From Bacillus sp. FJAT-45037 (lineage in GTDB: Bacteria; Bacillota; Bacilli; Bacillales; Bacillaceae_D), in contig NZ_KZ454938.1 of assembly GCF_002797325.1 (NCBI RefSeq), positions 2,368,267 through 2,432,266 of the forward strand: a DNA stretch of 64,000 nt, read 5' to 3'. Positions 1-64,000 of the stretch are shown here, piece by piece. The notes under the pieces are model-generated. The model was given only the letters and a program-made list of their open reading frames with translations. It was not told the origin of the DNA and did no database searches. Position 1 is the stretch's first letter; each line of letters begins with the position of its first letter. The position numbers and the translations under genes were made by a program.

Positions 1-639
1 AACTTCCCACTCATGTGATAGATATAGTTGAACAGACCAGCTTGGAAAGACTTGCTCAAGTGCTGTAATAATCTGTTTTAACACTTCACCAATATCCATT
101 GAACTATGACATTTTTTTGTTACTTGCATGAGGATGTTTCGTTTTAACCAAATACCCTCAACTTTTTCACGTTCATGTGCCTCGGCAAGCAATGATTGCA
201 TCGCATCATTTGGCAATAAGCTAGCAGCAAAAGAATTCGCTTGTTCTTTTAAATTAAACGTATGAATGATAAAGCCATATCTTTGATCTTTTTTTGAGAG
301 GGGAACACAGACGTTCCACTTCACTTGATCTGTTAATATTGCTTCATGAACGAGAGAAAATGGTTCTACCTCGCTATCGACTTTCACTAAATGATTGATC
401 CACTCGTAACTGAAAGATTTCACTTCTTCCATTTCATTCACACAAGCTAATTTTAATCGATCACCCTTTTTAACATAGACTGAAACCGACTCAATTTCAT
501 TCTCTTGTCCAATCCTTTGAGCCATTCGCTGATAAGCAGATACTAGTGGTCTGAAATTGATTTCATACTTTGATTCGGCTAACCAATCTTCTACATTCAT
601 TTTCCGTGTCGCTACCTTTTTATCTAAATGCTCCATCAT
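1..639 (-). CDS. dgcP: GAF-domain protein, N-terminal part (DgcP/YtrP-like diguanylate cyclase), runs off the window
   Basis: A frame open from an ATG at 639 to the window edge gives 213 residues with no stop. It starts MMEHLDKKVATRK and continues through a mixed alpha/beta region with a GAF-like look (motif WNVCVPLSKKDQRYGFIIH near residues 107-125). In B. subtilis the gene next to rpsD is ytrP/dgcP, which has GAF modules followed by GGDEF and makes cyclic di-GMP. The GGDEF part would lie outside this window, so the enzymatic call rests on synteny and length only. GGTGG upstream is a possible ribosome binding site. A fRMsr-type GAF protein is an alternative. Confidence 0.6.
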   Translation of the reverse strand, partial: MMEHLDKKVATRKMNVEDWLAESKYEINFRPLVSAYQRMAQRIGQENEIESVSVYVKKGDRLKLACVNEMEEVKSFSYEWINHLVKVDSEVEPFSLVHEAILTDQVKWNVCVPLSKKDQRYGFIIHTFNLKEQANSFAASLLPNDAMQSLLAEAHEREKVEGIWLKRNILMQVTKKCHSSMDIGEVLKQIITALEQVFPSWSVQLYLSHEWEV

Positions 640-915
640 TTACTTATTCACCACCAATTACCAGATATATGAACACATTGTTTATGGTTTAGCTACGTTC
701 TTAGTAAAAAGATAACAAGTATGGACTTATTCACCACTTATATTAGGATAAAAGATTCACATTTGAAATATCCAACGTAAATTAGATAGGTAATTATTAC
801 TCTGATTATAATTCAAATACATTTTCTTTTCTATAATTTACCACGAAAAACATTACAAAAATTTACGACAAAACTCTTAACAATTTGTCAAAAGACATCA
901 TCAACATAAATGACC

Positions 916-944
916 TTGACTTCTCTCACTAACAAAGATATACT
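916..944 (+). promoter_or_regulatory. Sigma-A promoter of rpsD
   Basis: TTGACT (916-921) and TATACT (939-944) are separated by exactly 17 bases. Transcription should start near 951, giving a leader of about 195 bases before the rpsD ATG. Confidence 0.8.
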
Positions 945-950
945 AGACTT

Positions 951-1147
951 TGTGTGAAATAGGACAGCCAAGGTAAGCTTAATATGTCGGTTTCATTTTG
1001 TTCCTCGATAAGCGGCTGTAAAATCGAGGTGCATCACGTAACTTCTAGCTGTCGAAGCGAAGATGCATGAAGGCAGAATGACCATGTTAAGGGATTACCC
1101 AACGGTTGTTATTTTGCAACATCAAAATAACAAGGAGGAGTCTTATT
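951..1147 (+). promoter_or_regulatory. rpsD leader, probable S4 autoregulatory RNA
   Basis: The long untranslated leader fits the known Bacillus arrangement in which ribosomal protein S4 represses its own mRNA by binding a structured leader. A perfect 9-base-pair stem, GTTATTTTG (1108-1116) with CAAAATAAC (1123-1131), directly abuts the AAGGAGG ribosome binding site starting at 1132. I did not fold the full pseudoknot, so the S4 assignment is from family knowledge and position. Confidence 0.55.
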
Positions 1148-1750
1148 ATGGCTCGTTACACAGGTCCATCTTGGAAATTATCTCGTCGTTTAGGGGTTTC
1201 ACTAAGCGGTACTGGGAAAGAATTAGCAAAACGTCCGTACGCTCCAGGGCAACACGGTCCAAACCAACGTAAAAAATTATCGGAATACGGTCTTCAACTT
1301 CAAGAGAAGCAAAAGCTTCGTCACATGTTTGGTGTGAATGAGCGTCAATTCCGTCGTATCTTTGATGATGCTGGCAAAATGCCTGGTATCCACGGTGAAA
1401 ACTTCATGATTCTTCTTGAGTCACGTCTTGATAACCTTGTTTACCGTATGGGTCTTGCTCGTACTCGTCGTGCTTCACGTCAACTTGTAAACCATGGTCA
1501 CATCGTAGTTGATGGAGGTCGCGTAGACATTCCTTCATACCGCGTGAGGCCTGGTCAAACAATCTCTGTTCGTGAAAAATCACGTGACCTAAGCGTTGTT
1601 AAAGAAGCTTTAGAAGGAACTGATTTCGTACCTGGATACGTAACTTTCGATGCTGAGAAGCTTGAAGGTACATTCAGCCGTCTTCCTGAGCGTTCTGAAC
1701 TTCCAGCTGAAATCACAGAAGCTCTTATCGTTGAGTTCTACTCTCGTTAA
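1148..1750 (+). CDS. rpsD: 30S ribosomal protein S4
   Basis: This 200-residue protein binds 16S rRNA early in small-subunit assembly and represses its own synthesis in Bacillus. It begins [16 protein letters not shown] and carries the S4 RNA-binding fold near residues 90-155 ([13 protein letters not shown], then [19 protein letters not shown]). The ATG at 1148 follows AAGGAGG at a good distance. An in-frame ATG at 1106 would add 14 residues that do not look like S4 and lie in the leader stem, so it was rejected. It is monocistronic, with its own promoter and terminator. Codon use is typical of a highly expressed gene. Confidence 0.98.
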
Positions 1751-1762
1751 TCGCTTGATTTG

Positions 1763-1791
1763 GAACCTGACTTTTGTCAGGTTCTTTTTTT
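1763..1791 (+). terminator. rpsD terminator
   Basis: GAACCTGAC pairs with GTCAGGTTC and is followed by a run of T. Confidence 0.85.
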
Positions 1792-1955
1792 ACATAAATA
1801 TATAGAAGAGACTAGGACACAAAGAATGTTTAACTAAGAATAGGAACAATGCAAAAACCCAGCGGAGTATATTTCAGGAGCGATTTATTTACACCCGCAT
1901 TTATTTGTTCTGATTCTTACTAGTTAAAAACACCTTCATCCTAACCTCTTCTTTA

Positions 1956-3200
1956 TTATCCCTTAATAAGCTTGGCAAATTTGCGTTTTCCAACTTGGAC
2001 AATTAATCCATCTTCAATTTGAATTTGCGCTTGAACATCTTCTACTTTCTCTTCATTCACCTTCACACCACCGTTTTGAACCATACGACGGGCTTCCCCT
2101 TTTGAAGACATCATCTTCAACTCTACTAAGAGGTCGACAATCCACACTTCGTCCGCACCACTCCAAGTTAACTCTGGAAGGTCTGTTGGTAACGTACGCT
2201 TTTGAAACACGGTTTGGAAATATTGCTTCGCTTCTTCTGCTGCTGCTTGACCATGATACATCTCTACAAATTTTGCACCAAGATTCATTTTTGCATCACG
2301 TGGGTGAATCTTCCCAGACTTCAAACCTGCCTCTAACTCCTCAATCTCATCCATTGAAATATCTGTTGCTAGCTTGTAGTACTTCACCATTAAGTCATCT
2401 GGAATCGACATCGACTTCCCAAAAATTTCATTTGGTGCCTCATCAATACCAATGTAATTGTGAAGCGACTTAGACATCTTTCTTTCTCCATCTAATCCTT
2501 CAATAAGTGGCAATGTAATAGCTACTTGTTTTTCTTTTCCATAAGCCTCTTGAAGTGTACGTCCCATGAGGAGATTGAATTTTTGGTCTGTTCCTCCCAC
2601 TTCAATATCTGATTCTAACGCGACCGAGTCATACCCTTGCATTAAAGGGTAAAAGAACTCATGAATGGAAATGGGTTGACCTGATTTGTAGCGTTTCTCG
2701 AAATCATCACGCTCAAGCATTCGAGCGACCGTCATATTCGCAGAAAGACCAATGACATCTTCAAATGACAGAGCTTTCAACCACTCAGAGTTGTAGTAAA
2801 TAGTTGCTTTTTCCATGTCTAGGATTTTTCCATACTGCTCAACATACGTCATCGCATTTCTCTTTACATCTTCATCAGAGAGCTGTTTTCTCGTTTCTGA
2901 TTTACCTGTTGGATCTCCAATTCGACCAGTAAAATCACCAATTAACATTTGAATTTCATGTCCTAGTTCTTGGAATTGACGGAGTTTATGAAGAGGTACC
3001 GTATGTCCTAGATGAACATCTGGAGCTGATGGGTCCATTCCTAGTTTCACCTTTAGCGGCTTACCTGTAAGAACTGATCTTTCAAGCTTCTTTCTTAATT
3101 CATGCTCTGGTGTAATCTCTACTACCCCACGCTTTAAGATCTCGAGCTGACGTTCTACTTCTTTGAGTTGTTCTGCTGTTAATTTTGTTTCTTCACTCAT
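1956..3200 (-). CDS. tyrS: Tyrosyl-tRNA synthetase, KMSKS (TyrZ-like) type
   Basis: This class I enzyme charges tRNA-Tyr. The 414 residues include an HIGH-type motif ([18 protein letters not shown], about 56-73), the KMSKS loop in [14 protein letters not shown] (about 239-252), and a C-terminal S4-like RNA-binding domain (about 350-414, [19 protein letters not shown]). The KMSKS signature and the [11 protein letters not shown] stretch match the TyrZ subclass rather than the KFGKT-type TyrS that I recall from this locus in B. subtilis. Expression is under the tyrosine T-box at 3266-3492. The ATG at 3200 follows a GGAGG-type site. Function is certain; the subclass assignment is from memory of the families. 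Confidence 0.95.
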
Positions 3201-3265
3201 CGTCTATACCTCCAACAATCTGATTTTTTACATATTTTACAGGATCGATTCATCTCAAAAAAACA

Positions 3266-3492
3266 CAAAAAACCCCGCCCTAAAAAGGGACGAGGTTCTC
3301 GCGGTACCACCCTTGTTGAAGTCACGTTTCCGACTCCCACTCGACATGATAACGGAATGACCGTTCTTGTATGACAAGAAAGCTCCAGGCTGTAATTCGT
3401 TTGCTACCCCTTTACTGATTTTCACCAACCATCAGCTCTCTAAAAAAGAAAATAGCCACTACTTCGACCCTTCAAAGCCTAATTCATTTATA
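3266..3492 (-). promoter_or_regulatory. T-box riboswitch (tyrosine) of tyrS
   Basis: Read on the minus strand, the leader has the conserved T-box AGGGTGGTACCGCGAG (complement of about 3299-3314), which pairs with the uncharged tRNA end. The specifier codon TAC (3392-3394) lies in the sequence GAATTACAGC. The intrinsic terminator CCTCGTCCC-loop-GGGCGGGG with a T run spans about 3267-3296. Uncharged tRNA-Tyr should favour the antiterminator and switch on tyrS. Confidence 0.93.
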
Positions 3493-3498
3493 GTTTCT

Positions 3499-3528
3499 TT
3501 TTTACCACAGTTTGAATTTCATTGTCAA
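3499..3528 (-). promoter_or_regulatory. Putative sigma-A promoter of the tyrS T-box transcript
   Basis: On the minus strand TTGACA (3523-3528) is followed after 18 bases by TAAAAA (3499-3504). The -35 is perfect but the -10 is poor. Confidence 0.5.
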
Positions 3529-3697
3529 TGTTCTGCCTAGTGTTTGTTTGTAAAAATATATCATCACATGTCAAGCTATGCTATAATATGGCTGTTATTC
3601 TAGCTTTCCATGCTGACCTGCTATCATAATTTTATTCGATATTTATACGCATATACATAGTTGGGCAGATGTGACTTTTACTATGAGGAGGTTTGCT

Positions 3698-6589
3698 ATG
3701 AAAAAGATTTATACGCAAATGATAGAGAAGCTACGAACCGTATCAGAGAAGTTACATGAAAGGGAAGTGTTTCGGAAGGTTGGTATTACCTACCAAGTTT
3801 TTTGGAATTTATTCCTTATCGTTATGATTACAGGATTAATGTCTATCTTTTTTATCGGCGGAACTGCAGCTGGTTATTTTGCTTCATTAGTAAAAGATGA
3901 ACCACTGCGTACAGCCGATTCAATGGTTGCTGACATTTATAATTATGAAGAAACGAGTCAACTCTATTTCGCGGATGACACGTATCTTGGAGAACTACCA
4001 TCTGATCTTGAACGCTATCAAGTGTCTCTTGACCAAATGTCTGACCATGTAAAAAACGCTGTCATCGCTACTGAGGACGAGCACTTTTTTGAGCATGAAG
4101 GAATCGTTCCTAAAGCTATTCTTCGAGCGACACTTCAAGAGGTCGCCAATTCATCTGTCCAAACAGGTGGGAGTACCTTAACACAGCAATTAATTAAACA
4201 ACAAATTTTAACAAGTGAAGTGTCATTTGATCGTAAGGCGACAGAGATCCTGCTTGCGCTTCGACTGGAACACTTCCTTAATAAAGATGAGATTTTAGAA
4301 GCTTATTTGAACGTCGTACCATTTGGTAGAAATGCTTCTGGTAGGCAGATTGCAGGCGTTCAAGCAGCTTCACAAGGACTTTTTGGAGTCGATGCTACAG
4401 ACTTATCGATTCCACAAGCTGCCTTCATTGCAGGTTTACCCCAAAGTCCTTTTGGTTACACACCTTTTTTAAGAGGTGGTGAAATAAAAGAAAATCTTGA
4501 TCCAGGCCTCAACCGGATGCAGACCGTTTTACGACGCATGCATGAAGCAGGCTACATTAATGATCGTGAGTTAGAAGAAGCTCTTACCTATGATATTCGT
4601 GGCAACCTTACAACTGCCACCCCTTCTTCTTACGATGAGTATTGGAATTTAACGAATGAAACCATTCGCTTGGCTGAGCAAATACTCTACGCCCAAAAAC
4701 TTGAAGAATACGAAGAAGAACTCAACGAACTTGAAGGGGAAGATCGCATTGAAAAGCTCAACGCTTTAAAAGCCGAGACAAGCAAAGATCTTCGACGAAA
4801 CGGCTACCGCATTCATACAACGATTGATCGAAACATTTACGATGCGATGCAAGAGGCGATAAAGGATGACTCATTATTCGGTCGTGTAAAAGAGGGGCAA
4901 CAAGAAGAAGTCGCATCGGTTTTAATTGAAAATCATACAGGTGCGATTAAAGGGTTTGTCGGAGGTCGCGATAATGACCCAAGTGGAGGTTCTTTCAATT
5001 TCGCTACTCAGGCAACGCGCTCTAGTGGATCCACCATGAAACCATTGCTTGCTTATGGACCAGCGTTAGAAATTGGCGCGATTCAACCAGGAATCGTCAT
5101 ACCGGATACTCCTGAAGACTACAAAACGGACGATCAAAAACCTATTCGTAACTTCGATCGTAGTTTTGCTGGATTGATTACGGTGAGAGAATCATTAGCT
5201 CGCTCTCGTAACGTCCCAGCTGTTCGGTCCTTTAATCAAGTTCCTCATGAACAATTAAGAGAAACCATGAGAAATTTAGGTTTCCCATTAGAGAATGAGG
5301 CACAGCCGTACGAATCAGCCGCTTTAGGTGGAGGGTTTGATGTCAGTGTTGTAGAAAACACAAGTGCCTTTTCTACTTTCGGAAATAACGGGAACCGTGT
5401 CGAACCTTATATGATCGAACGAATTGAAACGGCTACTGGGGAGATCGTGTTTGAACATGAGAAAAAAGAAGTGAACGTGTTCACGCCACAAACAACTTAC
5501 TTAAGTATCGATATGATGAGAGATGTCCTTCGCCCTGGTGGGACAGCTAACTCGGTTCCCGGACGCTTGAAGTTTTCCTCTGATTGGGCAGGGAAAACGG
5601 GAACAAGCCAAGATATGAGAGATGCTTGGTTTGTTGCAACAAACCCTCATGTTACATTAGGTGTTTGGATTGGCTATGAAACACCTAAGGAGATTGATCG
5701 GACGGTTAACGGGTTACGTTATGGTCCAAGAACACAAAGAATTTGGGCGAACATCGCTAATGCTGCTTATGACCAAAATCCCGATCTAGTAGGGCCAAGC
5801 GAGCAATTTGTGATGCCGGAGGGAATTGTTCGACGTTCTGTTTGCAGCATCACTGGCCAAGCGCCGAGTTCATTATGTGAACAGGCGGGATTAGTGAAGT
5901 CTGATTTATTCAACGTAAACTTTCTACCAGGATCAAGTGATTCTAACTTAGATCGTGCACGATATATCACGATAAACGGTGAAAGTTATCTAGCGCTAGA
6001 TTCTACACCTGAAGAATTTACAGATGTAGGGGTAACGATTCCGAATGAAATATTTGGTGTCTCAAACATCGGTGAATATTTACCAGATTCGATGAGGGGT
6101 CTCGTGCCTGATCGTATGGCACCTAATAATGGCCGTGCACCTGGTGCTGTGAATCAAGTCACTCTGTCTGGCCAATCGTTAACGTGGACGAGACATCCTG
6201 ACAATGACATTATCGGATACCGAGTTTATCGCGCATCAAATGGTAGCTCGAGTTTCGAGAGGGTTGGACATGTGAAAGGAAATGGTTCAACTAGCTATTC
6301 TGTAGACGGTGGCTCATTTGCATACTATGTCACAGCGATTGACACAGCCGGGAGAGAGTCGACGTCTTACAATCAGGTGAGAGGATCTAATTATTCAGAA
6401 ACACCTGAACCTGAGCCACAGCCAGAGACGGAACCAACGCCAGAACCACCAACCGAACCTGAGACTACACCTGAACCACCACCAAGCAACAATGAAGATG
6501 AAAATGGTGATAGTGATAGTGACGGCAACGGGAACAATAATGGGAGTGAATCTCCTTCTGAACCAACAGACCCTGAAAGTACTGACTAA
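3698..6589 (+). CDS. Class A penicillin-binding protein with C-terminal FN3 domain
   Basis: This 963-residue membrane enzyme polymerises and cross-links peptidoglycan. In order: cytoplasmic N-terminus, one membrane anchor (about 33-62), a GT51 transglycosylase domain with catalytic Glu126 in EDEHFFEHEG and GGSTLTQQLIKQ, then a transpeptidase domain with STMK (Ser445, Lys448), SRN (503-505) and KTGTS (633). A fibronectin type III-like domain follows (about 818-898), then a tail rich in Pro, Glu and Thr and finally in Asn, Asp and Gly. The ATG at 3698 follows GAGGAGG. An upstream TTG-type start would add nine residues without a better site. It lies between tyrS and acsA. I do not assign a specific PBP name. 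Confidence 0.93.
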   Translation: MKKIYTQMIEKLRTVSEKLHEREVFRKVGITYQVFWNLFLIVMITGLMSIFFIGGTAAGYFASLVKDEPLRTADSMVADIYNYEETSQLYFADDTYLGELPSDLERYQVSLDQMSDHVKNAVIATEDEHFFEHEGIVPKAILRATLQEVANSSVQTGGSTLTQQLIKQQILTSEVSFDRKATEILLALRLEHFLNKDEILEAYLNVVPFGRNASGRQIAGVQAASQGLFGVDATDLSIPQAAFIAGLPQSPFGYTPFLRGGEIKENLDPGLNRMQTVLRRMHEAGYINDRELEEALTYDIRGNLTTATPSSYDEYWNLTNETIRLAEQILYAQKLEEYEEELNELEGEDRIEKLNALKAETSKDLRRNGYRIHTTIDRNIYDAMQEAIKDDSLFGRVKEGQQEEVASVLIENHTGAIKGFVGGRDNDPSGGSFNFATQATRSSGSTMKPLLAYGPALEIGAIQPGIVIPDTPEDYKTDDQKPIRNFDRSFAGLITVRESLARSRNVPAVRSFNQVPHEQLRETMRNLGFPLENEAQPYESAALGGGFDVSVVENTSAFSTFGNNGNRVEPYMIERIETATGEIVFEHEKKEVNVFTPQTTYLSIDMMRDVLRPGGTANSVPGRLKFSSDWAGKTGTSQDMRDAWFVATNPHVTLGVWIGYETPKEIDRTVNGLRYGPRTQRIWANIANAAYDQNPDLVGPSEQFVMPEGIVRRSVCSITGQAPSSLCEQAGLVKSDLFNVNFLPGSSDSNLDRARYITINGESYLALDSTPEEFTDVGVTIPNEIFGVSNIGEYLPDSMRGLVPDRMAPNNGRAPGAVNQVTLSGQSLTWTRHPDNDIIGYRVYRASNGSSSFERVGHVKGNGSTSYSVDGGSFAYYVTAIDTAGRESTSYNQVRGSNYSETPEPEPQPETEPTPEPPTEPETTPEPPPSNNEDENGDSDSDGNGNNNGSESPSEPTDPESTD

Positions 6590-6604
6590 TTAGTTCATAA
6601 ATCG

Positions 6605-6655
6605 TTTTAACTGACTGAGGTTACTTCAATTACACATTGGAGTAACCTTTTTTAT
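6605..6655 (+). terminator. Terminator of the PBP gene
   Basis: GAGGTTACT pairs with GGAGTAACCT across a short loop and is followed by TTTTTTAT. Confidence 0.65.
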
Positions 6656-6671
6656 GGGGACTCTCAGTACG

Positions 6672-6713
6672 ACAAAAAGCATCGTTTGTTTAAAAACAAA
6701 CGATGCTTTTTTC
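6672..6713. terminator. Bidirectional terminator between the PBP gene and acsA
   Basis: AAGCATCGTTTGTTT and its exact complement form a long hairpin flanked by A and T runs, so it can end transcripts from both directions. It directly abuts the acsA stop codon. Confidence 0.88.
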
Positions 6714-8429
6714 TTAGTCTTCCATTGTTGATAAATCACCTGTTGGTAAGTCTAATTCCCATGCCTTAAGGACACGACGCATAATTTTTCCGCTACGAGT
6801 TTTCGGTAAGCTTTTGCGGAACTCAATTTCTCTTGGTGCAGCATGAGCCGCTAAGCCTTTTTTTACAAAGTTACGAATTTCTTCTTTAAGCTCATCTGTC
6901 ACTTCATACCCTTCACGAAGAGCTACAAATGCTTTAATGATTTCACCACGAACCGGATCTGGCTTCCCAATGACCCCAGCCTCAGCAACGGCTGGATGCT
7001 CTACGAGTTTACTTTCTACTTCAAATGGACCTACACGCTCTCCTGATGTCATAATAACATCGTCAATACGTCCTTGGAACCAGAAGTATCCGTCTTCATC
7101 CATATAAGCCGAGTCTCCAGATATATACCAACCCTCAATCTGAAAGTAGCTCATATATTTCGGTTCATTGTTCCAAACCGCACGCATCATTGACGGCCAG
7201 CCTTTACGTATTGCTAAATTTCCCATACGGTTTGGTGGAAGTTCATTCCCTTGATCATCAATGATCGCAGCTTTCACTCCTGGAATTGGTTTCCCCATTG
7301 AACCAGGACGAATTTCCATAGAAGGGTAGTTACAAATTAATTGTGCACCCGTCTCCGTCATCCACCATGTATCATGAATACGTAGGTTGAATACTTTCAT
7401 ACCCCAACGAACAACCTCTGGGTTAAGTGGCTCACCTACACTTAATATATGGCGCAGCGATGAGAGATCATATTCCTTCACAAGTTCATCTCCAGCACTC
7501 ATTAACATACGGAAAGCCGTAGGCGCACTATACCAAACAGAAACATTATATCGTTTTAGTGTGTCGTACCAGTCGGTCGGACTAAATCGTCCGCCACGAA
7601 CAACATTCGTTACACCTGCTAGCCACGGACCAAAGATACCATAAGAAGTTCCTGTTACCCAGCCTGGATCAGCAGTGCACCAATATATATCATCTTCTTT
7701 TAAATCAAGGACCCATTTTGCCGTTTGATAATGTTGAAGCATCGCATTATGGACATGTAATACGCCTTTGGGTTTGCCTGTAGAACCAGATGTATAATGG
7801 AGAATTAGTCCATCTTCACGATCGACCCACTCAAGCTCTAATTCCTCACTTGCCTGATTTAATCTAGATAAGAAGTTCAAATAAGGGCCTTCTTCTTTAG
7901 CTTGTTCATCAATAATTAACACTTTTTCTAAGTGAGGTAAATCTTCCACAGGTACTCTCTCAAGTAGGGCAGGAGTCGTTATTAAAAACTTTGCTTCACT
8001 ATCTTCTAAACGATCACGAACTGCTCCTTCCATGAAAGCTTCAAATAAAGGACCAACGATCGCTCCGACTTTAATCGTTCCTAAAATGGAGAAATAAAGC
8101 TCAGGAGAACGTGGCATGAAGATAAATACTCGGTCACCCTTCTCAACACCAGCATCTCGTAAAACATTTCCCGCTTTATTTGATTTAGCTTTTAATTCTT
8201 TGTACGTATATGATTCATCTCTAGATGTATCACTATAATAGAGAGCAACATGATCTGCTTTCTCACCCTCAGCATGCCGGTCAATAGCTTCATACGCTAA
8301 ATTTATTCTCCCAGTTTGACTCCAAGTAAACTCTTTCTCAACCGAAGCCCAGTCAAAACTTTTAACTGTCTCATCGTAATTCTCTAAATTGAATAAACCT
8401 TTTTCAGATGGAAGCGCTTGCACGTTCAT
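6714..8429 (-). CDS. acsA: Acetyl-CoA synthetase
   Basis: AcsA activates acetate to acetyl-CoA through acetyl-AMP for growth on acetate or overflow products. The 571 residues show the ANL-family P-loop YTSGSTGKPKG (about 212-222), the adenylate motif TWWMTETG, and the C-terminal LPKTRSGKIMRR, whose Lys548 is the residue expected to be acetylated. The length matches B. subtilis AcsA (572). The gene is divergent from acuABC, whose products add and remove that acetyl group. A perfect cre (8409-8422) lies in the first codons, so CcpA should repress it on glucose. Confidence 0.97.
   Translation of the reverse strand: MNVQALPSEKGLFNLENYDETVKSFDWASVEKEFTWSQTGRINLAYEAIDRHAEGEKADHVALYYSDTSRDESYTYKELKAKSNKAGNVLRDAGVEKGDRVFIFMPRSPELYFSILGTIKVGAIVGPLFEAFMEGAVRDRLEDSEAKFLITTPALLERVPVEDLPHLEKVLIIDEQAKEEGPYLNFLSRLNQASEELELEWVDREDGLILHYTSGSTGKPKGVLHVHNAMLQHYQTAKWVLDLKEDDIYWCTADPGWVTGTSYGIFGPWLAGVTNVVRGGRFSPTDWYDTLKRYNVSVWYSAPTAFRMLMSAGDELVKEYDLSSLRHILSVGEPLNPEVVRWGMKVFNLRIHDTWWMTETGAQLICNYPSMEIRPGSMGKPIPGVKAAIIDDQGNELPPNRMGNLAIRKGWPSMMRAVWNNEPKYMSYFQIEGWYISGDSAYMDEDGYFWFQGRIDDVIMTSGERVGPFEVESKLVEHPAVAEAGVIGKPDPVRGEIIKAFVALREGYEVTDELKEEIRNFVKKGLAAHAAPREIEFRKSLPKTRSGKIMRRVLKAWELDLPTGDLSTMED
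8409..8422 (-). promoter_or_regulatory. cre site for CcpA inside the acsA start region
   Basis: TGGAAGCGCTTGCA fits the cre consensus TGNAARCGNWWNCA at every fixed position, and its complement fits too. It covers codons 3-7 of acsA, about 50 bases downstream of the predicted start of transcription, a roadblock-type position like the one reported for B. subtilis acsA. Confidence 0.85.
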
Positions 8430-8472
8430 TTTACATCTTCCTCTCTATATATATATATGTATTTTCATCCCC

Positions 8473-8501
8473 ATTATATTACAGACTGAAAATTTAATCA
8501 A
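8473..8501 (-). promoter_or_regulatory. Sigma-A promoter of acsA
   Basis: On the minus strand TTGATT (8496-8501) and TATAAT (8473-8478) have a 17-base spacer. The leader then contains a run of TA repeats (about 8441-8460). Confidence 0.8.
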
Positions 8502-8607
8502 TTCAAAAATGATAGAAAAGGTAAATGTTAGGTTACTCTATCACGTACTTCAAAATTAATTTTCGGTAATTTCTGTGAACTCTCCCCCCCTTTATGACTG
8601 AATCATG

Positions 8608-8613
8608 TATAAT
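8608..8613 (+). promoter_or_regulatory. Putative -10 element of acuABC
   Basis: A perfect TATAAT lies 39 bases before acuA. The place expected for the -35 (8585-8590) is a run of C, so activity may depend on the nearby TG or on an activator. No good cre was seen between this element and acuA. Confidence 0.5.
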
Positions 8614-8651
8614 GTAGTCGAATCTGCTAGGCAAAAGGTGGTTACAACAAA

Positions 8652-9284
8652 ATGGATCATCCAAAAAAATACTATTCTATGGAACTACCCTATTCAGAAG
8701 GCACATTAATACTAGAAGGACCGATTTCACCTGAAACGCTCGCTTCTTATGACTTTCATGATGATCTCACCTCATTTAGACCTCCAGCTGAACAAAAGCA
8801 AGCTCTCATTGGTATTTCGAAGTTACCAGAAGGTCGGATTAACATTGTCAGGGAAGGTGAAATGATCGTAGGGTATGTAACCTTTGTGTACCCTGATCCC
8901 ATGGAAAGATGGTCAGAAGGTAAAATGGAAAATTTAATTGAGCTCGGAGCGATTGAAGTGGCCCCAAAATACCGCGGTGCTCAAGTTGGTAAAAATCTTC
9001 TTCGTCTCTCAATGATGGATGACGCAATGGAAGATTATATCGTCATTACAACCGAATATTATTGGCATTGGGATCTGAAGGGTAGTGGGTTAGATGTTTG
9101 GCAATATAGAAAAGTGATGGAAAAAATGATGAACGCGGGCAGCTTAGAGTGGTTTGCTACTGATGACCCAGAGATTAGCTCTCACCCAGCTAACTGTTTA
9201 ATGGCTCGAATAGGCAGTCGAATCGATACGGATTCCGTTCAACAGTTCGACCAGCTACGGTTCCAGAATCGCTTTATGTATTAA
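8652..9284 (+). CDS. acuA: Acetyl-CoA synthetase acetyltransferase (GNAT)
   Basis: AcuA uses acetyl-CoA to acetylate the active-site lysine of AcsA and so switches it off. The 210 residues carry a GNAT core with an acetyl-CoA-binding stretch RGAQVGKNLLRLS (about 115-127). Length and position agree with B. subtilis AcuA. The ATG at 8652 follows AAAGGTGG. It is the first gene of acuABC, with 67 bases before acuB, and is divergent from its target acsA. Confidence 0.95.
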   Translation: MDHPKKYYSMELPYSEGTLILEGPISPETLASYDFHDDLTSFRPPAEQKQALIGISKLPEGRINIVREGEMIVGYVTFVYPDPMERWSEGKMENLIELGAIEVAPKYRGAQVGKNLLRLSMMDDAMEDYIVITTEYYWHWDLKGSGLDVWQYRKVMEKMMNAGSLEWFATDDPEISSHPANCLMARIGSRIDTDSVQQFDQLRFQNRFMY

Positions 9285-9351
9285 ATCAACTAAGCGATTA
9301 CATCCGAGTGAATAGTACTTACTTTATAAAGCCAAGGGAGTGATTACCACC

Positions 9352-9999
9352 ATGATTCTCGAAGATATTATGAAACAAGATGTCATTACACTAACAAAAG
9401 ATGCTCCTATTAAAAATGCGATGCTTCTATTAGATAAACATCGGATTCGTCATATTCCAATAATAGAGGAGCAGACTAATGAAATTATCGGCATTATTTC
9501 AGATCGGGATATTCGCGATGCTAGTCCGTCTATCTTCCATTCGACCGAGCATTTAGAAGATTTCTTGAAACCGGTCTCAACGATTATGCAGAAAAAAGTC
9601 ATCACTGCTCATCCGCTTGATTTTGTTGAAGATGCAGCCTCGATCTTCTATGAAAATCATATTGGATGCCTACCTGTTATCGATGACAATAAATTGGTCG
9701 GTATCATAACAGAAACAGACATTCTTCATACGCTTGTAGAATTAATGGGGGCTCATCAACCTAGCTCTCATATTGAAGTCAAAGTTAAAAACGAAACAGG
9801 GATGCTCGCAAAGATTGCTAATATTTTTAAAGACTGTCGGATCAATATAACAAGTGTGCTTGTCTATCCTTACAAAAATCCAGAATTTAAAATCCTTGTT
9901 TTCAGGATCAATACAATTGATACTAGACGGGTTATTCATGAAATTGAAAAAGAAGATTATGAGGTTATTTGGCCAAAAAAACCAGGGATGTCTTTATGA
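9352..9999 (+). CDS. acuB: AcuB, tandem CBS and ACT domain protein
   Basis: The 215 residues hold two CBS modules (about 1-130; MKQDVITLTKDAPIKNAM and MQKKVITAHPLDFVEDA) followed by an ACT-like domain (about 138-205, VKNETGMLAKIANIFKDCRI). Such proteins sense nucleotides or amino acids. AcuB belongs to the acetoin/acetate locus but its exact role is unsettled. The ATG at 9352 was chosen over the GTG at 9340 because that GTG lies inside the AAGGGAG binding site. Its stop overlaps the acuC start (ATGA), which indicates translational coupling. Confidence 0.92.
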   Translation: MILEDIMKQDVITLTKDAPIKNAMLLLDKHRIRHIPIIEEQTNEIIGIISDRDIRDASPSIFHSTEHLEDFLKPVSTIMQKKVITAHPLDFVEDAASIFYENHIGCLPVIDDNKLVGIITETDILHTLVELMGAHQPSSHIEVKVKNETGMLAKIANIFKDCRINITSVLVYPYKNPEFKILVFRINTIDTRRVIHEIEKEDYEVIWPKKPGMSL

Positions 10000-11174
10000 T
10001 GCATGACTCAATCTTTGTCTATTCGGACCAGCAGCTCGCCTATCGCTTCAGTGAAAGTCATCCATTTAACCATTTACGCCTCAAACTTACGTATGATTTA
10101 TTAAAGAAGGTTGGCAGCCTTTCTGACGAACAAATCATTGAACCTCGCATGGCAACTGATGAAGAGCTCATGTTAATACATGACCCTGCGTTTGTTGATG
10201 CTGTTAAGCAAGGTGGTCGTAATGAATTATCGCCTGGCATTGCTTCAAGCTTTGGACTAGGAACCGACGATACTCCGTTATTTCCAAATATGCATGAAGC
10301 AGCTTCCCTTCTCGTCGGTGGAACCTTAACCGCTGTAGACGCTGTGATGAGTGGCAAAACGAAACACGCCCTACATTTAGGCGGTGGATTACATCACGGA
10401 TTTAAAGGGAGAGCGTCGGGCTTTTGTATTTACAATGATAGTTCAATTGCCATTGAATATATGAAACAAAAGTACGGGGCTAAAGTTCTTTATATTGATA
10501 CCGATGCTCATCACGGAGATGGCGTTCAATGGGCCTTTTATGATGACCCTGATGTATGCACACTTAGTATTCATGAAACAGGGCGTTATCTATTCCCTGG
10601 CACAGGCAGCGTTGGGGAAAAAGGAGCTGGCAAAGGATACGGCTTCTCTATTAATATTCCTGTTGATGCGTTTACAGAGGATGATTCCTTTCTACATGTC
10701 TATGAAACGGCTTTCAGGGAAGTTATTGAGTTCTTTAAACCAGATGTGATCCTGACACAAAACGGAGCAGATGCTCATCACTATGATCCGTTAACCCATT
10801 TATGCTCATCGATGAAGACGTATGAAGCTGTGCCTAAACTTGCTCATGAGTTAGCCCACGAATATTGTGATGGTAAATGGATTGCAGTAGGTGGTGGCGG
10901 ATATGATATGTGGCGTGTCGTCCCTCGTGCTTGGGGATTGACTTGGCTTGAGATGAGTAACCAGATAGGCCTTTCAAAAGAAATGATCCCTAAAGCTTGG
11001 TTAGATCATTGGCATGCTAAAGCTGAGGAGTCACTTCCGACGACATGGCAAGATGAACCTTCAATCATTCCAACGATTCCACGAAAACTAGAAATTACAG
11101 AAAAAAATGCGAAAACACTTGAAAAAGCACTTTATCACATCCGAAATGAAATGAAAAAAACTAGAAAAGGATAG
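9996..11174 (+). CDS. acuC: AcuC, histone-deacetylase family lysine deacetylase
   Basis: AcuC is a zinc deacetylase that removes acetyl groups from AcsA and reactivates it. The class I HDAC signatures are clear: GGGLHHG near residue 129, then YIDTDAHHGDGVQWAFYDD with the metal-binding Asp/His, and QNGADAHHYDPL. The protein has 392 residues. The start at 9996 overlaps the acuB stop by four bases. A TTG at 9969 would add nine residues with no better binding site. The gene ends at a hairpin shared with mtnN. Confidence 0.94.
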   Translation: MMHDSIFVYSDQQLAYRFSESHPFNHLRLKLTYDLLKKVGSLSDEQIIEPRMATDEELMLIHDPAFVDAVKQGGRNELSPGIASSFGLGTDDTPLFPNMHEAASLLVGGTLTAVDAVMSGKTKHALHLGGGLHHGFKGRASGFCIYNDSSIAIEYMKQKYGAKVLYIDTDAHHGDGVQWAFYDDPDVCTLSIHETGRYLFPGTGSVGEKGAGKGYGFSINIPVDAFTEDDSFLHVYETAFREVIEFFKPDVILTQNGADAHHYDPLTHLCSSMKTYEAVPKLAHELAHEYCDGKWIAVGGGGYDMWRVVPRAWGLTWLEMSNQIGLSKEMIPKAWLDHWHAKAEESLPTTWQDEPSIIPTIPRKLEITEKNAKTLEKALYHIRNEMKKTRKG

Positions 11175-11195
11175 CCAATGCTATCCTTTTAATTT
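11164..11195. terminator. Bidirectional terminator of acuC and mtnN
   Basis: AAAAGGATAG and CTATCCTTTT pair around a six-base loop with flanking A and T tracts. It overlaps both gene ends. Confidence 0.8.
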
Positions 11196-11882
11196 GCTTA
11201 ATAATTGACTGACCAATACGTGCGATTGTTCACTCGCGATGTCGGTGAATTCATTAAAACTCATTGAAGCTTCTCCATTCGCTTTATCAGACATAGAGCG
11301 GACAATAACAAAAGGAACTTCATTCATAGTAGCGACCTGCGCAACCGCAGCCCCTTCCATTTCCACACATGCTCCATCAAAGTCTTCTCTTAACTGACGA
11401 ACCTCATCACCATTTGCAATGAATTGATCTCCACTTAAAATTCTACCTGTAATCACTTTGCGCTTAGTTAATGCTCCAGCAGCTTCCTTTGCCAATTGAA
11501 TAAGAGTAGGACATGCTTGAAAATCTGATTCCCCATCATACATTGGGATGTCGCCACGTTTGAACCCGAGTGGACTTGCATCTATATCGTGTTGTAGAGC
11601 ACTTGAAGAAATCACTAAATCTCCTACTTCTAATGTTTCGTCTAACGCACCTGCCACCCCAGTAAAAATAATGTTTGAGACCTCAAAACGATCAATTAAT
11701 ATTTGTGTCGTCAAGGCTGCATGCACTTTCCCTACACCTGATTTACAAAGTACAATTTGGTTACCTTCCATGATGCCTTCATAAAAAGAAACCTTCGCAT
11801 AGATCAGAGTGGCTGTAACTTCCATCTCCTTTAACATGCGTTCTATTTCTTCATTCATAGCACCAATTATCGCTACTTTCAT
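11181..11882 (-). CDS. mtnN: 5'-methylthioadenosine/S-adenosylhomocysteine nucleosidase
   Basis: This enzyme cleaves adenine from methylthioadenosine and S-adenosylhomocysteine in methionine salvage and SAM recycling. The 233 residues start MKVAIIGAMNEEIERM and contain the family signatures FTGVAGALDETLEVGDLV, VEMEGAAVAQVA and the catalytic-region SMSDKANGEASMSF. The ATG at 11882 lies nine bases after AGAAGG; an ATG three codons upstream sits directly on that site. It follows motS on the same strand, a placement I do not recall from B. subtilis. Confidence 0.95.
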   Translation of the reverse strand: MKVAIIGAMNEEIERMLKEMEVTATLIYAKVSFYEGIMEGNQIVLCKSGVGKVHAALTTQILIDRFEVSNIIFTGVAGALDETLEVGDLVISSSALQHDIDASPLGFKRGDIPMYDGESDFQACPTLIQLAKEAAGALTKRKVITGRILSGDQFIANGDEVRQLREDFDGACVEMEGAAVAQVATMNEVPFVIVRSMSDKANGEASMSFNEFTDIASEQSHVLVSQLLSKLKG

Positions 11883-11903
11883 TCTAATCATCCTTCTCTA
11901 AAA

Positions 11904-11936
11904 AAATAAGGACCCGAGAGAAAGCTCTCGGGTTAA
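11904..11936 (-). terminator. Terminator of motPS
   Basis: On the minus strand CCCGAGAG pairs with CTCTCGGG over a short loop just after the motS stop. A T run follows a few bases later, close to the mtnN start. Confidence 0.7.
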
Positions 11937-12694
11937 AACGTCTCATCACTTGCATGAGTTGGATCTGAAATGACAATGACTACTCGGCGATTTAATCGCA
12001 AATTGTCCACCGTTGTATTCGGTACAACAGGACGTGTATCTCCGTATCCAGTTGCAACAAAGCGTTGTGGATCTAATTCCTTTGCGTCTATTAAATACCG
12101 AATAACACTACTCGCTCTCGCTCCAGACAATTCCCAGTTAGAAGGATATCTGAAGTTAGAGATTGGACGACTATCTGTATGCCCTTCGACTTTAACCATA
12201 TTAGGAATCGTAGCTAAAAGTGTCCCTACTTTATCAAGAAAAGGCATTGCCGTATCGATCAAAACTGCTTCTGCCGTTTCAAATAGTGTCCGCTCTTGTA
12301 AAACAAGTACTACGCCTCGGTCATCACGTGTGGCTGAGATTAGTTCATTTAGATCATTTTCTACAAGGAAATCTTGTACTTCTATTAGCAATTCATCCAT
12401 GTCATACTCTTGTGCGTCAGACTCGCTTTCATCATAACTTCCATCCTCATATGGGTTGGGAAATTCTTCGCCAATTTGCTCTGATGGATTTTCGAGATCA
12501 ATGACAGATGGAAAGAATTCAAACACTTGCCGTTGTTGAAATGAATCCGCAATGGCTCTGAACTTCTGTGCATCAACAACAGACATAGAAAAAAGTAAGA
12601 TAAAGAAAACGAGGATGAGTGTCATCATATCAGAGAACGTAACCATCCATTTAGGGGCACCCTTCTCCTCTTGACGTTTCCTACGCCTCATCAT
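11933..12694 (-). CDS. motS: MotS, Na+-type flagellar stator (MotB-like)
   Basis: MotS anchors the stator to peptidoglycan and carries the ion-binding aspartate. The 253 residues have a basic cytoplasmic start, one membrane helix containing the key Asp22 (TFSDMMTLILVFFILLFS), a linker rich in Asp, Glu and Tyr (about 75-115), and an OmpA-like peptidoglycan-binding domain with VEGHTDSRPIS and NWELSGARA. The ATG at 12694 lies inside the end of motP, with AGGTGA as binding site, so the pair is coupled. The two residues after Asp22 are both Met. The ion used is inferred from synteny with ccpA-motPS, not tested. Confidence 0.93.
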   Translation of the reverse strand: MMRRRKRQEEKGAPKWMVTFSDMMTLILVFFILLFSMSVVDAQKFRAIADSFQQRQVFEFFPSVIDLENPSEQIGEEFPNPYEDGSYDESESDAQEYDMDELLIEVQDFLVENDLNELISATRDDRGVVLVLQERTLFETAEAVLIDTAMPFLDKVGTLLATIPNMVKVEGHTDSRPISNFRYPSNWELSGARASSVIRYLIDAKELDPQRFVATGYGDTRPVVPNTTVDNLRLNRRVVIVISDPTHASDETF

Positions 12695-13481
12695 CTTGAT
12701 CACCTGACTCTTTAGTCTTTGTATTTTTACGCATGAAAGCACTTAACTTCTCTTGTAAAATTTTAGGGTTTTGGCCAGATTGCACACCAATAACTCCCTC
12801 AATAATAATTTGTTTAACGAAGACTTCCTCATCCGTTTTGTTGGCTAGTTTTGTCGCCATAGGTAAGAAGATTAAGTTCGCTAAAACCGTACCGTATAAA
12901 GTAGTTAGGAGTGCAACCGCCATATTAGGTCCTAAAGTGGTAGGATCATTTAGATTTTGAAGCATGAGTACCAAACCTATTAATGTACCAATCATTCCCC
13001 AAGCTGGTGCATATTCGCCAGCTTTTTCTATAATAGCGCGCCCTTTGCGATGACGTTCTTCCATCGCTACAACTTCAGCCATCATAATATCTTTTATGAC
13101 GTCTGGCTCAATGCCATCAACTGCGAGTAGTACACCTTTTTTTATGAAGGGATCCTTTACTTCCTCTAATCCAACTTCTAGGGCTAATAGGCCCTCTCTT
13201 CGTGCTTTTCCTGACAAATCAATAAATGTGTCAATTAAGCCTTCTAAATCGTGATCTTGCGTTTGAACTGACTCTTTCAATACTTTAGGTACAGTTTTTA
13301 ACTCTGAAAATGAAAAAGTAATGATAAGTGCAGCAATTAGTCCCCCAAAGACGATCAGAACCGAAGCGATCTGAATGAAGAAAACAAGCCCTGATGGCCC
13401 TGAATTCGAGAATACGGCCAATAGAAGTACGGTGATGCCTAGGAACACTCCTATTGGCATTAAAATATCAAATTTTTTCAT
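12681..13481 (-). CDS. motP: MotP, Na+-type flagellar stator (MotA-like)
   Basis: MotP has four membrane helices and, with MotS, forms the ion channel that drives the flagellar rotor. The 266 residues show N-terminal helices (about 7-55), a cytoplasmic loop with charged residues (about 60-145, including LSGKARREGLLALE), and the conserved EYAPAWGMIGTLIGLVLML in the third helix. In B. subtilis motPS lies downstream of ccpA, as here with a 34-base gap. The stop overlaps the motS start by 14 bases. A proton-type MotA is less likely given this context. Confidence 0.94.
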   Translation of the reverse strand: MKKFDILMPIGVFLGITVLLLAVFSNSGPSGLVFFIQIASVLIVFGGLIAALIITFSFSELKTVPKVLKESVQTQDHDLEGLIDTFIDLSGKARREGLLALEVGLEEVKDPFIKKGVLLAVDGIEPDVIKDIMMAEVVAMEERHRKGRAIIEKAGEYAPAWGMIGTLIGLVLMLQNLNDPTTLGPNMAVALLTTLYGTVLANLIFLPMATKLANKTDEEVFVKQIIIEGVIGVQSGQNPKILQEKLSAFMRKNTKTKESGDQDDEA

Positions 13482-13515
13482 GGTCCTCTCCCTGCTCAGT
13501 CATTTCTTTATTGAT

Positions 13516-14517
13516 TTATGACTTTGTTGAATCTCTAAATTCAATGCGGTGCGGCAGAACGACGATATGATTATCTACTTCTTCTTTGTTCATGTATTTC
13601 GTAAGTAAGCGCATCGAGACAGCCCCAATATCATACATTGGCTGAACAACTGTTGATAACGTAGGACGAACCATTGTAGCAAGTCTTGTGTTATCGAACC
13701 CTAGAACTTCAAAGTCATCTGGGATGCTATAACCCTTGTCTTGCCCTCCATGAATGACACCTAAAGCCATTTCGTCAGTAGAAGCAAATATCGCTGTTAG
13801 CTTGTCCTCAAAGCTTAAGAACGTATCCATCGCTTCAATGCCGGAATCATACGTATAATCACCGATAACGACAAACTCTTCGTTAAATGGAAGGTTAGAG
13901 TCTTCAAGCGCTTCACGGTAACCAGCAAACTTCTGATACCCGTTAACAGGATCATCAAGTGTACCTGATACCATTCCGATGCGCTCATGCCCTTCGCTAA
14001 TCAAGTGTTTAATGGCATCATACACCGCTTGTTTGTAATCGATATTCACAGATGGAATTTCTAGGTTCGTATCTAGAGTTGCTGCTAAAACTACAGGTAC
14101 TGGCGAACGTTTAAATTGATCCGCATGCTCTTCTGTAATCTGTCCACCCATAAAGACGATTCCATCCACTTGCTTCTCAAGCAATGTGTTGATCAAGTGG
14201 ATTTCCTTCTCTTTATTTTGATCAGAGTTACATAGAATAATGTTGTACTTGTACATAGTTGCAATGTCTTCGATCCCACGAGCAAGTTCAGCAAAGAAAA
14301 TACTAGAGATATCAGGAATGATAACCCCTACCGTTGTTGTTTTTTTACTTGCAAGTCCTCTAGCTACAGCATTAGGACGGTATCCAAGACGCTCAATCGC
14401 CTCTAGAACTTTCTTTCTTGTTGCTGGCTTCACATTCGGATTGCCGTTGACGACACGGGAAACGGTCGCCATAGAGACACCAGCCTCTCTTGCTACATCA
14501 TAAATCGTCGTATTCAA
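13516..14517 (-). CDS. ccpA: Catabolite control protein A
   Basis: CcpA is the LacI/GalR-family global regulator of carbon catabolite control. It binds cre sites with HPr-Ser46-P as corepressor. The 333 residues begin [18 protein letters not shown] with the helix-turn-helix, then the hinge [19 protein letters not shown], followed by the periplasmic-binding-like core. It is very close to B. subtilis CcpA throughout. Translation starts at a TTG (14517) six bases after GAGGAGG. The perfect cre at acsA in this window is a likely target. motP and motS follow. Confidence 0.98.
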
Positions 14518-14570
14518 TGTAATCCTCCTCTATCATATTAACGCATTAATCACGTATTCAATGTATTGTT

Positions 14571-14599
14571 ATCATACGATACTATGATGAGGTCCGCAA
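14571..14599 (-). promoter_or_regulatory. Putative ccpA promoter
   Basis: On the minus strand TTGCGG (14594-14599) and TATGAT (14571-14576) are 17 bases apart. The distance to the TTG start fits a short leader. Confidence 0.55.
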
Positions 14600-14746
14600 T
14601 GTCTTTACATTACTTATATCGACACTCTTAGAAAATAATTGACAGTATTGTGTAAAGTTTTACGTATTTTTTGAACTGAACGAATTTACACACTCTCTGA
14701 TCGTATGAATCAATTATGTATAGGATGCGCTATTTTCTTCTAAGTT

Positions 14747-14790
14747 AAAAGCCAACCTCTCTTATTTCATAAGAAAGGTTGGCTCTTTTA
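14747..14790 (-). terminator. Terminator of aroA
   Basis: GAGCCAACCT pairs with AGGTTGGCTT around a loop; a T run follows on the minus strand. Confidence 0.75.
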
Positions 14791-14791
14791 C

Positions 14792-15868
14792 TTATTTCTT
14801 ATATAAACCTGATGCTAATAGTTCATCAATGAATTCATTGAATTGTGGAATGTCCATTTGTTGAGCTGAATCAGATAAAGCAACGGCCGGGTCAGGGTGA
14901 ACCTCTGCCATGACAGCATCGGCACCAATAGCAAATGCTGCTTTAGCCGTCGGAAGTAACAAGTCACGTCTTCCTGTCGAGTGAGTCACATCTACTAAGA
15001 CTGGTAAATGTGTTTCTTGTTTTAGAATCGGAACAGCTGATATGTCTAATGTGTTACGTGTTGCTTTCTCGTATGTGCGAATTCCTCGCTCACAAAGCAT
15101 AATTTGTCCATTTCCTTTAGATACAACGTACTCCGCTGCATGAATGAATTCAGAAATGGTCGCAGATAAACCTCTCTTTAAAAGAACTGGTCGATCCACT
15201 GAACCTGCTGCTTTTAATAATTCAAAGTTATGCATGTTTCGTGCACCGATTTGAATGACGTCAACATAGTCAAGAGCAGTTTCAATATCTTGTGGACTAA
15301 CGATTTCACTAATAACAGCCATATCTAATTCGTCTGCTACTTGTTTTAGTATTTTCAGACCTTCTAGTCCTAGCCCTTGGAAATCATAAGGGGAGGTTCT
15401 CGGCTTATATGCTCCACCACGAAGTAATTTTAAGCCTCGTTCTTTCATTGCTTTGGCAACAGCTAACACTTGATCATAGCTCTCTACCGCACAAGGACCC
15501 ATAATTAAACGTTGTTGACCATCTCCAACTAATTCACCACGTAAATCAATGACCGTATTTTCTGGTTGCTTTTTACGTGATACAAGCAAGGCTTTACTAT
15601 TATCCTCTTCTTGCAGTTCAAGACTTGCTTTGAAGATTTGCTTGAATAGATGTTGTAAGGTAGATGTTTCAAATGGTCCTTTATTATTTTCAGCAATATG
15701 ATCTAACATACTACGCTCTCTCACAGGATCGAAACGATTAACCCCTTGCTTACCTTTAACCTTTCCAACCTCTTGTACGAGTCGTGCACGTTCATTAATT
15801 AATTCAAGAAGCTTCAGATTCACCTCGTCTAATTCTGATCTCAACGTATCTACTTGTTCGTTACTCAT
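14792..15868 (-). CDS. aroA: Bifunctional chorismate mutase / DAHP synthase
   Basis: The enzyme condenses phosphoenolpyruvate and erythrose 4-phosphate at the head of the shikimate pathway. The fused N-terminal chorismate mutase (about 1-90, [20 protein letters not shown]) gives feedback sensing. The DAHP synthase barrel follows with [31 protein letters not shown] and [12 protein letters not shown]. The length of 358 equals B. subtilis AroA. The ATG at 15868 has GGAG six bases upstream; an earlier in-frame start would add 11 atypical residues. In B. subtilis the same gene lies upstream of ccpA. Confidence 0.96.
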
Positions 15869-16042
15869 GTTACACTCCACTCCTCTTCTCTTTAGCTTCA
15901 TTCTTGATTAGCATTTATTATAAAGGATAATTAACTGAATGTCACGAATTTTTTCTTTATTAATTAAACGCTTTTAAGCGCTAAAGTGAATGACCTATTA
16001 ATTGTGTTTCATCTTACTATATTTATTGATTGAGATCCAATA

Positions 16043-16083
16043 AAAAAGGTAGGGGGTCGAATTCTCGAACCCACTACCTTTTT
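16043..16083 (-). terminator. Terminator of ytxGH
   Basis: AAAAAGGTAG and CTACCTTTTT close a hairpin that also contains GGGTTCGAGAATTCGACCC-type pairing. Confidence 0.8.
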
Positions 16084-16096
16084 ACAAAACATGCAA

Positions 16097-16555
16097 TTAG
16101 TTTTTGCTTTGAGCCGCTTCTTTTTCTTCTTCGAGCTTGTTTTGAATGTCATCTACTTCATTCTTAACATTCTCAGCAATGGCTTCTCCTGAGTCTTTTA
16201 AATCACCTGAAAGATCTTCTGCTAGTTCCTCTGCAGAATTCTTAACATCTTCTGCCTTGGCTTGAACAGAGTTAGACACTTCTTTAACTTTCTCTGTTAC
16301 TTGAGCCGACTGATCAGACACAACCTTAGCGATGTTATTAGATTTTTCTTTCGCTAACGTTGCCCACTCATTACCCTTCTCATAGGCAGTTGTTGTTAGC
16401 TTATTCGTTCTTTCACGAGCAATAAGTGCTTGCTCATTAATATCATCTCGTAACTGTCTTCCGGACTTAGGAGCTAACAATAATGCCGTCGACGCTCCAA
16501 CAATTCCTCCAACAAGTGATCCAATAATGAAATCTTTCGTGTTCATTTCCCCCAC
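16097..16555 (-). CDS. ytxH: YtxH family protein
   Basis: The 152 residues have an N-terminal glycine-rich membrane segment (IIGSLVGGIVGASTALLLAP, about 10-29) followed by the family motif KSGRQLRDDI and a long, charged, probably coiled-coil tail rich in Ala, Glu, Lys and Asn. YtxH proteins are membrane-associated and general-stress-linked in Bacillus, without a defined biochemical role. The GTG at 16555 lies eight bases after AAGGAGG, which sits inside the end of ytxG. The internal ATG at 16546 is too far from that site. It directly follows ytxG with no spacer. Confidence 0.88.
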   Translation of the reverse strand: MGEMNTKDFIIGSLVGGIVGASTALLLAPKSGRQLRDDINEQALIARERTNKLTTTAYEKGNEWATLAKEKSNNIAKVVSDQSAQVTEKVKEVSNSVQAKAEDVKNSAEELAEDLSGDLKDSGEAIAENVKNEVDDIQNKLEEEKEAAQSKN

Positions 16556-17008
16556 TTAAATCTCCTCCTTATGTAATGTAGTTGATTGGTTTTGCTTTTC
16601 TTTACGAGCTTTGAACTTTGTATAAAAGTCAATCGCGACATTCCCCCACTGAACAGCTTGAGCAATCTGATCGGATTGCTTCACTGCTTGGGTTGATACA
16701 GTATCAGAAACGTGTCGGATTGAACGATTAACTTGCTGAACTGAGTCTCCCAAATCCTTAACAGAAGAGAAAACAGTATTTAACGACTGTGTTTTCTGAT
16801 TAATATCATCTGCTAAAAGATTCGTCTTGTTCAAAAGTAGCTCTGTTTCACGGGTGATTCCATTCACCTGTTTCTCAAGTCCCGCCATTGTGTTTGCCAC
16901 ATGATCGAGTGTTCGATTGGCAGACTTTAGTGTAAGGACAAGATAACCGACTAATACGGCAAAAGCAATTGCTACGATAATAGCGCTAATATAAAGTAAG
17001 CTTTCCAT
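16556..17008 (-). CDS. ytxG: YtxG, DUF948 membrane protein
   Basis: The 150 residues start with a membrane helix (LLYISAIIVAIAFAVLVGYL, about 4-23). A long helical region of heptad type follows (NRTLDHVANTMAGLEKQVNG onward), as in DUF948 proteins. In B. subtilis it is co-transcribed with ytxH in a general-stress context. The start has AGGAGG upstream. The stop is immediately followed by the GTG of ytxH, so the two are coupled. Confidence 0.88.
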   Translation of the reverse strand: MESLLYISAIIVAIAFAVLVGYLVLTLKSANRTLDHVANTMAGLEKQVNGITRETELLLNKTNLLADDINQKTQSLNTVFSSVKDLGDSVQQVNRSIRHVSDTVSTQAVKQSDQIAQAVQWGNVAIDFYTKFKARKEKQNQSTTLHKEEI

Positions 17009-17181
17009 CTGTTTGCTTCCACCTCCTTGTTCAATCTATTACCCTAATTCTCGCCAAATTAAACGTCGAATACTATATATATTCGTTAAAAATGTGAAAA
17101 TCCCTTCTTAATCTTTCGAGTTACTATTAAGTTTTCTTGTAATCGTATACAATAGAGAAGGTATGAAAAGGAGGAATTATT

Positions 17182-18297
17182 ATGAGAGACCCACGTATAA
17201 CAACTTTAGCAAAGAACCTAATTCAATATTCCGTAGACCTACAAAAAGGTGAAAAGGTACTAATCGAGAACTTCGGCCTTCAACGAGAGCTCGTCACAGC
17301 CCTTGTTAAAGAAGCCTATAACGTAGGTGCCCTACCTTTTGTCTTATTAAAAGACCACCAAGTGGATCGTTCCGTATTATTTGGAGCATCTGAAGAACAA
17401 CTTAATATGATGGCCTCATTCGAAGCACAAGTGATGAGCGAAATGGACGCATACATCGGCCTTCGCGCAGGAGATAATATTTCTGAACTTTCTGATGTCC
17501 CAAGTGACAAAATAGCTTTACATGGTAAAACGGTCGGGACGAAAGTACACCGTGAAATCCGTGTACCGAAAACTCGTTGGGTTGTGCTACGTTATCCAAG
17601 TTCATCCATGGCCCAATTAGCTAATACGAGTACAGAAGCATTCGAAGATTTCTACTTCAATGTTTGTAATCTGGATTACAGTAAAATGGATACTGCCATG
17701 GATTCGTTAGTCGATCTTTTTGACCGAACGGACCGTGTACATATTACAGGACCAGGAACCGACTTAACATTTTCTGTAAAAGATGTTCCTGCGATCAAGT
17801 GTGCTGGTAAAATGAATATTCCAGATGGCGAAGTCTACACAGCTCCTGTTCGCGATTCGATTAACGGAACATTGAGCTACAATACACCATCTCCATATCA
17901 AGGGTTCACATTCGAGTCGATCCAATTCACGTTTGAAAATGGAAAGATTGTTAAAGCTACCGCAAATGACACAGATCGTATCAATACGATTCTTGATTCA
18001 GATGAGGGTGCTCGCTACATTGGAGAATTTGCAATCGGAGTCAACCCATATATTCAACATCCAATGAAAGATATTTTATTTGATGAGAAGATTGATGGTA
18101 GCTTCCATTTTACGCCAGGTCAATGTTACGAGGAAGCATCAAATGGAAATCAATCATCGATTCATTGGGATATTGTGAATATTCAACGTCCTGAGTATGG
18201 TGGGGGAGAAATCTATTTTGACGATGTCCTCATTCGTAAAGATGGTCGTTTCGTCATCCCAGAGCTCGAGTGCCTTAACCCAGAAAATCTAAAATAA
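17182..18297 (+). CDS. ampS: M29-family metal-dependent aminopeptidase
   Basis: Enzymes of peptidase family M29 remove N-terminal amino acids with a two-metal cofactor. The 371 residues begin RDPRITTLAKNLIQYSVDLQ, with the family regions KVHREIRVPKTRWVV (about 117), PDGEVYTAPVRDSINGT (about 216), IGEFAIGVNPYI and SSIHWDIVN carrying the likely metal ligands. It is shorter than the 410-residue B. subtilis AmpS and may be a related subgroup, so the symbol is approximate. AAGGAGG precedes the ATG. It faces murC across a shared hairpin. Confidence 0.85.
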   Translation: MRDPRITTLAKNLIQYSVDLQKGEKVLIENFGLQRELVTALVKEAYNVGALPFVLLKDHQVDRSVLFGASEEQLNMMASFEAQVMSEMDAYIGLRAGDNISELSDVPSDKIALHGKTVGTKVHREIRVPKTRWVVLRYPSSSMAQLANTSTEAFEDFYFNVCNLDYSKMDTAMDSLVDLFDRTDRVHITGPGTDLTFSVKDVPAIKCAGKMNIPDGEVYTAPVRDSINGTLSYNTPSPYQGFTFESIQFTFENGKIVKATANDTDRINTILDSDEGARYIGEFAIGVNPYIQHPMKDILFDEKIDGSFHFTPGQCYEEASNGNQSSIHWDIVNIQRPEYGGGEIYFDDVLIRKDGRFVIPELECLNPENLK

Positions 18298-18298
18298 G

Positions 18299-18339
18299 CA
18301 AAAAGAGGAATGGCTCAAAATTGCCACTCCTCTTTTTTA
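18299..18339. terminator. Bidirectional terminator of ampS and murC
   Basis: AAAAAGAGGAATGGC pairs with GCCACTCCTCTTTTT, allowing one bulge, with A and T tracts on both sides. Confidence 0.85.
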
Positions 18340-19638
18340 TTAATTTAATGCCTCTTCATATGCTTGTTGGAATTTCTGGATATCTCCAGCTCCCATAAAT
18401 AGAAGAGTACTATTTTGATGTTCTTTTAACCGAGCGATTTCTTCTTCTGTAATAAGCTCTGCATTTGGAATCAAATCTTGCAGATCTTTAATCGTTAATG
18501 ATCCTGCCTGCTCACGAGCTGATCCAAAGATATCACATAGGTACACATGATCTGCTAGTTTTAAGGCTTCCGCAAATTCATTTAAGAACGTCTTTGTTCT
18601 CGTGAATGTATGTGGTTGGAAAATCGCGACAATTTCATGACTCTCATACTTTTGTTTCGCCGAATCAACTGTTGCTGCAATTTCAGTTGGATGATGAGCG
18701 TAGTCATCAATTAAAACTTGCGTCCCCATCCTTTTTTCTGTAAAACGTCTCTTTACGCCTTGGAACGTCTTCAAGTGCTCAGCAAGCACCTCAGCTGGAA
18801 CATTTTCATAATGACATAAAGCAATGACAGCTAACGCATTTAAAACATTATGATTGCCGTATCCTGGAATCGTAAATGTACCATATAAGTTATTACGTAC
18901 ATAAACGTCAAATGTTGTACCTTCGCTCGTTACTTGTACACTACGTGCTTGGAAATCATTTTGTTCACTAAATCCGTAAAAGACAACAGGAACATTGGCA
19001 TGAATTCCTTGCAGATGTTGATCATCTCCACAGGCAACGATCGCTTTTTTTACTTGCATGGCCATTTGGCTAAATGCATGGAATACATCGTCTACATCTT
19101 TAAAATAATCCGGATGATCAAAGTCAATATTAGTCATGATGCAATAATCAGGCGTGTAGTTAAGGAAGTGACGTCGATATTCACAAGCTTCAAATACAAA
19201 GTACTTGGAGTCTTCTTCGCCTTTTCCTGTACCGTCCCCAATTAAAAACGAGGTTGGGTAGGCAGAACCTAACACATGAGACAACAACCCTGTTGTTGAT
19301 GTTTTTCCGTGACAACCTGTAACAGCTACGCTTGTAAAATTATGAATAAACTCACCTAAAAAGCGGGGATATTGTTGCATAGGAATTCCTAGCTCTTTTG
19401 CACGAGCCACTTCCTCATGATCTTCACCGTAAGCCGCAGAAACAATAACCTGTTGACCTTCGCCAATATTTTCTTTATTAAAGGGTAGTAATGGAATTCC
19501 TTTTTTCTCTAATGGTCTTTGCGTAAAGAATTGTTTCTCAACATCTGAACCTTGCACATCTTTATTCATGTCATGTAGAATTTGTGCTAATGCACTCATT
19601 CCTGATCCTTTTATTCCTATAAAATGATATTTCGTCAT
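18340..19638 (-). CDS. murC: UDP-N-acetylmuramate-L-alanine ligase
   Basis: MurC adds L-alanine to UDP-MurNAc, the first peptide step of peptidoglycan precursor synthesis in the cytoplasm. The 432 residues start with [16 protein letters not shown], then the ATP P-loop [10 protein letters not shown] (about 108-117), the central metal/ATP region [12 protein letters not shown], and the C-terminal [10 protein letters not shown] (about 303). GGAGG lies seven bases before the ATG. It is a single gene here, as at the equivalent B. subtilis position next to the ytpT/sftA region. Confidence 0.97.
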
Positions 19639-19857
19639 AGTTGGACCTCCAAATTCCTTATGGTTTCAAACGCGTCCAAGTTATTTATATGTTGGAATGA
19701 GTTATGTAAATCACCATTTTTTTATCAGGCCAAATTGATTCCCGTATTGATTATAGCAGAAAATAAATCAATCACCAATTCGACTTGTTCCACAGTACTT
19801 TGTACTCATTTATTTTGTTCGAAAATGGATCAGCTCCATGATTGTGTCCAAAAACCG

Positions 19858-20955
19858 TCAATCGACACGTACTAACTTAGGATTTTCACGATACCATCTT
19901 CCAGCCTTCGCTTCATGTTCCCCATTTAATAAGACATTATCTCCAGTAAATCCAATCTGAATCTTAAGTAGGCTACCGCCGACACCATAGATATCAATAG
20001 GCACACCTTGTTTTTCATAGGACTCAATACGATCTGCAGTAAACCCACCTGTAGCAATGATCTTCACATGATGAAACCCTCCATCATCAAGAGCTTTTCG
20101 TAAGGCGAAGAACAAAACTGGGTTTGCTCCTCTTGGGTCAAAAGCGCCCATTACTTCGGGGTTTCGACAGAAGTACTGATCAACCATTGTTCGAGAAGTG
20201 TCAACACGAACCCCTTTTAGTTCTTCTCTAAATGCGTGTGCCACTTTTAACGAGTCCGTTATGACATCATTGTTATAGTCAACCAAAGTCATTAGATCAT
20301 CTTCAGGAAACTCTTCTCTATATACTCTAGTTGCTTCTACAACATCCCCACGGAAAAGTTGAATCAGTGCATGAGGCATCGTGCCCATCCCTTGCTTCCC
20401 CCACCATTCATTCATCGCATGGGTCGCTTGAGCTTGTGAACCACCAATATATGCTGCGTATCCATCTCCAGCTTGTTGAGTGAAATGATCGTCTCGGTCT
20501 CCCATAAAGATCACCGGTTTTTGAACGCCAGAATACCTCGCTGCTTTTACGACATTATATACATTAGTTGCGACAGACGTTCTTCTTGAAAAGATACCAT
20601 CAATGATTCCTTCTAAGAAGCCAAAATCTTGGTATCGTCCCGTGATCGTTAAGACCGATTCAAAAGGAGTAATTTTGTCGCCATCTTTTAATGAATGAAT
20701 GTCTAATTGATCGCCATTTTTAGCAAAGGTCTGAATGAGGGCAATCACTTCGTCTGTTCCACAAAGGATTGCATGCTCTTTCTGAAAAAATTGCATCGTA
20801 ATAATATTATCCGCATGGTGTTTATTTATGATCTCTCGAGTTTTTAAGAAATAAACGGCCGAAAACCAACCTTCTTGTATTCGATCATCAAATTTAAACG
20901 TTTGATTCGTTAGACGCTTAATCTTACCCTGCATCTTTAACTCAATTTCTTTCAT
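19858..20955 (-). CDS. Nicotinate phosphoribosyltransferase-like protein
   Basis: The family attaches phosphoribosyl to nicotinate or a related pyridine in NAD salvage. The 365 residues show DRDDHFTQQAGDGYAAYIGG (about 147-166), GTMPHALIQLF (about 188-198), TLVDYNNDVI and IIATGGFT, all typical of the type II phosphoribosyltransferase barrel. Nothing in the neighbourhood (murC, sftA) points to NAD metabolism. A second, differently sized NAPRTase is known in several Bacillaceae, and this may be that type; substrate is inferred. Confidence 0.85.
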   Translation of the reverse strand: MKEIELKMQGKIKRLTNQTFKFDDRIQEGWFSAVYFLKTREIINKHHADNIITMQFFQKEHAILCGTDEVIALIQTFAKNGDQLDIHSLKDGDKITPFESVLTITGRYQDFGFLEGIIDGIFSRRTSVATNVYNVVKAARYSGVQKPVIFMGDRDDHFTQQAGDGYAAYIGGSQAQATHAMNEWWGKQGMGTMPHALIQLFRGDVVEATRVYREEFPEDDLMTLVDYNNDVITDSLKVAHAFREELKGVRVDTSRTMVDQYFCRNPEVMGAFDPRGANPVLFFALRKALDDGGFHHVKIIATGGFTADRIESYEKQGVPIDIYGVGGSLLKIQIGFTGDNVLLNGEHEAKAGRWYRENPKLVRVD

Positions 20956-21086
20956 ATCCCCTTATACTCCTTGTACCCATCTAGTCATGTAAAGTACTCT
21001 CTATTTATCTAGTAAACGCTTATCGTACTTATCATATAAAACCTTTATGATGAAAACAAGGTAAAGATAAAGTCAGCAGCCCCTGA

Positions 21087-23807
21087 CTACTTTGCAGGAT
21101 AGAGCAGCTGCTCTAGTTCGATTTCATCCACTAAGACATGTCTCGGCTTGCTACCCATCGCCTCTGAGATCACTCCCATATCTTCCATCATATCAATCAT
21201 TCTAGCTGCACGGTTATAACCGACTCTAAAGCGACGCTGAATACTTGATGCCGATGCGCCACCTTGTTGAATGACGTAATAACAAGCCTCTTCTAGCAAA
21301 TCATCGTCTTGGTCTGCATGACTTTGCATTTTTTGCAATTGTTCTGGAGCAAACAAGTATTCAGGCTCTCTTTGCTTTTTCACAAAGGCAAGAACATCTT
21401 CTATTTCTTCGTCTGAGACGAATGTTCCTTGCACACGCACAGGCTTCGGTGCACCGTTTTCATGGAATAACATATCTCCTCGTCCAAGCAGCCGCTCCGC
21501 ACCACTCATATCTAAAATCGTTCTAGAGTCTGTTTGTGAAGAGACAGAAAAAGCAATACGCGTTGGAATATTTGCCTTAATAAGACCAGTAATCACATCT
21601 ACAGAAGGTCTCTGTGTGGCTAGCAACAAATGAATACCACACGCTCTAGCTTTTTGAGCTATGCGACAGATGGAGTCCTCAACGTCTTGAGGAGAGACCA
21701 TCATTAAGTCAGCTAATTCATCAATAACGACTAACAAATAAGGCAGAGCTGGTTTTTCTTTCGACTCTGAGTATAACTCGTTGTAACGTGCGACATCCCG
21801 CACTCCTTGTTGACTAAAAAGCTCATAACGTCTTTCCATTTCAGCGACAACCCACTTCAAAGCTGCTGTTGCTTGCTTTGCATCTGTAATTACTGGTGTA
21901 ACAAGATGAGGTAATTTATTATAAGGTGCTAATTCAACCATTTTTGGATCAATTAGTAATAGCTTCACCTCATCAGGATTCGCTTTGTACAACAGACTTA
22001 TTAAAACGGAGTTAATGCAGACACTTTTTCCAGACCCTGTCGCACCAGCGACCAGTCCATGCGGCATCTTCCTCAAATCCGTCACAATCGGCTGACCTGA
22101 AATATCAAGCCCAAGCGCAACCGTTAATGGTGAATCCGGTTTTGTAAACACGTCACGACGTAAGATTTCACGTAAGAATACGGGCTTAGACACTCGATTC
22201 GGCACTTCAATTCCGATCGTGTTCTTTCCTGGTATCGGAGCTTCGATACGGATATCTTTCGCGGCAAGCGCTAATTTTATATCATCCGTTAAGCTTGTCA
22301 CCTTGTTCACCTTCACCCCACGAGCAGGATGAATTTCATACCTTGTAACAGAAGGTCCTTTGGTTACATTCACAACTTTTGCATCAACATTAAAGCTTAG
22401 TAGCGTTTCCTCTAAAATCTCTGCTTGTTCCTTCAACCATTCCCCATCTTGGTCTTCTTGGTGCTCAGGATATTTAAGCAATTGAATACTAGGATGCTGA
22501 TACTCTGAATGGACGGAAACTTGTTGAGGTTGCACCTTTTTTTGTTTTCGATCCTGTGGCAACATCATCACATTAAATGGAATTTCTTCTTTCTTTTCTT
22601 TTGTTGATGGTTGTTTAGGCGTATTTTCAACTACTCGGTTAGGTGACGATGATTTCGTTATGATCGCTTTCGGCTGTTCTTTCCCTGTGACAGCTTCCAT
22701 AGCCCGGTCATTCTCACCGACTACAGTCTTGACCTCAGTTAGAGTTGGTTCTGTTAGTATTTCTTCTGTTCTCGTATCATCAGAGATGGAAGGTTCAGCC
22801 ACTATCACCTCGGGATCAAATGGTGACTCTTCTATTTTCTTTTCCTGTTCTTTTACTTGTTCTTCTAACACCAATCCGTCTTCAAAAGGTATTGGTTTCT
22901 CTATGTCTTCTTTGATTACCTGAACAACTTCCCGTTCATCACTCTCTACTACAACATCTGTGTCACGTTCTATAGTAAATTCAGTGACTTGATATGTAGC
23001 TTCTTTTGCGTTTTGTTCATTTATAAGCTCAATTTTTTCCTGGCTGTTTTCTAGTTCAGGAGTGATATCTATCGGTTGCTTTTCTTCTGATATTTCTGTC
23101 ACAGCTTTTGGTAGTTTTTCAATTTCGGTCGTAGCTGAGATTTGAGTATTACGGATATTCTCTTGCCTTAAATACGTTTCAAGCTGCTTTTCCATTGTAA
23201 CGCTTTCTCGCTTTGACTCGACAATTTTTTCATGTCCTGGTAACGAAGAGGGTAAGGATTCATCTTCAGACATAATATACTTTCTTTCTTTAAAGCCATA
23301 GACCGGAGAAGGGATAAATGTCGGCTTAAATTCCTTTCTTTCTCGCACGACTTTAACCGCCTTTTCTTTAAGCTTTTTATCGACCGGAGGCTCTACCGGG
23401 GTCTCTACTACTCTTTTACTTCGCTCCTCACTTTGCCTATCAATCGGCCTCTTTCTGCGCTCTGATGAATGATCTCTCGATTCCAACTCACCTTCTTCCT
23501 CTTGTCTAAAAGAAGGACGACTTTGTTCTGTTTGTTCTGTTCGTTCTTTGCTCTCATCATCAATCATTGGAAACTTAAACTTACCTGGCTTAGGGTATTG
23601 ATAGACCATTCGCGGCTCACTATTTCGTCCATCTGCTTCTATATATCCTATATTCCTCTTTCTATTTCCTTGGCTACTCTTTTTAGGCGATTTATTTTCT
23701 TCTTGCTCTTTCTCCAAATGCTTCTCCTGATTCTCGGTTTCGCTTTCCCCGAAAAAAGCTCCTTGGATTCGTTTCATCCATTGCTTCAATGTACTCATGC
23801 TCCTCAC
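21087..23807 (-). CDS. sftA: SftA-type DNA translocase (FtsK/SpoIIIE family)
   Basis: SftA is a soluble septum-located DNA pump that clears trapped chromosome ends before division. The C-terminal half has the FtsK motor: beta/alpha region ETLLSFNVDAKVVNV, Walker A GATGSGKS (about 590), Walker B LPYLLVVIDELADLMM, and a winged-helix gamma domain (about 840-895, ASSIQRRFRVGYNRAARM). The first 430 residues are low-complexity, Glu/Lys/Thr-rich, presumably disordered, with no membrane helices, which separates it from SpoIIIE. Start choice between GTG 23807 and ATG 23798 is unclear because GAGGAG lies almost on the ATG. Confidence 0.93.
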   Translation of the reverse strand: MRSMSTLKQWMKRIQGAFFGESETENQEKHLEKEQEENKSPKKSSQGNRKRNIGYIEADGRNSEPRMVYQYPKPGKFKFPMIDDESKERTEQTEQSRPSFRQEEEGELESRDHSSERRKRPIDRQSEERSKRVVETPVEPPVDKKLKEKAVKVVRERKEFKPTFIPSPVYGFKERKYIMSEDESLPSSLPGHEKIVESKRESVTMEKQLETYLRQENIRNTQISATTEIEKLPKAVTEISEEKQPIDITPELENSQEKIELINEQNAKEATYQVTEFTIERDTDVVVESDEREVVQVIKEDIEKPIPFEDGLVLEEQVKEQEKKIEESPFDPEVIVAEPSISDDTRTEEILTEPTLTEVKTVVGENDRAMEAVTGKEQPKAIITKSSSPNRVVENTPKQPSTKEKKEEIPFNVMMLPQDRKQKKVQPQQVSVHSEYQHPSIQLLKYPEHQEDQDGEWLKEQAEILEETLLSFNVDAKVVNVTKGPSVTRYEIHPARGVKVNKVTSLTDDIKLALAAKDIRIEAPIPGKNTIGIEVPNRVSKPVFLREILRRDVFTKPDSPLTVALGLDISGQPIVTDLRKMPHGLVAGATGSGKSVCINSVLISLLYKANPDEVKLLLIDPKMVELAPYNKLPHLVTPVITDAKQATAALKWVVAEMERRYELFSQQGVRDVARYNELYSESKEKPALPYLLVVIDELADLMMVSPQDVEDSICRIAQKARACGIHLLLATQRPSVDVITGLIKANIPTRIAFSVSSQTDSRTILDMSGAERLLGRGDMLFHENGAPKPVRVQGTFVSDEEIEDVLAFVKKQREPEYLFAPEQLQKMQSHADQDDDLLEEACYYVIQQGGASASSIQRRFRVGYNRAARMIDMMEDMGVISEAMGSKPRHVLVDEIELEQLLYPAK

Positions 23808-23849
23808 TTCTTTCTATTTAACAAACAAAAATTCTCATAATATGAGTAG

Positions 23850-23878
23850 AAAGAACCACTAGTAAGATCTAGTGGTTC
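23850..23878 (-). terminator. Terminator between ytpR and sftA
   Basis: AACCACTAG and CTAGTGGTT form a hairpin followed by a T-rich stretch on the minus strand, just after the ytpR stop. Confidence 0.7.
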
Positions 23879-23894
23879 CCTCGTGTGAATCGTC

Positions 23895-24506
23895 CTAACT
23901 TAAAGGAAAGGCGGATCCAACTTCATATGTGTCTTCTAGGACAAGAATACCTTTTTCAGTTGGCGCATCTTGTAGTGCTAGTTCTTTAGCTGAACAAATC
24001 ATGCCATATGATTCAACTCCACGTAATACTGCCTCTTTAATCACTAGGCCACTCGGCATCACAGCACCTACTTTAGCGACTACGACTTTTTGCCCCTGCT
24101 CAACATTGGGAGCACCGCAAACGATCTGTAGACGCTCTTCTCCTACTTTCACACGACAAATATTCAACTTGTCTGCATTAGGATGCTTCACTTTTTCTTG
24201 CACATATCCCACCACAAACGTAGCTTCACTTTTTAAAGAAATATCTAAATTGAAGTCATTTTCATCAAATGCCTTCTTAATAAGTGTTTTCACATCTTCA
24301 GTCATCTCAACAGCACCATTGTCTGTAATATGACCATATTTAGAGGCTGCGAATAAATTATAGCCTAAGGTTTCACCAGACTCTTTATCATATACTCGAA
24401 CAAGGTCACCCTTTTTTTCAAAGGTACGATTTTCAAGTTCCCCATCTTGGATCACCATCATTAACGTATCTCCAACACCTTCAAGATTATAAAATATATT
24501 CATCAT
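23895..24506 (-). CDS. ytpR: YtpR, tRNA-binding (EMAP-type OB-fold) protein
   Basis: The 203 residues have an N-terminal DUF4479-like part (about 1-85) and a C-terminal OB fold of the tRNA-binding type (about 90-195; [48 protein letters not shown]). Stand-alone domains of this kind resemble the N-terminus of PheRS beta and bind tRNA or nucleic acid; the cellular role is not fixed. The ATG at 24506 lies eight bases after AAGGAG; a TTG one codon upstream is the alternative. It follows ytpQ after 60 bases. Confidence 0.93.
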
Positions 24507-24566
24507 CAACAGTACTCCTTATCCAGTAACATCAACTTCTACTCACTTATTCTTATTGTAACACAA

Positions 24567-25382
24567 TCACTCTTTTGGGGAATGTCGTTGTTTAGGTTTT
24601 TTCTGCGCTAAGATGAAAGTTGGCTCTAATTCTCCATTTTCATACATAAACGGCAGCGCGGTTACCGGCACTCGACCTTCACCAAAAAATTGTAGAGCGA
24701 TTTGAGCAAGAACGTCATAGCCCGTATCATTTTGAAGATCCGCAATGATTAAGACGTCTTGGTGAGGTATCGCTACAGCTAATTGCCCTGTCGCTTTTTT
24801 AGCCATGTTCTCGAGCAACGACGGATCAAGTACACGACTAGCATCGTAGCCATCTTTAGCACGTAGGAAGTAAAATGTATTTCCTGCCACGACGTCTTCA
24901 TTCATTGGTTGGGGTAATGAACGGAGATTAAACCGTGAGATTTCTTGAATCTTTTGCGCTGATAAATTCGATTCTTTGACCATTTCATCATCAATTAATG
25001 TATAAGCTTCTCCCAAATCTACTGCATAGTAGACACGAGTCTCCGCTGTGTGTTCTTCATACAGTAAACCAACTCCATCCTTTGTCTCAGACGGAAAGGA
25101 TGTTGATCGTATAACCGGGAAGATCTTCTGCTCATTCCCGAGCAACGAAGGCCGTTCTTTCATGGAAGAAATCCCTACCTCGACATAACGAATAACTTCT
25201 TCAATTGACTCATACTCTTCGCGCTCCCATTTGGCTAAGAGTGGTTTTAATGCTAAACTCACACCTTTATTTGTTTTACGATCCGCAATTCGTAACGTTG
25301 ATTCTTTATGATTATATGTAATGCTGCGATCATCACGTTCTAATTTATTTTCTAGCATTTTTCTAAATTCACGAAGTTCCAT
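24567..25382 (-). CDS. ytpQ: YtpQ, DUF1444 family protein
   Basis: The 271 residues match DUF1444: an N-terminal basic helix (ELREFRKMLENKLERDDRS), the segment GNEQKIFPVIRSTSFP (about 97-112), and a C-terminal region with LIIADLQNDTGYDVLAQIAL and FFGEGRVPVTALPFMYENGE. No catalytic residues are recognised. It precedes ytpR, and both are conserved as neighbours of ytpP in Bacillus. The ATG at 25382 lies ten bases after AAGGAG; a GTG three codons earlier is too close to that site. Confidence 0.9.
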   Translation of the reverse strand: MELREFRKMLENKLERDDRSITYNHKESTLRIADRKTNKGVSLALKPLLAKWEREEYESIEEVIRYVEVGISSMKERPSLLGNEQKIFPVIRSTSFPSETKDGVGLLYEEHTAETRVYYAVDLGEAYTLIDDEMVKESNLSAQKIQEISRFNLRSLPQPMNEDVVAGNTFYFLRAKDGYDASRVLDPSLLENMAKKATGQLAVAIPHQDVLIIADLQNDTGYDVLAQIALQFFGEGRVPVTALPFMYENGELEPTFILAQKKPKQRHSPKE

Positions 25383-25478
25383 CTTATGCACTCTCCTTCA
25401 TAGATAACAGTGTACCATTTTCATTATGAGTGATCCAATAATAGAAAACCAGTGAGAATAATAACCGTTCATAAGAAA

Positions 25479-25506
25479 AAGTGCCCATTAATATGAGCAC
25501 CTTCTT
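25479..25506 (-). terminator. Probable terminator of ytpP
   Basis: GTGCTCAT and ATGGGCAC pair (one mismatch) around TTAA, followed by TTTTTCTT on the minus strand. Confidence 0.55.
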
Positions 25507-25514
25507 TGAATATG

Positions 25515-25841
25515 TTAAAAACTTTTTGCTTCAGCTCGCGTTAAGAATTCCACGATTTCATCTTCTGTTTTACGGTCTTTGCTGACAAACCGATCAACTT
25601 CTTTACCATTTGCAAAGACGAGAAAGCTTGGGATGCCCATAACCATATGCTCTTGGCAAACCTCAATAAATTCATCGCGGTCAACATAATAGAATGAAAA
25701 GGAAGGGAAGTCCGCTTCAATTCTAGGTAAGATTGGTTCAATGACGCGGCAGTCAGGGCACCAATCAGCTGAAAACATAAACACAACTGTCTCTGTTTCT
25801 GCTAGCTTTTTAAACTGTTCAACGCTTTTAAGTTTTTCCAT
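25515..25841 (-). CDS. ytpP: YtpP, thioredoxin-like protein
   Basis: The 108 residues form a thioredoxin fold with the redox motif WCPDC (about 27-31) in place of the usual WCGPC, followed by VIEPILPRIE and the cis-proline loop MGIPSFLVFANGKEVDRFVS. The Pro-Asp pair between the cysteines suggests a thiol oxidoreductase with a shifted redox potential, but substrates are unknown. It lies upstream of ytpQ and ytpR on the same strand. Stop and start are well defined. Confidence 0.92.
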   Translation of the reverse strand: MEKLKSVEQFKKLAETETVVFMFSADWCPDCRVIEPILPRIEADFPSFSFYYVDRDEFIEVCQEHMVMGIPSFLVFANGKEVDRFVSKDRKTEDEIVEFLTRAEAKSF

Positions 25842-25856
25842 TGATTATCGTCTCCT

Positions 25857-26867
25857 CTATGATTGTTCGATTTTCATCTCTCCTATTTTAATATATCCTG
25901 CTCTTCGCATCCATTCTGAAATACTTAAACTAATCATTGCAGGTAAGATAAAGTACAACAAAGCAACAGAAATTGCGACGTCAAAAGTAAACCCCATGTC
26001 GGTAAATGTCATCATAGGCCCGACTAGTCCACTTGTTCCCATACCTGCTCCAGCTGGATTGTTTGTCATACCAAAGATGGTTGTCGCAAACGGCGCCAAA
26101 ATAGCTCCAGCAACTGTAGGAGGAATGAGAATTAAAGGTCGGCGCACAATATTGGCTACTTGCAACATCGAAGTACCTAATCCTAACGCAATAAGCCCTG
26201 ACCAACCATTTTCACGGTAGCTACTAACCGCAAATCCTACCATCTGTGCGGCACAACCAACCGTTGCTGCTCCCGCTGCGATCCCTTCTAGGCCTAGCAT
26301 AATAGCTAGGGCTGCACTAGAAATAGGTGCTGTTAACGCAAGTCCCATAATAACCGCGATCATTATTCCCATTAAAATTGGTTGTTGCTCAGTTGCCCAC
26401 ATAATTAAGCTACCTAATTGCGTCATTCCTGCATCAATTCCTGGACCAATAAGGGTAGCAACAAGAAAACCAGATAAGATCGTGACGAGTGGTGTCACAA
26501 TGATATCGATTTTAGTTTCTCCTGAGACGGCCTTTCCAAACTCGGTCGCAATAACAGCCGCGACAAAGCTACCTGCCGGCCCCCCTAATTGAAAGCCGGC
26601 TGCCCCACTTATAATGGCCGCAAACAACACAAGTCGGGGAGCTTTTAATCCAAAGGCTACCGCCACCCCGATCGCCGGTCCAGTGAGACTCATTGCAAGT
26701 GCACCTACTTCTTCAAGGAAACCAATACCCGTCTGCTCACCTAATGTTCGAATGATAAGTCCAATAATTAGCGATGCAAATAACCCTAATGCCATATGAC
26801 TTAATCCTGTGATAACATAGGTTTTCCAGCTTATATCTATTTCTTTTCTTTTTAAAAATTCTTTCAT
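25857..26867 (-). CDS. Orphan PTS EIIC-like membrane protein
   Basis: The 336 residues are nearly all membrane helices, about ten, rich in Gly and Ala, with the EIIC_2-type segments GAAGFQLGGPAGSFVAAVIA and PAGAGMGTSGLVGPMM. Proteins of this family resemble the sugar-transporting IIC domain of the phosphotransferase system, but no IIA or IIB partner is nearby, and many such orphans have unknown substrates. AGGAG precedes the ATG. It lies immediately upstream of ytpP (15-base gap), suggesting co-transcription. Confidence 0.8.
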   Translation of the reverse strand: MKEFLKRKEIDISWKTYVITGLSHMALGLFASLIIGLIIRTLGEQTGIGFLEEVGALAMSLTGPAIGVAVAFGLKAPRLVLFAAIISGAAGFQLGGPAGSFVAAVIATEFGKAVSGETKIDIIVTPLVTILSGFLVATLIGPGIDAGMTQLGSLIMWATEQQPILMGIMIAVIMGLALTAPISSAALAIMLGLEGIAAGAATVGCAAQMVGFAVSSYRENGWSGLIALGLGTSMLQVANIVRRPLILIPPTVAGAILAPFATTIFGMTNNPAGAGMGTSGLVGPMMTFTDMGFTFDVAISVALLYFILPAMISLSISEWMRRAGYIKIGEMKIEQS

Positions 26868-27039
26868 TAGAACATCTCCTAGTACGTGTCAGTCTATGAA
26901 ACCACTTTAATCATACACAGCATCTTTACATGTGACAAGACACTTTTTTTGAAAGAATATACTCACGGCCTTATTATTCGTTTCCAAACGTTTCATGCTT
27001 TATAATAGAAGGGAAGAAATAAGCAAGGGAGAGATGGAC

Positions 27040-27486
27040 ATGGAATTGACTGTTTACTTAGCTGGAGAAATCCATAGTACATGGAGAAAAGAATTAAAAG
27101 ATCAAGCAAAAGAAATGAACTTACCGATTCACTTTTCAGGTCCAATGGAAAACCATGATCGCTCAGATGACATTGGTGAGGCGATTTTAGGTACGCAACC
27201 AACTAAGGTATTAAAAGATGAAGCAGCTTCTAGTTTTAATAATTTACGTACACAGATTTTGCTTCAAAAATCAGACGTAGTCATTGCATTATTCGGTGAA
27301 AACTACAAGCAATGGAATAGTGCGATGGATGCAGCAACCGCTCTTGCACTAAACAAGCCATTAATTCTCATCCGTCCTGAACAATTGCATCACCCATTAA
27401 AAGAACTTGCCAACAAAGCACAAGTCGTCGTTGAAACAAAAGAACAAGCATTACAAGCACTTGCCTATGTATTTGAAGACGAATAA
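27040..27486 (+). CDS. ytoQ: YtoQ family protein
   Basis: The 148 residues begin MELTVYLAGEIHSTWRKEL and include FSGPMENHDRSDDIGE and KSDVVIALFGENYKQWNSAMDAATA. The fold resembles nucleoside 2-deoxyribosyltransferases, so a nucleotide-related role is possible but untested. The ATG at 27040 lies eight bases after AGGGAG; the ATG two codons earlier is too close. A TATAAT at 27001-27006 could be the -10 element. It faces the DUF84 gene across a shared hairpin. Confidence 0.9.
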   Translation: MELTVYLAGEIHSTWRKELKDQAKEMNLPIHFSGPMENHDRSDDIGEAILGTQPTKVLKDEAASSFNNLRTQILLQKSDVVIALFGENYKQWNSAMDAATALALNKPLILIRPEQLHHPLKELANKAQVVVETKEQALQALAYVFEDE

Positions 27487-27494
27487 TTAATTTT

Positions 27495-27538
27495 AAAGAC
27501 GAAGGAGATCAACTATTTGGTTGACCTCCTTCGTCTAT
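27495..27538. terminator. Bidirectional terminator of ytoQ and the DUF84 gene
   Basis: AGACGAAGGAGATCAAC pairs with GTTGACCTCCTTCGTCT with one bulged base. Confidence 0.82.
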
Positions 27539-27539
27539 T

Positions 27540-28061
27540 TCAATGTTTAAAGTGTTGACAAGCATACTCATATTGACCATAAAGAATCTGCACGATATGA
27601 CTAAACATCGCTTTTCTCGTCAGTCTTTCTGCTGTAAAGATGCCAATAGCACCTTCTTTTTTGCGAATATCCCGATTTTCTGTTAACCGAGCCATCACAT
27701 CACCAAGTTCGTGTCCAAGTTTCAAATCCTTTTCTACATCAACTGGTAGAGGGATTTTTGCCCCGCTTGCAACAAAAATTTGGTCGGTATCACTAACTAG
27801 AGCTCCCCAATTACAAAGCATCAACCCTGCAGAAGTTTGTACGACCCCACCTTCAAGTCCAAAGGCGATATTTGCATTCGTCACAGAAAGCGTGTGTTTT
27901 GCCCGGTTCATAGCTCCTTCCATCGTCTCTTCCTCTGAAAATGGTTGGCTTGCTACTCCAGATGGCGCATCCACACTAATGAATTCATAAGGCTCACGGA
28001 TCAAGGTGTCGATCACCGCGTGTACCTTTGCTGGATTCTTTGTTCCAATCCCTATAATCAT
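27540..28061 (-). CDS. DUF84 (YjjX-like) inosine/xanthosine triphosphatase
   Basis: Members hydrolyse non-canonical purine triphosphates such as ITP and XTP, cleaning the nucleotide pool. The 173 residues start MIIGIGTKNPAKVHAV, with ASQPFSEEETMEGAMNRAKH (about 39-58), FGLEGGVV and GELG-like LGHELGDVM, all standard for DUF84. GGAGG lies before the ATG. The substrate is inferred from the family. It lies downstream of ytoP on the same strand, about 40 bases away. Confidence 0.88.
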   Translation of the reverse strand: MIIGIGTKNPAKVHAVIDTLIREPYEFISVDAPSGVASQPFSEEETMEGAMNRAKHTLSVTNANIAFGLEGGVVQTSAGLMLCNWGALVSDTDQIFVASGAKIPLPVDVEKDLKLGHELGDVMARLTENRDIRKKEGAIGIFTAERLTRKAMFSHIVQILYGQYEYACQHFKH

Positions 28062-28102
28062 ACAACTACCTCCACAAAATTAAACACGATCTACGAAAGG
28101 AA

Positions 28103-29176
28103 TTAGACACCTTTTGTAATTTGATCAAGTGTGCTTTGGTCTGTTGATTTCACGAGTTTTACGACAAGCTCTTTTGCTGCTGCATAATCATCAATATGAA
28201 TAATCGATGCCGCGGTGTGAATATAACGAGAGCATAACCCAATAACTGCAGAAGGAACTCCATTACCAGACGTGTGAACACGACCTGCATCCGTTCCACC
28301 TTGTGAGATAAAGTATTGGTAAGGAATATTATTTGTTTCAGCCGTATCTAAAATAAACTCTCGCATTCCACGATGAGTGACCATCGTACGATCTAAGATG
28401 CGAAGAAGGGCCCCTTTCCCTAAATGACCAAAGGCATCCTTCCCACCTGTCGCGTCATTAGCCGGACTTGCATCAAGAGCATAAAAAATGTCAGGTTTAA
28501 TCATGTTAGCCGCCGTTGCTGCCCCACGTAAACCTACTTCTTCTTGTACGGTTGATCCAGAATATAAAATGTTTGGCAGTTTTTCGTCTTGTAATTCTTT
28601 TAATAATTCAATCGACAGACCGACCCCGTAACGGTTATCCCATGCTTTGGCTAATATCTTCTTTTCATTAGCCATTGGAGTAAACGGACAGATTGGCACA
28701 ATTTGTTGCCCTTGTTTAACGCCTATTTTTAAAGCGTCTTCTTTATCATCTGCTCCAATATCAATGTACATATTTTTAATATCCATTGGTTTTTTACGTT
28801 GGGATTCTTCTAATAAATGTGGAGGTGTCGATCCGATCACACCGATTACAGGACCAGCATCTGTCATAATTTGAACACGTTGAGCAAGTAATACTTGTGA
28901 CCACCAACCACCTAATGTTTGAAAGCGAATTAACCCTTTTTCACTAATCGATGTGACCATGAAGCCCACTTCGTCCATATGACCTGCCACCATAACTCTC
29001 GGGCCTGTCTCATCCCCACGTTTGACTCCGAAAATACTTCCTAAACGATCTTGAACAATCTCATCCGTGTATTTCTCTAGCTCAGAGCGTACAAACTTTC
29101 TTACATCATGTTCAAATCCAGGTGCACCTTGTAATTCAGTTAATGTTTTAAATAATGTCATCGTTTCTTGATTCAT
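28103..29176 (-). CDS. ytoP: YtoP, M42-family aminopeptidase
   Basis: M42 enzymes are two-metal, often dodecameric aminopeptidases of the glutamyl aminopeptidase/FrvX type. The 357 residues contain [14 protein letters not shown] (metal-binding His-Asp, about 61-74), [17 protein letters not shown] (bridging Asp), [16 protein letters not shown] (catalytic Glu-Glu) and [13 protein letters not shown]. All expected ligands are present. AAAGGGG precedes the ATG. The substrate is not shown by sequence; peptide recycling is the likely role. Confidence 0.94.
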
Positions 29177-29290
29177 AATAAACCCCTTTCGATTCCCGAA
29201 AAATTATGTACAAGTCTATTTTATCTGAATCCTCGAGCTATTTCTACTTTGGCGAGTGATTTGGTTCAGAAAAAGGATACATCCTTTTAG

Positions 29291-29320
29291 TTGGAAAACC
29301 TTACAAACATTTTGTATACT
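29291..29320 (+). promoter_or_regulatory. Putative promoter of ytzB
   Basis: TTGGAA (29291-29296) and TATACT (29315-29320) are 18 bases apart, about 96 bases before the gene. Confidence 0.45.
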
Positions 29321-29416
29321 AGAGCTAGTTATCATTGTTGATAAAAAAGCCGCAATGTATTCATCTATGTGAAACACTTCTGAACAGAATATTGTAAGAG
29401 TGAGAGGATGAGGGAA

Positions 29417-29725
29417 ATGAGTATGAAACGTTTTGCTCTAGGCATTGGAATTGGGTTAGCTGCTGGATATTTTTTGAAGGAAAATTTAACATGTGAGAGT
29501 ACCTCACCTGAACGAGCATTAAAAAACGTAAAGAAAACGGTCTCCTCGCGTCATGCTATTTCAGGATCTTGGATACACATGATCCCAGAAACAATCGAAA
29601 GAGAGCATGTACAAGTAGAGGTTTACCGTGGTGGTATTTCCACAACAACGGAAACAGGTACTGTACAATACGAATTTTTAGCTGATACCAAAACAGGAAC
29701 ATTACTTGAATTAAAGGCATCCTAA
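29417..29725 (+). CDS. ytzB: YtzB-like small PepSY-type protein
   Basis: The 102 residues have an N-terminal glycine-rich hydrophobic stretch (RFALGIGIGLAAGYFLKE) that may act as signal or anchor. A domain resembling PepSY/YpeB modules follows (SPERALKNVKKTVSSR, then EVYRGGISTTTETGTVQYEF). Such modules often bind or inhibit peptidases. Three in-frame ATGs (29408, 29417, 29423) compete; 29417 gives the best spacing from GAGAGG. It ends at a hairpin shared with ytnP. Confidence 0.78.
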   Translation: MSMKRFALGIGIGLAAGYFLKENLTCESTSPERALKNVKKTVSSRHAISGSWIHMIPETIEREHVQVEVYRGGISTTTETGTVQYEFLADTKTGTLLELKAS

Positions 29726-29727
29726 TC

Positions 29728-29763
29728 AAAAAAACTTCTCCATAAATGGAGAAGTTTTTTTAT
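29728..29763. terminator. Bidirectional terminator of ytzB and ytnP
   Basis: AAAACTTCTCCAT and ATGGAGAAGTTTT pair around AA, with A and T runs on both sides. Confidence 0.88.
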
Positions 29764-30623
29764 TACTCATTCGAGTAAACATACTGTTTGCGTTCAATTG
29801 AATCAACAAGTTGACCATTTTCATCCCATTTCACTGCACGATACTTACAATCATGATAAAAGAAGAACCACGCATCATGTTCTTTTGCATACTTTTGCCA
29901 CTTTTCCTTGCTATAGATCGAGTCCATAGGAAAATCATCATAGGCAAGCACCCATAAAGGATTTGCATGGGCATGTGTTGGCATAATATCTGCAAGGTGT
30001 ACGAAAGTTTCTCCCTGGTGTTCAAGCACTAAAATAGAATGACCGTCACTATGGCCTCCTGTATGAATGAGTCTCAAACCTGGTATCACTTCGATTTCTT
30101 TTTCAAACGTTTTCACTTGGTGTTCAATTGGCTTCCAGTTTTGCTCCCAGTACGTATTTTTTGAGCGAATGTTTGGATTTCTCATTTCGTTCCATTCAAT
30201 AGCTGAGGTATAGACTGTAGCATTTTCAAACGTAGGTATTAGTTCCCCGTTCTTTTCTTTTGCAAGACCTGTTGCATGATCAAAATGCATATGAGTCATT
30301 AAAACGATATCGATATCGCCGGTTGTTATTCCTAATTTCTCTAAATCTTTTTCAACAGTCGATTCTTCTTTAATCCCGTAATTCCTTTTTTGTTTTTCGG
30401 TAAATCTCCCTTGCCCAATTCCGGCTTCAATTAGAATGTTTTTACCGTCTTTTTCAAGTAAGATTGGATCGGCACGCAGTTCAATTTGATTACTTTCGTT
30501 ATGAGGGTATTTTTGACTCCATAACGGTTTTGGTACTACTCCAAACATGGCCCCTCCGTCCATATGAGTGACACCACCTTGTAACCATGTCATTTTTAGA
30601 TCATCTCTTAATAATTCTTCCAT
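29763..30623 (-). CDS. ytnP: YtnP, metallo-beta-lactamase-fold lactonase
   Basis: B. subtilis YtnP is a quorum-quenching lactonase active on signalling lactones. The 286 residues show the MBL metal motif [14 protein letters not shown] (about 109-122), [15 protein letters not shown] (about 187) and the later Asp/His of [21 protein letters not shown] precedes the ATG. The enzymatic class is secure; the natural substrate is inferred from the ortholog. It stands alone between hairpins. Confidence 0.92.
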
Positions 30624-30718
30624 CTACATAACCTCCTATAAATATTATTGATTCGAGTAACTTTAAGCAATCCACTATAAATTTCATATGTACCTATGTT
30701 AACACTTCTCGATCCAAA

Positions 30719-30745
30719 CAAAAAAACCCTTCTTGAAAGAAGAGT
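30719..30745 (-). terminator. Terminator of trmB
   Basis: AAACTCTTC and GAAGGGTTT pair (one G-T) and are followed by a run of T on the minus strand. Confidence 0.75.
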
Positions 30746-31390
30746 TTATTGTTCTTTATATCTAGCTTCAAGTCGGTAAATACGCATACCTTTTTTAGAG
30801 AACTTCTCTTCATACTCCGTCATGATGTTCCCTTCAAACGAACTACGATGAAGATCAAGACTGACATTTTGAAGTGACATTCCATACGTAGACATACTAT
30901 GCAATGAGTATTCGAATAGTGCTTGGTTATCCGTTTTAAAGTGGATTTCCCCATCTTTCTTTAAAACATTCTGATACAAGGTTAGGAAATTTTCATGCGT
31001 TAAACGACGCTTTGCATGACGATTCTTAGGCCATGGATCAGTGAAATTAATAAATAAACGATCAATCTCACCCTCTCCGAAGAAGTCTAACAATCCATCC
31101 ACATCTTCATTTAAAAATTTCACATTCGTCTGTTCTGAATCACGCACTCTCTCCATCGCAGAGATTATAACGCTATCGTATTTCTCGATCCCGATAAAAT
31201 TGATGTCTGGATGCTGCTCGCCCATCCCTGTGAGGAAGCGCCCTTTGCCAGTTCCAACTTCTACGTAGATCGGGTTGTCATTGCCAAACAGTTGATTCCA
31301 TTTATTTTTATATTGTTGCGGGTCTTGTATAACAATCGACGGATATTTCTCCATCTCTTCTGTTGCCCACGGCTTGTGTCGTAAACGCAC
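30746..31390 (-). CDS. trmB: tRNA (guanine-N7-)-methyltransferase
   Basis: TrmB methylates G46 of tRNA using SAM. The 214 residues start [13 protein letters not shown], with the SAM-binding [15 protein letters not shown] (about 44-58), [17 protein letters not shown] (about 111-127) and the C-terminal [19 protein letters not shown]. The GTG at 31390 is chosen because it lies seven bases after GAGGAG and matches the MRMRHKPW start of the B. subtilis protein. The GTG three codons earlier sits on the binding site. Confidence 0.96.
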
Positions 31391-31539
31391 CGTTATCACT
31401 CCTCAATTCTCTGACTCAATCATGTATTATAACGTGTCTGATCTTGAATGTATATGGAGATTTCTTTCTTTTGTTAGAATAGTCTTCTTCTGTTAAGCAC
31501 ACGATACCAGTAAACCGTAATTCATGAGGAGGAACACAG

Positions 31540-31836
31540 ATGCCATTATCCAGCCAACATAAAATAGGTTTACTCTGTGATATTTTACAAAATCAAGCAG
31601 ACGAAAAATATATGACTGACGATGAAGCAACCCAAATCAACCGATTACTTCAATCATTAACAAATGACCCTTCTGTCTCAAGTGATATGAAACATACGTT
31701 AACAGAGATCACTCAACACCATGTCATCAATCATCAACCGTTCGAACAGAAGGATGTAGAAAAATGGCTAAATGTTATCAATCATCCGTCAATCGACAGC
31801 AATTCTACTGATTCCCCAGGAAATACTTACAGTTAA
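31540..31836 (+). CDS. ytzH: YtzH-like protein
   Basis: The 98 residues (MPLSSQHKIGLLCDILQNQA onward) are helical, acidic and Gln/His-rich, of YtzH type. No enzymatic motif or membrane segment is visible. GAGGAGG precedes the ATG. It lies between trmB and ytmP, as in B. subtilis, and is convergent with ytmP. Function is unknown. Confidence 0.85.
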   Translation: MPLSSQHKIGLLCDILQNQADEKYMTDDEATQINRLLQSLTNDPSVSSDMKHTLTEITQHHVINHQPFEQKDVEKWLNVINHPSIDSNSTDSPGNTYS

Positions 31837-31885
31837 CCTGTGGTTTTTTATTTATTTCCGTTTTCATGACAGTTTTTTCATCGAC

Positions 31886-31920
31886 AAAGGGTCTGACGAT
31901 ATCGTCAGACCCTTTGTTTA
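31886..31920. terminator. Bidirectional terminator of ytzH and ytmP
   Basis: AAAGGGTCTGACGAT and ATCGTCAGACCCTTT are exact complements. Confidence 0.88.
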
Positions 31921-31937
31921 ATGAATTCTATTTACTT

Positions 31938-32726
31938 TTACTTACACCCATCAACTAATAATGAATGTAAGTAATCCTTAAATTTATCAACTTCCTCAAA
32001 CTGTTTGCGTTCGTAATGCCATAAAATAATTGAAATCGTTTGAGAAACAACATACCAGTGCATTCTCTCACGTAACGACTCACCTAATAAAAGACCATAT
32101 TTCTCTATCCACTCTTCCCAATCGTGTTCAGGAATGTAGGAATACAGTAATAAACCTAAATCAAGTGCGGGATCAGCAACGGTAGCTCCATCCCAATCAA
32201 TTAAATACAATTGTTCTTCTTCTCCATGAATCCAGTTATTATGATTAATATCACAATGACAAACCACATATTGATCATAAACGACTTGATCTAGTTGCGC
32301 GGCTAAGTAAGCCATACCTGTTTCGATAATGTCATCTTCCACTTGGTTCAATTGCAATTGAACACGCAAGTTGTCAATAATGACATCCGCGGATAAAGGC
32401 TCATTGCCGATTCGCTTAAACATGGCTAATAATTCATTTGAACCATGAATTTTCGACAATAGTTTAGCCACTTTTCGTTCTTTCATTTCGTAAGCTTTGA
32501 GCTCACGCCCTTTTACCCAACGTTGTGCCGTAACGACATCACCGTTCTCTAAGCGCTTTGTCCAAAGTAGCTTAGGTACAATCCCTTCCGCAGAAAGAAC
32601 AGCAAGAAATGGTGATGAATTGCGTTTCAGAAATACTTTCTGGTCACCTTGCTGGGCTATATATGCTTCACCTGTTGCTCCACCAGCTGGTTCCACCTTC
32701 CAGCCATCTCCTAAAAACATCTCCAA
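31938..32726 (-). CDS. ytmP: YtmP, APH/choline-kinase-type phosphotransferase
   Basis: The 262 residues carry a kinase-like fold with the catalytic CHCDINHNNWIHG (about 175-187) and the metal-binding LIDWDGATVADPALDLGLL. Homologs include choline/ethanolamine kinases and aminoglycoside phosphotransferases. The substrate of YtmP is not known, and resistance is not implied. The TTG at 32726 gives MEMFLGDGW, like the B. subtilis start, and has GAGGGTGA five bases upstream; TTG 32741 and ATG 32720 are alternatives. Confidence 0.87.
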   Translation of the reverse strand: MEMFLGDGWKVEPAGGATGEAYIAQQGDQKVFLKRNSSPFLAVLSAEGIVPKLLWTKRLENGDVVTAQRWVKGRELKAYEMKERKVAKLLSKIHGSNELLAMFKRIGNEPLSADVIIDNLRVQLQLNQVEDDIIETGMAYLAAQLDQVVYDQYVVCHCDINHNNWIHGEEEQLYLIDWDGATVADPALDLGLLLYSYIPEHDWEEWIEKYGLLLGESLRERMHWYVVSQTISIILWHYERKQFEEVDKFKDYLHSLLVDGCK

Positions 32727-33225
32727 CCCATTCACCCTCAATTTCCATTTACTTTCGCATCACGTTATTGCTTTATCTTCTTAGTATAGCGTATTTCATC
32801 TTATTTACCTATGAAAATTTAAATCAATTCGTATAAATCAATCAATTTTTTGTGTTTATAATTGTCAACATTTTCTATTAGTTCATGAACATGATAAATC
32901 TAACTTTATTTAGTTCGGACTTCATTCTTATAGACTAAACTTTATCCTACCAAAAATCAAAGATCTTCGTCAACGATCTTTATTTTGAAGGCTGTTCACA
33001 ATTTTAGTTAATACTTAAAAAGTGAAAGCGTTTACTTTGATTAACTTATGAAAAGATGATTGACAGAGTGAATACTCCTTTGCTTCAATATTGAAAGCAC
33101 CTTTTCATATGATCTGTCATTAATGGAATTACTAATAAGAAGATACACTCTCGATTCGATACGATCTTACACTCTAAAATCAAACGAAAAAAACGAGCAG
33201 ATGTTGAATGAACGGAGGATATGAC
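32727..33225 (+). other. Long AT-rich gap before purU
   Basis: No gene is supported here. The right half holds a cre-like site (33023-33036) and a perfect -35 hexamer TTGACA (33060-33065) with a weak -10 (TTCAAT, 33084-33089). This gives a leader of roughly 130 bases before purU. No clear riboswitch fold or long hairpin was recognised. Confidence 0.5.
33023..33036 (+). promoter_or_regulatory. cre-like site upstream of purU
   Basis: TGAAAGCGTTTACT matches the cre consensus TGNAARCGNWWNCA at all fixed positions except the last base. It lies just upstream of the putative -35 (33060), a position where CcpA more often activates than represses. Confidence 0.45.
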
Positions 33226-34089
33226 ATGAAACAACACACAAACAGAGCAAGATTATTAATTTCTTGCAAAGACAAAGCAGGCATTGTATCGGCAGTCTCA
33301 ACTTTTTTACACCATTATGATGCAAACATAGTGCAATCAGACCAATTCTCTACAGATCCTGAAGGTGGCATGTTCTTTATGAGAATCGAATTCGATCTCG
33401 GTATCCAAAGCCCCGACTTTTTCCGTTTTAAACAAGAGTTTAAAGAGCTTGCGACAGAAATGAATTTAGACTGGAAAATGGAACTCGCTTCACGCAAGAA
33501 AAAAATGGCGATTCTCGTATCAAAAGAAGACCATTGTTTATTGGAATTATTATGGAAGTGGCGTGCAGGCGAGTTACATGTAGATATTCCAGTCATTATC
33601 AGTAACCACCCAACAAATAAACAAATTGTTGAAAGTTACGGCATCCATTTTGTTCACATTCCTGTTTCAAAAGATAGAAAAGCCGAAGCCGAACAAGAAG
33701 CGATTGACCTTCTCAAGCAACATGACGTTGATTTCATCGTCTTAGCTCGTTATATGCAGATTCTAAGTCCAAACTTCGTTAACTCATTCCCACATCGCAT
33801 TATTAACATCCACCATTCTTTCCTACCTGCATTTATCGGTGCGAATCCATATGCAAAAGCATTTGATCGTGGTGTGAAGTTAATCGGTGCAACGTCACAT
33901 TACGTGACAGATGATCTAGACGAAGGGCCAATCATCGAACAAGACGTCCTCCGAGTGAACCACCGTTACTCCACCCAAGAACTAAGAGTAGCAGGAAGAA
34001 ACGTCGAAAGAATCGCCCTAGCAAGAGCCGTAGAATGGCACGCAAACGACCAAGTCATCGTCTACGGCAACAAAACCGTAGTGTTTTAA
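33226..34089 (+). CDS. purU: Formyltetrahydrofolate deformylase
   Basis: PurU hydrolyses 10-formyl-tetrahydrofolate to formate and tetrahydrofolate, balancing one-carbon units and supplying formate. The 287 residues have an N-terminal ACT-type regulatory domain (about 8-90, LISCKDKAGIVSAVSTFLHH) and a formyltransferase-like domain with FIVLARYMQILS, INIHHSFLPAF and GATSHYVTDDLDEGPIIEQD, which hold the catalytic Asn/His/Asp region. GGAGG lies seven bases before the ATG at 33226. It is single, followed by the repeat patch. Confidence 0.95.
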   Translation: MKQHTNRARLLISCKDKAGIVSAVSTFLHHYDANIVQSDQFSTDPEGGMFFMRIEFDLGIQSPDFFRFKQEFKELATEMNLDWKMELASRKKKMAILVSKEDHCLLELLWKWRAGELHVDIPVIISNHPTNKQIVESYGIHFVHIPVSKDRKAEAEQEAIDLLKQHDVDFIVLARYMQILSPNFVNSFPHRIINIHHSFLPAFIGANPYAKAFDRGVKLIGATSHYVTDDLDEGPIIEQDVLRVNHRYSTQELRVAGRNVERIALARAVEWHANDQVIVYGNKTVVF

Positions 34090-34092
34090 ACC

Positions 34093-34277
34093 GAAAAGCG
34101 GAAGGGCTCGTTTAGTGGCGTATAAAATGGAGGGCGGCGATCGAGATAAAGGAAACACGAAGAACGCAGTGATTCGATGTTGACTTATCGACCGAGGCGA
34201 ACGGAATTTTACTAGCCACTGAGCCCGCAGCTAGACACGAAAAGCGAAGGTTGCCCGCTTAGAGGCGTGATGCAAAT
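34093..34277 (+). repeat. Hairpin repeat element: one full and one truncated copy
   Basis: The first copy (34093-34238) starts GAAAAGCGGAAGGGCTCG and ends GCTAGACAC. Its ends pair: GGGCTC with GAGCCC, AGTGGC with GCCACT, TAAAAT with ATTTTA. The second copy starts GAAAAGCGAAGG at 34239 and matches only the left arm to about 34277. Elements of the form AAAGCGGAAG...GCTAGACA are scattered in intergenic regions of many Bacillaceae genomes as I recall; I cannot name this family with certainty. Confidence 0.7.
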
Positions 34278-34328
34278 GTTCTGGCAGATTAAAAGCGGCG
34301 AAGTCCTTTTTTTCCATTTTCTTACTGC

Positions 34329-34432
34329 ATTTGCGCGGAAACATGCTGATTTCGCGCGGAAATGATCCTATTTCGCTTGCAACCGGACAAATTTTGCGCA
34401 GAAACCGGTATAATTTGCGCAAAACGTCCTCT
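34329..34432 (+). repeat. Five degenerate tandem units of 20-22 bases
   Basis: Units start at 34329, 34349, 34370, 34391 and 34413. Each begins ATTT, then a GCGC-like core (GCGCGG, CGCGCGG, CGCTTG, TGCGCAG, GCGCAA), then an AAAC/AAAT step and a variable end. Similarity is clear in the first 13-14 bases of each unit. Confidence 0.7.
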
Positions 34433-34446
34433 ATCTCGACAAAACA

Positions 34447-34480
34447 AAAAATCGATCCTTCAAAAGGGATCGATTTTTCA
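34447..34480 (-). terminator. Terminator of the HicB-like gene
   Basis: AAAAATCGATCC and GGATCGATTTTT pair around a short loop; on the minus strand it follows the stop codon directly. Confidence 0.82.
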
Positions 34481-34786
34481 GTGTAATTTTTTCAGTTCCA
34501 CGTTTATATACGCTTCTTCTTCTTTTGTCATAGCAGGTTCAATATAGACGAGGTGTGCACCTTCGTTTCCTTCTGGTAAGGCTAGTTCACCGTTTCTCAT
34601 CACCCACAATTTCAACGCTTCTCCTAGTCCGCGCTTTGCTTCTTTTACCGTATAACCGAAGCTGACGCATCCTTGTGCACCGATAATTTCAATCATGATT
34701 TCTGTTCGTCCCATCCAATCAGGGACTCTTCGAACGAGCCATGAGAAATGGTCCACTTGATAACTGTTTTTGTTATACTCCTTCAT
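34478..34786 (-). CDS. Small protein with HicB-like motif, unknown function
   Basis: The 102 residues include AQGCVSFGYTVKEAKRGLGE (about 37-56) followed by ALKLWV and ELALPEG. This resembles the GC-S-x-GDT-x-EEA-x-x-x-x-x-EA core of HicB/UPF0150 partial RNase-H folds. No HicA toxin is encoded on either side, and no DNA-binding domain is visible, so an antitoxin role is not supported. GGGGG lies upstream of the ATG. The call is by eye. Confidence 0.6.
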   Translation of the reverse strand: MKEYNKNSYQVDHFSWLVRRVPDWMGRTEIMIEIIGAQGCVSFGYTVKEAKRGLGEALKLWVMRNGELALPEGNEGAHLVYIEPAMTKEEEAYINVELKKLH

Positions 34787-34888
34787 TTCGAGACCCCCTC
34801 CGTTTATTGCTTATGCTCTACATATTGCTATTGTATTGATTCAGTTTTAAAGTGCCTCACTTATTTAATCTGACAAGCGCAAATAAAA

Positions 34889-34911
34889 ACCCTATGCCTT
34901 GCATAGGGGAC
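34889..34911 (-). terminator. Probable terminator of the gene at 34980-35912
   Basis: On the minus strand CCCCTATGC-AAG-GCATAGGG is followed by TTTTTATTT, about 70 bases after the stop. Confidence 0.7.
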
Positions 34912-34979
34912 GTTAGTATCCTTGTTCATTATAAGGATTTCTTTATTCAATTACAATGTTCGACAGTTATTTGGAATTT

Positions 34980-35912
34980 TTAGTTTTCTTTCTCGCTTTG
35001 ACGATGGTAAGAAAGAGTATGTGTCGTTGCTAGCAATAATTGCGCAACTTTTTGCTGCTGATGTTTAATAGGTGATGGATTTCGCTTCAACTTCTCGTGC
35101 CAACTTTCAAAGCCGCGCCTGTCAATTAATTCCACCTTCGAACCTGGTATGCGATGGTCAATAATGCCCTGATTAGCAAATACGACTTTGCGAATTGGAA
35201 CGCTTATTCCTGCTTCTTCTAAGATAGGGCCAATCACGCCACTCATTCGTGATAATGACAATAGTGGACTAATGCGCTTCTTCCTTGTTTCATCAATATA
35301 TTCCGTCCAAAAGCGGTCAGAACTCGCTTCAAATACGCTGTGCTCTTGTCCATCTAATAGGGACACACAAATTATTTCATTTGGAGTGATGAGAAGAATT
35401 TCTAACTCAATCGGAGCTTTTTTTATAAAGAAGACAGGTCGATACATAACAAAATAATTATCTGGTAATTGTTGAGTAAAAAAACGCAAAACATCATCTC
35501 TTTTATAACGCGGGTGCAAGGAAGACTCTTCTAACAATGAAGAACTAGCCCAACGTAACTGCGAATGATATAAGTCATCTAAAAACTGATTTTTCAATTC
35601 TTCTAAACTTAACGTATGATCAACTGTTTCTCTCTCTTCTTCTGTAACCATATCATGTTCTTCTACTTTAGTTGATTTCCAATTTTTCATTTTAGCTACC
35701 GCTTGCGACAGAAAATTGTGTCCTTTTTCCTGGTTCATTCCTTCGGGTCTATTAGTACTTGACTCTCTGTTTTCCGGGGTCTGTAGACGTTCCCATTCGC
35801 TTTTAATAAACTTCCAACGATCTTTTTTCATACGGGAAAATTGATTAGGGTAACGCTGCATATCGGACTGATATCTAGATACATAGTCTTCTAGTTTAAT
35901 TAAATGTGCCAT
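34980..35912 (-). CDS. Uncharacterised protein, possibly NERD-like
   Basis: The 310 residues have a charged N-terminal part (about 1-110) and a core with FFIKKAPIELEILLITPNEI (about 171-190) and WTEYIDETRKKRISPL, followed by VRKVVFANQGIIDHRI-type strands. This pattern recalls nuclease-related NERD domains, but the usual catalytic residues are not certain. Its place between ytmP and thpR resembles the ytlQ position in B. subtilis, offered only as a guess. No signal peptide or membrane segment is visible. Confidence 0.6.
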   Translation of the reverse strand: MAHLIKLEDYVSRYQSDMQRYPNQFSRMKKDRWKFIKSEWERLQTPENRESSTNRPEGMNQEKGHNFLSQAVAKMKNWKSTKVEEHDMVTEEERETVDHTLSLEELKNQFLDDLYHSQLRWASSSLLEESSLHPRYKRDDVLRFFTQQLPDNYFVMYRPVFFIKKAPIELEILLITPNEIICVSLLDGQEHSVFEASSDRFWTEYIDETRKKRISPLLSLSRMSGVIGPILEEAGISVPIRKVVFANQGIIDHRIPGSKVELIDRRGFESWHEKLKRNPSPIKHQQQKVAQLLLATTHTLSYHRQSEKEN

Positions 35913-36046
35913 CTATATCCCCCTAATTCTCTGGGTGATTCTGTCTTTATAATGAAATAGTACCATACCTTTTTACTAAATAGAATGAAATGATTGATAC
36001 TCGCTTTTTTTTCACGATTACTCCGAACATATACACAATTGCTTCT

Positions 36047-36724
36047 TTACAGAAGTATGGAGACAAACATAGCAATGAGAATCGCACTAATAGTCATGGC
36101 AATTGAGCTTGCTGCACCATCTATTTCACTATTTTCAAAAGCTTTTGCTGTTCCTATTGCATGAGATGCACACCCCATCCCTATACCTCTTCCAATTGGA
36201 TGTGTGATGTTAAACCACCGGTAGAGGTATGGTGAAAATAAAACACCACTCACCCCAGCAATAACGACAAATACGGCCGTTAAAGAAGAGGCCCCACCAA
36301 GATTTTCAGCCACTTGCATGGCCACAGGTGTCGTCACAGACTTGGGAGCCATTGCACCAATAATTAACGGATCAATCCCTACCCATCTTGCTAGCAGGAC
36401 CCCGCTATAAACACCAACAAAGGATCCAAACGTGACACTAATCATTATGGGGACAAAAAGCCGTTTGAGCATCGGTAACTGTTTATAAAGTGGGTAGGCC
36501 AGGGCAACGACTGCTGCCCCTAATAAATGATTGACCCACCCATTCGCTTGTTGATAAATGGAGTAATCAATATCCAGTATTAACAACACGGCAATGATCA
36601 TTCCTGTTGATGTTACCAAGGGAAGAGTAAAAGGGTACGGATACCGACTATATACATGTCTAGCAAGCCCATAAGCCACAATTGTCAAACTGAACATGGA
36701 AATTAGTAACAAAGCATCAATCAT
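36047..36724 (-). CDS. lrgB: LrgB family membrane protein
   Basis: With LrgA this forms a holin-antiholin-like or metabolite export pair; in Bacillus relatives such pairs export pyruvate. The 225 residues have about seven membrane helices and the family motifs APKSVTTPVAMQVAENLGG (about 126-144) and GMGCASHAIGTAKA (about 182-195). The ATG at 36724 follows AAGGAG by seven bases and overlaps the end of lrgA by eight bases. A longer start at 36748 would extend into lrgA without a good site. Confidence 0.9.
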   Translation of the reverse strand: MIDALLLISMFSLTIVAYGLARHVYSRYPYPFTLPLVTSTGMIIAVLLILDIDYSIYQQANGWVNHLLGAAVVALAYPLYKQLPMLKRLFVPIMISVTFGSFVGVYSGVLLARWVGIDPLIIGAMAPKSVTTPVAMQVAENLGGASSLTAVFVVIAGVSGVLFSPYLYRWFNITHPIGRGIGMGCASHAIGTAKAFENSEIDGAASSIAMTISAILIAMFVSILL

Positions 36725-37097
36725 CAGCTTGCTCCTTTCTATTAACAAGCCATTGGGCCATTATTCCAGACAGGACAAAAACAACGATTGTACTAAAGAT
36801 CGTCACAAGAATTAACCAAAAACCATCCCCATTAAACACATCTAAATAACCAAGGATTCCGACAGTAAATGGGACAAATAACAACGGCATATGGCGAATT
36901 AATAAGTTTGTCCCGTTCTCTATTAAAGAAACCGGAAGGATGTTTGCAAACAACAATAGAAAGAGTAGCAACATCCCAATTATGCTTCCAGGAATAATCA
37001 AATCAAACACTGACTGAACCCATGTTCCAATTATGTAAAATCCATAAAGAATTCCAATGTGTAAAATAAGTTGTAGTAATTGTAAAGCCTTATTCAT
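36717..37097 (-). CDS. lrgA: LrgA/CidA family membrane protein
   Basis: The 126 residues have four membrane helices and the family stretch LIIPGSIIGMLLLFLLL followed by LPVSLIENGTNLLIRHMPLLF. LrgA-type proteins work with LrgB in murein hydrolase control or pyruvate transport. The ATG at 37097 overlaps the thpR stop (37090) by eight bases, and its stop overlaps lrgB. So thpR, lrgA and lrgB look translationally coupled. Which member of the CidA/LrgA family this is cannot be decided by eye. Confidence 0.9.
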   Translation of the reverse strand: MNKALQLLQLILHIGILYGFYIIGTWVQSVFDLIIPGSIIGMLLLFLLLFANILPVSLIENGTNLLIRHMPLLFVPFTVGILGYLDVFNGDGFWLILVTIFSTIVVFVLSGIMAQWLVNRKEQADD

Positions 37098-37665
37098 TCA
37101 TCTTACCCAACTCAAATCGTTCGATTTCTGTATATTTTGGCTGAGATGACGGGTCAATTTTCATCAAGCTAACATAAGACACATCCCAACGGAATACTTG
37201 CTCATCAAATGGGGTCATATTGACAGAAAAATCATGAGTTCCTTTCCACCTTTTAGCTATAGTTAGATGAGGACGATATGGTCGTTCATCTACTCGGCAA
37301 CCTAGGTTGACACATGCGTTCTTAAGTTGTCGATAAAGCTGATGTAAACGGTCTGCCTCTCCTTCAACATCGACCCAAAAGATACGTGGCGACTCGTCTT
37401 TTCCAAACGTTTGTAGATCCGTCAGTTTCAGAGAAAAAGGTCGTATCGTTTGGTCTTCTAGTGTTACTTGTTGTACGTGAGACGTTAACTCCTGCTTTGT
37501 TTCATCTGAAAGAGCACCTAAAAAGACAAGCGTGATATGGAGATCATCAGGATGGACCCACTGTTTAAATGGATACGCATCTTTTAATTGCTGCAAAGAA
37601 TTCTTATACGCATCTTTAATTTGATCGCTAATTGGAATAGAAAGAAAATAATGCATGTCATTCAT
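37090..37665 (-). CDS. thpR: RNA 2',3'-cyclic phosphodiesterase (2H family)
   Basis: ThpR (YtlP) hydrolyses 2',3'-cyclic phosphates at RNA ends. The 191 residues carry the two His-x-Thr/Ser motifs of the 2H fold, HITLVFLG (about 43-50) and HLTIAKRW (about 136-143). The ATG at 37665 gives MNDMHYFLSIP and follows AAAGGAG by eight bases; an upstream in-frame start adds 11 residues that precede this site. It is the first gene of an overlapping set with lrgA and lrgB. Confidence 0.92.
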   Translation of the reverse strand: MNDMHYFLSIPISDQIKDAYKNSLQQLKDAYPFKQWVHPDDLHITLVFLGALSDETKQELTSHVQQVTLEDQTIRPFSLKLTDLQTFGKDESPRIFWVDVEGEADRLHQLYRQLKNACVNLGCRVDERPYRPHLTIAKRWKGTHDFSVNMTPFDEQVFRWDVSYVSLMKIDPSSQPKYTEIERFELGKMNE

Positions 37666-37855
37666 CACGTTTTCTCCTTTGATTGAAAGTCCACTCACCC
37701 TTTATCAGTGATTGTTTCATTATATTGTATCAAATTGGAGAATTTATATAAAAGTAAGCGATACAATAATTTACCTTTATCCTACCTTACTGATAGGAAA
37801 TTCATAAATAGCTGTGATAAGATAAATAATAATTATTGCGATAGGATGTGAAACG

Positions 37856-38797
37856 ATGAGAGTAGTTAACAATATGGCAGAGCTAATTGGTCAAACACCA
37901 CTTGTAAAGTTAAATCGTATAAGTCCAGTAGGCGGTGCTAAGGTTTACTTAAAAATGGAAATGATGAACCCTAGTGGAAGCGTCAAAGACCGAGCGGCCT
38001 ACAATATGATTATCGAAGCTGAAAAGAGTGGTCATTTAAAAGCAGGGTCGACCCTCATTGAGCCAACAAGTGGGAACACAGGAATTGGTCTCGCTATGAA
38101 TGCAGCAGCCAAAGGATACCATGCTATTCTAGTTATGCCAGACACGATGTCTCAAGAAAGAATTAACCTATTGAAAGCATACGGGGCGGAAGTTGTCTTA
38201 ACACCAGGTGACAAAAAAATGCCTGGTGCCATTGATAAAGCTCATGAATTGGTTAAAGAGATCCCTAATAGTTATATGCCAATGCAGTTTGAAAACGAAG
38301 CAAACCCGGATGCTCATAGAAAAACAACAGCACTTGAAATTAAGACAGCCCTAGATAGTGTTAATGAATCATTGTCTGCTTTTGTAGCTGCGTCTGGTAC
38401 AGGCGGGACAATCACAGGTACGGGAGAAGAATTAAAAAGATTTTATCCCGATGCCACTGTACACGTTGTTGAGCCTGCTGGATCACCTGTATTATCAGGT
38501 GGTAAGCCCGGTCCTCATAAATTAGTCGGAACAAGCCCAGGCTTCATTCCCTCCATTTTAAATGAATCGGTTTATGATGAGATTTTTAAGATAGAAGATG
38601 ACGATGCCTACCGAGTGACACGAAGTTTAGCTAAAAAGGAAGGGATTCTCGTTGGTCCTTCATCTGGAGCAGCTTGCTTTGCTGCTTTAGAAGTAGCTAA
38701 ACGCCTAAACCCAGACGATGTGGTCGTTGCTATCGCGTGTGACACAGGCGAACGTTATTTATCTACAGATTTATTTCAATTTGATGATAAAGAATAA
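37856..38797 (+). CDS. ytkP: Cysteine synthase family protein
   Basis: PLP enzymes of this type make cysteine from O-acetylserine and sulfide, or act on related substrates. The 313 residues include NPSGSVKDRAAYNMI with the PLP-binding Lys (about 43), PTSGNTGIGLAM (about 69-80), ASGTGGTITGTG and VGPSSGAACFAAL. The family is certain; the substrate may differ from the main CysK. AGGATGTG lies before the ATG. It is single, facing pepV across a shared hairpin. Confidence 0.92.
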   Translation: MRVVNNMAELIGQTPLVKLNRISPVGGAKVYLKMEMMNPSGSVKDRAAYNMIIEAEKSGHLKAGSTLIEPTSGNTGIGLAMNAAAKGYHAILVMPDTMSQERINLLKAYGAEVVLTPGDKKMPGAIDKAHELVKEIPNSYMPMQFENEANPDAHRKTTALEIKTALDSVNESLSAFVAASGTGGTITGTGEELKRFYPDATVHVVEPAGSPVLSGGKPGPHKLVGTSPGFIPSILNESVYDEIFKIEDDDAYRVTRSLAKKEGILVGPSSGAACFAALEVAKRLNPDDVVVAIACDTGERYLSTDLFQFDDKE

Positions 38798-38811
38798 TCT
38801 TCAACTAGTAA

Positions 38812-38857
38812 GAAAGCGGAGATTCCATCGGTTCATACCTTGGATCTCCGCTTTTTT
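38812..38857. terminator. Bidirectional terminator of ytkP and pepV
   Basis: AAAGCGGAGATTCCA pairs with TGGATCTCCGCTTT with one bulge and flanking A/T runs. Confidence 0.82.
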
Positions 38858-40267
38858 TTATTTAGCTAATTCATACATAGCTTCTGCATAGATGGCTGTC
38901 GCTCGAATGAGATCTTCAATAATGATGTATTCATCTTTTTGATGGGCCACATCCTCTCGCCCTGGAAACATCGGTCCAAATGCCACCCCAACATCAAGTG
39001 AACGTGCATAAGTACCTCCACCAATGGCAAGAAGAGTTGCTTCTTCTCCTGTTTGACGCTCATACACCGCTTGCAATGCTTGAATCAATGGATGATCTTT
39101 CTCCACGTAGCTTGGCTCCATATGGTCAAGAATATCAAGTGTTGCATTCTTAGCCTTTGCAAAGACTTCAAGTCCCTTTCTAATATCTTGCCCTTTCGCT
39201 GTAACCGGGTAACGGATATTGAGACCTAGTATTGCCTCTTTGTCTTTTTCATAATGAATTCGACCAAGGTTGACCGTTAATGGCCCTGAGACTTGATCGA
39301 ATGTTTTGATGCCTAGCTTCTCTCCATGAAAGTCATTCGTGAAAGTAGAAGCAATATTCATAAGAAAAGTACTACCTGATCCATCAAAGGCAAATTTTGT
39401 TAGACAATTTGCTAAAAGCACGCCTGCGTTTTGACCTTTTTCTGGTGTGGATCCATGTGCGGACTTTCCGGCTAAAGTAAATGTTACTCGCTCTCCTTCC
39501 CATTTCGAATGACCTTCTAACTGCTCCTTTTCTACGGCTGCCTTAAAATGTTGTTCTAATCCTTCTAATCTAGAACGTTCTCCTTTAATAACGGCAATCG
39601 CTTCATCTGGTACCATGTTTAACCGGTCACCTGATACAAACGATTGTAATTCTACTTCACTGTCTGGATGTGTTTCAATTGGATACGATAAACGAACATC
39701 CATAATCCCCTTCTCAGCATGAATGATAGGGAAGTCTGCATCAGGTGCGAAACCAATCGTTGGCATCTCTTCATGTTTAAAATAATGCTCAACACACCGC
39801 CAATTGCTTTCTTCATCGGTTCCAAAAATCATGCGAATACGTCGACTAAGGGGAACGTCCAATTCACTTAGTAAAGATAGGGCGAAAAACGCAGCCATCG
39901 TTGGTCCCTTGTTGTCAATAGCACCTCTGGCAAAAATCTTCCCACCTCGGATCTCTGCTGAAAAAGGGGGACTCGTCCAATTCGCACCTACAGGAACAAC
40001 GTCCAAGTGGCATAGGACACCAACAGACTCGTCTCCTGCACCATGTTCGACATAGCCAGCATATCCATCCACGTCCTTAACAGAAAAATCACACTCTTTA
40101 CCTTTTGTTAACATATAGCTTAGAGCCTGATGAATTCCTTCACCAAATGGCTTATCTTTTGTCGCTGTTGATTCGTCTAAAACACTGTTAATACGCAGAA
40201 ATTCCTGGGTTTGTTCAATTAACTTTTCTTTGCGAGTTTCAACCTCATTGATCCAATCGATCTTCAT
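38858..40267 (-). CDS. pepV: Dipeptidase PepV (M20 family)
   Basis: PepV is a two-zinc dipeptidase of broad specificity. The 469 residues contain GVLCHLDVVPVGANWTSPPF (first zinc Asp and catalytic region, about 80-100), ARGAIDNKGPTMAAFFAL, GTDEESNWRC with the general-base Glu, FAPDADFPIIHAEKG and the C-terminal VAFGPMFPGREDVAHQKDEY. The ATG at 40267 follows GAGGTGA by eight bases. Its B. subtilis counterpart at this position is ytjP. Confidence 0.94.
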   Translation of the reverse strand: MKIDWINEVETRKEKLIEQTQEFLRINSVLDESTATKDKPFGEGIHQALSYMLTKGKECDFSVKDVDGYAGYVEHGAGDESVGVLCHLDVVPVGANWTSPPFSAEIRGGKIFARGAIDNKGPTMAAFFALSLLSELDVPLSRRIRMIFGTDEESNWRCVEHYFKHEEMPTIGFAPDADFPIIHAEKGIMDVRLSYPIETHPDSEVELQSFVSGDRLNMVPDEAIAVIKGERSRLEGLEQHFKAAVEKEQLEGHSKWEGERVTFTLAGKSAHGSTPEKGQNAGVLLANCLTKFAFDGSGSTFLMNIASTFTNDFHGEKLGIKTFDQVSGPLTVNLGRIHYEKDKEAILGLNIRYPVTAKGQDIRKGLEVFAKAKNATLDILDHMEPSYVEKDHPLIQALQAVYERQTGEEATLLAIGGGTYARSLDVGVAFGPMFPGREDVAHQKDEYIIIEDLIRATAIYAEAMYELAK

Positions 40268-40634
40268 TATTTCGCTCACCTCATCATTATTTTAAGGAAA
40301 AATCAAGCAAAAGCTTTGCTTATTTCATAGATTTATTATAAAATATAACCGTCGAGAGGGGTTCGATGAGATCATGTGCTTCTAGATCACGATCACGAAC
40401 CAATATCAACATTACATGGCTACATGACAAAAATCAAATGTTTCCATTTCATCCAGAAATGTGTAATGCTCTTATGCTTTAGTAATGACAAACACTGTAA
40501 GAGCTAGAAAATGAGAACACATATGCATCTCCCTCTGACGGTAAGTGATCCGCTGTAGTCCTGCATATTGATGCCGCAACTTGCATACAATTTTGTTAAG
40601 GACTTGGTCATGATTATGAATAAGGAGTGGTTTT
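40268..40634 (+). other. Gap between pepV and ytzE
   Basis: No supported gene, hairpin element or repeat was found. The base composition is ordinary. A small minus-strand frame here overlaps ytzE and looks accidental. Only weak -10-like elements were seen for either flanking gene. Confidence 0.5.
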
Positions 40635-40853
40635 TTGAAAACTTCAACTGATCGTATGCTGACCCGTATTAAATCCATTTACCTCTACATTAAACAAAGG
40701 GGGATCGTCACGACGACTGAATTGGTTGAAGAATTCGGCATCACCCATCGGACTGTTCAGCGTGACTTAAACGTACTAGAGTATAACAACCTAGTAAGTA
40801 GTCCTTCTCGTGGCAAGTGGAGCGTAACAGACAGGAAGACACGCGTTTCATAA
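40635..40853 (+). CDS. ytzE: YtzE, DeoR-type helix-turn-helix protein
   Basis: The 72 residues are almost only a winged helix: RIKSIYLYIKQRGIVTTTEL, then VEEFGITHRTVQRDLNVLEY, a clear DeoR/HTH_11-type recognition helix, then VSSPSRGKWSV. There is no sugar-binding domain, so effector control, if any, is unknown. Translation starts at TTG (40635) after AAGGAG. It closely resembles B. subtilis YtzE in sequence and position, next to pepV/ytjP. Confidence 0.9.
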   Translation: MKTSTDRMLTRIKSIYLYIKQRGIVTTTELVEEFGITHRTVQRDLNVLEYNNLVSSPSRGKWSVTDRKTRVS

Positions 40854-40933
40854 GTCATGATGAGTTTTGGATGAGCTGGAATTGAACTTACCTATCAATA
40901 TGTTTGTATTTAGAACGATTCCTACTTAAATCA

Positions 40934-40972
40934 AAAAGACGAAAGGATTAAATCCTTCCGTCTTTTTTCGTC
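40934..40972. terminator. Bidirectional terminator of ytzE and the pseudouridine synthase gene
   Basis: AAAAAGACGAAAGGATT pairs with AATCCTTCCGTCTTTTT with one mismatch and flanking A/T tracts. Confidence 0.8.
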
Positions 40973-40979
40973 CTCGCGG

Positions 40980-41690
40980 TTATCCTTCAAATAAAAGGCT
41001 ATGTTCTGCCACTGTTAGTTCGCGGTATTCTCCCTTTTTTAACGTCGAATCCAGAACCAATCCCCCGATTGCTATCCTTTTTAAGAACGTCACTTTTTTA
41101 TCCACCGCTTCAAACATTCGTTTGACTTGATGGTATTTCCCTTCTGTGATCTCAAGTTCAATTTCAGAGATCGTTCCTTTTGATAATATACGAAGTTCGC
41201 CTGGCTTTGTTACATAGCCATCCTCAAGGGTTACTCCATCTGAAAATGCCTGTACATCTTCATCCGTTACTTCTCCAGCTATGATCGCATAGTATGTTTT
41301 TTTCACATGCTTTTTCGGAGACATTAAGGAATGAGAGAACTGTCCATCATTGGTAATGAGCAAGAATCCTTCTGTATCTTTATCAAGTCGTCCAACTGGA
41401 AAAAGATCATACATAAGCGTTCCCTCATCTAACAAATCAAGTACCGTCCGATGTTGCTCATCTTCCGTTGCGGAAATAACACCTTGTGGTTTATTAAGCA
41501 TAAGGTATAGAAATGGCTTATACAAGACGACTTCTCCAAAAACACTAACCTCTTGCTTCTCTGGGTCTACTTGCTCTTTTCCATCTTTTGCTGGTACTCC
41601 ATCAATTCGGACAACGCCTGTCTTCAGAAGCTTCTTTACCTCTTTGCGTGATCCGTGCCCCATATTAGCTAATAATTTATCAAGCCTCAT
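40980..41690 (-). CDS. ytzG: 16S rRNA pseudouridine synthase, RsuA family
   Basis: RsuA-type enzymes isomerise a single uridine in 16S rRNA (U516 in E. coli numbering). The 236 residues have an N-terminal S4 domain (RLDKLLANMGHGSRKEVKKL, about 2-21), the catalytic motif FPVGRLDKDTEGFLLITND (about 97-115, catalytic Asp) and EGKYHQVKRMF. The ATG at 41690 has AAGGTG six bases upstream and overlaps the previous gene by 11 bases. Confidence 0.93.
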   Translation of the reverse strand: MRLDKLLANMGHGSRKEVKKLLKTGVVRIDGVPAKDGKEQVDPEKQEVSVFGEVVLYKPFLYLMLNKPQGVISATEDEQHRTVLDLLDEGTLMYDLFPVGRLDKDTEGFLLITNDGQFSHSLMSPKKHVKKTYYAIIAGEVTDEDVQAFSDGVTLEDGYVTKPGELRILSKGTISEIELEITEGKYHQVKRMFEAVDKKVTFLKRIAIGGLVLDSTLKKGEYRELTVAEHSLLFEG

Positions 41691-42366
41691 CCTTTTCACC
41701 TTTCTTTTCCTCTAATTCTTTTTGAATTTTTTTCGCAAAACCACCTAGATCATTGTCGAAAGATGCACGAATCACTCCACGTCCAATTTGCTTTTGTATT
41801 TGTTTTATTGCCATCTCTGGCACCTGGTGTTGATCTGCTCTATTCTTTATCTTCATCAGCATGTTTAGCGTTTCTTCTGTTGCTATTTGATTCGCTCGTA
41901 ACACTTTTTCTTCTGTCATCCGCACGTACTGCATCTGTGGAAAGAGCTGTTGGATTGTTTTCGCAGCTTCGTCATATCCATCTGGAATGGCAAATAACCC
42001 TTCCCCATCTTCACACATCTGTCTCGCATGACCTACAAGCTTACAAGGAACGACCTTACATTTACCCGCACTCATCTGACGAACTTCATCCTCCATTAAG
42101 GCTGTGGCGCAATGAACAAGGAGGACATTGCCTTTAAGCAATGTCGCATGCTCATCAAAAAATGATTGATAGGCATCCTTAGGTAAGCAGAGAATAAGTG
42201 TTGTTGCTTTTGATATGTCTTCCCTACTCACTTTCGCAGTAAAGGAAAACCGACGAAGTAGCTGAGTAACCGTGTCATGATTTCTCCCGTAGATTCCTAC
42301 TTTACTGTGTTGTATTTGAGTCAGTAAAGCTTCCGTCAGACGTCCAGACCCTACCATGATGATCAT
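41680..42366 (-). CDS. ProC/F420-oxidoreductase-like dinucleotide-binding protein
   Basis: The 228 residues start with a Rossmann-type MIIMVGSGRLTEALLTQI and continue with KATTLILCLPKDAY and LLVHCATALMEDEV, as in the NAD(P)-binding half of pyrroline-5-carboxylate reductase or ComER-like proteins. The C-terminal helical part is basic and Lys/Glu-rich. The glycine pattern (GSG) is looser than the classic GxGxxG. Its reaction cannot be stated. It is coupled to the rRNA modification gene that follows. Confidence 0.7.
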   Translation of the reverse strand: MIIMVGSGRLTEALLTQIQHSKVGIYGRNHDTVTQLLRRFSFTAKVSREDISKATTLILCLPKDAYQSFFDEHATLLKGNVLLVHCATALMEDEVRQMSAGKCKVVPCKLVGHARQMCEDGEGLFAIPDGYDEAAKTIQQLFPQMQYVRMTEEKVLRANQIATEETLNMLMKIKNRADQHQVPEMAIKQIQKQIGRGVIRASFDNDLGGFAKKIQKELEEKKGEKDEA

Positions 42367-42422
42367 TATGCTTCCCCCTTTTCGGATAAAAGAAAGAACT
42401 GGAATCTATTGATTGCCAGCTC

Positions 42423-43607
42423 TTATGAAGCAATTTCCTCAGTTTGGAACATATAATGTCTCGTCCGCATCCCGACATTTAAAACAATTCCGACGGCGAG
42501 CATACTGGTTATAAGCGAGCTTCCCCCGTAACTTATAAACGGAAGAGCAAGACCCGTGATCGGCATGAGACCAATAGTCATCGCAATGTTTTGGAAGACT
42601 TGGAAGACTAATAAACCGATAACACCAGCAACTAAATATGTGCCATATAAATTATTACATGTAAGTGCGATGATAATCATTCGATAAAAAATTAAGAAAT
42701 ACGTAACAAGTAAAATTGTCGCTCCAATAAATCCAAATTCCTCTCCGATAACAGTGAAAATGAAATCGGTATGAAGCTCTGGAATATTGTCACTTTGGGT
42801 TTGAACCCCTTGTAAAAATCCGCTCCCATACAATTGACCAGAACCAATTCCACGAATCGCTTGTGTTAATTGATACCCATAACCAGACGCATACCCTTCC
42901 GGATCAAGCCAACCATAAATTCTCTCGAGTTGATGGCCTTTAATAAATTTTGTGAAGAACTCAAAATAATTAAAATGGAGCCATACAAGCATCATAATTC
43001 CTGATATTACAAGTCCCCCCAAAGCGAGAAGGAGCCTCCATGCAATTCCCGACATAAGAAGCATCGTCGCTATGATACTCGCTATAACAAGAGCTGTCCC
43101 TAGGTCTGGTTGTTGTAGGATTAAGAAAAACGGTGGCAAGCCTACCGCTAACACTTTAACGACTACCATCATATCCGACTTCAGATCCTTATCCCTTCGC
43201 TCTGTTGTGATTTTATATAATAAATGAGCAAGCGCTAAGATAACAAAGATTTTAACAAACTCAGAAGGCTGCGGTTCGGCTACTCCTAGATCCAACCACC
43301 GTGTCGCACCATTTTTATGAACCCCCAGTGAAGTGAAGGATACTAGCATGAGGGAGATCATTCCAAGGATATATAGAGGGATGGAGAAATTTTTGAATAA
43401 ATCGTAATCTAAAACCATCATCGCAACCATTACGATTGCACCAACCCCGAAGAATATCGCTTGACGTCTTACAAATCGAGTCGGATCTTCGATATAATAC
43501 TGCCCTGATCCACTATAAATCGCAAGCAAACTAAAACACATTAACACAAACAAGAGAAAGATCAATGTAAAATCAATTTGTTGCAAATTCGTTCTACGTT
43601 CTTCCAT
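42423..43607 (-). CDS. SEDS family protein, RodA-like
   Basis: SEDS proteins polymerise peptidoglycan glycan strands with a partner PBP. The 394 residues show ten membrane helices and the family signatures LQQPDLGTAL (about 178), HTDFIFTVIGEEFGFIG (about 281) and PFISYGGSSLI (about 363). The long loop and RWLDLGVAEPQPSEFVKI favour RodA over FtsW. The ATG at 43607 follows GGAGG by five bases. It lies just downstream of a second SEDS gene (38-base gap). No PBP partner is adjacent. Confidence 0.88.
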   Translation of the reverse strand: MEERRTNLQQIDFTLIFLLFVLMCFSLLAIYSGSGQYYIEDPTRFVRRQAIFFGVGAIVMVAMMVLDYDLFKNFSIPLYILGMISLMLVSFTSLGVHKNGATRWLDLGVAEPQPSEFVKIFVILALAHLLYKITTERRDKDLKSDMMVVVKVLAVGLPPFFLILQQPDLGTALVIASIIATMLLMSGIAWRLLLALGGLVISGIMMLVWLHFNYFEFFTKFIKGHQLERIYGWLDPEGYASGYGYQLTQAIRGIGSGQLYGSGFLQGVQTQSDNIPELHTDFIFTVIGEEFGFIGATILLVTYFLIFYRMIIIALTCNNLYGTYLVAGVIGLLVFQVFQNIAMTIGLMPITGLALPFISYGGSSLITSMLAVGIVLNVGMRTRHYMFQTEEIAS

Positions 43608-43645
43608 TGTCGCCTCCAGACGAAACAACTAGATATGCATCCAAT

Positions 43646-44788
43646 TTAAGCAGATAACGGTTCTTCTTCATTTTGATTTATCCGCTGTTGCCGTATGTTA
43701 TTTCTAGAAATATTAGCTAAGATCGCGATTGAAACAAGAGTAACCAATAATGATGACCCTCCATTACTTACAAGTGGTAATGGAATCCCTGTGATTGGCA
43801 ATACCCCAGTCACAGCCCCGACATTAAAGATGACTTGTACACCGATTTGAAAAACAATACCGAATGCTAACAAGCTACCAAATGGCGTCTTACAACGTGT
43901 TCCAATCATCACACCACGAAACAGGATCAATCCGTGGCAACCAAGAACAAATAATACTCCAAACATCCCCAATTCCTCAGACACAATAGCAAAAATAAAA
44001 TCTGTGTGTGCTTCTGGTAAATATAATAGTTTTTGAACACTTTGTCCAAGACCTGTACCACTTAATCCACCATGAGCAATCGCTATGTAGGATTGGATCA
44101 ATTGTAAACCCGTATCATATTGATCGGCGAACGGATCACTAAATGATGTTATACGTTTCACACGATACGGTTCTGCATAGGCAAGAATACCAAATGATAC
44201 CCCTCCAACGACAGCTAAAAACAATAAATGTATCCATTTAGCGCCAGAGAAAAACACAATCAACAAGGCAACAATTAAAATAGAGGTTGCTGTACCCAAA
44301 TCAGGCTGCAGCATAATTAATCCAAAAATCACCGCGACGACAACGAGTGGCGGGAGTACGCCTCGCACAAATTGATCGATATACACTTGCTTTTTTGAAT
44401 AGACATGGGCAAGGTAAATAACAATGCCTATTTTCACAAATTCTGACGGTTGGAGATTTAATGGACCAAACCGAATCCAGCGCTGCGCTCCACCGACTTC
44501 ATGTCCGAGTGAAGTTTTGACGAGGATGAGCGAGAGCACCATAGCCCCTACGATGACAATGGTTAATTTACGGTATAAGCGATAAGGAAAGTGCATAAAG
44601 AATAAAAAAGCAGGAATGGCTAATAGAAACCACATCACTTGCCGCTTAATAAAGTGATACGGATTATTAAATTCATCAAGAGCTAGTACGTAACTTGAGC
44701 TAAATACCATTAACAGACCAAACCCAGCTAACAGGAACGTCGTAATGATAAGAAGCCAATCATTATCTTTTACAAATGAATATTTCAT
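43646..44788 (-). CDS. SEDS family protein, FtsW/SpoVE-like
   Basis: The 380 residues have about ten membrane helices and the SEDS signatures RWIRFGPLNLQPSEFVKI (about 104), MLQPDLGTATSI, EAHTDFIFAIVSEELGMFG (about 270) and PLPLVSNGGSSLL (about 343). It differs from its neighbour in loops and length and is closer to FtsW/SpoVE types. GGGGG lies seven bases before the ATG. The tandem pair followed upstream by murJ makes an envelope cluster, but whether it acts in division, elongation or sporulation cannot be told. Confidence 0.88.
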   Translation of the reverse strand: MKYSFVKDNDWLLIITTFLLAGFGLLMVFSSSYVLALDEFNNPYHFIKRQVMWFLLAIPAFLFFMHFPYRLYRKLTIVIVGAMVLSLILVKTSLGHEVGGAQRWIRFGPLNLQPSEFVKIGIVIYLAHVYSKKQVYIDQFVRGVLPPLVVVAVIFGLIMLQPDLGTATSILIVALLIVFFSGAKWIHLLFLAVVGGVSFGILAYAEPYRVKRITSFSDPFADQYDTGLQLIQSYIAIAHGGLSGTGLGQSVQKLLYLPEAHTDFIFAIVSEELGMFGVLFVLGCHGLILFRGVMIGTRCKTPFGSLLAFGIVFQIGVQVIFNVGAVTGVLPITGIPLPLVSNGGSSLLVTLVSIAILANISRNNIRQQRINQNEEEPLSA

Positions 44789-44949
44789 TAGTGTCCCCCA
44801 ACTTGTTCAGTCAAAAATTTTCTAGACTGTCTCTAGCTTGGTTTATTATATCAAACGACGGAACCTAGAAAAAGAGGCTTTCGTTGCCAAGAACTGTCGA
44901 ATTATCACAGTTTCGAAACATTCTAATCATTTCACATCATCTATCCACC

Positions 44950-44980
44950 AAAAAAGCTAATTGCTGTAGCAATTAGCCCT
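44950..44980 (-). terminator. Terminator of murJ
   Basis: GCTAATTGCT and AGCAATTAGC pair around AC and a T run follows on the minus strand. Confidence 0.82.
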
Positions 44981-46604
44981 CTTGATTCAGTTTCTTCCGC
45001 TTCACAAAGCGAAACCTATGACCGAGTACTTTTTCAGCAAGCCCTGAGCGATAAGCTAAGAACCCATACACCCCTGCCCCCACACCAGCACCAACAAACA
45101 TTAAGATAAAGCTGTTAACTCGTGTAGATAACGGGAGGAACGATTGCATCAATTGCATAAACAAAACAACCGTTACCGCCATCACAGTAGAGAATAGAAG
45201 AATCAGCATCAAGCGTTTGGCAATTGAAGAATAACTGAATTCAGCATAATAGCCAATCGCCCAAACATTAATAAGAATGGCGACTGTATAAGCAATATAC
45301 GTTCCAGTAATGGCTCCAACAGGCCCCATCCACGTTAATAAAAGATAATTTAATCCAACTTTTAATAGCAAAGCGACTACTAATGAGAGAACTGCCTGCT
45401 TCTGACGATTCATCCCTTGTAAAATCGCAGCTGTAACAGCAAACAAGGAGAAGAATAACGTCATCGGTCCATAATAACGAAGAACCATTCCGCCTAAAGA
45501 TAGATCATCAAATCCAAATAAAGAGGCAAAGACCGGATAAGCTAGGACAGCCATCCCGACAGCAGCTGGTACAGAGATAAATAATATAATCTGATACGTT
45601 TGTGTAATTTGACGTTGCAAAACGTCTCGATCACCAGACATAAACGACTTCGTGATCGTTGGAACGAGTGTGATCGACAAGGCAGTTGCGAGCGCCATTG
45701 GAATTAAAACAATCTTATGGACAGATTGATTTAATACCCCGAAAAATGCCTCTGATACCTCCATAAATGGCGTACCTTTTAAAGCCGGGTTCACCGTGTA
45801 TAAATCAACAATTTGCACGAGCGGAATCGCAAGGCCAACAAATGAAAGTGGTAATGCATAAATAAGTAGTTCTTTATACATTTGTGGCAATGTTAGTTGA
45901 TGTCGTACTGTACTTTCTTCTACTTGCTTTAAGATCGCTTTTCGACGCTTAACCCAATAGAAAATCAGTACACCAAGGCCACCAAGACCTCCGACAAACG
46001 CACCAAACGTCGCAAATCCAACAGCTAGCGCTATGTCTCCTCCACCTACACCAACAATAAGAAAAGCTGCAGCTAAAATGAAGGTGATTCGAACAATTTG
46101 TTCAATAACTTGGGAGACACTTGTCGGTCCCATTGACTGAAACCCTTGAAAGTATCCACGAATAACCGCCATCACAGGAACAATAATCAAGGCGACACTC
46201 ACCATACGAATGGTAAAAATCACATCAGCTTGTGTGTTTCCACCTGGAGTTTCTATCGGTAGGATTCTCCCAGCCAAGAACGGGGCTAATAAAAATAAGA
46301 TTAAAAACGCTAAAATGCCTGTCAATGACATAAGAATAAGCCCTGATTTAAATAACTTATGTCCTGTCTCATAATCACCAAGCGCATTATACTTCGAGAC
46401 AAATTTAGAAATCGCTAAAGGAACGCCAAGAGTAGCCAGACTTAAAATGACTACGTATTGTGAGTATCCATACCCATATAATGCTAGGCCTGTCTGTCCA
46501 ACTAAAGCTGAGAAAGGGACAATATACAAAAAACCTAGAATTTTAGAAATTAGTGTTGCAGAGGTTAACACCATCGTCCCCCGCATCAATTTTTGATCTG
46601 CCAT
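44973..46604 (-). CDS. murJ: MurJ-type lipid II flippase (YtgP)
   Basis: YtgP/MurJ of the MOP superfamily moves lipid II across the membrane for wall synthesis; B. subtilis also has Amj as an alternative. The 543 residues have about 14 membrane helices, starting GTMVLTSATLISKILGFLYI, with GVPLAISKFVSKYNALGDY, MAVIRGYFQGFQSMGPTSVS and PMALATALSITLVPTITKSF, all typical for this subgroup. Length matches B. subtilis (544). AGGAGG precedes the ATG. Confidence 0.94.
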   Translation of the reverse strand: MADQKLMRGTMVLTSATLISKILGFLYIVPFSALVGQTGLALYGYGYSQYVVILSLATLGVPLAISKFVSKYNALGDYETGHKLFKSGLILMSLTGILAFLILFLLAPFLAGRILPIETPGGNTQADVIFTIRMVSVALIIVPVMAVIRGYFQGFQSMGPTSVSQVIEQIVRITFILAAAFLIVGVGGGDIALAVGFATFGAFVGGLGGLGVLIFYWVKRRKAILKQVEESTVRHQLTLPQMYKELLIYALPLSFVGLAIPLVQIVDLYTVNPALKGTPFMEVSEAFFGVLNQSVHKIVLIPMALATALSITLVPTITKSFMSGDRDVLQRQITQTYQIILFISVPAAVGMAVLAYPVFASLFGFDDLSLGGMVLRYYGPMTLFFSLFAVTAAILQGMNRQKQAVLSLVVALLLKVGLNYLLLTWMGPVGAITGTYIAYTVAILINVWAIGYYAEFSYSSIAKRLMLILLFSTVMAVTVVLFMQLMQSFLPLSTRVNSFILMFVGAGVGAGVYGFLAYRSGLAEKVLGHRFRFVKRKKLNQEG

Positions 46605-46813
46605 GTTTTCCTCCTATGTAAACAATACAATTTCTACAAGAATTTAAGCACTAATAAGAATTGTAGCATAGAGAAGAAAGAATAATGGTATGATTTTTTC
46701 CGAAATTGATTATGCCCTATTTTCATAAAGTTCTGATTCTAATGGTCATCTTCCTTTTCTACATAAAAAATGCTACTCTAAAACAATCAATTATAGCGAA
46801 TTAGGTGATAAAT

Positions 46814-48094
46814 ATGAATAAATCAGTCATTGTCATTGGAGGTGGCCCTGCTGGATTGATGGCTTCGATTGCCGCAGCCGAGCACGGTGCTTCTGTTACA
46901 TTACTTGATAAAGGTGACAAACTTGGACGAAAATTAGCGATCTCTGGTGGGGGACGCTGCAATGTCACAAATCGTATGGAGCTTCAAGATTTAATCGCTC
47001 ATATTCCTGGTAACGGACGTTTTATGCATAGTCCATTCTCTGTCTTTAATAATGAAGATATCATTTCTTTCTTTGAAGGCTTAGGAATTGAACTGAAGGA
47101 AGAAGACCGAGGACGAATGTTTCCTGTCAATGATAAGGCGACAACAGTCGTCGCGACTCTTCTCAATCGAATTCGGGCATTAAATGTCAAGATACGCACG
47201 AATACAGCTGTGGAAACGATTGAGTTTGAAGATCAGAAAGTCCATGCTGTCTTGTTAAGAGATGGTCAGCGTTTAGTAACGGATGCTGTGATTGTTGCAA
47301 CAGGAGGCAAGTCGGTTCCTCACACAGGGAGTACAGGTGATGCCTATCCTTGGGCAGAAAAAGCAGGACATACCATTACTGAGCTTTACCCGACTGAGGT
47401 GCCGATCACTTCTACGGAACGATTTATTAAACAAAAACAACTGCAAGGACTCTCGTTAAGGGACATTCATCTTTCTGTTATCAACCCTAAAGGCAAAATC
47501 ATCAAAACACATGAGGGTGATATGATCTTTACCCATTTCGGAATCTCAGGTCCTGCCGCACTTCGTTGCAGTCAGTATGTGGTTAAGGCGCTGAAAAAAT
47601 TTAAAACAAGGACCATTAAAATGCAAATTGATTTATTCCCTACGCAACACACTGAAGTTATTTTTCAAGATTTGATCAAGCGTGTGAAAGAAGAACCGAA
47701 AAAAGCTCTGAAAAATTTATTAAAGGGCCTTGTTCCAGAACGTTTCTTATTGTTTATGTTTGATCAATTAGAGTTAGAGAGTTCACAAGCAGCCAATACA
47801 TTTTCACATGACAAACTAAAAGAGATTGCTTCTTTTTGTAAAAGCTTCTCCTTCCAAGTAGATGGAACTCTTTCCATCGATAAAGCCTTCGTCACTGGAG
47901 GCGGTGTTTCTGTTAAGGAAGTCGCGCCAAAAACTATGGAATCAAAAAAGAAAGAAGGCTTGTTTTTCTGTGGAGAAGTTTTAGATATTCACGGATATAC
48001 AGGAGGATATAATATCACTTGTGCCTTTTCCACAGGCTATACAGCAGGAAAAGCAGCGGGTGAACTTGTGAATAAGTCCATCCTAGAAAAATAA
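46814..48094 (+). CDS. ytfP: YtfP, FAD-binding HI0933-like flavoprotein
   Basis: The 426 residues start with a Rossmann motif [20 protein letters not shown] (about 5-24), then [16 protein letters not shown] (about 39-54), and near the end [17 protein letters not shown], which are diagnostic for the HI0933/YhiN family. These are NAD(P)/FAD-dependent oxidoreductases of unclear substrate. The ATG at 46814 follows AGGTGA; a GTG three codons earlier sits on that site. Its last codons contain a DnaA-box-like TGTGAATAA. Confidence 0.92.
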
Positions 48095-48330
48095 GTTATT
48101 CACATGTTCATAGAAGAGTTAGACCGATTTATCTGTGCCTACGACTAAGTACTCTAATCCCTGTGCATAACCTTGTGTATTACACACAGGTTATGCACAG
48201 ACTGTTAGTATTATCTGAAAATTTGTTGATAACGCTTTCCTTGTACACAATAATCTGTGGATTTATTCGTGTGGTTGAATGTTCATTCATTTCTACTAGA
48301 GGTAGACTACGATTATCCACATGTTTATAA
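48067..48330. promoter_or_regulatory. Cluster of DnaA-box-like sites in a convergent gap
   Basis: Five sites fit the DnaA box TTATNCACA: TGTGAATAA 48067-48075 (reverse), TTATTCACA 48096-48104, TGTGCATAA 48162-48170 (reverse), TTATGCACA 48191-48199 and TTATCCACA 48313-48321. Weaker ones are TGTTGATAA 48224-48232, TGTGGATTT 48256-48264 and TGTTTATAA 48322-48330. The first two pairs share the same inverted geometry with a 20-base gap. The flanking genes are convergent, so no promoter is expected. DnaA binding is inferred from sequence only. Confidence 0.65.
48161..48200. repeat. 40-base inverted repeat
   Basis: CTGTGCATAACC (48161-48172) and GGTTATGCACAG (48189-48200) are exact complements. The centre TTGTGTATTACACACA is itself near-palindromic. 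No T run follows, so it is not a typical terminator. Confidence 0.85.
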
Positions 48331-48331
48331 C

Positions 48332-48694
48332 TTAAGCCCGTGCAATCATTTCAACTCGATTCCCAAAAGGATCTCTAAATTCAAAACGTTCATGCCCTGG
48401 AATGGGAACAGAATCTACTAGATCAATCCCCTCGTGCTCTAGCACTTCTCTCCAATAATTGATGTCTTCTACTTCATAAGCCAAATGGGCCTTTGTTACG
48501 AAGCGGTCAAACCCTTCCTCGGTCCCTACATGAACTTCAAAGTTTCCTACTCGTAACCAAAAACCCCCACGTCCTTTTAAAGCATTTGGCTTCTCTACCT
48601 CTTCAAGACTTAACACTCGGCAATAAAAGTCTCTCCCGGCCTCTTCTTTCCCCTGTGGAATTGTGATCTGTGCGTGATGCAGACCAATAATCAT
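48332..48694 (-). CDS. VOC (glyoxalase/bleomycin-resistance fold) protein
   Basis: The 120 residues form a single vicinal-oxygen-chelate unit with metal-type residues in GLHHAQITIP (His, about 4-13), VHVGTEEGF, KAHLAYEVEDINYWREVL and RFEFRDPFGNRVEMI. Members include glyoxalase I, dioxygenases and antibiotic-binding proteins; the substrate here is unknown and drug resistance should not be assumed. The ATG at 48694 follows GAGGTGA by six bases. Confidence 0.85.
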   Translation of the reverse strand: MIIGLHHAQITIPQGKEEAGRDFYCRVLSLEEVEKPNALKGRGGFWLRVGNFEVHVGTEEGFDRFVTKAHLAYEVEDINYWREVLEHEGIDLVDSVPIPGHERFEFRDPFGNRVEMIARA

Positions 48695-48826
48695 AACCAT
48701 TCACCTCTTTCACTTCTTTATAGATACCTTCTACAGTCAATTGTTATTTTCCTTTTAATATCGCTTCCTTCAAACAAAATCAATTGTATATTTCGTATTC
48801 TTTTAATCTTTTTCTCACAATAAAAA

Positions 48827-48853
48827 ACTCAATCAAATAAATGATTGAGCGAA
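48827..48853 (-). terminator. Probable terminator of the M20 hydrolase gene
   Basis: On the minus strand CTCAATCATT pairs with GATTGAG-type sequence and is followed by TTTTTTATT, about 65 bases after the stop. Confidence 0.65.
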
Positions 48854-48915
48854 TGAAACATGATACGATACGATTCTATTATTTACTGCATATTTATCAT
48901 TCAATAGATATAACC

Positions 48916-50181
48916 TTACTCCACGACTCTTCTCACTACAGTTCGATACAATAGCTCCGTCCCTTGTGAAATGTCATCAAATTCTGCACTTTCTTTTGGA
49001 TTATGACTGATTCCATCTTTACAACGTACAAAGATCATTCCATAGTCACACACTGTCGACATCGCGATCGCATCATGAAACGGTCCGCTCATCAATTCAG
49101 GAATTGCTTCTCCGTAAATATCATTAGCAGCGCTTCGCATATCGTTCATAATGGATTCCGCACAATATCTCGGTTCACTTTCTGTGTCTACACGGATGGT
49201 GCTTGTCACCTGATGCTTCTCGCAGATTTGATCAATCGCTGGATAAAGAACAGCCTCTATATCTCTTCTTCGCCCAAGGTCAATGTCACGAAGATCGATT
49301 GTAAAACGCACTCTTTCTGGAATGATGTTTCTCGAATTTGGGAAAACTTCCATCTTTCCAACAGTTGCAACAGTTGGCGCTTCTGGATCTAGAGAGGCAA
49401 GCTCATGTAAGGTCAGCGTAATTTCTGCTGCAGCAACAAGCGCATCTTGTCTGTACGACATAGGTACGGACCCAGCGTGACCAGCAAACCCTTGAAGTTC
49501 AACCGTTAACCAAAGCGGTCCTGAGATACCCGTCACAATGCCAACAGGCAATCCGGCACGATCTAAAATAGGCCCCTGTTCGATATGCATTTCAATAAAT
49601 TCTCCGATGCGTCCTGTCGGGTAAACAGATTCTTCAAACTCGCCAGGATTACATCCAAATTCAATCAATGCATCCTTCCGTGAAATTCCGTCTTTATCGA
49701 CTCGTTCAAGCTCACCTTCTTCGAGTTGATTTAAGATTCCTCGTACACCAAACAATCCTTTATCAAATCGACAACCCTCCTCATCAGAAAAGGCAATCAC
49801 TTCGATTGTTCGTTTCGGCTTTAATCCTTTATCCTTCATCGTCTGAATTACTTCAAGTGCACCTAGTACACCGACTGTTCCATCAAACTGCCCTCCATAT
49901 GGCTGGCTGTCGATATGAGAGCCGAGTACTAAAATCGGCAAAGAATCGTCCTCACCTACCCATTGTCCAATCAGATTACCAAAATCATCAATTCTCGTAT
50001 CCAATCCTGCATCTTCCATCCATCTTTTCACTTGTAAGACAGCTTGCTTATCCTCTTTTGATAATGTAAGGCGACATACTCCCGTCTCACCAATCTTTCC
50101 AATCTCCGCTAAGCATTCCAGTCTTGTCTGTAATCTATCATGGTTAACGGTTAAACTAGACAAGGAAAAAGATGTCTTCAT
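48916..50181 (-). CDS. Zn-dependent M20 amidohydrolase (allantoate/N-carbamoyl amino acid type)
   Basis: The 421 residues contain LVLGSHIDSQPYGGQFDGTV (about 82-101, metal His-Asp), IEVIAFSDEEGCRFDKGLFG (Glu-Glu), EMHIEQGPILDRAGLPVG and MSGPFHDAIAMSTVCDYGMI. This set marks the hydantoinase/carbamoylase branch: allantoate amidohydrolase, N-carbamoyl-L-amino acid hydrolase or beta-ureidopropionase. No purine or hydantoin genes are adjacent, so the substrate is open. The ATG at 50181 follows GGAGG by seven bases. Confidence 0.88.
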   Translation of the reverse strand: MKTSFSLSSLTVNHDRLQTRLECLAEIGKIGETGVCRLTLSKEDKQAVLQVKRWMEDAGLDTRIDDFGNLIGQWVGEDDSLPILVLGSHIDSQPYGGQFDGTVGVLGALEVIQTMKDKGLKPKRTIEVIAFSDEEGCRFDKGLFGVRGILNQLEEGELERVDKDGISRKDALIEFGCNPGEFEESVYPTGRIGEFIEMHIEQGPILDRAGLPVGIVTGISGPLWLTVELQGFAGHAGSVPMSYRQDALVAAAEITLTLHELASLDPEAPTVATVGKMEVFPNSRNIIPERVRFTIDLRDIDLGRRRDIEAVLYPAIDQICEKHQVTSTIRVDTESEPRYCAESIMNDMRSAANDIYGEAIPELMSGPFHDAIAMSTVCDYGMIFVRCKDGISHNPKESAEFDDISQGTELLYRTVVRRVVE

Positions 50182-50317
50182 ATGAATCCCTCCAGTTTGT
50201 ATTTCTCCTTGATTATATTTAAAATTTTCAATCTTTTCACTATGCAACATGTTCTTATCTCATTGACTTCATTAGACATTTTGTAAAATAGAGAGATGCT
50301 CTCCACAAAATAGTAAA

Positions 50318-50348
50318 AAAGAGCTAAGGCTGCACCTTAGCTCTTTCA
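50318..50348 (-). terminator. Terminator of leuS
   Basis: GAGCTAAGG and CCTTAGCTC pair around a five-base loop; a T run follows on the minus strand. Confidence 0.85.
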
Positions 50349-50380
50349 TATTTGTTTTTATTAAACTAACTTTCTTCTCA

Positions 50381-52804
50381 TTACCCTACAACAATATTAA
50401 CTAACTTCCCTGGTACAGCAATGACTTTACGTATAGTTTTATCGCCAATTGCTTCTTGGACTTTGTCATCATTCTTTGCAATCTCTTCCATTTGTTCGCG
50501 AGTTGCATCTGCTGGAATGATAAGTTTTGCGCGAACTTTGCCGTTAAGTTGTACAACGACTTCTACTTCATTTTCCACAAGTAGAGCTTCGTCATACGTT
50601 GGCCATGCTACATAAGAAATCGTTTCTTGATGACCGAACTTCTCCCATAACTCTTCAGCGAGATGAGGAGCAAGTGGTGCCAATAACTTAACGAAACCTT
50701 CCATTAGTTCACGTGGAAGTGTCTCTTGCTTGTAGGCATCGTTGATAAAGACCATCATTTGTGAGATTCCTACATTGAAACGAAGTCCTTCAAAGTCTTC
50801 TGTTACTTTCTTTACTGTTTGATGATACGTGCGGACAAACTCTTCTGACCCCTCCACTGCTTGGATTGCTGGGTTCAGTTCATTTGTCGACTCATCGATA
50901 AATAAACGCCAAATACGATCGAGGAATCGACGGGCTCCATCTAATCCGTTTGCTGACCACGCAATCGATGCATCAAGTGGTCCCATAAACATTTCGTATA
51001 AACGTAATGTATCAGCACCATGGCTTTCAACGATGTCATCTGGGTTTACAACATTTCCTTTTGACTTACTCATCTTCTCGTTGTTTTCACCTAGGATCAT
51101 GCCTTGGTTGTATAGCTTTTGGAAAGGCTCTTTTGTTGGTACCACACCTAAGTCGTAAAGGAACTTATGCCAGAATCGTGCGTAAAGTAAGTGAAGAACC
51201 GCATGCTCTGCTCCCCCTACATAAATATCAACCGGCAGCCATTGCTTTAGTTTTTCTGGGTCAGCTAGTGCCTCGCTGTTGTTTGGGTCAATGTAACGTA
51301 GGTAATACCAACAACTACCTGCCCAGTTTGGCATCGTATTTGTTTCACGGCGGCCTTTCATCCCAGTTTTAGGATCTGTTACATGAAGCCATTCTTTGTT
51401 ATTAGCAAGCGGTGATTCTCCAGTATCTGATGGTTTAATTTCCTTCATCATAGGCAATGTTAGTGGCAGCTCATTCTCCGGAACAGCTGTCATCGTGCCA
51501 TCTTCCCAATGAATCATTGGAATGGGTTCGCCCCAATAACGTTGGCGGCTAAATAACCAGTCACGCAGACGGTAGGTTACTTTTTTCTTTCCGAAATAAT
51601 TCGCTTCAAGCCATTCGATCATATTTGAGATTGCTGCTTCTTTTTCTAATCCATTTAAGAAATCAGAGTTCACATGTTCTCCATCACCTGTGTACGCTTC
51701 TTTCTCCACATCGCCACCAGCAACCACTTCAACAATCGATAGATCAAATGCTTTTGCAAATTCATAATCACGCTCATCATGTGCAGGAACAGCCATAATC
51801 GCGCCTGTTCCGTAACTAACAAGAACATAATCAGCAATCCAAATTGGAATACGAGCACCATTTACGGGATTCACGGCAAAGGCCCCAGTAAAGACACCTG
51901 TTTTTTCTTTAGAAAGTTCCGTGCGCTCTAGATCACTCTTAAGAGCCACTTCTTTGCGATATTGTTTAACGGCTTCTTGTTGCTCTGCCGTTGTAATCGT
52001 GTCAACAAGCTTATGCTCAGGAGCAAGCACCATGTACGTTGCGCCAAATAAAGTATCAGGACGCGTCGTGAACACATCGACTTTTTCCTCGTCATGACCA
52101 TCTACTTTAAATGTCACTTCTGCTCCTTCAGAACGACCAATCCAGTTACGTTGCATATCTTTAATACTTTCAGACCAATCTAACTCATCTAAGTCTTCTA
52201 AAAGACGATCAGCGTAAGCCGTTATTTTAAGCATCCATTGTTTCATCGGACGGCGTTCAACAGGATGACCTCCTCGCTCACTTTTCCCGTCAATGACTTC
52301 CTCGTTAGCAAGAACCGTTCCAAGAGCCGGACACCAGTTCACTGCTACTTCATCGATATAAGCAAGGTCCTTTTCATAGAGTTTTAAGAAGATCCATTGC
52401 GTCCATTTATAGTAATCTGGATCAATCGTATTAACCTCACGATCCCAATCATAGGAGAATCCTAGTGATTTAATTTGACGACGGAACGTATCAATATTTT
52501 TAAGGGTAAATTCTGCTGGGTCATTTCCTGTATCAAGAGCATATTGTTCTGCCGGAAGTCCAAACGCATCCCATCCCATTGGGTGAAGGACGTTATGACC
52601 TTGCATACGTTTTAAACGTGAGAGGATATCTGTTGCCGTGTAGCCTTCTGGATGACCAACATGCAATCCAGCTCCTGATGGGAACGGAAACATATCAAGT
52701 GCATAAAATTTCGGCTTATCTGCATCCTCTGTTGTACGGAATGTTTTATTTTCTTCCCAATGCTTTTGCCACTTCTTTTCAATCTCTACATGTGAAAACG
52801 ACAT
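50381..52804 (-). CDS. leuS: Leucyl-tRNA synthetase
   Basis: LeuRS charges tRNA-Leu and edits misacylated products. The 807 residues include the HIGH-type motif [20 protein letters not shown] (about 40-59), the CP1 editing domain (about 225-420; [14 protein letters not shown]), the KMSKS loop [19 protein letters not shown] (about 573-591), and the anticodon-binding and C-terminal domains. Length is close to B. subtilis LeuS (804). It is controlled by a leucine T-box at 52921-53180. Confidence 0.98.
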
Positions 52805-52920
52805 AGTTCTTCCTCCTCCTATTGGCTATCGTCCATTGATTACGTCACGTTTTCAGGATGACCACGTTCACCTCTTTTCAACCTCGATAATGATCTCGGT
52901 CAAAAAACTAAATGATCAAC

Positions 52921-53180
52921 AAAAAACTCCCGCCCCTAACAATTATGTTAGGGACGAGAGTTTATTAATTCCCGCGGTACCACCCATGTTAACAAGTCAG
53001 ATGACTCGTTCGCTTTAGCACGACTAACGGACGTGACCCGTTAAGGACTACTTCATCTTTCATCCTTAAAACTAAAAGGCGAGTTCATCATATTTGTGGG
53101 GCTGACTCGCACCATCCGTCAGCTCTCTTATGTCCTAAATATCATTACTACTCCTTCATAATCGTCAACATATGAACTTA
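52921..53180 (-). promoter_or_regulatory. T-box riboswitch (leucine) of leuS
   Basis: On the minus strand the T-box GGTGGTACCGCGGG lies at the complement of about 52971-52985. The specifier CTC (53081-53083) is in TGAACTCGCC, and an AGAGAGCTGACGGATGG element (AG box region) precedes it. The terminator pairs CTCGTCCCTAAC with GTTAGGGGCGGG (52922-52962). Confidence 0.94.
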
Positions 53181-53186
53181 CTTAGT

Positions 53187-53215
53187 ATTGTATGAACTTC
53201 AACTTGCGATGTCAA
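53187..53215 (-). promoter_or_regulatory. Sigma-A promoter of the leuS T-box transcript
   Basis: TTGACA (53210-53215) and TACAAT (53187-53192) are 17 bases apart on the minus strand. Confidence 0.85.
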
Positions 53216-53239
53216 GCGTATTCATCGCCCATAATCACT

Positions 53240-54448
53240 TTACGTCGACATTTTCATCTCTTTTTCTTCGCGATCTCGTTGAACCCGTTTTAACGGAGCA
53301 TCATATTTACTTAGGAACACAACTGCTATCATAAATAAGCCTAATAGTACATAGATAAGAACGGTCATCGAATACATATCCACTAAAAATCCGCCAAGTA
53401 GTGGCCCGATCATTTTCCCACCTGTGGCGACACTATTTATAATCCCCTGATAATATCCTTCTTTTCCTTTAGGAGCTAAATGATTTGCTATAGTCGGAAC
53501 AGCTGGCCAGACAAACATTTCTCCAAATGTGAGAATAATCATTGCGACGAGAAATCCTGTAAAAATCGTTGCTTGAGAAAGGATAGCATAGGACACCATG
53601 AAGATCAAAACACCTGTGATCATTTGCCCTTTTAAAGATAGATTCCCTCTCTTAATGAGCCACGACACAACCGGCTGAGCAAGAACAATCATCAGTCCAT
53701 TAATCGTCCAAAATAAACTATAATGTTGCAGTGGAATGCCGAGTGACTGAGTATGAACAGAAACATTGGCTTGCCACTGAGTATAGGCAACCCAACAGAT
53801 AAAAAAGGCTACAGAAAGCAGCATTAGTGAATGCACTCGGTAATTCATCCGTAGCGGTGTTTTCTGTTCAAAGACATTCATAGAAGTCGCTCGGTAACTT
53901 TCTGCTTGCATCTTTCTGAATGCAACGACGACAAAAGCAAGTAAGATCGCATACATCACCGCATTGGCGATAAAGACGTAAGTCAGCTGAATGGATGCAA
54001 CGACCCCAACCAACGCCGTTCCAATCGCAACTCCAACATTTTGAGCAACATACATCGCATTAAAGGGTTTTCTGCCTCCTTCTGGCCATAAACTGCCCGC
54101 TAATGCATACATCGCAGGAAACATCATTCCTGAACCAAAACCAAGACCCATTAATAAAAACATATAGAAATAATAACTATGGAAGAAAGCTAGAACCGTT
54201 GCACTACATGTTGTAATAATAATAGCGATCACAATCGTCCGATACGCCCCAATTTTATCAAAAAGACGACCACCGATTAAGTTTCCAATCACACCCGCAC
54301 CTGCATTTAACATGAGCACAAATCCCGCTGCAGTTAATGATTTTCCTAATTCTTGATGAATGATGATCGCATTTAAAGGCCATAAAAAAGATGCCCCTGT
54401 GACATTGATAACCATTGCCACAATGAGCAGCCATAAAGACTTTGGCAC
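53240..54448 (-). CDS. yttB: MFS transporter, YttB-like
   Basis: The 402 residues have 12 membrane helices in two halves. A GGRLFDKIGAYRT loop (about 58-70) resembles the MFS A-motif between helices 2 and 3. It is similar in length and position to B. subtilis YttB, a putative exporter. The substrate is unknown. AGGTGGGG lies before the ATG. It lies upstream of the leuS leader on the same strand with its own transcript likely. Confidence 0.87.
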   Translation of the reverse strand: MPKSLWLLIVAMVINVTGASFLWPLNAIIIHQELGKSLTAAGFVLMLNAGAGVIGNLIGGRLFDKIGAYRTIVIAIIITTCSATVLAFFHSYYFYMFLLMGLGFGSGMMFPAMYALAGSLWPEGGRKPFNAMYVAQNVGVAIGTALVGVVASIQLTYVFIANAVMYAILLAFVVVAFRKMQAESYRATSMNVFEQKTPLRMNYRVHSLMLLSVAFFICWVAYTQWQANVSVHTQSLGIPLQHYSLFWTINGLMIVLAQPVVSWLIKRGNLSLKGQMITGVLIFMVSYAILSQATIFTGFLVAMIILTFGEMFVWPAVPTIANHLAPKGKEGYYQGIINSVATGGKMIGPLLGGFLVDMYSMTVLIYVLLGLFMIAVVFLSKYDAPLKRVQRDREEKEMKMST

Positions 54449-54698
54449 ATGCTCCCCACCTTTCTTTTGTTTAATCCATTCTATCGATTACTTCTTAAAT
54501 ACACGTATTATTTCGAGCACCAAAACAATACTAGTAGAGAAATTCATAAAAGGCAATCCTTTTTGATTTCCTTTTAAAACCCAGACGACATGTATCGTTG
54601 ATCAACTTCTCTTTTCCTCTATGAAACCTGCATGCTACAATGAAGAGTAGGAGAAACAGCGATTCATATGAACGTTTAAAAAAGAAAGGCTGAACTAG

Positions 54699-55664
54699 AT
54701 GATTAATCATTCAACCGCACCCGTCCCTTTACATTTTGGAGATAAGCGATATTACTCATGGAACTACCACTTACGCCAGCAATTTGGCGAGAAGATATTT
54801 AAAGTTCCTCTTGATGCAGGCTTTGACTGTCCAAATCGTGATGGTCAAGTCGCTCATGGCGGATGTACCTTTTGTAGTGAAAGGGGCTCGGGCGACTTTG
54901 CAGGAGATCGAACGCAAGACCTCGTCACTCAATTTGAGACGATCAAAGAGAAGATGCATAAAAAATGGAAAAGTGGCAAATATATCGGTTATTTTCAAGC
55001 GTATACAAATACATACGCTCCTGTAAAGACGTTACGAGATTACTTCGAAGTCATTTTAGACCAAGATGGTGTCGTCGGATTGTCGATCGCCACTCGTCCT
55101 GATTGCTTACCTGATGATGTCGTTGAGTACTTAGCCGAACTGAACAAACGAACCTATTTGTGGGTAGAATTAGGGTTACAAACCGTACATGAACGGACTG
55201 CCCAATTAATTAATCGTGCTCACGACTACCAATGCTACGTCGACGGAGTAAATAAATTACGAAAACATGGCATTCGAGTGTGCGCTCACATCATTAACGG
55301 TCTCCCTCTTGAAGACAGTAAAATGATGATGGAAACCGCACGAGAAGTGGCCAAACTTGATGTACAAGGCATCAAAATCCACTCCCTTCATTTGTTGAAA
55401 AAGACCGCAATGGTCAAGCAATATGAAAAAGGACTGCTCGACTTTATGAGCTTAGAAGACTATGTGAAATTGGTCGTTGATCAGCTAGAACTCCTACCCC
55501 CATCAATGGTCATCCATCGATTAACAGGCGATGGACCTGCGGACTTAATGATCGGCCCTATGTGGAGCATGCAGAAGTGGACTGTGTTAAACGCCATAGA
55601 AGCAGAATTAAAAAGACGAGACAGTTGGCAAGGGAAGTCTTATCAGGTGGAGGCGAAGGAATAA
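54699..55664 (+). CDS. ytqA: YtqA, radical SAM protein
   Basis: The 321 residues carry a radical SAM iron-sulfur motif of the widened type: Cys at FDCPNRDG, then GGCTFCSERG (about 42-60). The YtqA family subgroup is further supported by SIATRPDCLPDDVVEYLAEL and VELGLQTVHERTA. The reaction is not established; RNA-modification roles have been proposed for related proteins. It ends one base before the ytqB start, whose binding site lies in the last codons, so both are made together. Confidence 0.92.
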   Translation: MINHSTAPVPLHFGDKRYYSWNYHLRQQFGEKIFKVPLDAGFDCPNRDGQVAHGGCTFCSERGSGDFAGDRTQDLVTQFETIKEKMHKKWKSGKYIGYFQAYTNTYAPVKTLRDYFEVILDQDGVVGLSIATRPDCLPDDVVEYLAELNKRTYLWVELGLQTVHERTAQLINRAHDYQCYVDGVNKLRKHGIRVCAHIINGLPLEDSKMMMETAREVAKLDVQGIKIHSLHLLKKTAMVKQYEKGLLDFMSLEDYVKLVVDQLELLPPSMVIHRLTGDGPADLMIGPMWSMQKWTVLNAIEAELKRRDSWQGKSYQVEAKE

Positions 55665-55665
55665 T

Positions 55666-56238
55666 ATGAAGCTTTTAGGAGTGCTACCTTTTGCGAGGTT
55701 TCTATTAGAGAGAAGTCTTGAACCCGCTGATGTTGCAATCGATTGTACAGCTGGCAATGGACATGATACATTGTTTCTAGCTAATCTTGTAGGTGAACGT
55801 GGTCATGTCTACAGTGTCGATGTTCAAGACGAGGCGATTCAACAAACGCATAACCGCTTGATAGAGGCTGGTCTTCGTGACCGAGTAACTTTAAAGAAGG
55901 TTGGACATGAGCATGTGACAGACTTGATTTCATCCTATCAACATAAGAAAGTAAAGGGTGCAATCTTTAACTTGGGCTATTTACCAGGTGGGGATAAGTC
56001 GATCGTGACTCATGCTTCGACGACAATTCAAGCAGTTGAATCGTTGCTTGCGATTATGCCAAAAGGTGGAGTAATCGTATTAGTCATTTACCATGGCCAC
56101 GAAGAAGGTGCTCTAGAACGTGATGGTGTGATGAACTATGTAACTTCCCTTGATCAAAAAAAAGTCCATGTATTAAATTATTCGTTTATCAATCAAGCGA
56201 ATCAACCGCCATTTATTGTCGCGATCGAGAAACGCTAA
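55666..56238 (+). CDS. ytqB: YtqB, class I SAM-dependent methyltransferase
   Basis: The 190 residues have the Rossmann SAM-binding motif AIDCTAGNGHDTLFLANLVG (about 25-44), the acidic VYSVDVQDEAI, and the substrate-side GAIFNLGYLPGGDKSIVTHA (about 104-123). B. subtilis YtqB has a known structure and binds SAM, and its target is probably RNA. The close coupling with the radical SAM gene ytqA suggests that they act on a common pathway; this is inference. Confidence 0.92.
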   Translation: MKLLGVLPFARFLLERSLEPADVAIDCTAGNGHDTLFLANLVGERGHVYSVDVQDEAIQQTHNRLIEAGLRDRVTLKKVGHEHVTDLISSYQHKKVKGAIFNLGYLPGGDKSIVTHASTTIQAVESLLAIMPKGGVIVLVIYHGHEEGALERDGVMNYVTSLDQKKVHVLNYSFINQANQPPFIVAIEKR

Positions 56239-56378
56239 CTTTTACTGATCTTGACAAACCGCACATATTGATTATAAATAAGAAGAGGACATGTTTATCG
56301 TGCTCTTCTATTATAAAAAAACTGATTTATGAATCATTTTCCTCATTATTCTTTTTACTTGAAAAGGAGTGTATATTC

Positions 56379-56945
56379 TTGGCTATTCTTGATTCTATCC
56401 TAGACTATAACAAATCGTTTGTGGCTACAAAGAAATTTGAGCAATATCAAACAACGAAGTTCCCTAATAAAAAACTTGTGATTTTGACTTGTATGGATAC
56501 TCGTTTAGTTGAACTGCTTCATCACGCAATGGATTTAAAAAATGGCGATGCGAAAATTATCCGCAATGCTGGTGCCGTTATCTCTCATCCATTTGGAAGT
56601 ATTATGCGTAGCATTTTAGTCGCTGTCTATGAGCTTCAAGCTGATGAAGTACTCGTTATTGGTCATCACGGTTGTGGCATGACTGGACTTCAATCAGAGT
56701 CCATCCTTGCAAAAGCGAAAGAGCGAGGACTAGATGTCGATGTTGTCGAAACGCTTGAATATGCGGGTATTGATGTGAAAGGATTTTTGACAGGCTTTGA
56801 AAAAGTAGAAGACAATGTGATTCATAGTGTCGATACCATTAATAATCATCCATTATTCGTCCGCAAAATCCCTGTTCACGGTTTAGTAATCTGTCCTGAT
56901 ACGGGAAAACTTGACCTTGTCGTTAACGGATATGATCACCTATAA
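56379..56945 (+). CDS. ytiB: Beta-class carbonic anhydrase
   Basis: The enzyme interconverts CO2 and bicarbonate with a zinc ion. The 188 residues contain the zinc ligands in ILTCMDTRLVEL (Cys-x-Asp-x-Arg, about 34-45) and VIGHHGCGMTGL (His, Cys, about 91-102). Translation most likely starts at the TTG at 56379, nine bases after AAGGAG. The open frame extends further upstream but that region has no homology-like content or binding site. Length agrees with B. subtilis YtiB (187). Confidence 0.93.
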   Translation: MAILDSILDYNKSFVATKKFEQYQTTKFPNKKLVILTCMDTRLVELLHHAMDLKNGDAKIIRNAGAVISHPFGSIMRSILVAVYELQADEVLVIGHHGCGMTGLQSESILAKAKERGLDVDVVETLEYAGIDVKGFLTGFEKVEDNVIHSVDTINNHPLFVRKIPVHGLVICPDTGKLDLVVNGYDHL

Positions 56946-56949
56946 GTTC

Positions 56950-56990
56950 AAAACCCCCTCTGCCTAAAATATAGACAGAGGGGGTTTTTA
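56950..56990. terminator. Bidirectional terminator of ytiB and ytpB
   Basis: AAAACCCCCTCTG and CAGAGGGGGTTTT are exact complements around a loop. Confidence 0.88.
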
Positions 56991-56994
56991 CCTA

Positions 56995-58050
56995 TTAAGT
57001 TCGTCTAAAAATCCAGCTATTCAAATAGAAAATAAGAGTGGGGAGCCCACCTGTTTTAATCATATTTTTCGACTTTTTCTTCATTTCTTTATTCCCTTGT
57101 ACCTTTTCATCTGATAAATAAACAGCCAAAATGCCTTGGTAAATCATCCGATGAAATTTAGGGTCAGGAAGGGTCGCTAAGCTTTCTTCTGCCTGTTTGA
57201 CAAAATAACGGAACCTCTCAATCATTTCTTCTTCATTTTCATAATAAAACAAGAAGTTCAATTCATCATCTGCTATATCTTCTTCTTGATCAATAAAATA
57301 ATCAAGTAGGATATGTACTCCTTGAACCCACGGAAAATATCCAGCTTTTAACGTATCAGCCATCTCGGTCGTCATATTCGGCTTTGTTGCATAGGTTGCC
57401 AATGTGTATATACCAAGGGTTGAAGCCGTACAAGCCGAAAATTCATACCACGTCATGTTTTCTGGCATTTTATGTTTGTGGTTGTCAAACCATGATTTAA
57501 GCAGCGGAATGCGGTCTTCTTTTTTTACATGCTTGTATACTTGAAGATCACCGTAATACCCGCTTAATTCGAGCATCACTGGCTGCATGATGTGAAAGGA
57601 AGGGAAGGTCGCTAAAATTTGCTGGCATGTCTGAATTAAAGAATGCAAATAGCCACCATCTTCTTGCTCACTACGAAATTCATAATTGTTTTCTAAAGGT
57701 GCCCCAGGGGTCAGAGCTGTAAGAAGGGCATTATGTAAGGAACGAAAATCTTTTGGATCTAGAGAGTCACTTTGGTCACAAAGGTTATCTAAATAATCAC
57801 ACATAATTTGGTAAGCTATAATAAATTGAATCAATTCATCAAATCGATCACGTGCGAGCAAACCATAAACTCCACCGCCTTCGCAATGAAACTTCTTCCT
57901 TGCTAACGCATCAAGTGCTTGAGAACGCAATTCGTCATCTGGAATGGTTTGTGCCTTCTCAATCCATTGATTAAAATAACGATTAACAGTAGGAACCACA
58001 TCCCGATAGATATTCATTAAAATCGGTATTGGCTTTGTTGGTACTTTCAT
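56995..58050 (-). CDS. ytpB: Tetraprenyl-beta-curcumene synthase (YtpB)
   Basis: YtpB is the unusual class of terpene synthase (DUF2600) that cyclises C35 heptaprenyl diphosphate to a sesquarterpene precursor. The 351 residues are all-helical, with IMCDYLDNLCDQSDSLD (about 82-98) as the aspartate-rich region and DYFIDQEEDIADDELNF near the C-terminus as the second acidic motif. B. subtilis YtpB has about 367 residues. It lies next to ytpA, though a hairpin at 58147 separates them. Confidence 0.9.
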   Translation of the reverse strand: MKVPTKPIPILMNIYRDVVPTVNRYFNQWIEKAQTIPDDELRSQALDALARKKFHCEGGGVYGLLARDRFDELIQFIIAYQIMCDYLDNLCDQSDSLDPKDFRSLHNALLTALTPGAPLENNYEFRSEQEDGGYLHSLIQTCQQILATFPSFHIMQPVMLELSGYYGDLQVYKHVKKEDRIPLLKSWFDNHKHKMPENMTWYEFSACTASTLGIYTLATYATKPNMTTEMADTLKAGYFPWVQGVHILLDYFIDQEEDIADDELNFLFYYENEEEMIERFRYFVKQAEESLATLPDPKFHRMIYQGILAVYLSDEKVQGNKEMKKKSKNMIKTGGLPTLIFYLNSWIFRRT

Positions 58051-58146
58051 ATGAAGTGTTCTCCTCCATTCTTATCGATAACTAGTACATTAGCATAAAT
58101 GAAAGCTATCAACAATCATCGAGATAGAAACTTCAATGAAACAACA

Positions 58147-58173
58147 AAAGCTGTCTACATTCGACAGCTTTCA
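58147..58173 (-). terminator. Terminator of ytpA
   Basis: AAAGCTGTC and GACAGCTTTT pair over a short loop on the minus strand, shortly after the ytpA stop and before the ytpB start. Confidence 0.75.
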
Positions 58174-58196
58174 TTCACACTCTATACTCTTCCACG

Positions 58197-58979
58197 CTAT
58201 GGCATCAATAAGTTAACAAACCCTATCGCATATCGAAAGACCTCTTCACGTTCTGGCTCATTAAAGATCTCATGATACAGACCTTCCCATTCTTTAAAGT
58301 ACTTCTCTGATAACAATAAAGAATCAAACCAATCACGAACAGCGACTTGATCGACCAGATAATCCTCACCTGATTGCATCACAAGCACTGGGATATTAGG
58401 CATTTTTTCAGGGTAGCGTTTAGCTATGTGCATTGCTTTTGTTAATTCTTGATACCATCTTGCCGATACTCTTGTGACCCGTAACTCATCCTTGATATAT
58501 TCTTCTCTAATTTCTTCATTTCTCGTGCACTGTTCGGAGCGTATACCAGATTTTGCGCTGAATGTTGGTGCAATGCGATGAATCATCTTTGTTGCAAGTG
58601 CCTTTGTTTTTGGAGGTGGACTCGCTAGCCCGACACATGGTGATGACAAAATAGCCGCTACAATTTGTACAGGATTTCTCTCCATTAATGTACGAATAAC
58701 AGCAAGACCACCCATGCTATGACCGAGTAAAACAATCGGCATGTTTTTTAGTCGCGCTTCTTCTAACCATTCTTCAATGGAATCAAGATACTGCGTAAAA
58801 GATTGTATATGCCCTCTTTTTCCACGTGTCTTTCCTTGACCTGGCAAATCACCCATAATCACATCAAAACCATGTTCATTCCACTTTTTCGCAAGCCACT
58901 TGTATCGACCATGATGCTCCCCTGCGCCGTGCACAATCACAACGACACCTCGAGGCTCTGAAATCTCCCATTTCCACAT
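58197..58979 (-). CDS. ytpA: YtpA, alpha/beta-hydrolase (lysophospholipase-like)
   Basis: In B. subtilis YtpA is needed to make bacilysocin, a lysophospholipid. The 260 residues show the hydrolase oxyanion region VVIVHGAGEHHGRY (about 13-26), the nucleophile elbow LLGHSMGGLAV (about 84-94, catalytic Ser) and a C-terminal Asp-His pair (SGEDYLVD and GLYHEIFNE). All triad members appear present. The ATG at 58979 follows AGGGGG by eight bases. Confidence 0.9.
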   Translation of the reverse strand: MWKWEISEPRGVVVIVHGAGEHHGRYKWLAKKWNEHGFDVIMGDLPGQGKTRGKRGHIQSFTQYLDSIEEWLEEARLKNMPIVLLGHSMGGLAVIRTLMERNPVQIVAAILSSPCVGLASPPPKTKALATKMIHRIAPTFSAKSGIRSEQCTRNEEIREEYIKDELRVTRVSARWYQELTKAMHIAKRYPEKMPNIPVLVMQSGEDYLVDQVAVRDWFDSLLLSEKYFKEWEGLYHEIFNEPEREEVFRYAIGFVNLLMP

Positions 58980-59097
58980 CAGCAAATCCCCCTTCGTTCT
59001 TTTCTATTTTTTAACGATGGAAACTATCCCTTTGATCCGAATTTACGTTAAGATTAGTATAGCTTCTTTTTCACTAAATCAAAAGGATGTGAGTAAA

Positions 59098-59610
59098 ATG
59101 ATTTACCCTTATCAAGGAAAATGGCCAACGATTTCAAGTAGCGCGTTCATTGCTGATTACGTCACGATTACTGGTGATGTCAGAATTGGAGCCGAAACAA
59201 GCGTTTGGTTTCAAACCGTCATACGAGGTGACGTCTCCCCGACAATTATTGGCGAGCGCGTAAACATTCAAGATCAGTCTATGTTACATCAAAGCCCAGA
59301 TTACCCTTTAGTCATTGAAGATGATGTGACAATCGGTCATCAGGTACTGCTACATAGTTGCCTCATCCGTAAAAAAGCTTTAATTGGCATGGGTTCCATC
59401 ATTTTAGATGGTGCTGAGATTGGTGAAGGTGCTTTTATTGGGGCAGGTAGTCTTGTTCCTCAAGGAAAAAAGATCCCCCCGAACACTCTGGCCTTCGGTC
59501 GTCCTGCAAAAGTTGTGCGTGATCTAACTGAAGATGATATGAAGGATATGGAACGTATTAGAAGAGAATACGTGGAAAAAGGTCAATCTTACAAACAAGT
59601 AAAAGCATAG
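59098..59610 (+). CDS. ytoA: YtoA, gamma-carbonic anhydrase-like protein
   Basis: The 170 residues form a left-handed beta-helix built of hexapeptide repeats (SVWFQTVIRGDVSPTIIGE to GEGAFIGAGSLVPQGK, about 32-130). The histidine ligands of gamma-class carbonic anhydrases appear in SMLHQS, TIGHQVLLHS. YrdA/PaaY-type proteins share this fold and some lack activity. The ATG at 59098 follows AAAGGATGTGAG; the frame is open further upstream but unlike the family. It is divergent from ytpA. Confidence 0.9.
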   Translation: MIYPYQGKWPTISSSAFIADYVTITGDVRIGAETSVWFQTVIRGDVSPTIIGERVNIQDQSMLHQSPDYPLVIEDDVTIGHQVLLHSCLIRKKALIGMGSIILDGAEIGEGAFIGAGSLVPQGKKIPPNTLAFGRPAKVVRDLTEDDMKDMERIRREYVEKGQSYKQVKA

Positions 59611-59816
59611 TTGCATAAATAAAAGAAATAAACGGTCTTTCCTAGATGGGAGGGCTGTTTTTTTGTCGCTTCTTCCCCTTATGTGTAGATTATGATTAAG
59701 ATTTTTACGTTTAATAGTGAATATTTACATAATTCTTTAAAGTAGCTTTGATATTCTCTTAATAATTGCATAGTAAACTAAATGTAAATACATCTAACTC
59801 ATTTGGGGTGATAAAA

Positions 59817-60356
59817 ATGATTGTGAAGAAGTCGTGGCTATTTTTGTATGAAGCAGATTGCCAGCTCTTTTCCTTAGTTAATAAACAACGTCAATGGATG
59901 ACTCCGATGCAATGGATTACTCATGTTGGAGGGGCTAGAGTGACCGTTTTGTCAATGCTTCTTTTGCTACTTTTAACTAGAGGTGATACCCAAACGACTG
60001 CAGGTGCAGCGGCTTGCGCGTTAATTATTAGCCACCTCATTGTCATGGCCATTAAACACTATCTCCCAAGGTTCCGACCTTATATGACCATTAAAGATTC
60101 TAATGTAGTCTGTAACCCCTTAGCTGACCATTCCTTTCCTTCTGGTCACACGACAGCAATCTTTTCCATCTGCACTCCTTTTATGATGATGATTCCGCAT
60201 CTGGCTATCTTGCTGTTGCTTTTGGCTGTACTTGTCGGCGTGTCACGTATTAGTCTAGGACTTCATTATCCGTCTGATGTGATTGTCGGTGCCGCTCTCG
60301 GCTTCTCCGTTGGTTTTTCATGTATGACACTCATTCCTAGATTCATAGGCTTATAA
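59817..60356 (+). CDS. PAP2 family lipid phosphatase
   Basis: The 179 residues contain all three PAP2 phosphatase motifs: KHYLPRFRP (about 79-87), PSGHT (about 109-113) and SRISLGLHYPSDV (about 141-153), within about six membrane helices. Members dephosphorylate undecaprenyl diphosphate, phosphatidate or related lipids. The ATG at 59817 follows GGGGTGAT. The glycosyltransferase gene follows 43 bases later on the same strand. Substrate is inferred only at family level. Confidence 0.9.
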   Translation: MIVKKSWLFLYEADCQLFSLVNKQRQWMTPMQWITHVGGARVTVLSMLLLLLLTRGDTQTTAGAAACALIISHLIVMAIKHYLPRFRPYMTIKDSNVVCNPLADHSFPSGHTTAIFSICTPFMMMIPHLAILLLLLAVLVGVSRISLGLHYPSDVIVGAALGFSVGFSCMTLIPRFIGL

Positions 60357-60398
60357 TCAAGCAAAGTTTCAATATGAAACATATGGGGGGATTTATTG

Positions 60399-61550
60399 AT
60401 GAAGCTTGCTTTATTTTCAGACACGTACAGTCCTCAAGTAAACGGTGTAGCTAGAACCCTTACACGACTAGTATCACATCTTGAAAAGCGTCAAGTGAAT
60501 TACCAACTATTCGTTCCGGATCAATTGGATCGACGAGACCCTTTTTCAAGTAACATCCACGGTTTTACGAGCTTTCCTTTTTTTCTATACCCTGAGTGTC
60601 GTGTAGCTTGGCCTAATTTAATTAAGATGAAGAAGCAACTTTCGTCCTTTGATCCAACTGTCATCCATGTAACCACTCCCTTTAACATCGGTCTTTCTGG
60701 ACTACACTACAGTAAAAAACAAGGGATACCAATAGTAGGATCGTATCATACGCATTTTGATCATTACCTTGAATACTATAAACTTCATTTTCTATCCGAT
60801 GTCATGTGGTCGTACTTACGCTGGTTTTATGCTAGCTGCGAAAAGATTTTTGTTCCCTCGAAAGAGACGATGGAACATCTCGAGGAAAAAGGTTTTAAAA
60901 ATATTGACATTTGGAGTCGCGGCGTTGATTGTCACTTGTTTCATCCATCTAAAAAAGAAGCATTCTTATATGACGTATACAAAATCAATCGTAAATTTGT
61001 TTTGCTTTACGTCGGTCGAATGGCTCCAGAAAAAGATTTAGCAACATTAAAGAACATCATGCGTCGCATCCCTGAAGCGCTTCGTGACCAGATTCATTGG
61101 ATTTATGTAGGTGATGGACCGATGCTATTTGAAATGAAGCAAGAATTTATAAATGACGCCGTTACCTTTACCGGCTATTTGAATGGTGAGTCCCTTGCTG
61201 CAGTCTACGCATTAGCTGACTTGTTCGTCTTCCCGTCTCAAACAGAGACATTTGGAAATGTCGTCCTTGAGTCTCTAGCAGCAGGGACTCCAGCTATCGT
61301 TGCGAATAAAGGTGGGGTAAAAGAAATTGTTCAGCATAGAAAAACAGGAATGATTTGCGAAGCCGGGCATGCTCAATCTTTTGTTGAGTCGATCGTGGAA
61401 GTGTTGAGCCAGCCTTCTAAGAGATTGCAGATGAGTTATGAAGCTCGTGCTTATGCCCGTACACAATCGTGGGACCGAATTTTTGACGATTTACTCATTC
61501 AATATGAAAGAACCAGTTTGATTCAACAAAAAGCTCAATACCTTGCGTAA
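60399..61550 (+). CDS. Family 4 glycosyltransferase (MgtA-like)
   Basis: The 383 residues have the GT-B fold: acceptor part with ALFSDTYSPQVNGVARTLTRL-type N-terminus, SYHTHFDHYLEYYKL (about 115-129), the donor part with LLYVGRMAPEKDLATLKN (about 205-222) and the EX7E-like FVFPSQTETFGNVVLESLA (about 277-295). The N-terminus resembles MgtA/PimB-like mannosyl- or glucosyltransferases acting on glycerolipids. The donor sugar is unknown. ATG 60399 is preferred over a TTG one codon upstream. It may be co-transcribed with the PAP2 gene. Confidence 0.88.
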   Translation: MKLALFSDTYSPQVNGVARTLTRLVSHLEKRQVNYQLFVPDQLDRRDPFSSNIHGFTSFPFFLYPECRVAWPNLIKMKKQLSSFDPTVIHVTTPFNIGLSGLHYSKKQGIPIVGSYHTHFDHYLEYYKLHFLSDVMWSYLRWFYASCEKIFVPSKETMEHLEEKGFKNIDIWSRGVDCHLFHPSKKEAFLYDVYKINRKFVLLYVGRMAPEKDLATLKNIMRRIPEALRDQIHWIYVGDGPMLFEMKQEFINDAVTFTGYLNGESLAAVYALADLFVFPSQTETFGNVVLESLAAGTPAIVANKGGVKEIVQHRKTGMICEAGHAQSFVESIVEVLSQPSKRLQMSYEARAYARTQSWDRIFDDLLIQYERTSLIQQKAQYLA

Positions 61551-61634
61551 CTTTATCACCTCTTGATAGGCAGCTACATAGGTTGGTAGGAGAAATTATT
61601 AACCGAGCTAATTTATCATGAGGAGTGATACGAT

Positions 61635-61958
61635 ATGTATTATTATGATCCATCTTACCAATCAGCGGTTTCATATGATTATGAGGGCTATTATGACTTA
61701 AGGCAAGCTCCAACAGGACCTCCACCTCAGACCATTCCTATGACTGCTAGTGGACCGCAAGCCTTCGCTGTCGACCCCGGAGCTATCCAACGCTGTTTAT
61801 TTCGTTTTACCTTTATTCGATTGAACAATGGAGATTCCTTTTGGTTTTACCCAACCTTTGTTGGGAGAAACTCTGTAGCCGGATACAGATGGTGGTACTT
61901 CCGTTGGGTTAATTTCGGTATTGACCTTCGAAGAATTTCATCGTTCCAATGTGTGTAG
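61635..61958 (+). CDS. Small aromatic-rich protein of unknown function
   Basis: The 107 residues begin with a Tyr-rich stretch (MYYYDPSYQSAVSYDYEGYY), then a Pro-rich link, and then a compact part with CLFRFTFIRLNNGDSFWFYP (about 54-73), VAGYRWWYFRWV and a final Cys. The C-terminal part recurs in many Bacillus proteins as I recall, some mislabelled as transporters; no membrane helix is present. GAGGAG lies before the ATG. Function unknown; a surface or spore role is only a thought. Confidence 0.72.
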   Translation: MYYYDPSYQSAVSYDYEGYYDLRQAPTGPPPQTIPMTASGPQAFAVDPGAIQRCLFRFTFIRLNNGDSFWFYPTFVGRNSVAGYRWWYFRWVNFGIDLRRISSFQCV

Positions 61959-62015
61959 AAAACATGGTACTTTTCTTTCAACTAATTGAATAATATTGAT
62001 TATTATTCTCAATAA

Positions 62016-62050
62016 TAAGTGAGAAGGACTTATTTAAGTCCTTCTCACTT
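62016..62050. terminator. Strong hairpin after two convergent small genes
   Basis: AGTGAGAAGGACTT and AAGTCCTTCTCACT are exact complements around a tiny loop. There is no clear T run on either side, so termination is plausible but not certain. Confidence 0.6.
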
Positions 62051-62056
62051 CCATCA

Positions 62057-62209
62057 TTACATCGGTTCAAATGTTTTACAGTCCGTTTCTTCAGAACGGT
62101 CTGCTTGCTTTCCTTTATGGCTAATCACATAAATCTTCTCTGCCTCGCATCGATTACCATTTGACCAATTCACACAGTTATTGACTTCGCATAATACATC
62201 TTGTGCCAT
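62057..62209 (-). CDS. DUF1540-type cysteine-rich small protein
   Basis: A 50-residue gene on the minus strand: MAQDVLCEVNNCVNWSNGNR, then CEAEKIYVIS and a Lys/Glu-rich stretch ending CKTFEPM. The four cysteines (7, 12, 21, 43) with the C-x4-C-x8-C-x21-C spacing match the DUF1540 motif, probably a small metal-binding unit. GGAGGTGA lies five bases before the ATG at 62209, a very strong site. Function unknown; it is too short for default gene lists. Confidence 0.85.
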   Translation of the reverse strand: MAQDVLCEVNNCVNWSNGNRCEAEKIYVISHKGKQADRSEETDCKTFEPM

Positions 62210-62285
62210 CGTATTCACCTCCATTGCTCCTCTAGTTTGACCGAGGGAGGGGCGTCACATACTCGTCCTTTCCTCCTTTCCACGA

Positions 62286-62336
62286 CAAAAAAGCACGAGC
62301 CCCCAAAACATATGTGGGCTCGTGCTTTTTTATTAT
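62286..62336. terminator. Bidirectional terminator at the metK end
   Basis: AAAAAAGCACGAGCCC and GGGCTCGTGCTTTTTT are exact complements. Confidence 0.9.
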
Positions 62337-62337
62337 T

Positions 62338-63543
62338 TTACAGACCTGCTTGTTCTTTTAACGTAGCAGCTTTATCTGTTTGCTCCCAAGAAAGCTCGAT
62401 GTCTGTTCGACCGAAGTGACCGTAAGCAGCAGTTTGCTTATAGATCGGACGACGAAGGTCTAGCATCTTAATCATGCCAGCTGGGCGTAAGTCAAAGTTA
62501 GCGCGAACAAGAGAAACTAAAGTCTCTTCAGAAACTTTTCCAGTACCAAACGTATCAATTGAGATGGACACAGGCTGCGCTACTCCAATTGCGTACGCTA
62601 TTTGCACTTCACACTTATCAGCTAGTCCAGCTGCAACGATGTTTTTCGCTACATAGCGAGCAGCATAAGCACCTGAGCGGTCAACCTTTGTCGCATCTTT
62701 ACCAGAGAATGCTCCGCCACCATGACGAGCATATCCACCGTACGTATCAACGATGATTTTACGCCCTGTAAGACCAGCATCCCCTTGAGGTCCACCGATT
62801 ACGAAGCGACCAGTTGGGTTTATGAAGTATTTTGTATTCTCATCAATGAGTTCAGCAGGAACAACTGGCTTGATGACATACTCTTTTAAGTTACGTTGAA
62901 TTTGTTCAAGCGCTACTTCAGGGTGATGTTGAGTTGAAATGACAATCGTATCAATACGAACAGGTTTCCCGTCTTCATCATATTCAACAGTTACTTGTGT
63001 TTTTCCATCAGGACGTAGGTAAGGAAGAATTTCCTCTTTACGAACTTCTGTTAGACGACGAGCTAATTTATGGCTTAAAGAAATCGGTAATGGCATAAGC
63101 TCTTTTGTTTCGTTATTAGCATAACCAAACATTAGCCCCTGGTCCCCTGCACCAATAGCTTCTATCTCAGCATCTGTCATTTGACCTTCACGAGCTTCTA
63201 ACGCTTGGTCTACACCTTGCGCGATATCAGCTGATTGTTCATCAATTGATGTTAAAACGGCACAAGTTTCAGCATCGAAACCGTATTTCGCACGAGTGTA
63301 ACCAATTCCTGAAATCGTTTCACGTACGACTTTTGGAATGTCAACGTACGTGCTTGTTGTGATCTCACCTGCAACAAGGACAAGCCCAGTTGTAACTGTA
63401 GTTTCACAAGCTACACGTGCATTTGGATCATTGGTTAGAATAGCATCAAGAATCGCATCTGATATTTGATCACTGATCTTATCTGGATGTCCTTCTGTTA
63501 CTGACTCTGATGTAAATAAATGACGACTTTTCTTCTCTACCAT
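62338..63543 (-). CDS. metK: S-adenosylmethionine synthetase
   Basis: MetK makes SAM from methionine and ATP. The 401 residues have the N-terminal [17 protein letters not shown] (about 17-33, ATP/metal), [12 protein letters not shown] (about 118-129) and the [19 protein letters not shown] stretch (about 263-281). Length agrees with B. subtilis MetK (400). The ATG at 63543 follows AGGAGG by nine bases; a TTG two codons earlier is too close. It is controlled by the SAM-I riboswitch upstream. Confidence 0.98.
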
Positions 63544-63654
63544 GTTCAAATTCCTCCTATGTACATGATGATTAGATCAATGTACGAATGATTTGAGACG
63601 GCACTCGTTCCTCATCCAATTGGTGACAAAACGGTTTAAGACGTATATAAACGT

Positions 63655-63816
63655 AGAAAACCCTATTCCTGCGAGGAAAAGGGTTGAAATGTTTACCTTT
63701 CGCCTCTTATCGTTCAAGGCAACCGCCTTGCAGGTTAGCACCTTTTCACTCGACTTGCATGAGTGTTGGTTGCTGGGTTTCTCAGGGCCTGTCCCTCCAC
63801 CTACTCTGGATAAGAG
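63655..63816 (-). promoter_or_regulatory. SAM-I riboswitch (S box) of metK
   Basis: On the minus strand the aptamer starts CTCTTATCCAGAGTAGG and continues with GGAGGGACAGGCCCTGAGAA, the conserved core, then the kink-turn and P3/P4 helices. An AACCCTTTTCCTCGCAGG-type terminator arm ends near 63655 with pairing AACCC/GGGTT. SAM binding should stabilise the terminator and lower metK. Confidence 0.95.
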
Positions 63817-63832
63817 TATCCGTTCGCGACAT

Positions 63833-63861
63833 ATCATAACGTACATACAAAACTCTGTCAA
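63833..63861 (-). promoter_or_regulatory. Sigma-A promoter of the metK transcript
   Basis: TTGACA (63856-63861) and TATGAT (63833-63838) are 17 bases apart on the minus strand, just upstream of the aptamer. Confidence 0.85.
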
Positions 63862-64000
63862 TAACATGTGGAAATTCATTAATATTCGTACTATAATAGC
63901 ATGAAAACCTCACTCCATTAGGTTATACTAATGAAGAATAAATAACATGTTATAATAGGAAGAAAACCATAAACCAATAACCTCCCTTGAGATTATATAT

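Follow-up and report, generated by a model that had tools for sequence, protein, structure and literature searches.

A clade-specific DnaA-box cluster beside ytfP in Bacillus sp. FJAT-45037

The region just past ytfP in Bacillus sp. FJAT-45037 carries a dense group of DnaA boxes, and this group is a real, clade-specific addition to the known DnaA-box clusters (DBCs) of Bacillus. We put at roughly 65% the probability that it is a DBC of the B. subtilis type, bound cooperatively by DnaA and withholding the protein from oriC, which restrains re-initiation. Judged from the sequence, binding of DnaA at the cluster is very probable, and a restraining role in initiation, argued by analogy with B. subtilis, is slightly favoured. 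Positions refer to the window, the whole 64-kb stretch of DNA that was analyzed, unless a contig is given. The gene names ytfP, gcp, yydA, and ywlB are presumed.

A search of the 64-kb window returned five exact matches to the DnaA-box pattern TTATNCACA, all of them inside 48067-48321, as the original prediction had stated for an interval of 265 bases. The same prediction listed three sites with one or two mismatches; we found instead five one-mismatch sites in 48067-48330, so that ten boxes, half of them exact and half with one mismatch, lie in 264 bp (Table 1). One exact box falls within the 3' end of ytfP and the remaining boxes occupy the gap between ytfP and a convergent gene of the VOC/glyoxalase fold, so the cluster was rightly placed mostly between convergent genes. 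The sites form inverted pairs, with 13-bp perfect arms at 48161-48173 and 48188-48200.

Table 1. Genes and DnaA boxes at the ytfP cluster (window positions)
Feature	Position	Strand	Remark
ytfP, aminoacetone oxidase family FAD-binding enzyme (TIGR00275)	46805..48094	+	constant neighbour of the cluster
DnaA box TTATTCACA, exact	48067..48075	-	inside ytfP 3' end; not retained in aligned same-genus loci
DnaA box TTATTCACA, exact	48096..48104	+	unchanged in aligned same-genus loci
DnaA box TTATGCACA, exact	48162..48170	-	box 1 of conserved triad
Weak box TAATACACA, 1 mismatch	48174..48182	-	
Weak box TTACACACA, 1 mismatch	48180..48188	+	middle box of triad
DnaA box TTATGCACA, exact	48191..48199	+	last box of triad
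Weak box TTATCAACA, 1 mismatch	48224..48232	-	unchanged in aligned same-genus loci
Weak box TTGTACACA, 1 mismatch	48241..48249	+	different one-mismatch box at same position in same-genus loci
DnaA box TTATCCACA, exact	48313..48321	+	right after VOC stop; L001 and L002 without exact counterpart
Weak box TTATAAACA, 1 mismatch	48322..48330	-	
VOC/glyoxalase-fold gene (PF00903)	48332..48700	-	convergent to ytfP
Hydantoinase/carbamoylase family amidase gene	48916..50250	-	
leuS	50381..52804	-	convergent flank, within 2.5 kb, in 19/23 named carriers

Adjoining the triad, the 38 bases at 48202-48239 have a single variable position in the aligned same-genus rows (5 rows, 4 genomes). This segment contains one weak box only, and it may be a site for another protein.

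Shuffled versions of the 64-kb window held 2.75 exact sites on average against the 5 observed, and 12 of 100 shuffles reached 5; a count of five is therefore ordinary for the window, and it is the clustering that is unusual. Across the whole genome there are 178 exact TTATNCACA sites in 3,373,087 bp, compared with 130 for the pattern read backward. This is about one site per 19 kb, and shuffles gave about one per 23 kb, which makes the earlier chance estimate of about one per 8 kb too high. On the main contig, C1 (3,246,732 bp of the 3.37-Mb genome), 175 of the 178 sites were placed; the other three are assigned to contig C2 by subtraction, and the 20 of its 124.5 kb that were read contain no site. 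The original prediction had proposed a genome-wide density ranking, which puts the window first: the ytfP run is the sole one on the main contig with five exact sites in 265 or 300 bp, and equal clusters at random sites were not seen. The runners-up in 265 bp are gcp with 4, ywlC with 3 (4 in 300 bp), and oriC with 2; when the interval is widened to 400 bp, the gcp run has 5 as well. Placing 178 sites at random, repeated 20,000 times, never gave more than 3 per 265 bp, and from this result together with the window shuffles we reject chance as the origin of the cluster.

The dnaA domain of this genome lies at C1:3001779, placing the cluster 585 kb from dnaA, or about 65 degrees if the main contig is a closed chromosome. 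Exact boxes are sparser around dnaA than in the ytfP cluster. In the surrounding interval (G000:C1:3000995-3002891), the DnaA coding region is preceded by three exact boxes and followed by two, more widely spaced. Replication origins are likewise clusters of DnaA boxes, which would allow the ytfP cluster to be a second or relic origin; however, dnaA has its own boxes 585 kb away, and no replication gene was seen by eye among the longer open reading frames of the window, making this reading barely credible.

To follow the cluster through related genomes, we used the best 80 of 95 confirmed ytfP loci, a named set that favours near relatives and does not include B. subtilis. A locus was called a carrier when at least 5 boxes with at most one mismatch lie from -60 to +300 of the ytfP stop. 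Box counts there are bimodal, at 0-3 or 5-10, and 23 of these best 80 named loci are carriers. In the 23 carriers the interval totals 8,280 bp and contains 80 exact boxes, compared with 24 in their 203,921 bp of flanking sequence. In the 57 non-carriers it nominally totals 20,520 bp and contains none, compared with 21 in 482,279 bp of flanking sequence. Two non-carriers, L014 and L071, extend less than 300 bp past ytfP and were omitted from the tree. Named carriers include Alkalihalophilus, Halalkalibacter, Alkalihalobacterium, Alkalihalobacillus, Salibacterium, Alteribacillus, and Salsuginibacillus. A further search of relatives matched ytfP in 39 of 40 genomes, and among the 30 loci listed there were 11 carriers (the window's own included) and 19 loci without the cluster. 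All three other genomes of the same genus carry it, two of them being L001 and L002 again. Retention beside ytfP in relatives, proposed as a check at the outset, was thus found in 23 of the 80 named loci and 3 of 3 same-genus genomes; the sets of loci overlap, with L141 and L142 repeating L001 and L002 and five named loci recurring in the 397-genome search described below. Among the open-licence papers searched, no report of a DnaA-box cluster at ytfP or leuS was found.

In a ytfP tree of 79 rows, all 24 carriers (window included) fall inside one clade of 37 rows with an SH-aLRT support of 84, and the carrier state requires 6 changes, compared with 20.8 when shuffled. By parsimony this reads as one gain followed by several apparent losses, for example in Shouchella with Alkalicoccobacillus, gain and loss being inseparable by the tree alone. 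The cluster is dispensable, since 57 of the 80 named loci and 19 of the 30 relatives' loci lack it and it has apparently been lost repeatedly within the clade. Replacement clusters in non-carriers were sampled by searching 31 genomes with box pairs. Of 20 regions examined, 9 lie at tsaD/gcp, 3 at rlmH/yydA, 2 at leuS, and 1 at ywlC; the other five comprise one at dnaA, placed by eye (L177), and four elsewhere (L172, L173, L180, and L181). An exact pair spaced by 13 bp, present in many genomes, was considered as a mark of oriC and dropped, since the pair at L188 adjoins rlmH/yydA.

With respect to the flanking genes, leuS is convergent to ytfP at a distance of 0.2-0.7 kb in 12 of the 23 named carriers and of 1.0-2.4 kb in 7; it is absent from the stretch fetched in the remaining 4. 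Neither the VOC gene nor the amidase gene was found in any of the named loci (80, the best of 95 confirmed) or in the other same-genus loci. The segment 48332-50250, which holds these two genes between ytfP and leuS, therefore looks from sequence comparison like a recent insertion or rearrangement beside the cluster. The cluster goes with ytfP, and the VOC gene offers no explanation for it, because the right-hand neighbour differs among carriers. This arrangement fits the original argument that promoter control is unlikely, with leuS convergent within 2.5 kb in most carriers and the VOC neighbour found only in the window. A local action is nevertheless conceivable, in which DnaA would sit between the convergent genes and stop read-through or adjust the expression of ytfP, leuS, or the VOC gene. 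In 19 of the 23 named carriers leuS is convergent at no more than 2.5 kb, which would suit such a role, as would the result that no terminator-like site was found at 47900-48500, and according to the relevant passage of PMC8203912 several B. subtilis DBCs control adjacent genes. We consider it improbable, given that the right-hand neighbour is not constant, that L001 and L002 have a hairpin followed by a T-run beyond the boxes (by eye), and that promoter-like matches in the region number 1 against 1.7 expected by chance.

The inverted repeats could instead act in RNA, forming a hairpin at the 3' end of the mRNA from each convergent gene. The gap folds at -69.2 kcal/mol (z -5.2) with 13-bp perfect arms, and several relatives fold well too. 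Inverted boxes, however, fold by construction, and across 25 segments the fold z ranges from -5.5 to +0.8. The free fifth base of the box shows no covariation: a perfect stem occurs in 3 of 18 triads, where about 5 would be expected from base use (worked by hand). The commonest spacing among carriers is moreover that of direct rather than inverted boxes, namely pairs 12 bp apart (20 of 24 carriers), and 47800-48800 has no Rfam match. An RNA role is thus very improbable. With no covariation, no Rfam match, and no terminator-like match, RNA or a terminator was rejected as the identity of the element.

A triad of the form (-)14-18(+)11-13(+) occurs in 17 of 24 carriers, against a mean of 0.11 and a maximum of 3 with random positions, a comparison in which the triad limits were chosen after the spacings had been seen and the loci are related, not independent. 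The triad is missing in the other 7 carriers. We then searched 397 genomes of the order with a strict version of the triad and obtained 16 places in 14 genomes, with none for a backward control; the remaining 383 genomes lack it. These places lie at ytfP (7), leuS (3), ywlC (4), and tsaD/gcp (2), so that each strict-triad match sits at ytfP/leuS or at a known DBC locus. Seven of the 16 (the window, five named loci, and one leuS-side copy) were known before the definition was made. The 9 new places comprise 3 at ytfP/leuS and 6 at ywlC or gcp.

Longer box orders were also seen. The six-box order +12-23-53-18+12+ is present past ytfP in L015, L018, L020, and L023, and within 1 bp per gap in L030, which amounts to 5 of the 23 named carriers. 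Past leuS, it occurs in L182, L183, and L195 (with 54 in place of 53 in two of them) and in a looser form in L205 (22, 43); the four genomes with these leuS-side copies belong to a single genus-level group. The window does not have the six-box order, and its cluster was accordingly rejected as a six-box copy. At gcp, a different five-box order, (-)19-21(-)42-43(-)12(-)9(-), appears across genera in 5 of the 13 gcp places identified (L111, L107, L169, L170, and L179, the same as L084). Neither tested order, six-box or gcp five-box, was found in the 260-kb stretch that holds oriC.

Two genomes, those of Alkalihalobacterium elongatum (L189) and Alkalihalobacillus sp. BA299 (L190), have a near-identical six-box order both past ytfP and past leuS. 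The two clusters are about 9 and 6 kb apart, respectively, with other genes between them and only short sequence matches between the copies.

Box spacing is retained even where the intervening sequence has changed, which hints at an organised complex and not just a sink. The main rival to the DBC reading is accordingly a regulatory complex in which box order and spacing alter the state of DnaA or its hand-over, as in E. coli datA/DARS but without IHF; it takes this place because a sink needs no fixed spacing. Spacing that outlasts sequence, the occurrence of one six-box order past both ytfP and leuS, and the separate order kept at gcp (5 of 13 places) all speak for it. Cooperative binding alone, however, could select spacing, the six-box order, which the window lacks, is found in 5 of the 23 named carriers, and the gcp order is likewise restricted to 5 of 13. 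We know of no state-changing activity for any B. subtilis DBC. We therefore regard this alternative as unlikely. The broader proposal is similarly doubtful: Bacillaceae DBCs would be architected DnaA complexes with locus-specific box orders, not interchangeable sinks, serving as Gram-positive counterparts of datA/DARS that control the oligomeric or nucleotide state of DnaA.

A different kind of box arrangement was observed in Peribacillus asahii MA001 at L207 (G027:C16:42000-58500) and L208 (G027:C14:28000-35500), which hold a dispersed repeat consisting of a TCACAGTGAC palindrome followed by 2-3 DnaA boxes 11-12 bp apart. Allowing at most 2 mismatches, we counted 17 copies, of which contig C16 carries 12; seven other Peribacillus/Bacillus genomes have none. 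Between copies there is a gene for a Y1 (IS200-like) transposase (PF01797). The repeat is possibly a REP-like element that spreads DnaA boxes.

Returning to the reading of the ytfP cluster as a DBC, the genome of Bacillus sp. FJAT-45037 carries further box groups past tsaD/gcp, at ywlC (where the other flank, in the position of ywlB, is an acetyltransferase-like gene), at rlmH (yydA), and at sda (PF08970)/yqeG, the last two being looser than the gcp and ywlC groups. Gene names at these own-genome loci (L111, L112, L117, and L118) are HMM-based, with the ywlB-like match below the cut-off; other gene places were named by tblastn, or by eye where stated. Table 1 of PMC4447404 places gcp, ywlC, yydA, and sda/yqeG among the eight regions of B. 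subtilis that DnaA binds most strongly in vitro, the remaining four being two at oriC, ywcI/vpr, and trmE/jag; ytfP and leuS are not among the top 20 regions of that table. Four places of B. subtilis DBCs have box groups in this genome too, an indication that the DBC set as a whole is old.

Placement among replication-control sites, the type of function originally proposed, is supported by the genome-wide rank, by conservation beside ytfP, and by the spacing common to the ywlC and gcp clusters, which are strong B. subtilis DnaA binders. By analogy, titration would be the most likely function. According to the passages concerned in PMC5295017 and PMC13220808, B. subtilis with six DBCs removed initiates early, and re-inserting a single DBC partly relieves this. 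Simple titration is weakened, since about 10-fold overproduction of DnaA in B. subtilis gave no over-initiation in the account of PMC13220808; a passage of PMC5295017 likewise counts against it.

We propose that a DBC settled past ytfP, before leuS, in the ancestor of a single Bacillaceae clade whose members are mostly alkaliphiles or halophiles. DnaA would occupy the boxes of this DBC cooperatively. Situated 585 kb from dnaA, the site would be copied fairly early in each replication round; the copied site would then take DnaA from oriC, and re-initiation would be held back. This restraint would be redundant with that of the clusters at gcp, ywlC, yydA, and sda/yqeG. A clade whose densest cluster stands at another place, together with natural absences (Shouchella, Alkalicoccobacillus) and second copies, offers a comparative test of DBC number, position, and architecture.

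The cluster can be compared with three known systems. E. coli datA, a proposed DnaA sink or inactivator, resembles it in having five boxes outside oriC (described in part of PMC5295017). The activity that marks datA is IHF-assisted hydrolysis of DnaA-ATP. In the accounts given in PMC5295017 and PMC13220808, datA needs IHF and B. subtilis does without it; the likeness to datA, part of the original prediction, is an analogy only, because IHF is missing in B. subtilis. The oriC regions (the dnaA promoter and dnaA-dnaN) are likewise DnaA-box clusters, with fewer exact boxes in this genome than the ytfP cluster. The B. subtilis DBCs (gcp/ydiF, ywlC/ywlB, yydA, sda/yqeG, ywcI/vpr, and trmE/jag) share with it many boxes in about 300 bp, an intergenic position, and a location outside oriC, and the gcp/ydiF DBC also lies downstream of both neighbours. 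The strict triad is common to the ytfP cluster and the ywlC and gcp clusters of other genomes. Unlike the B. subtilis DBCs, the ytfP cluster stands past ytfP, is confined to one clade among the loci examined, and has its own box order.
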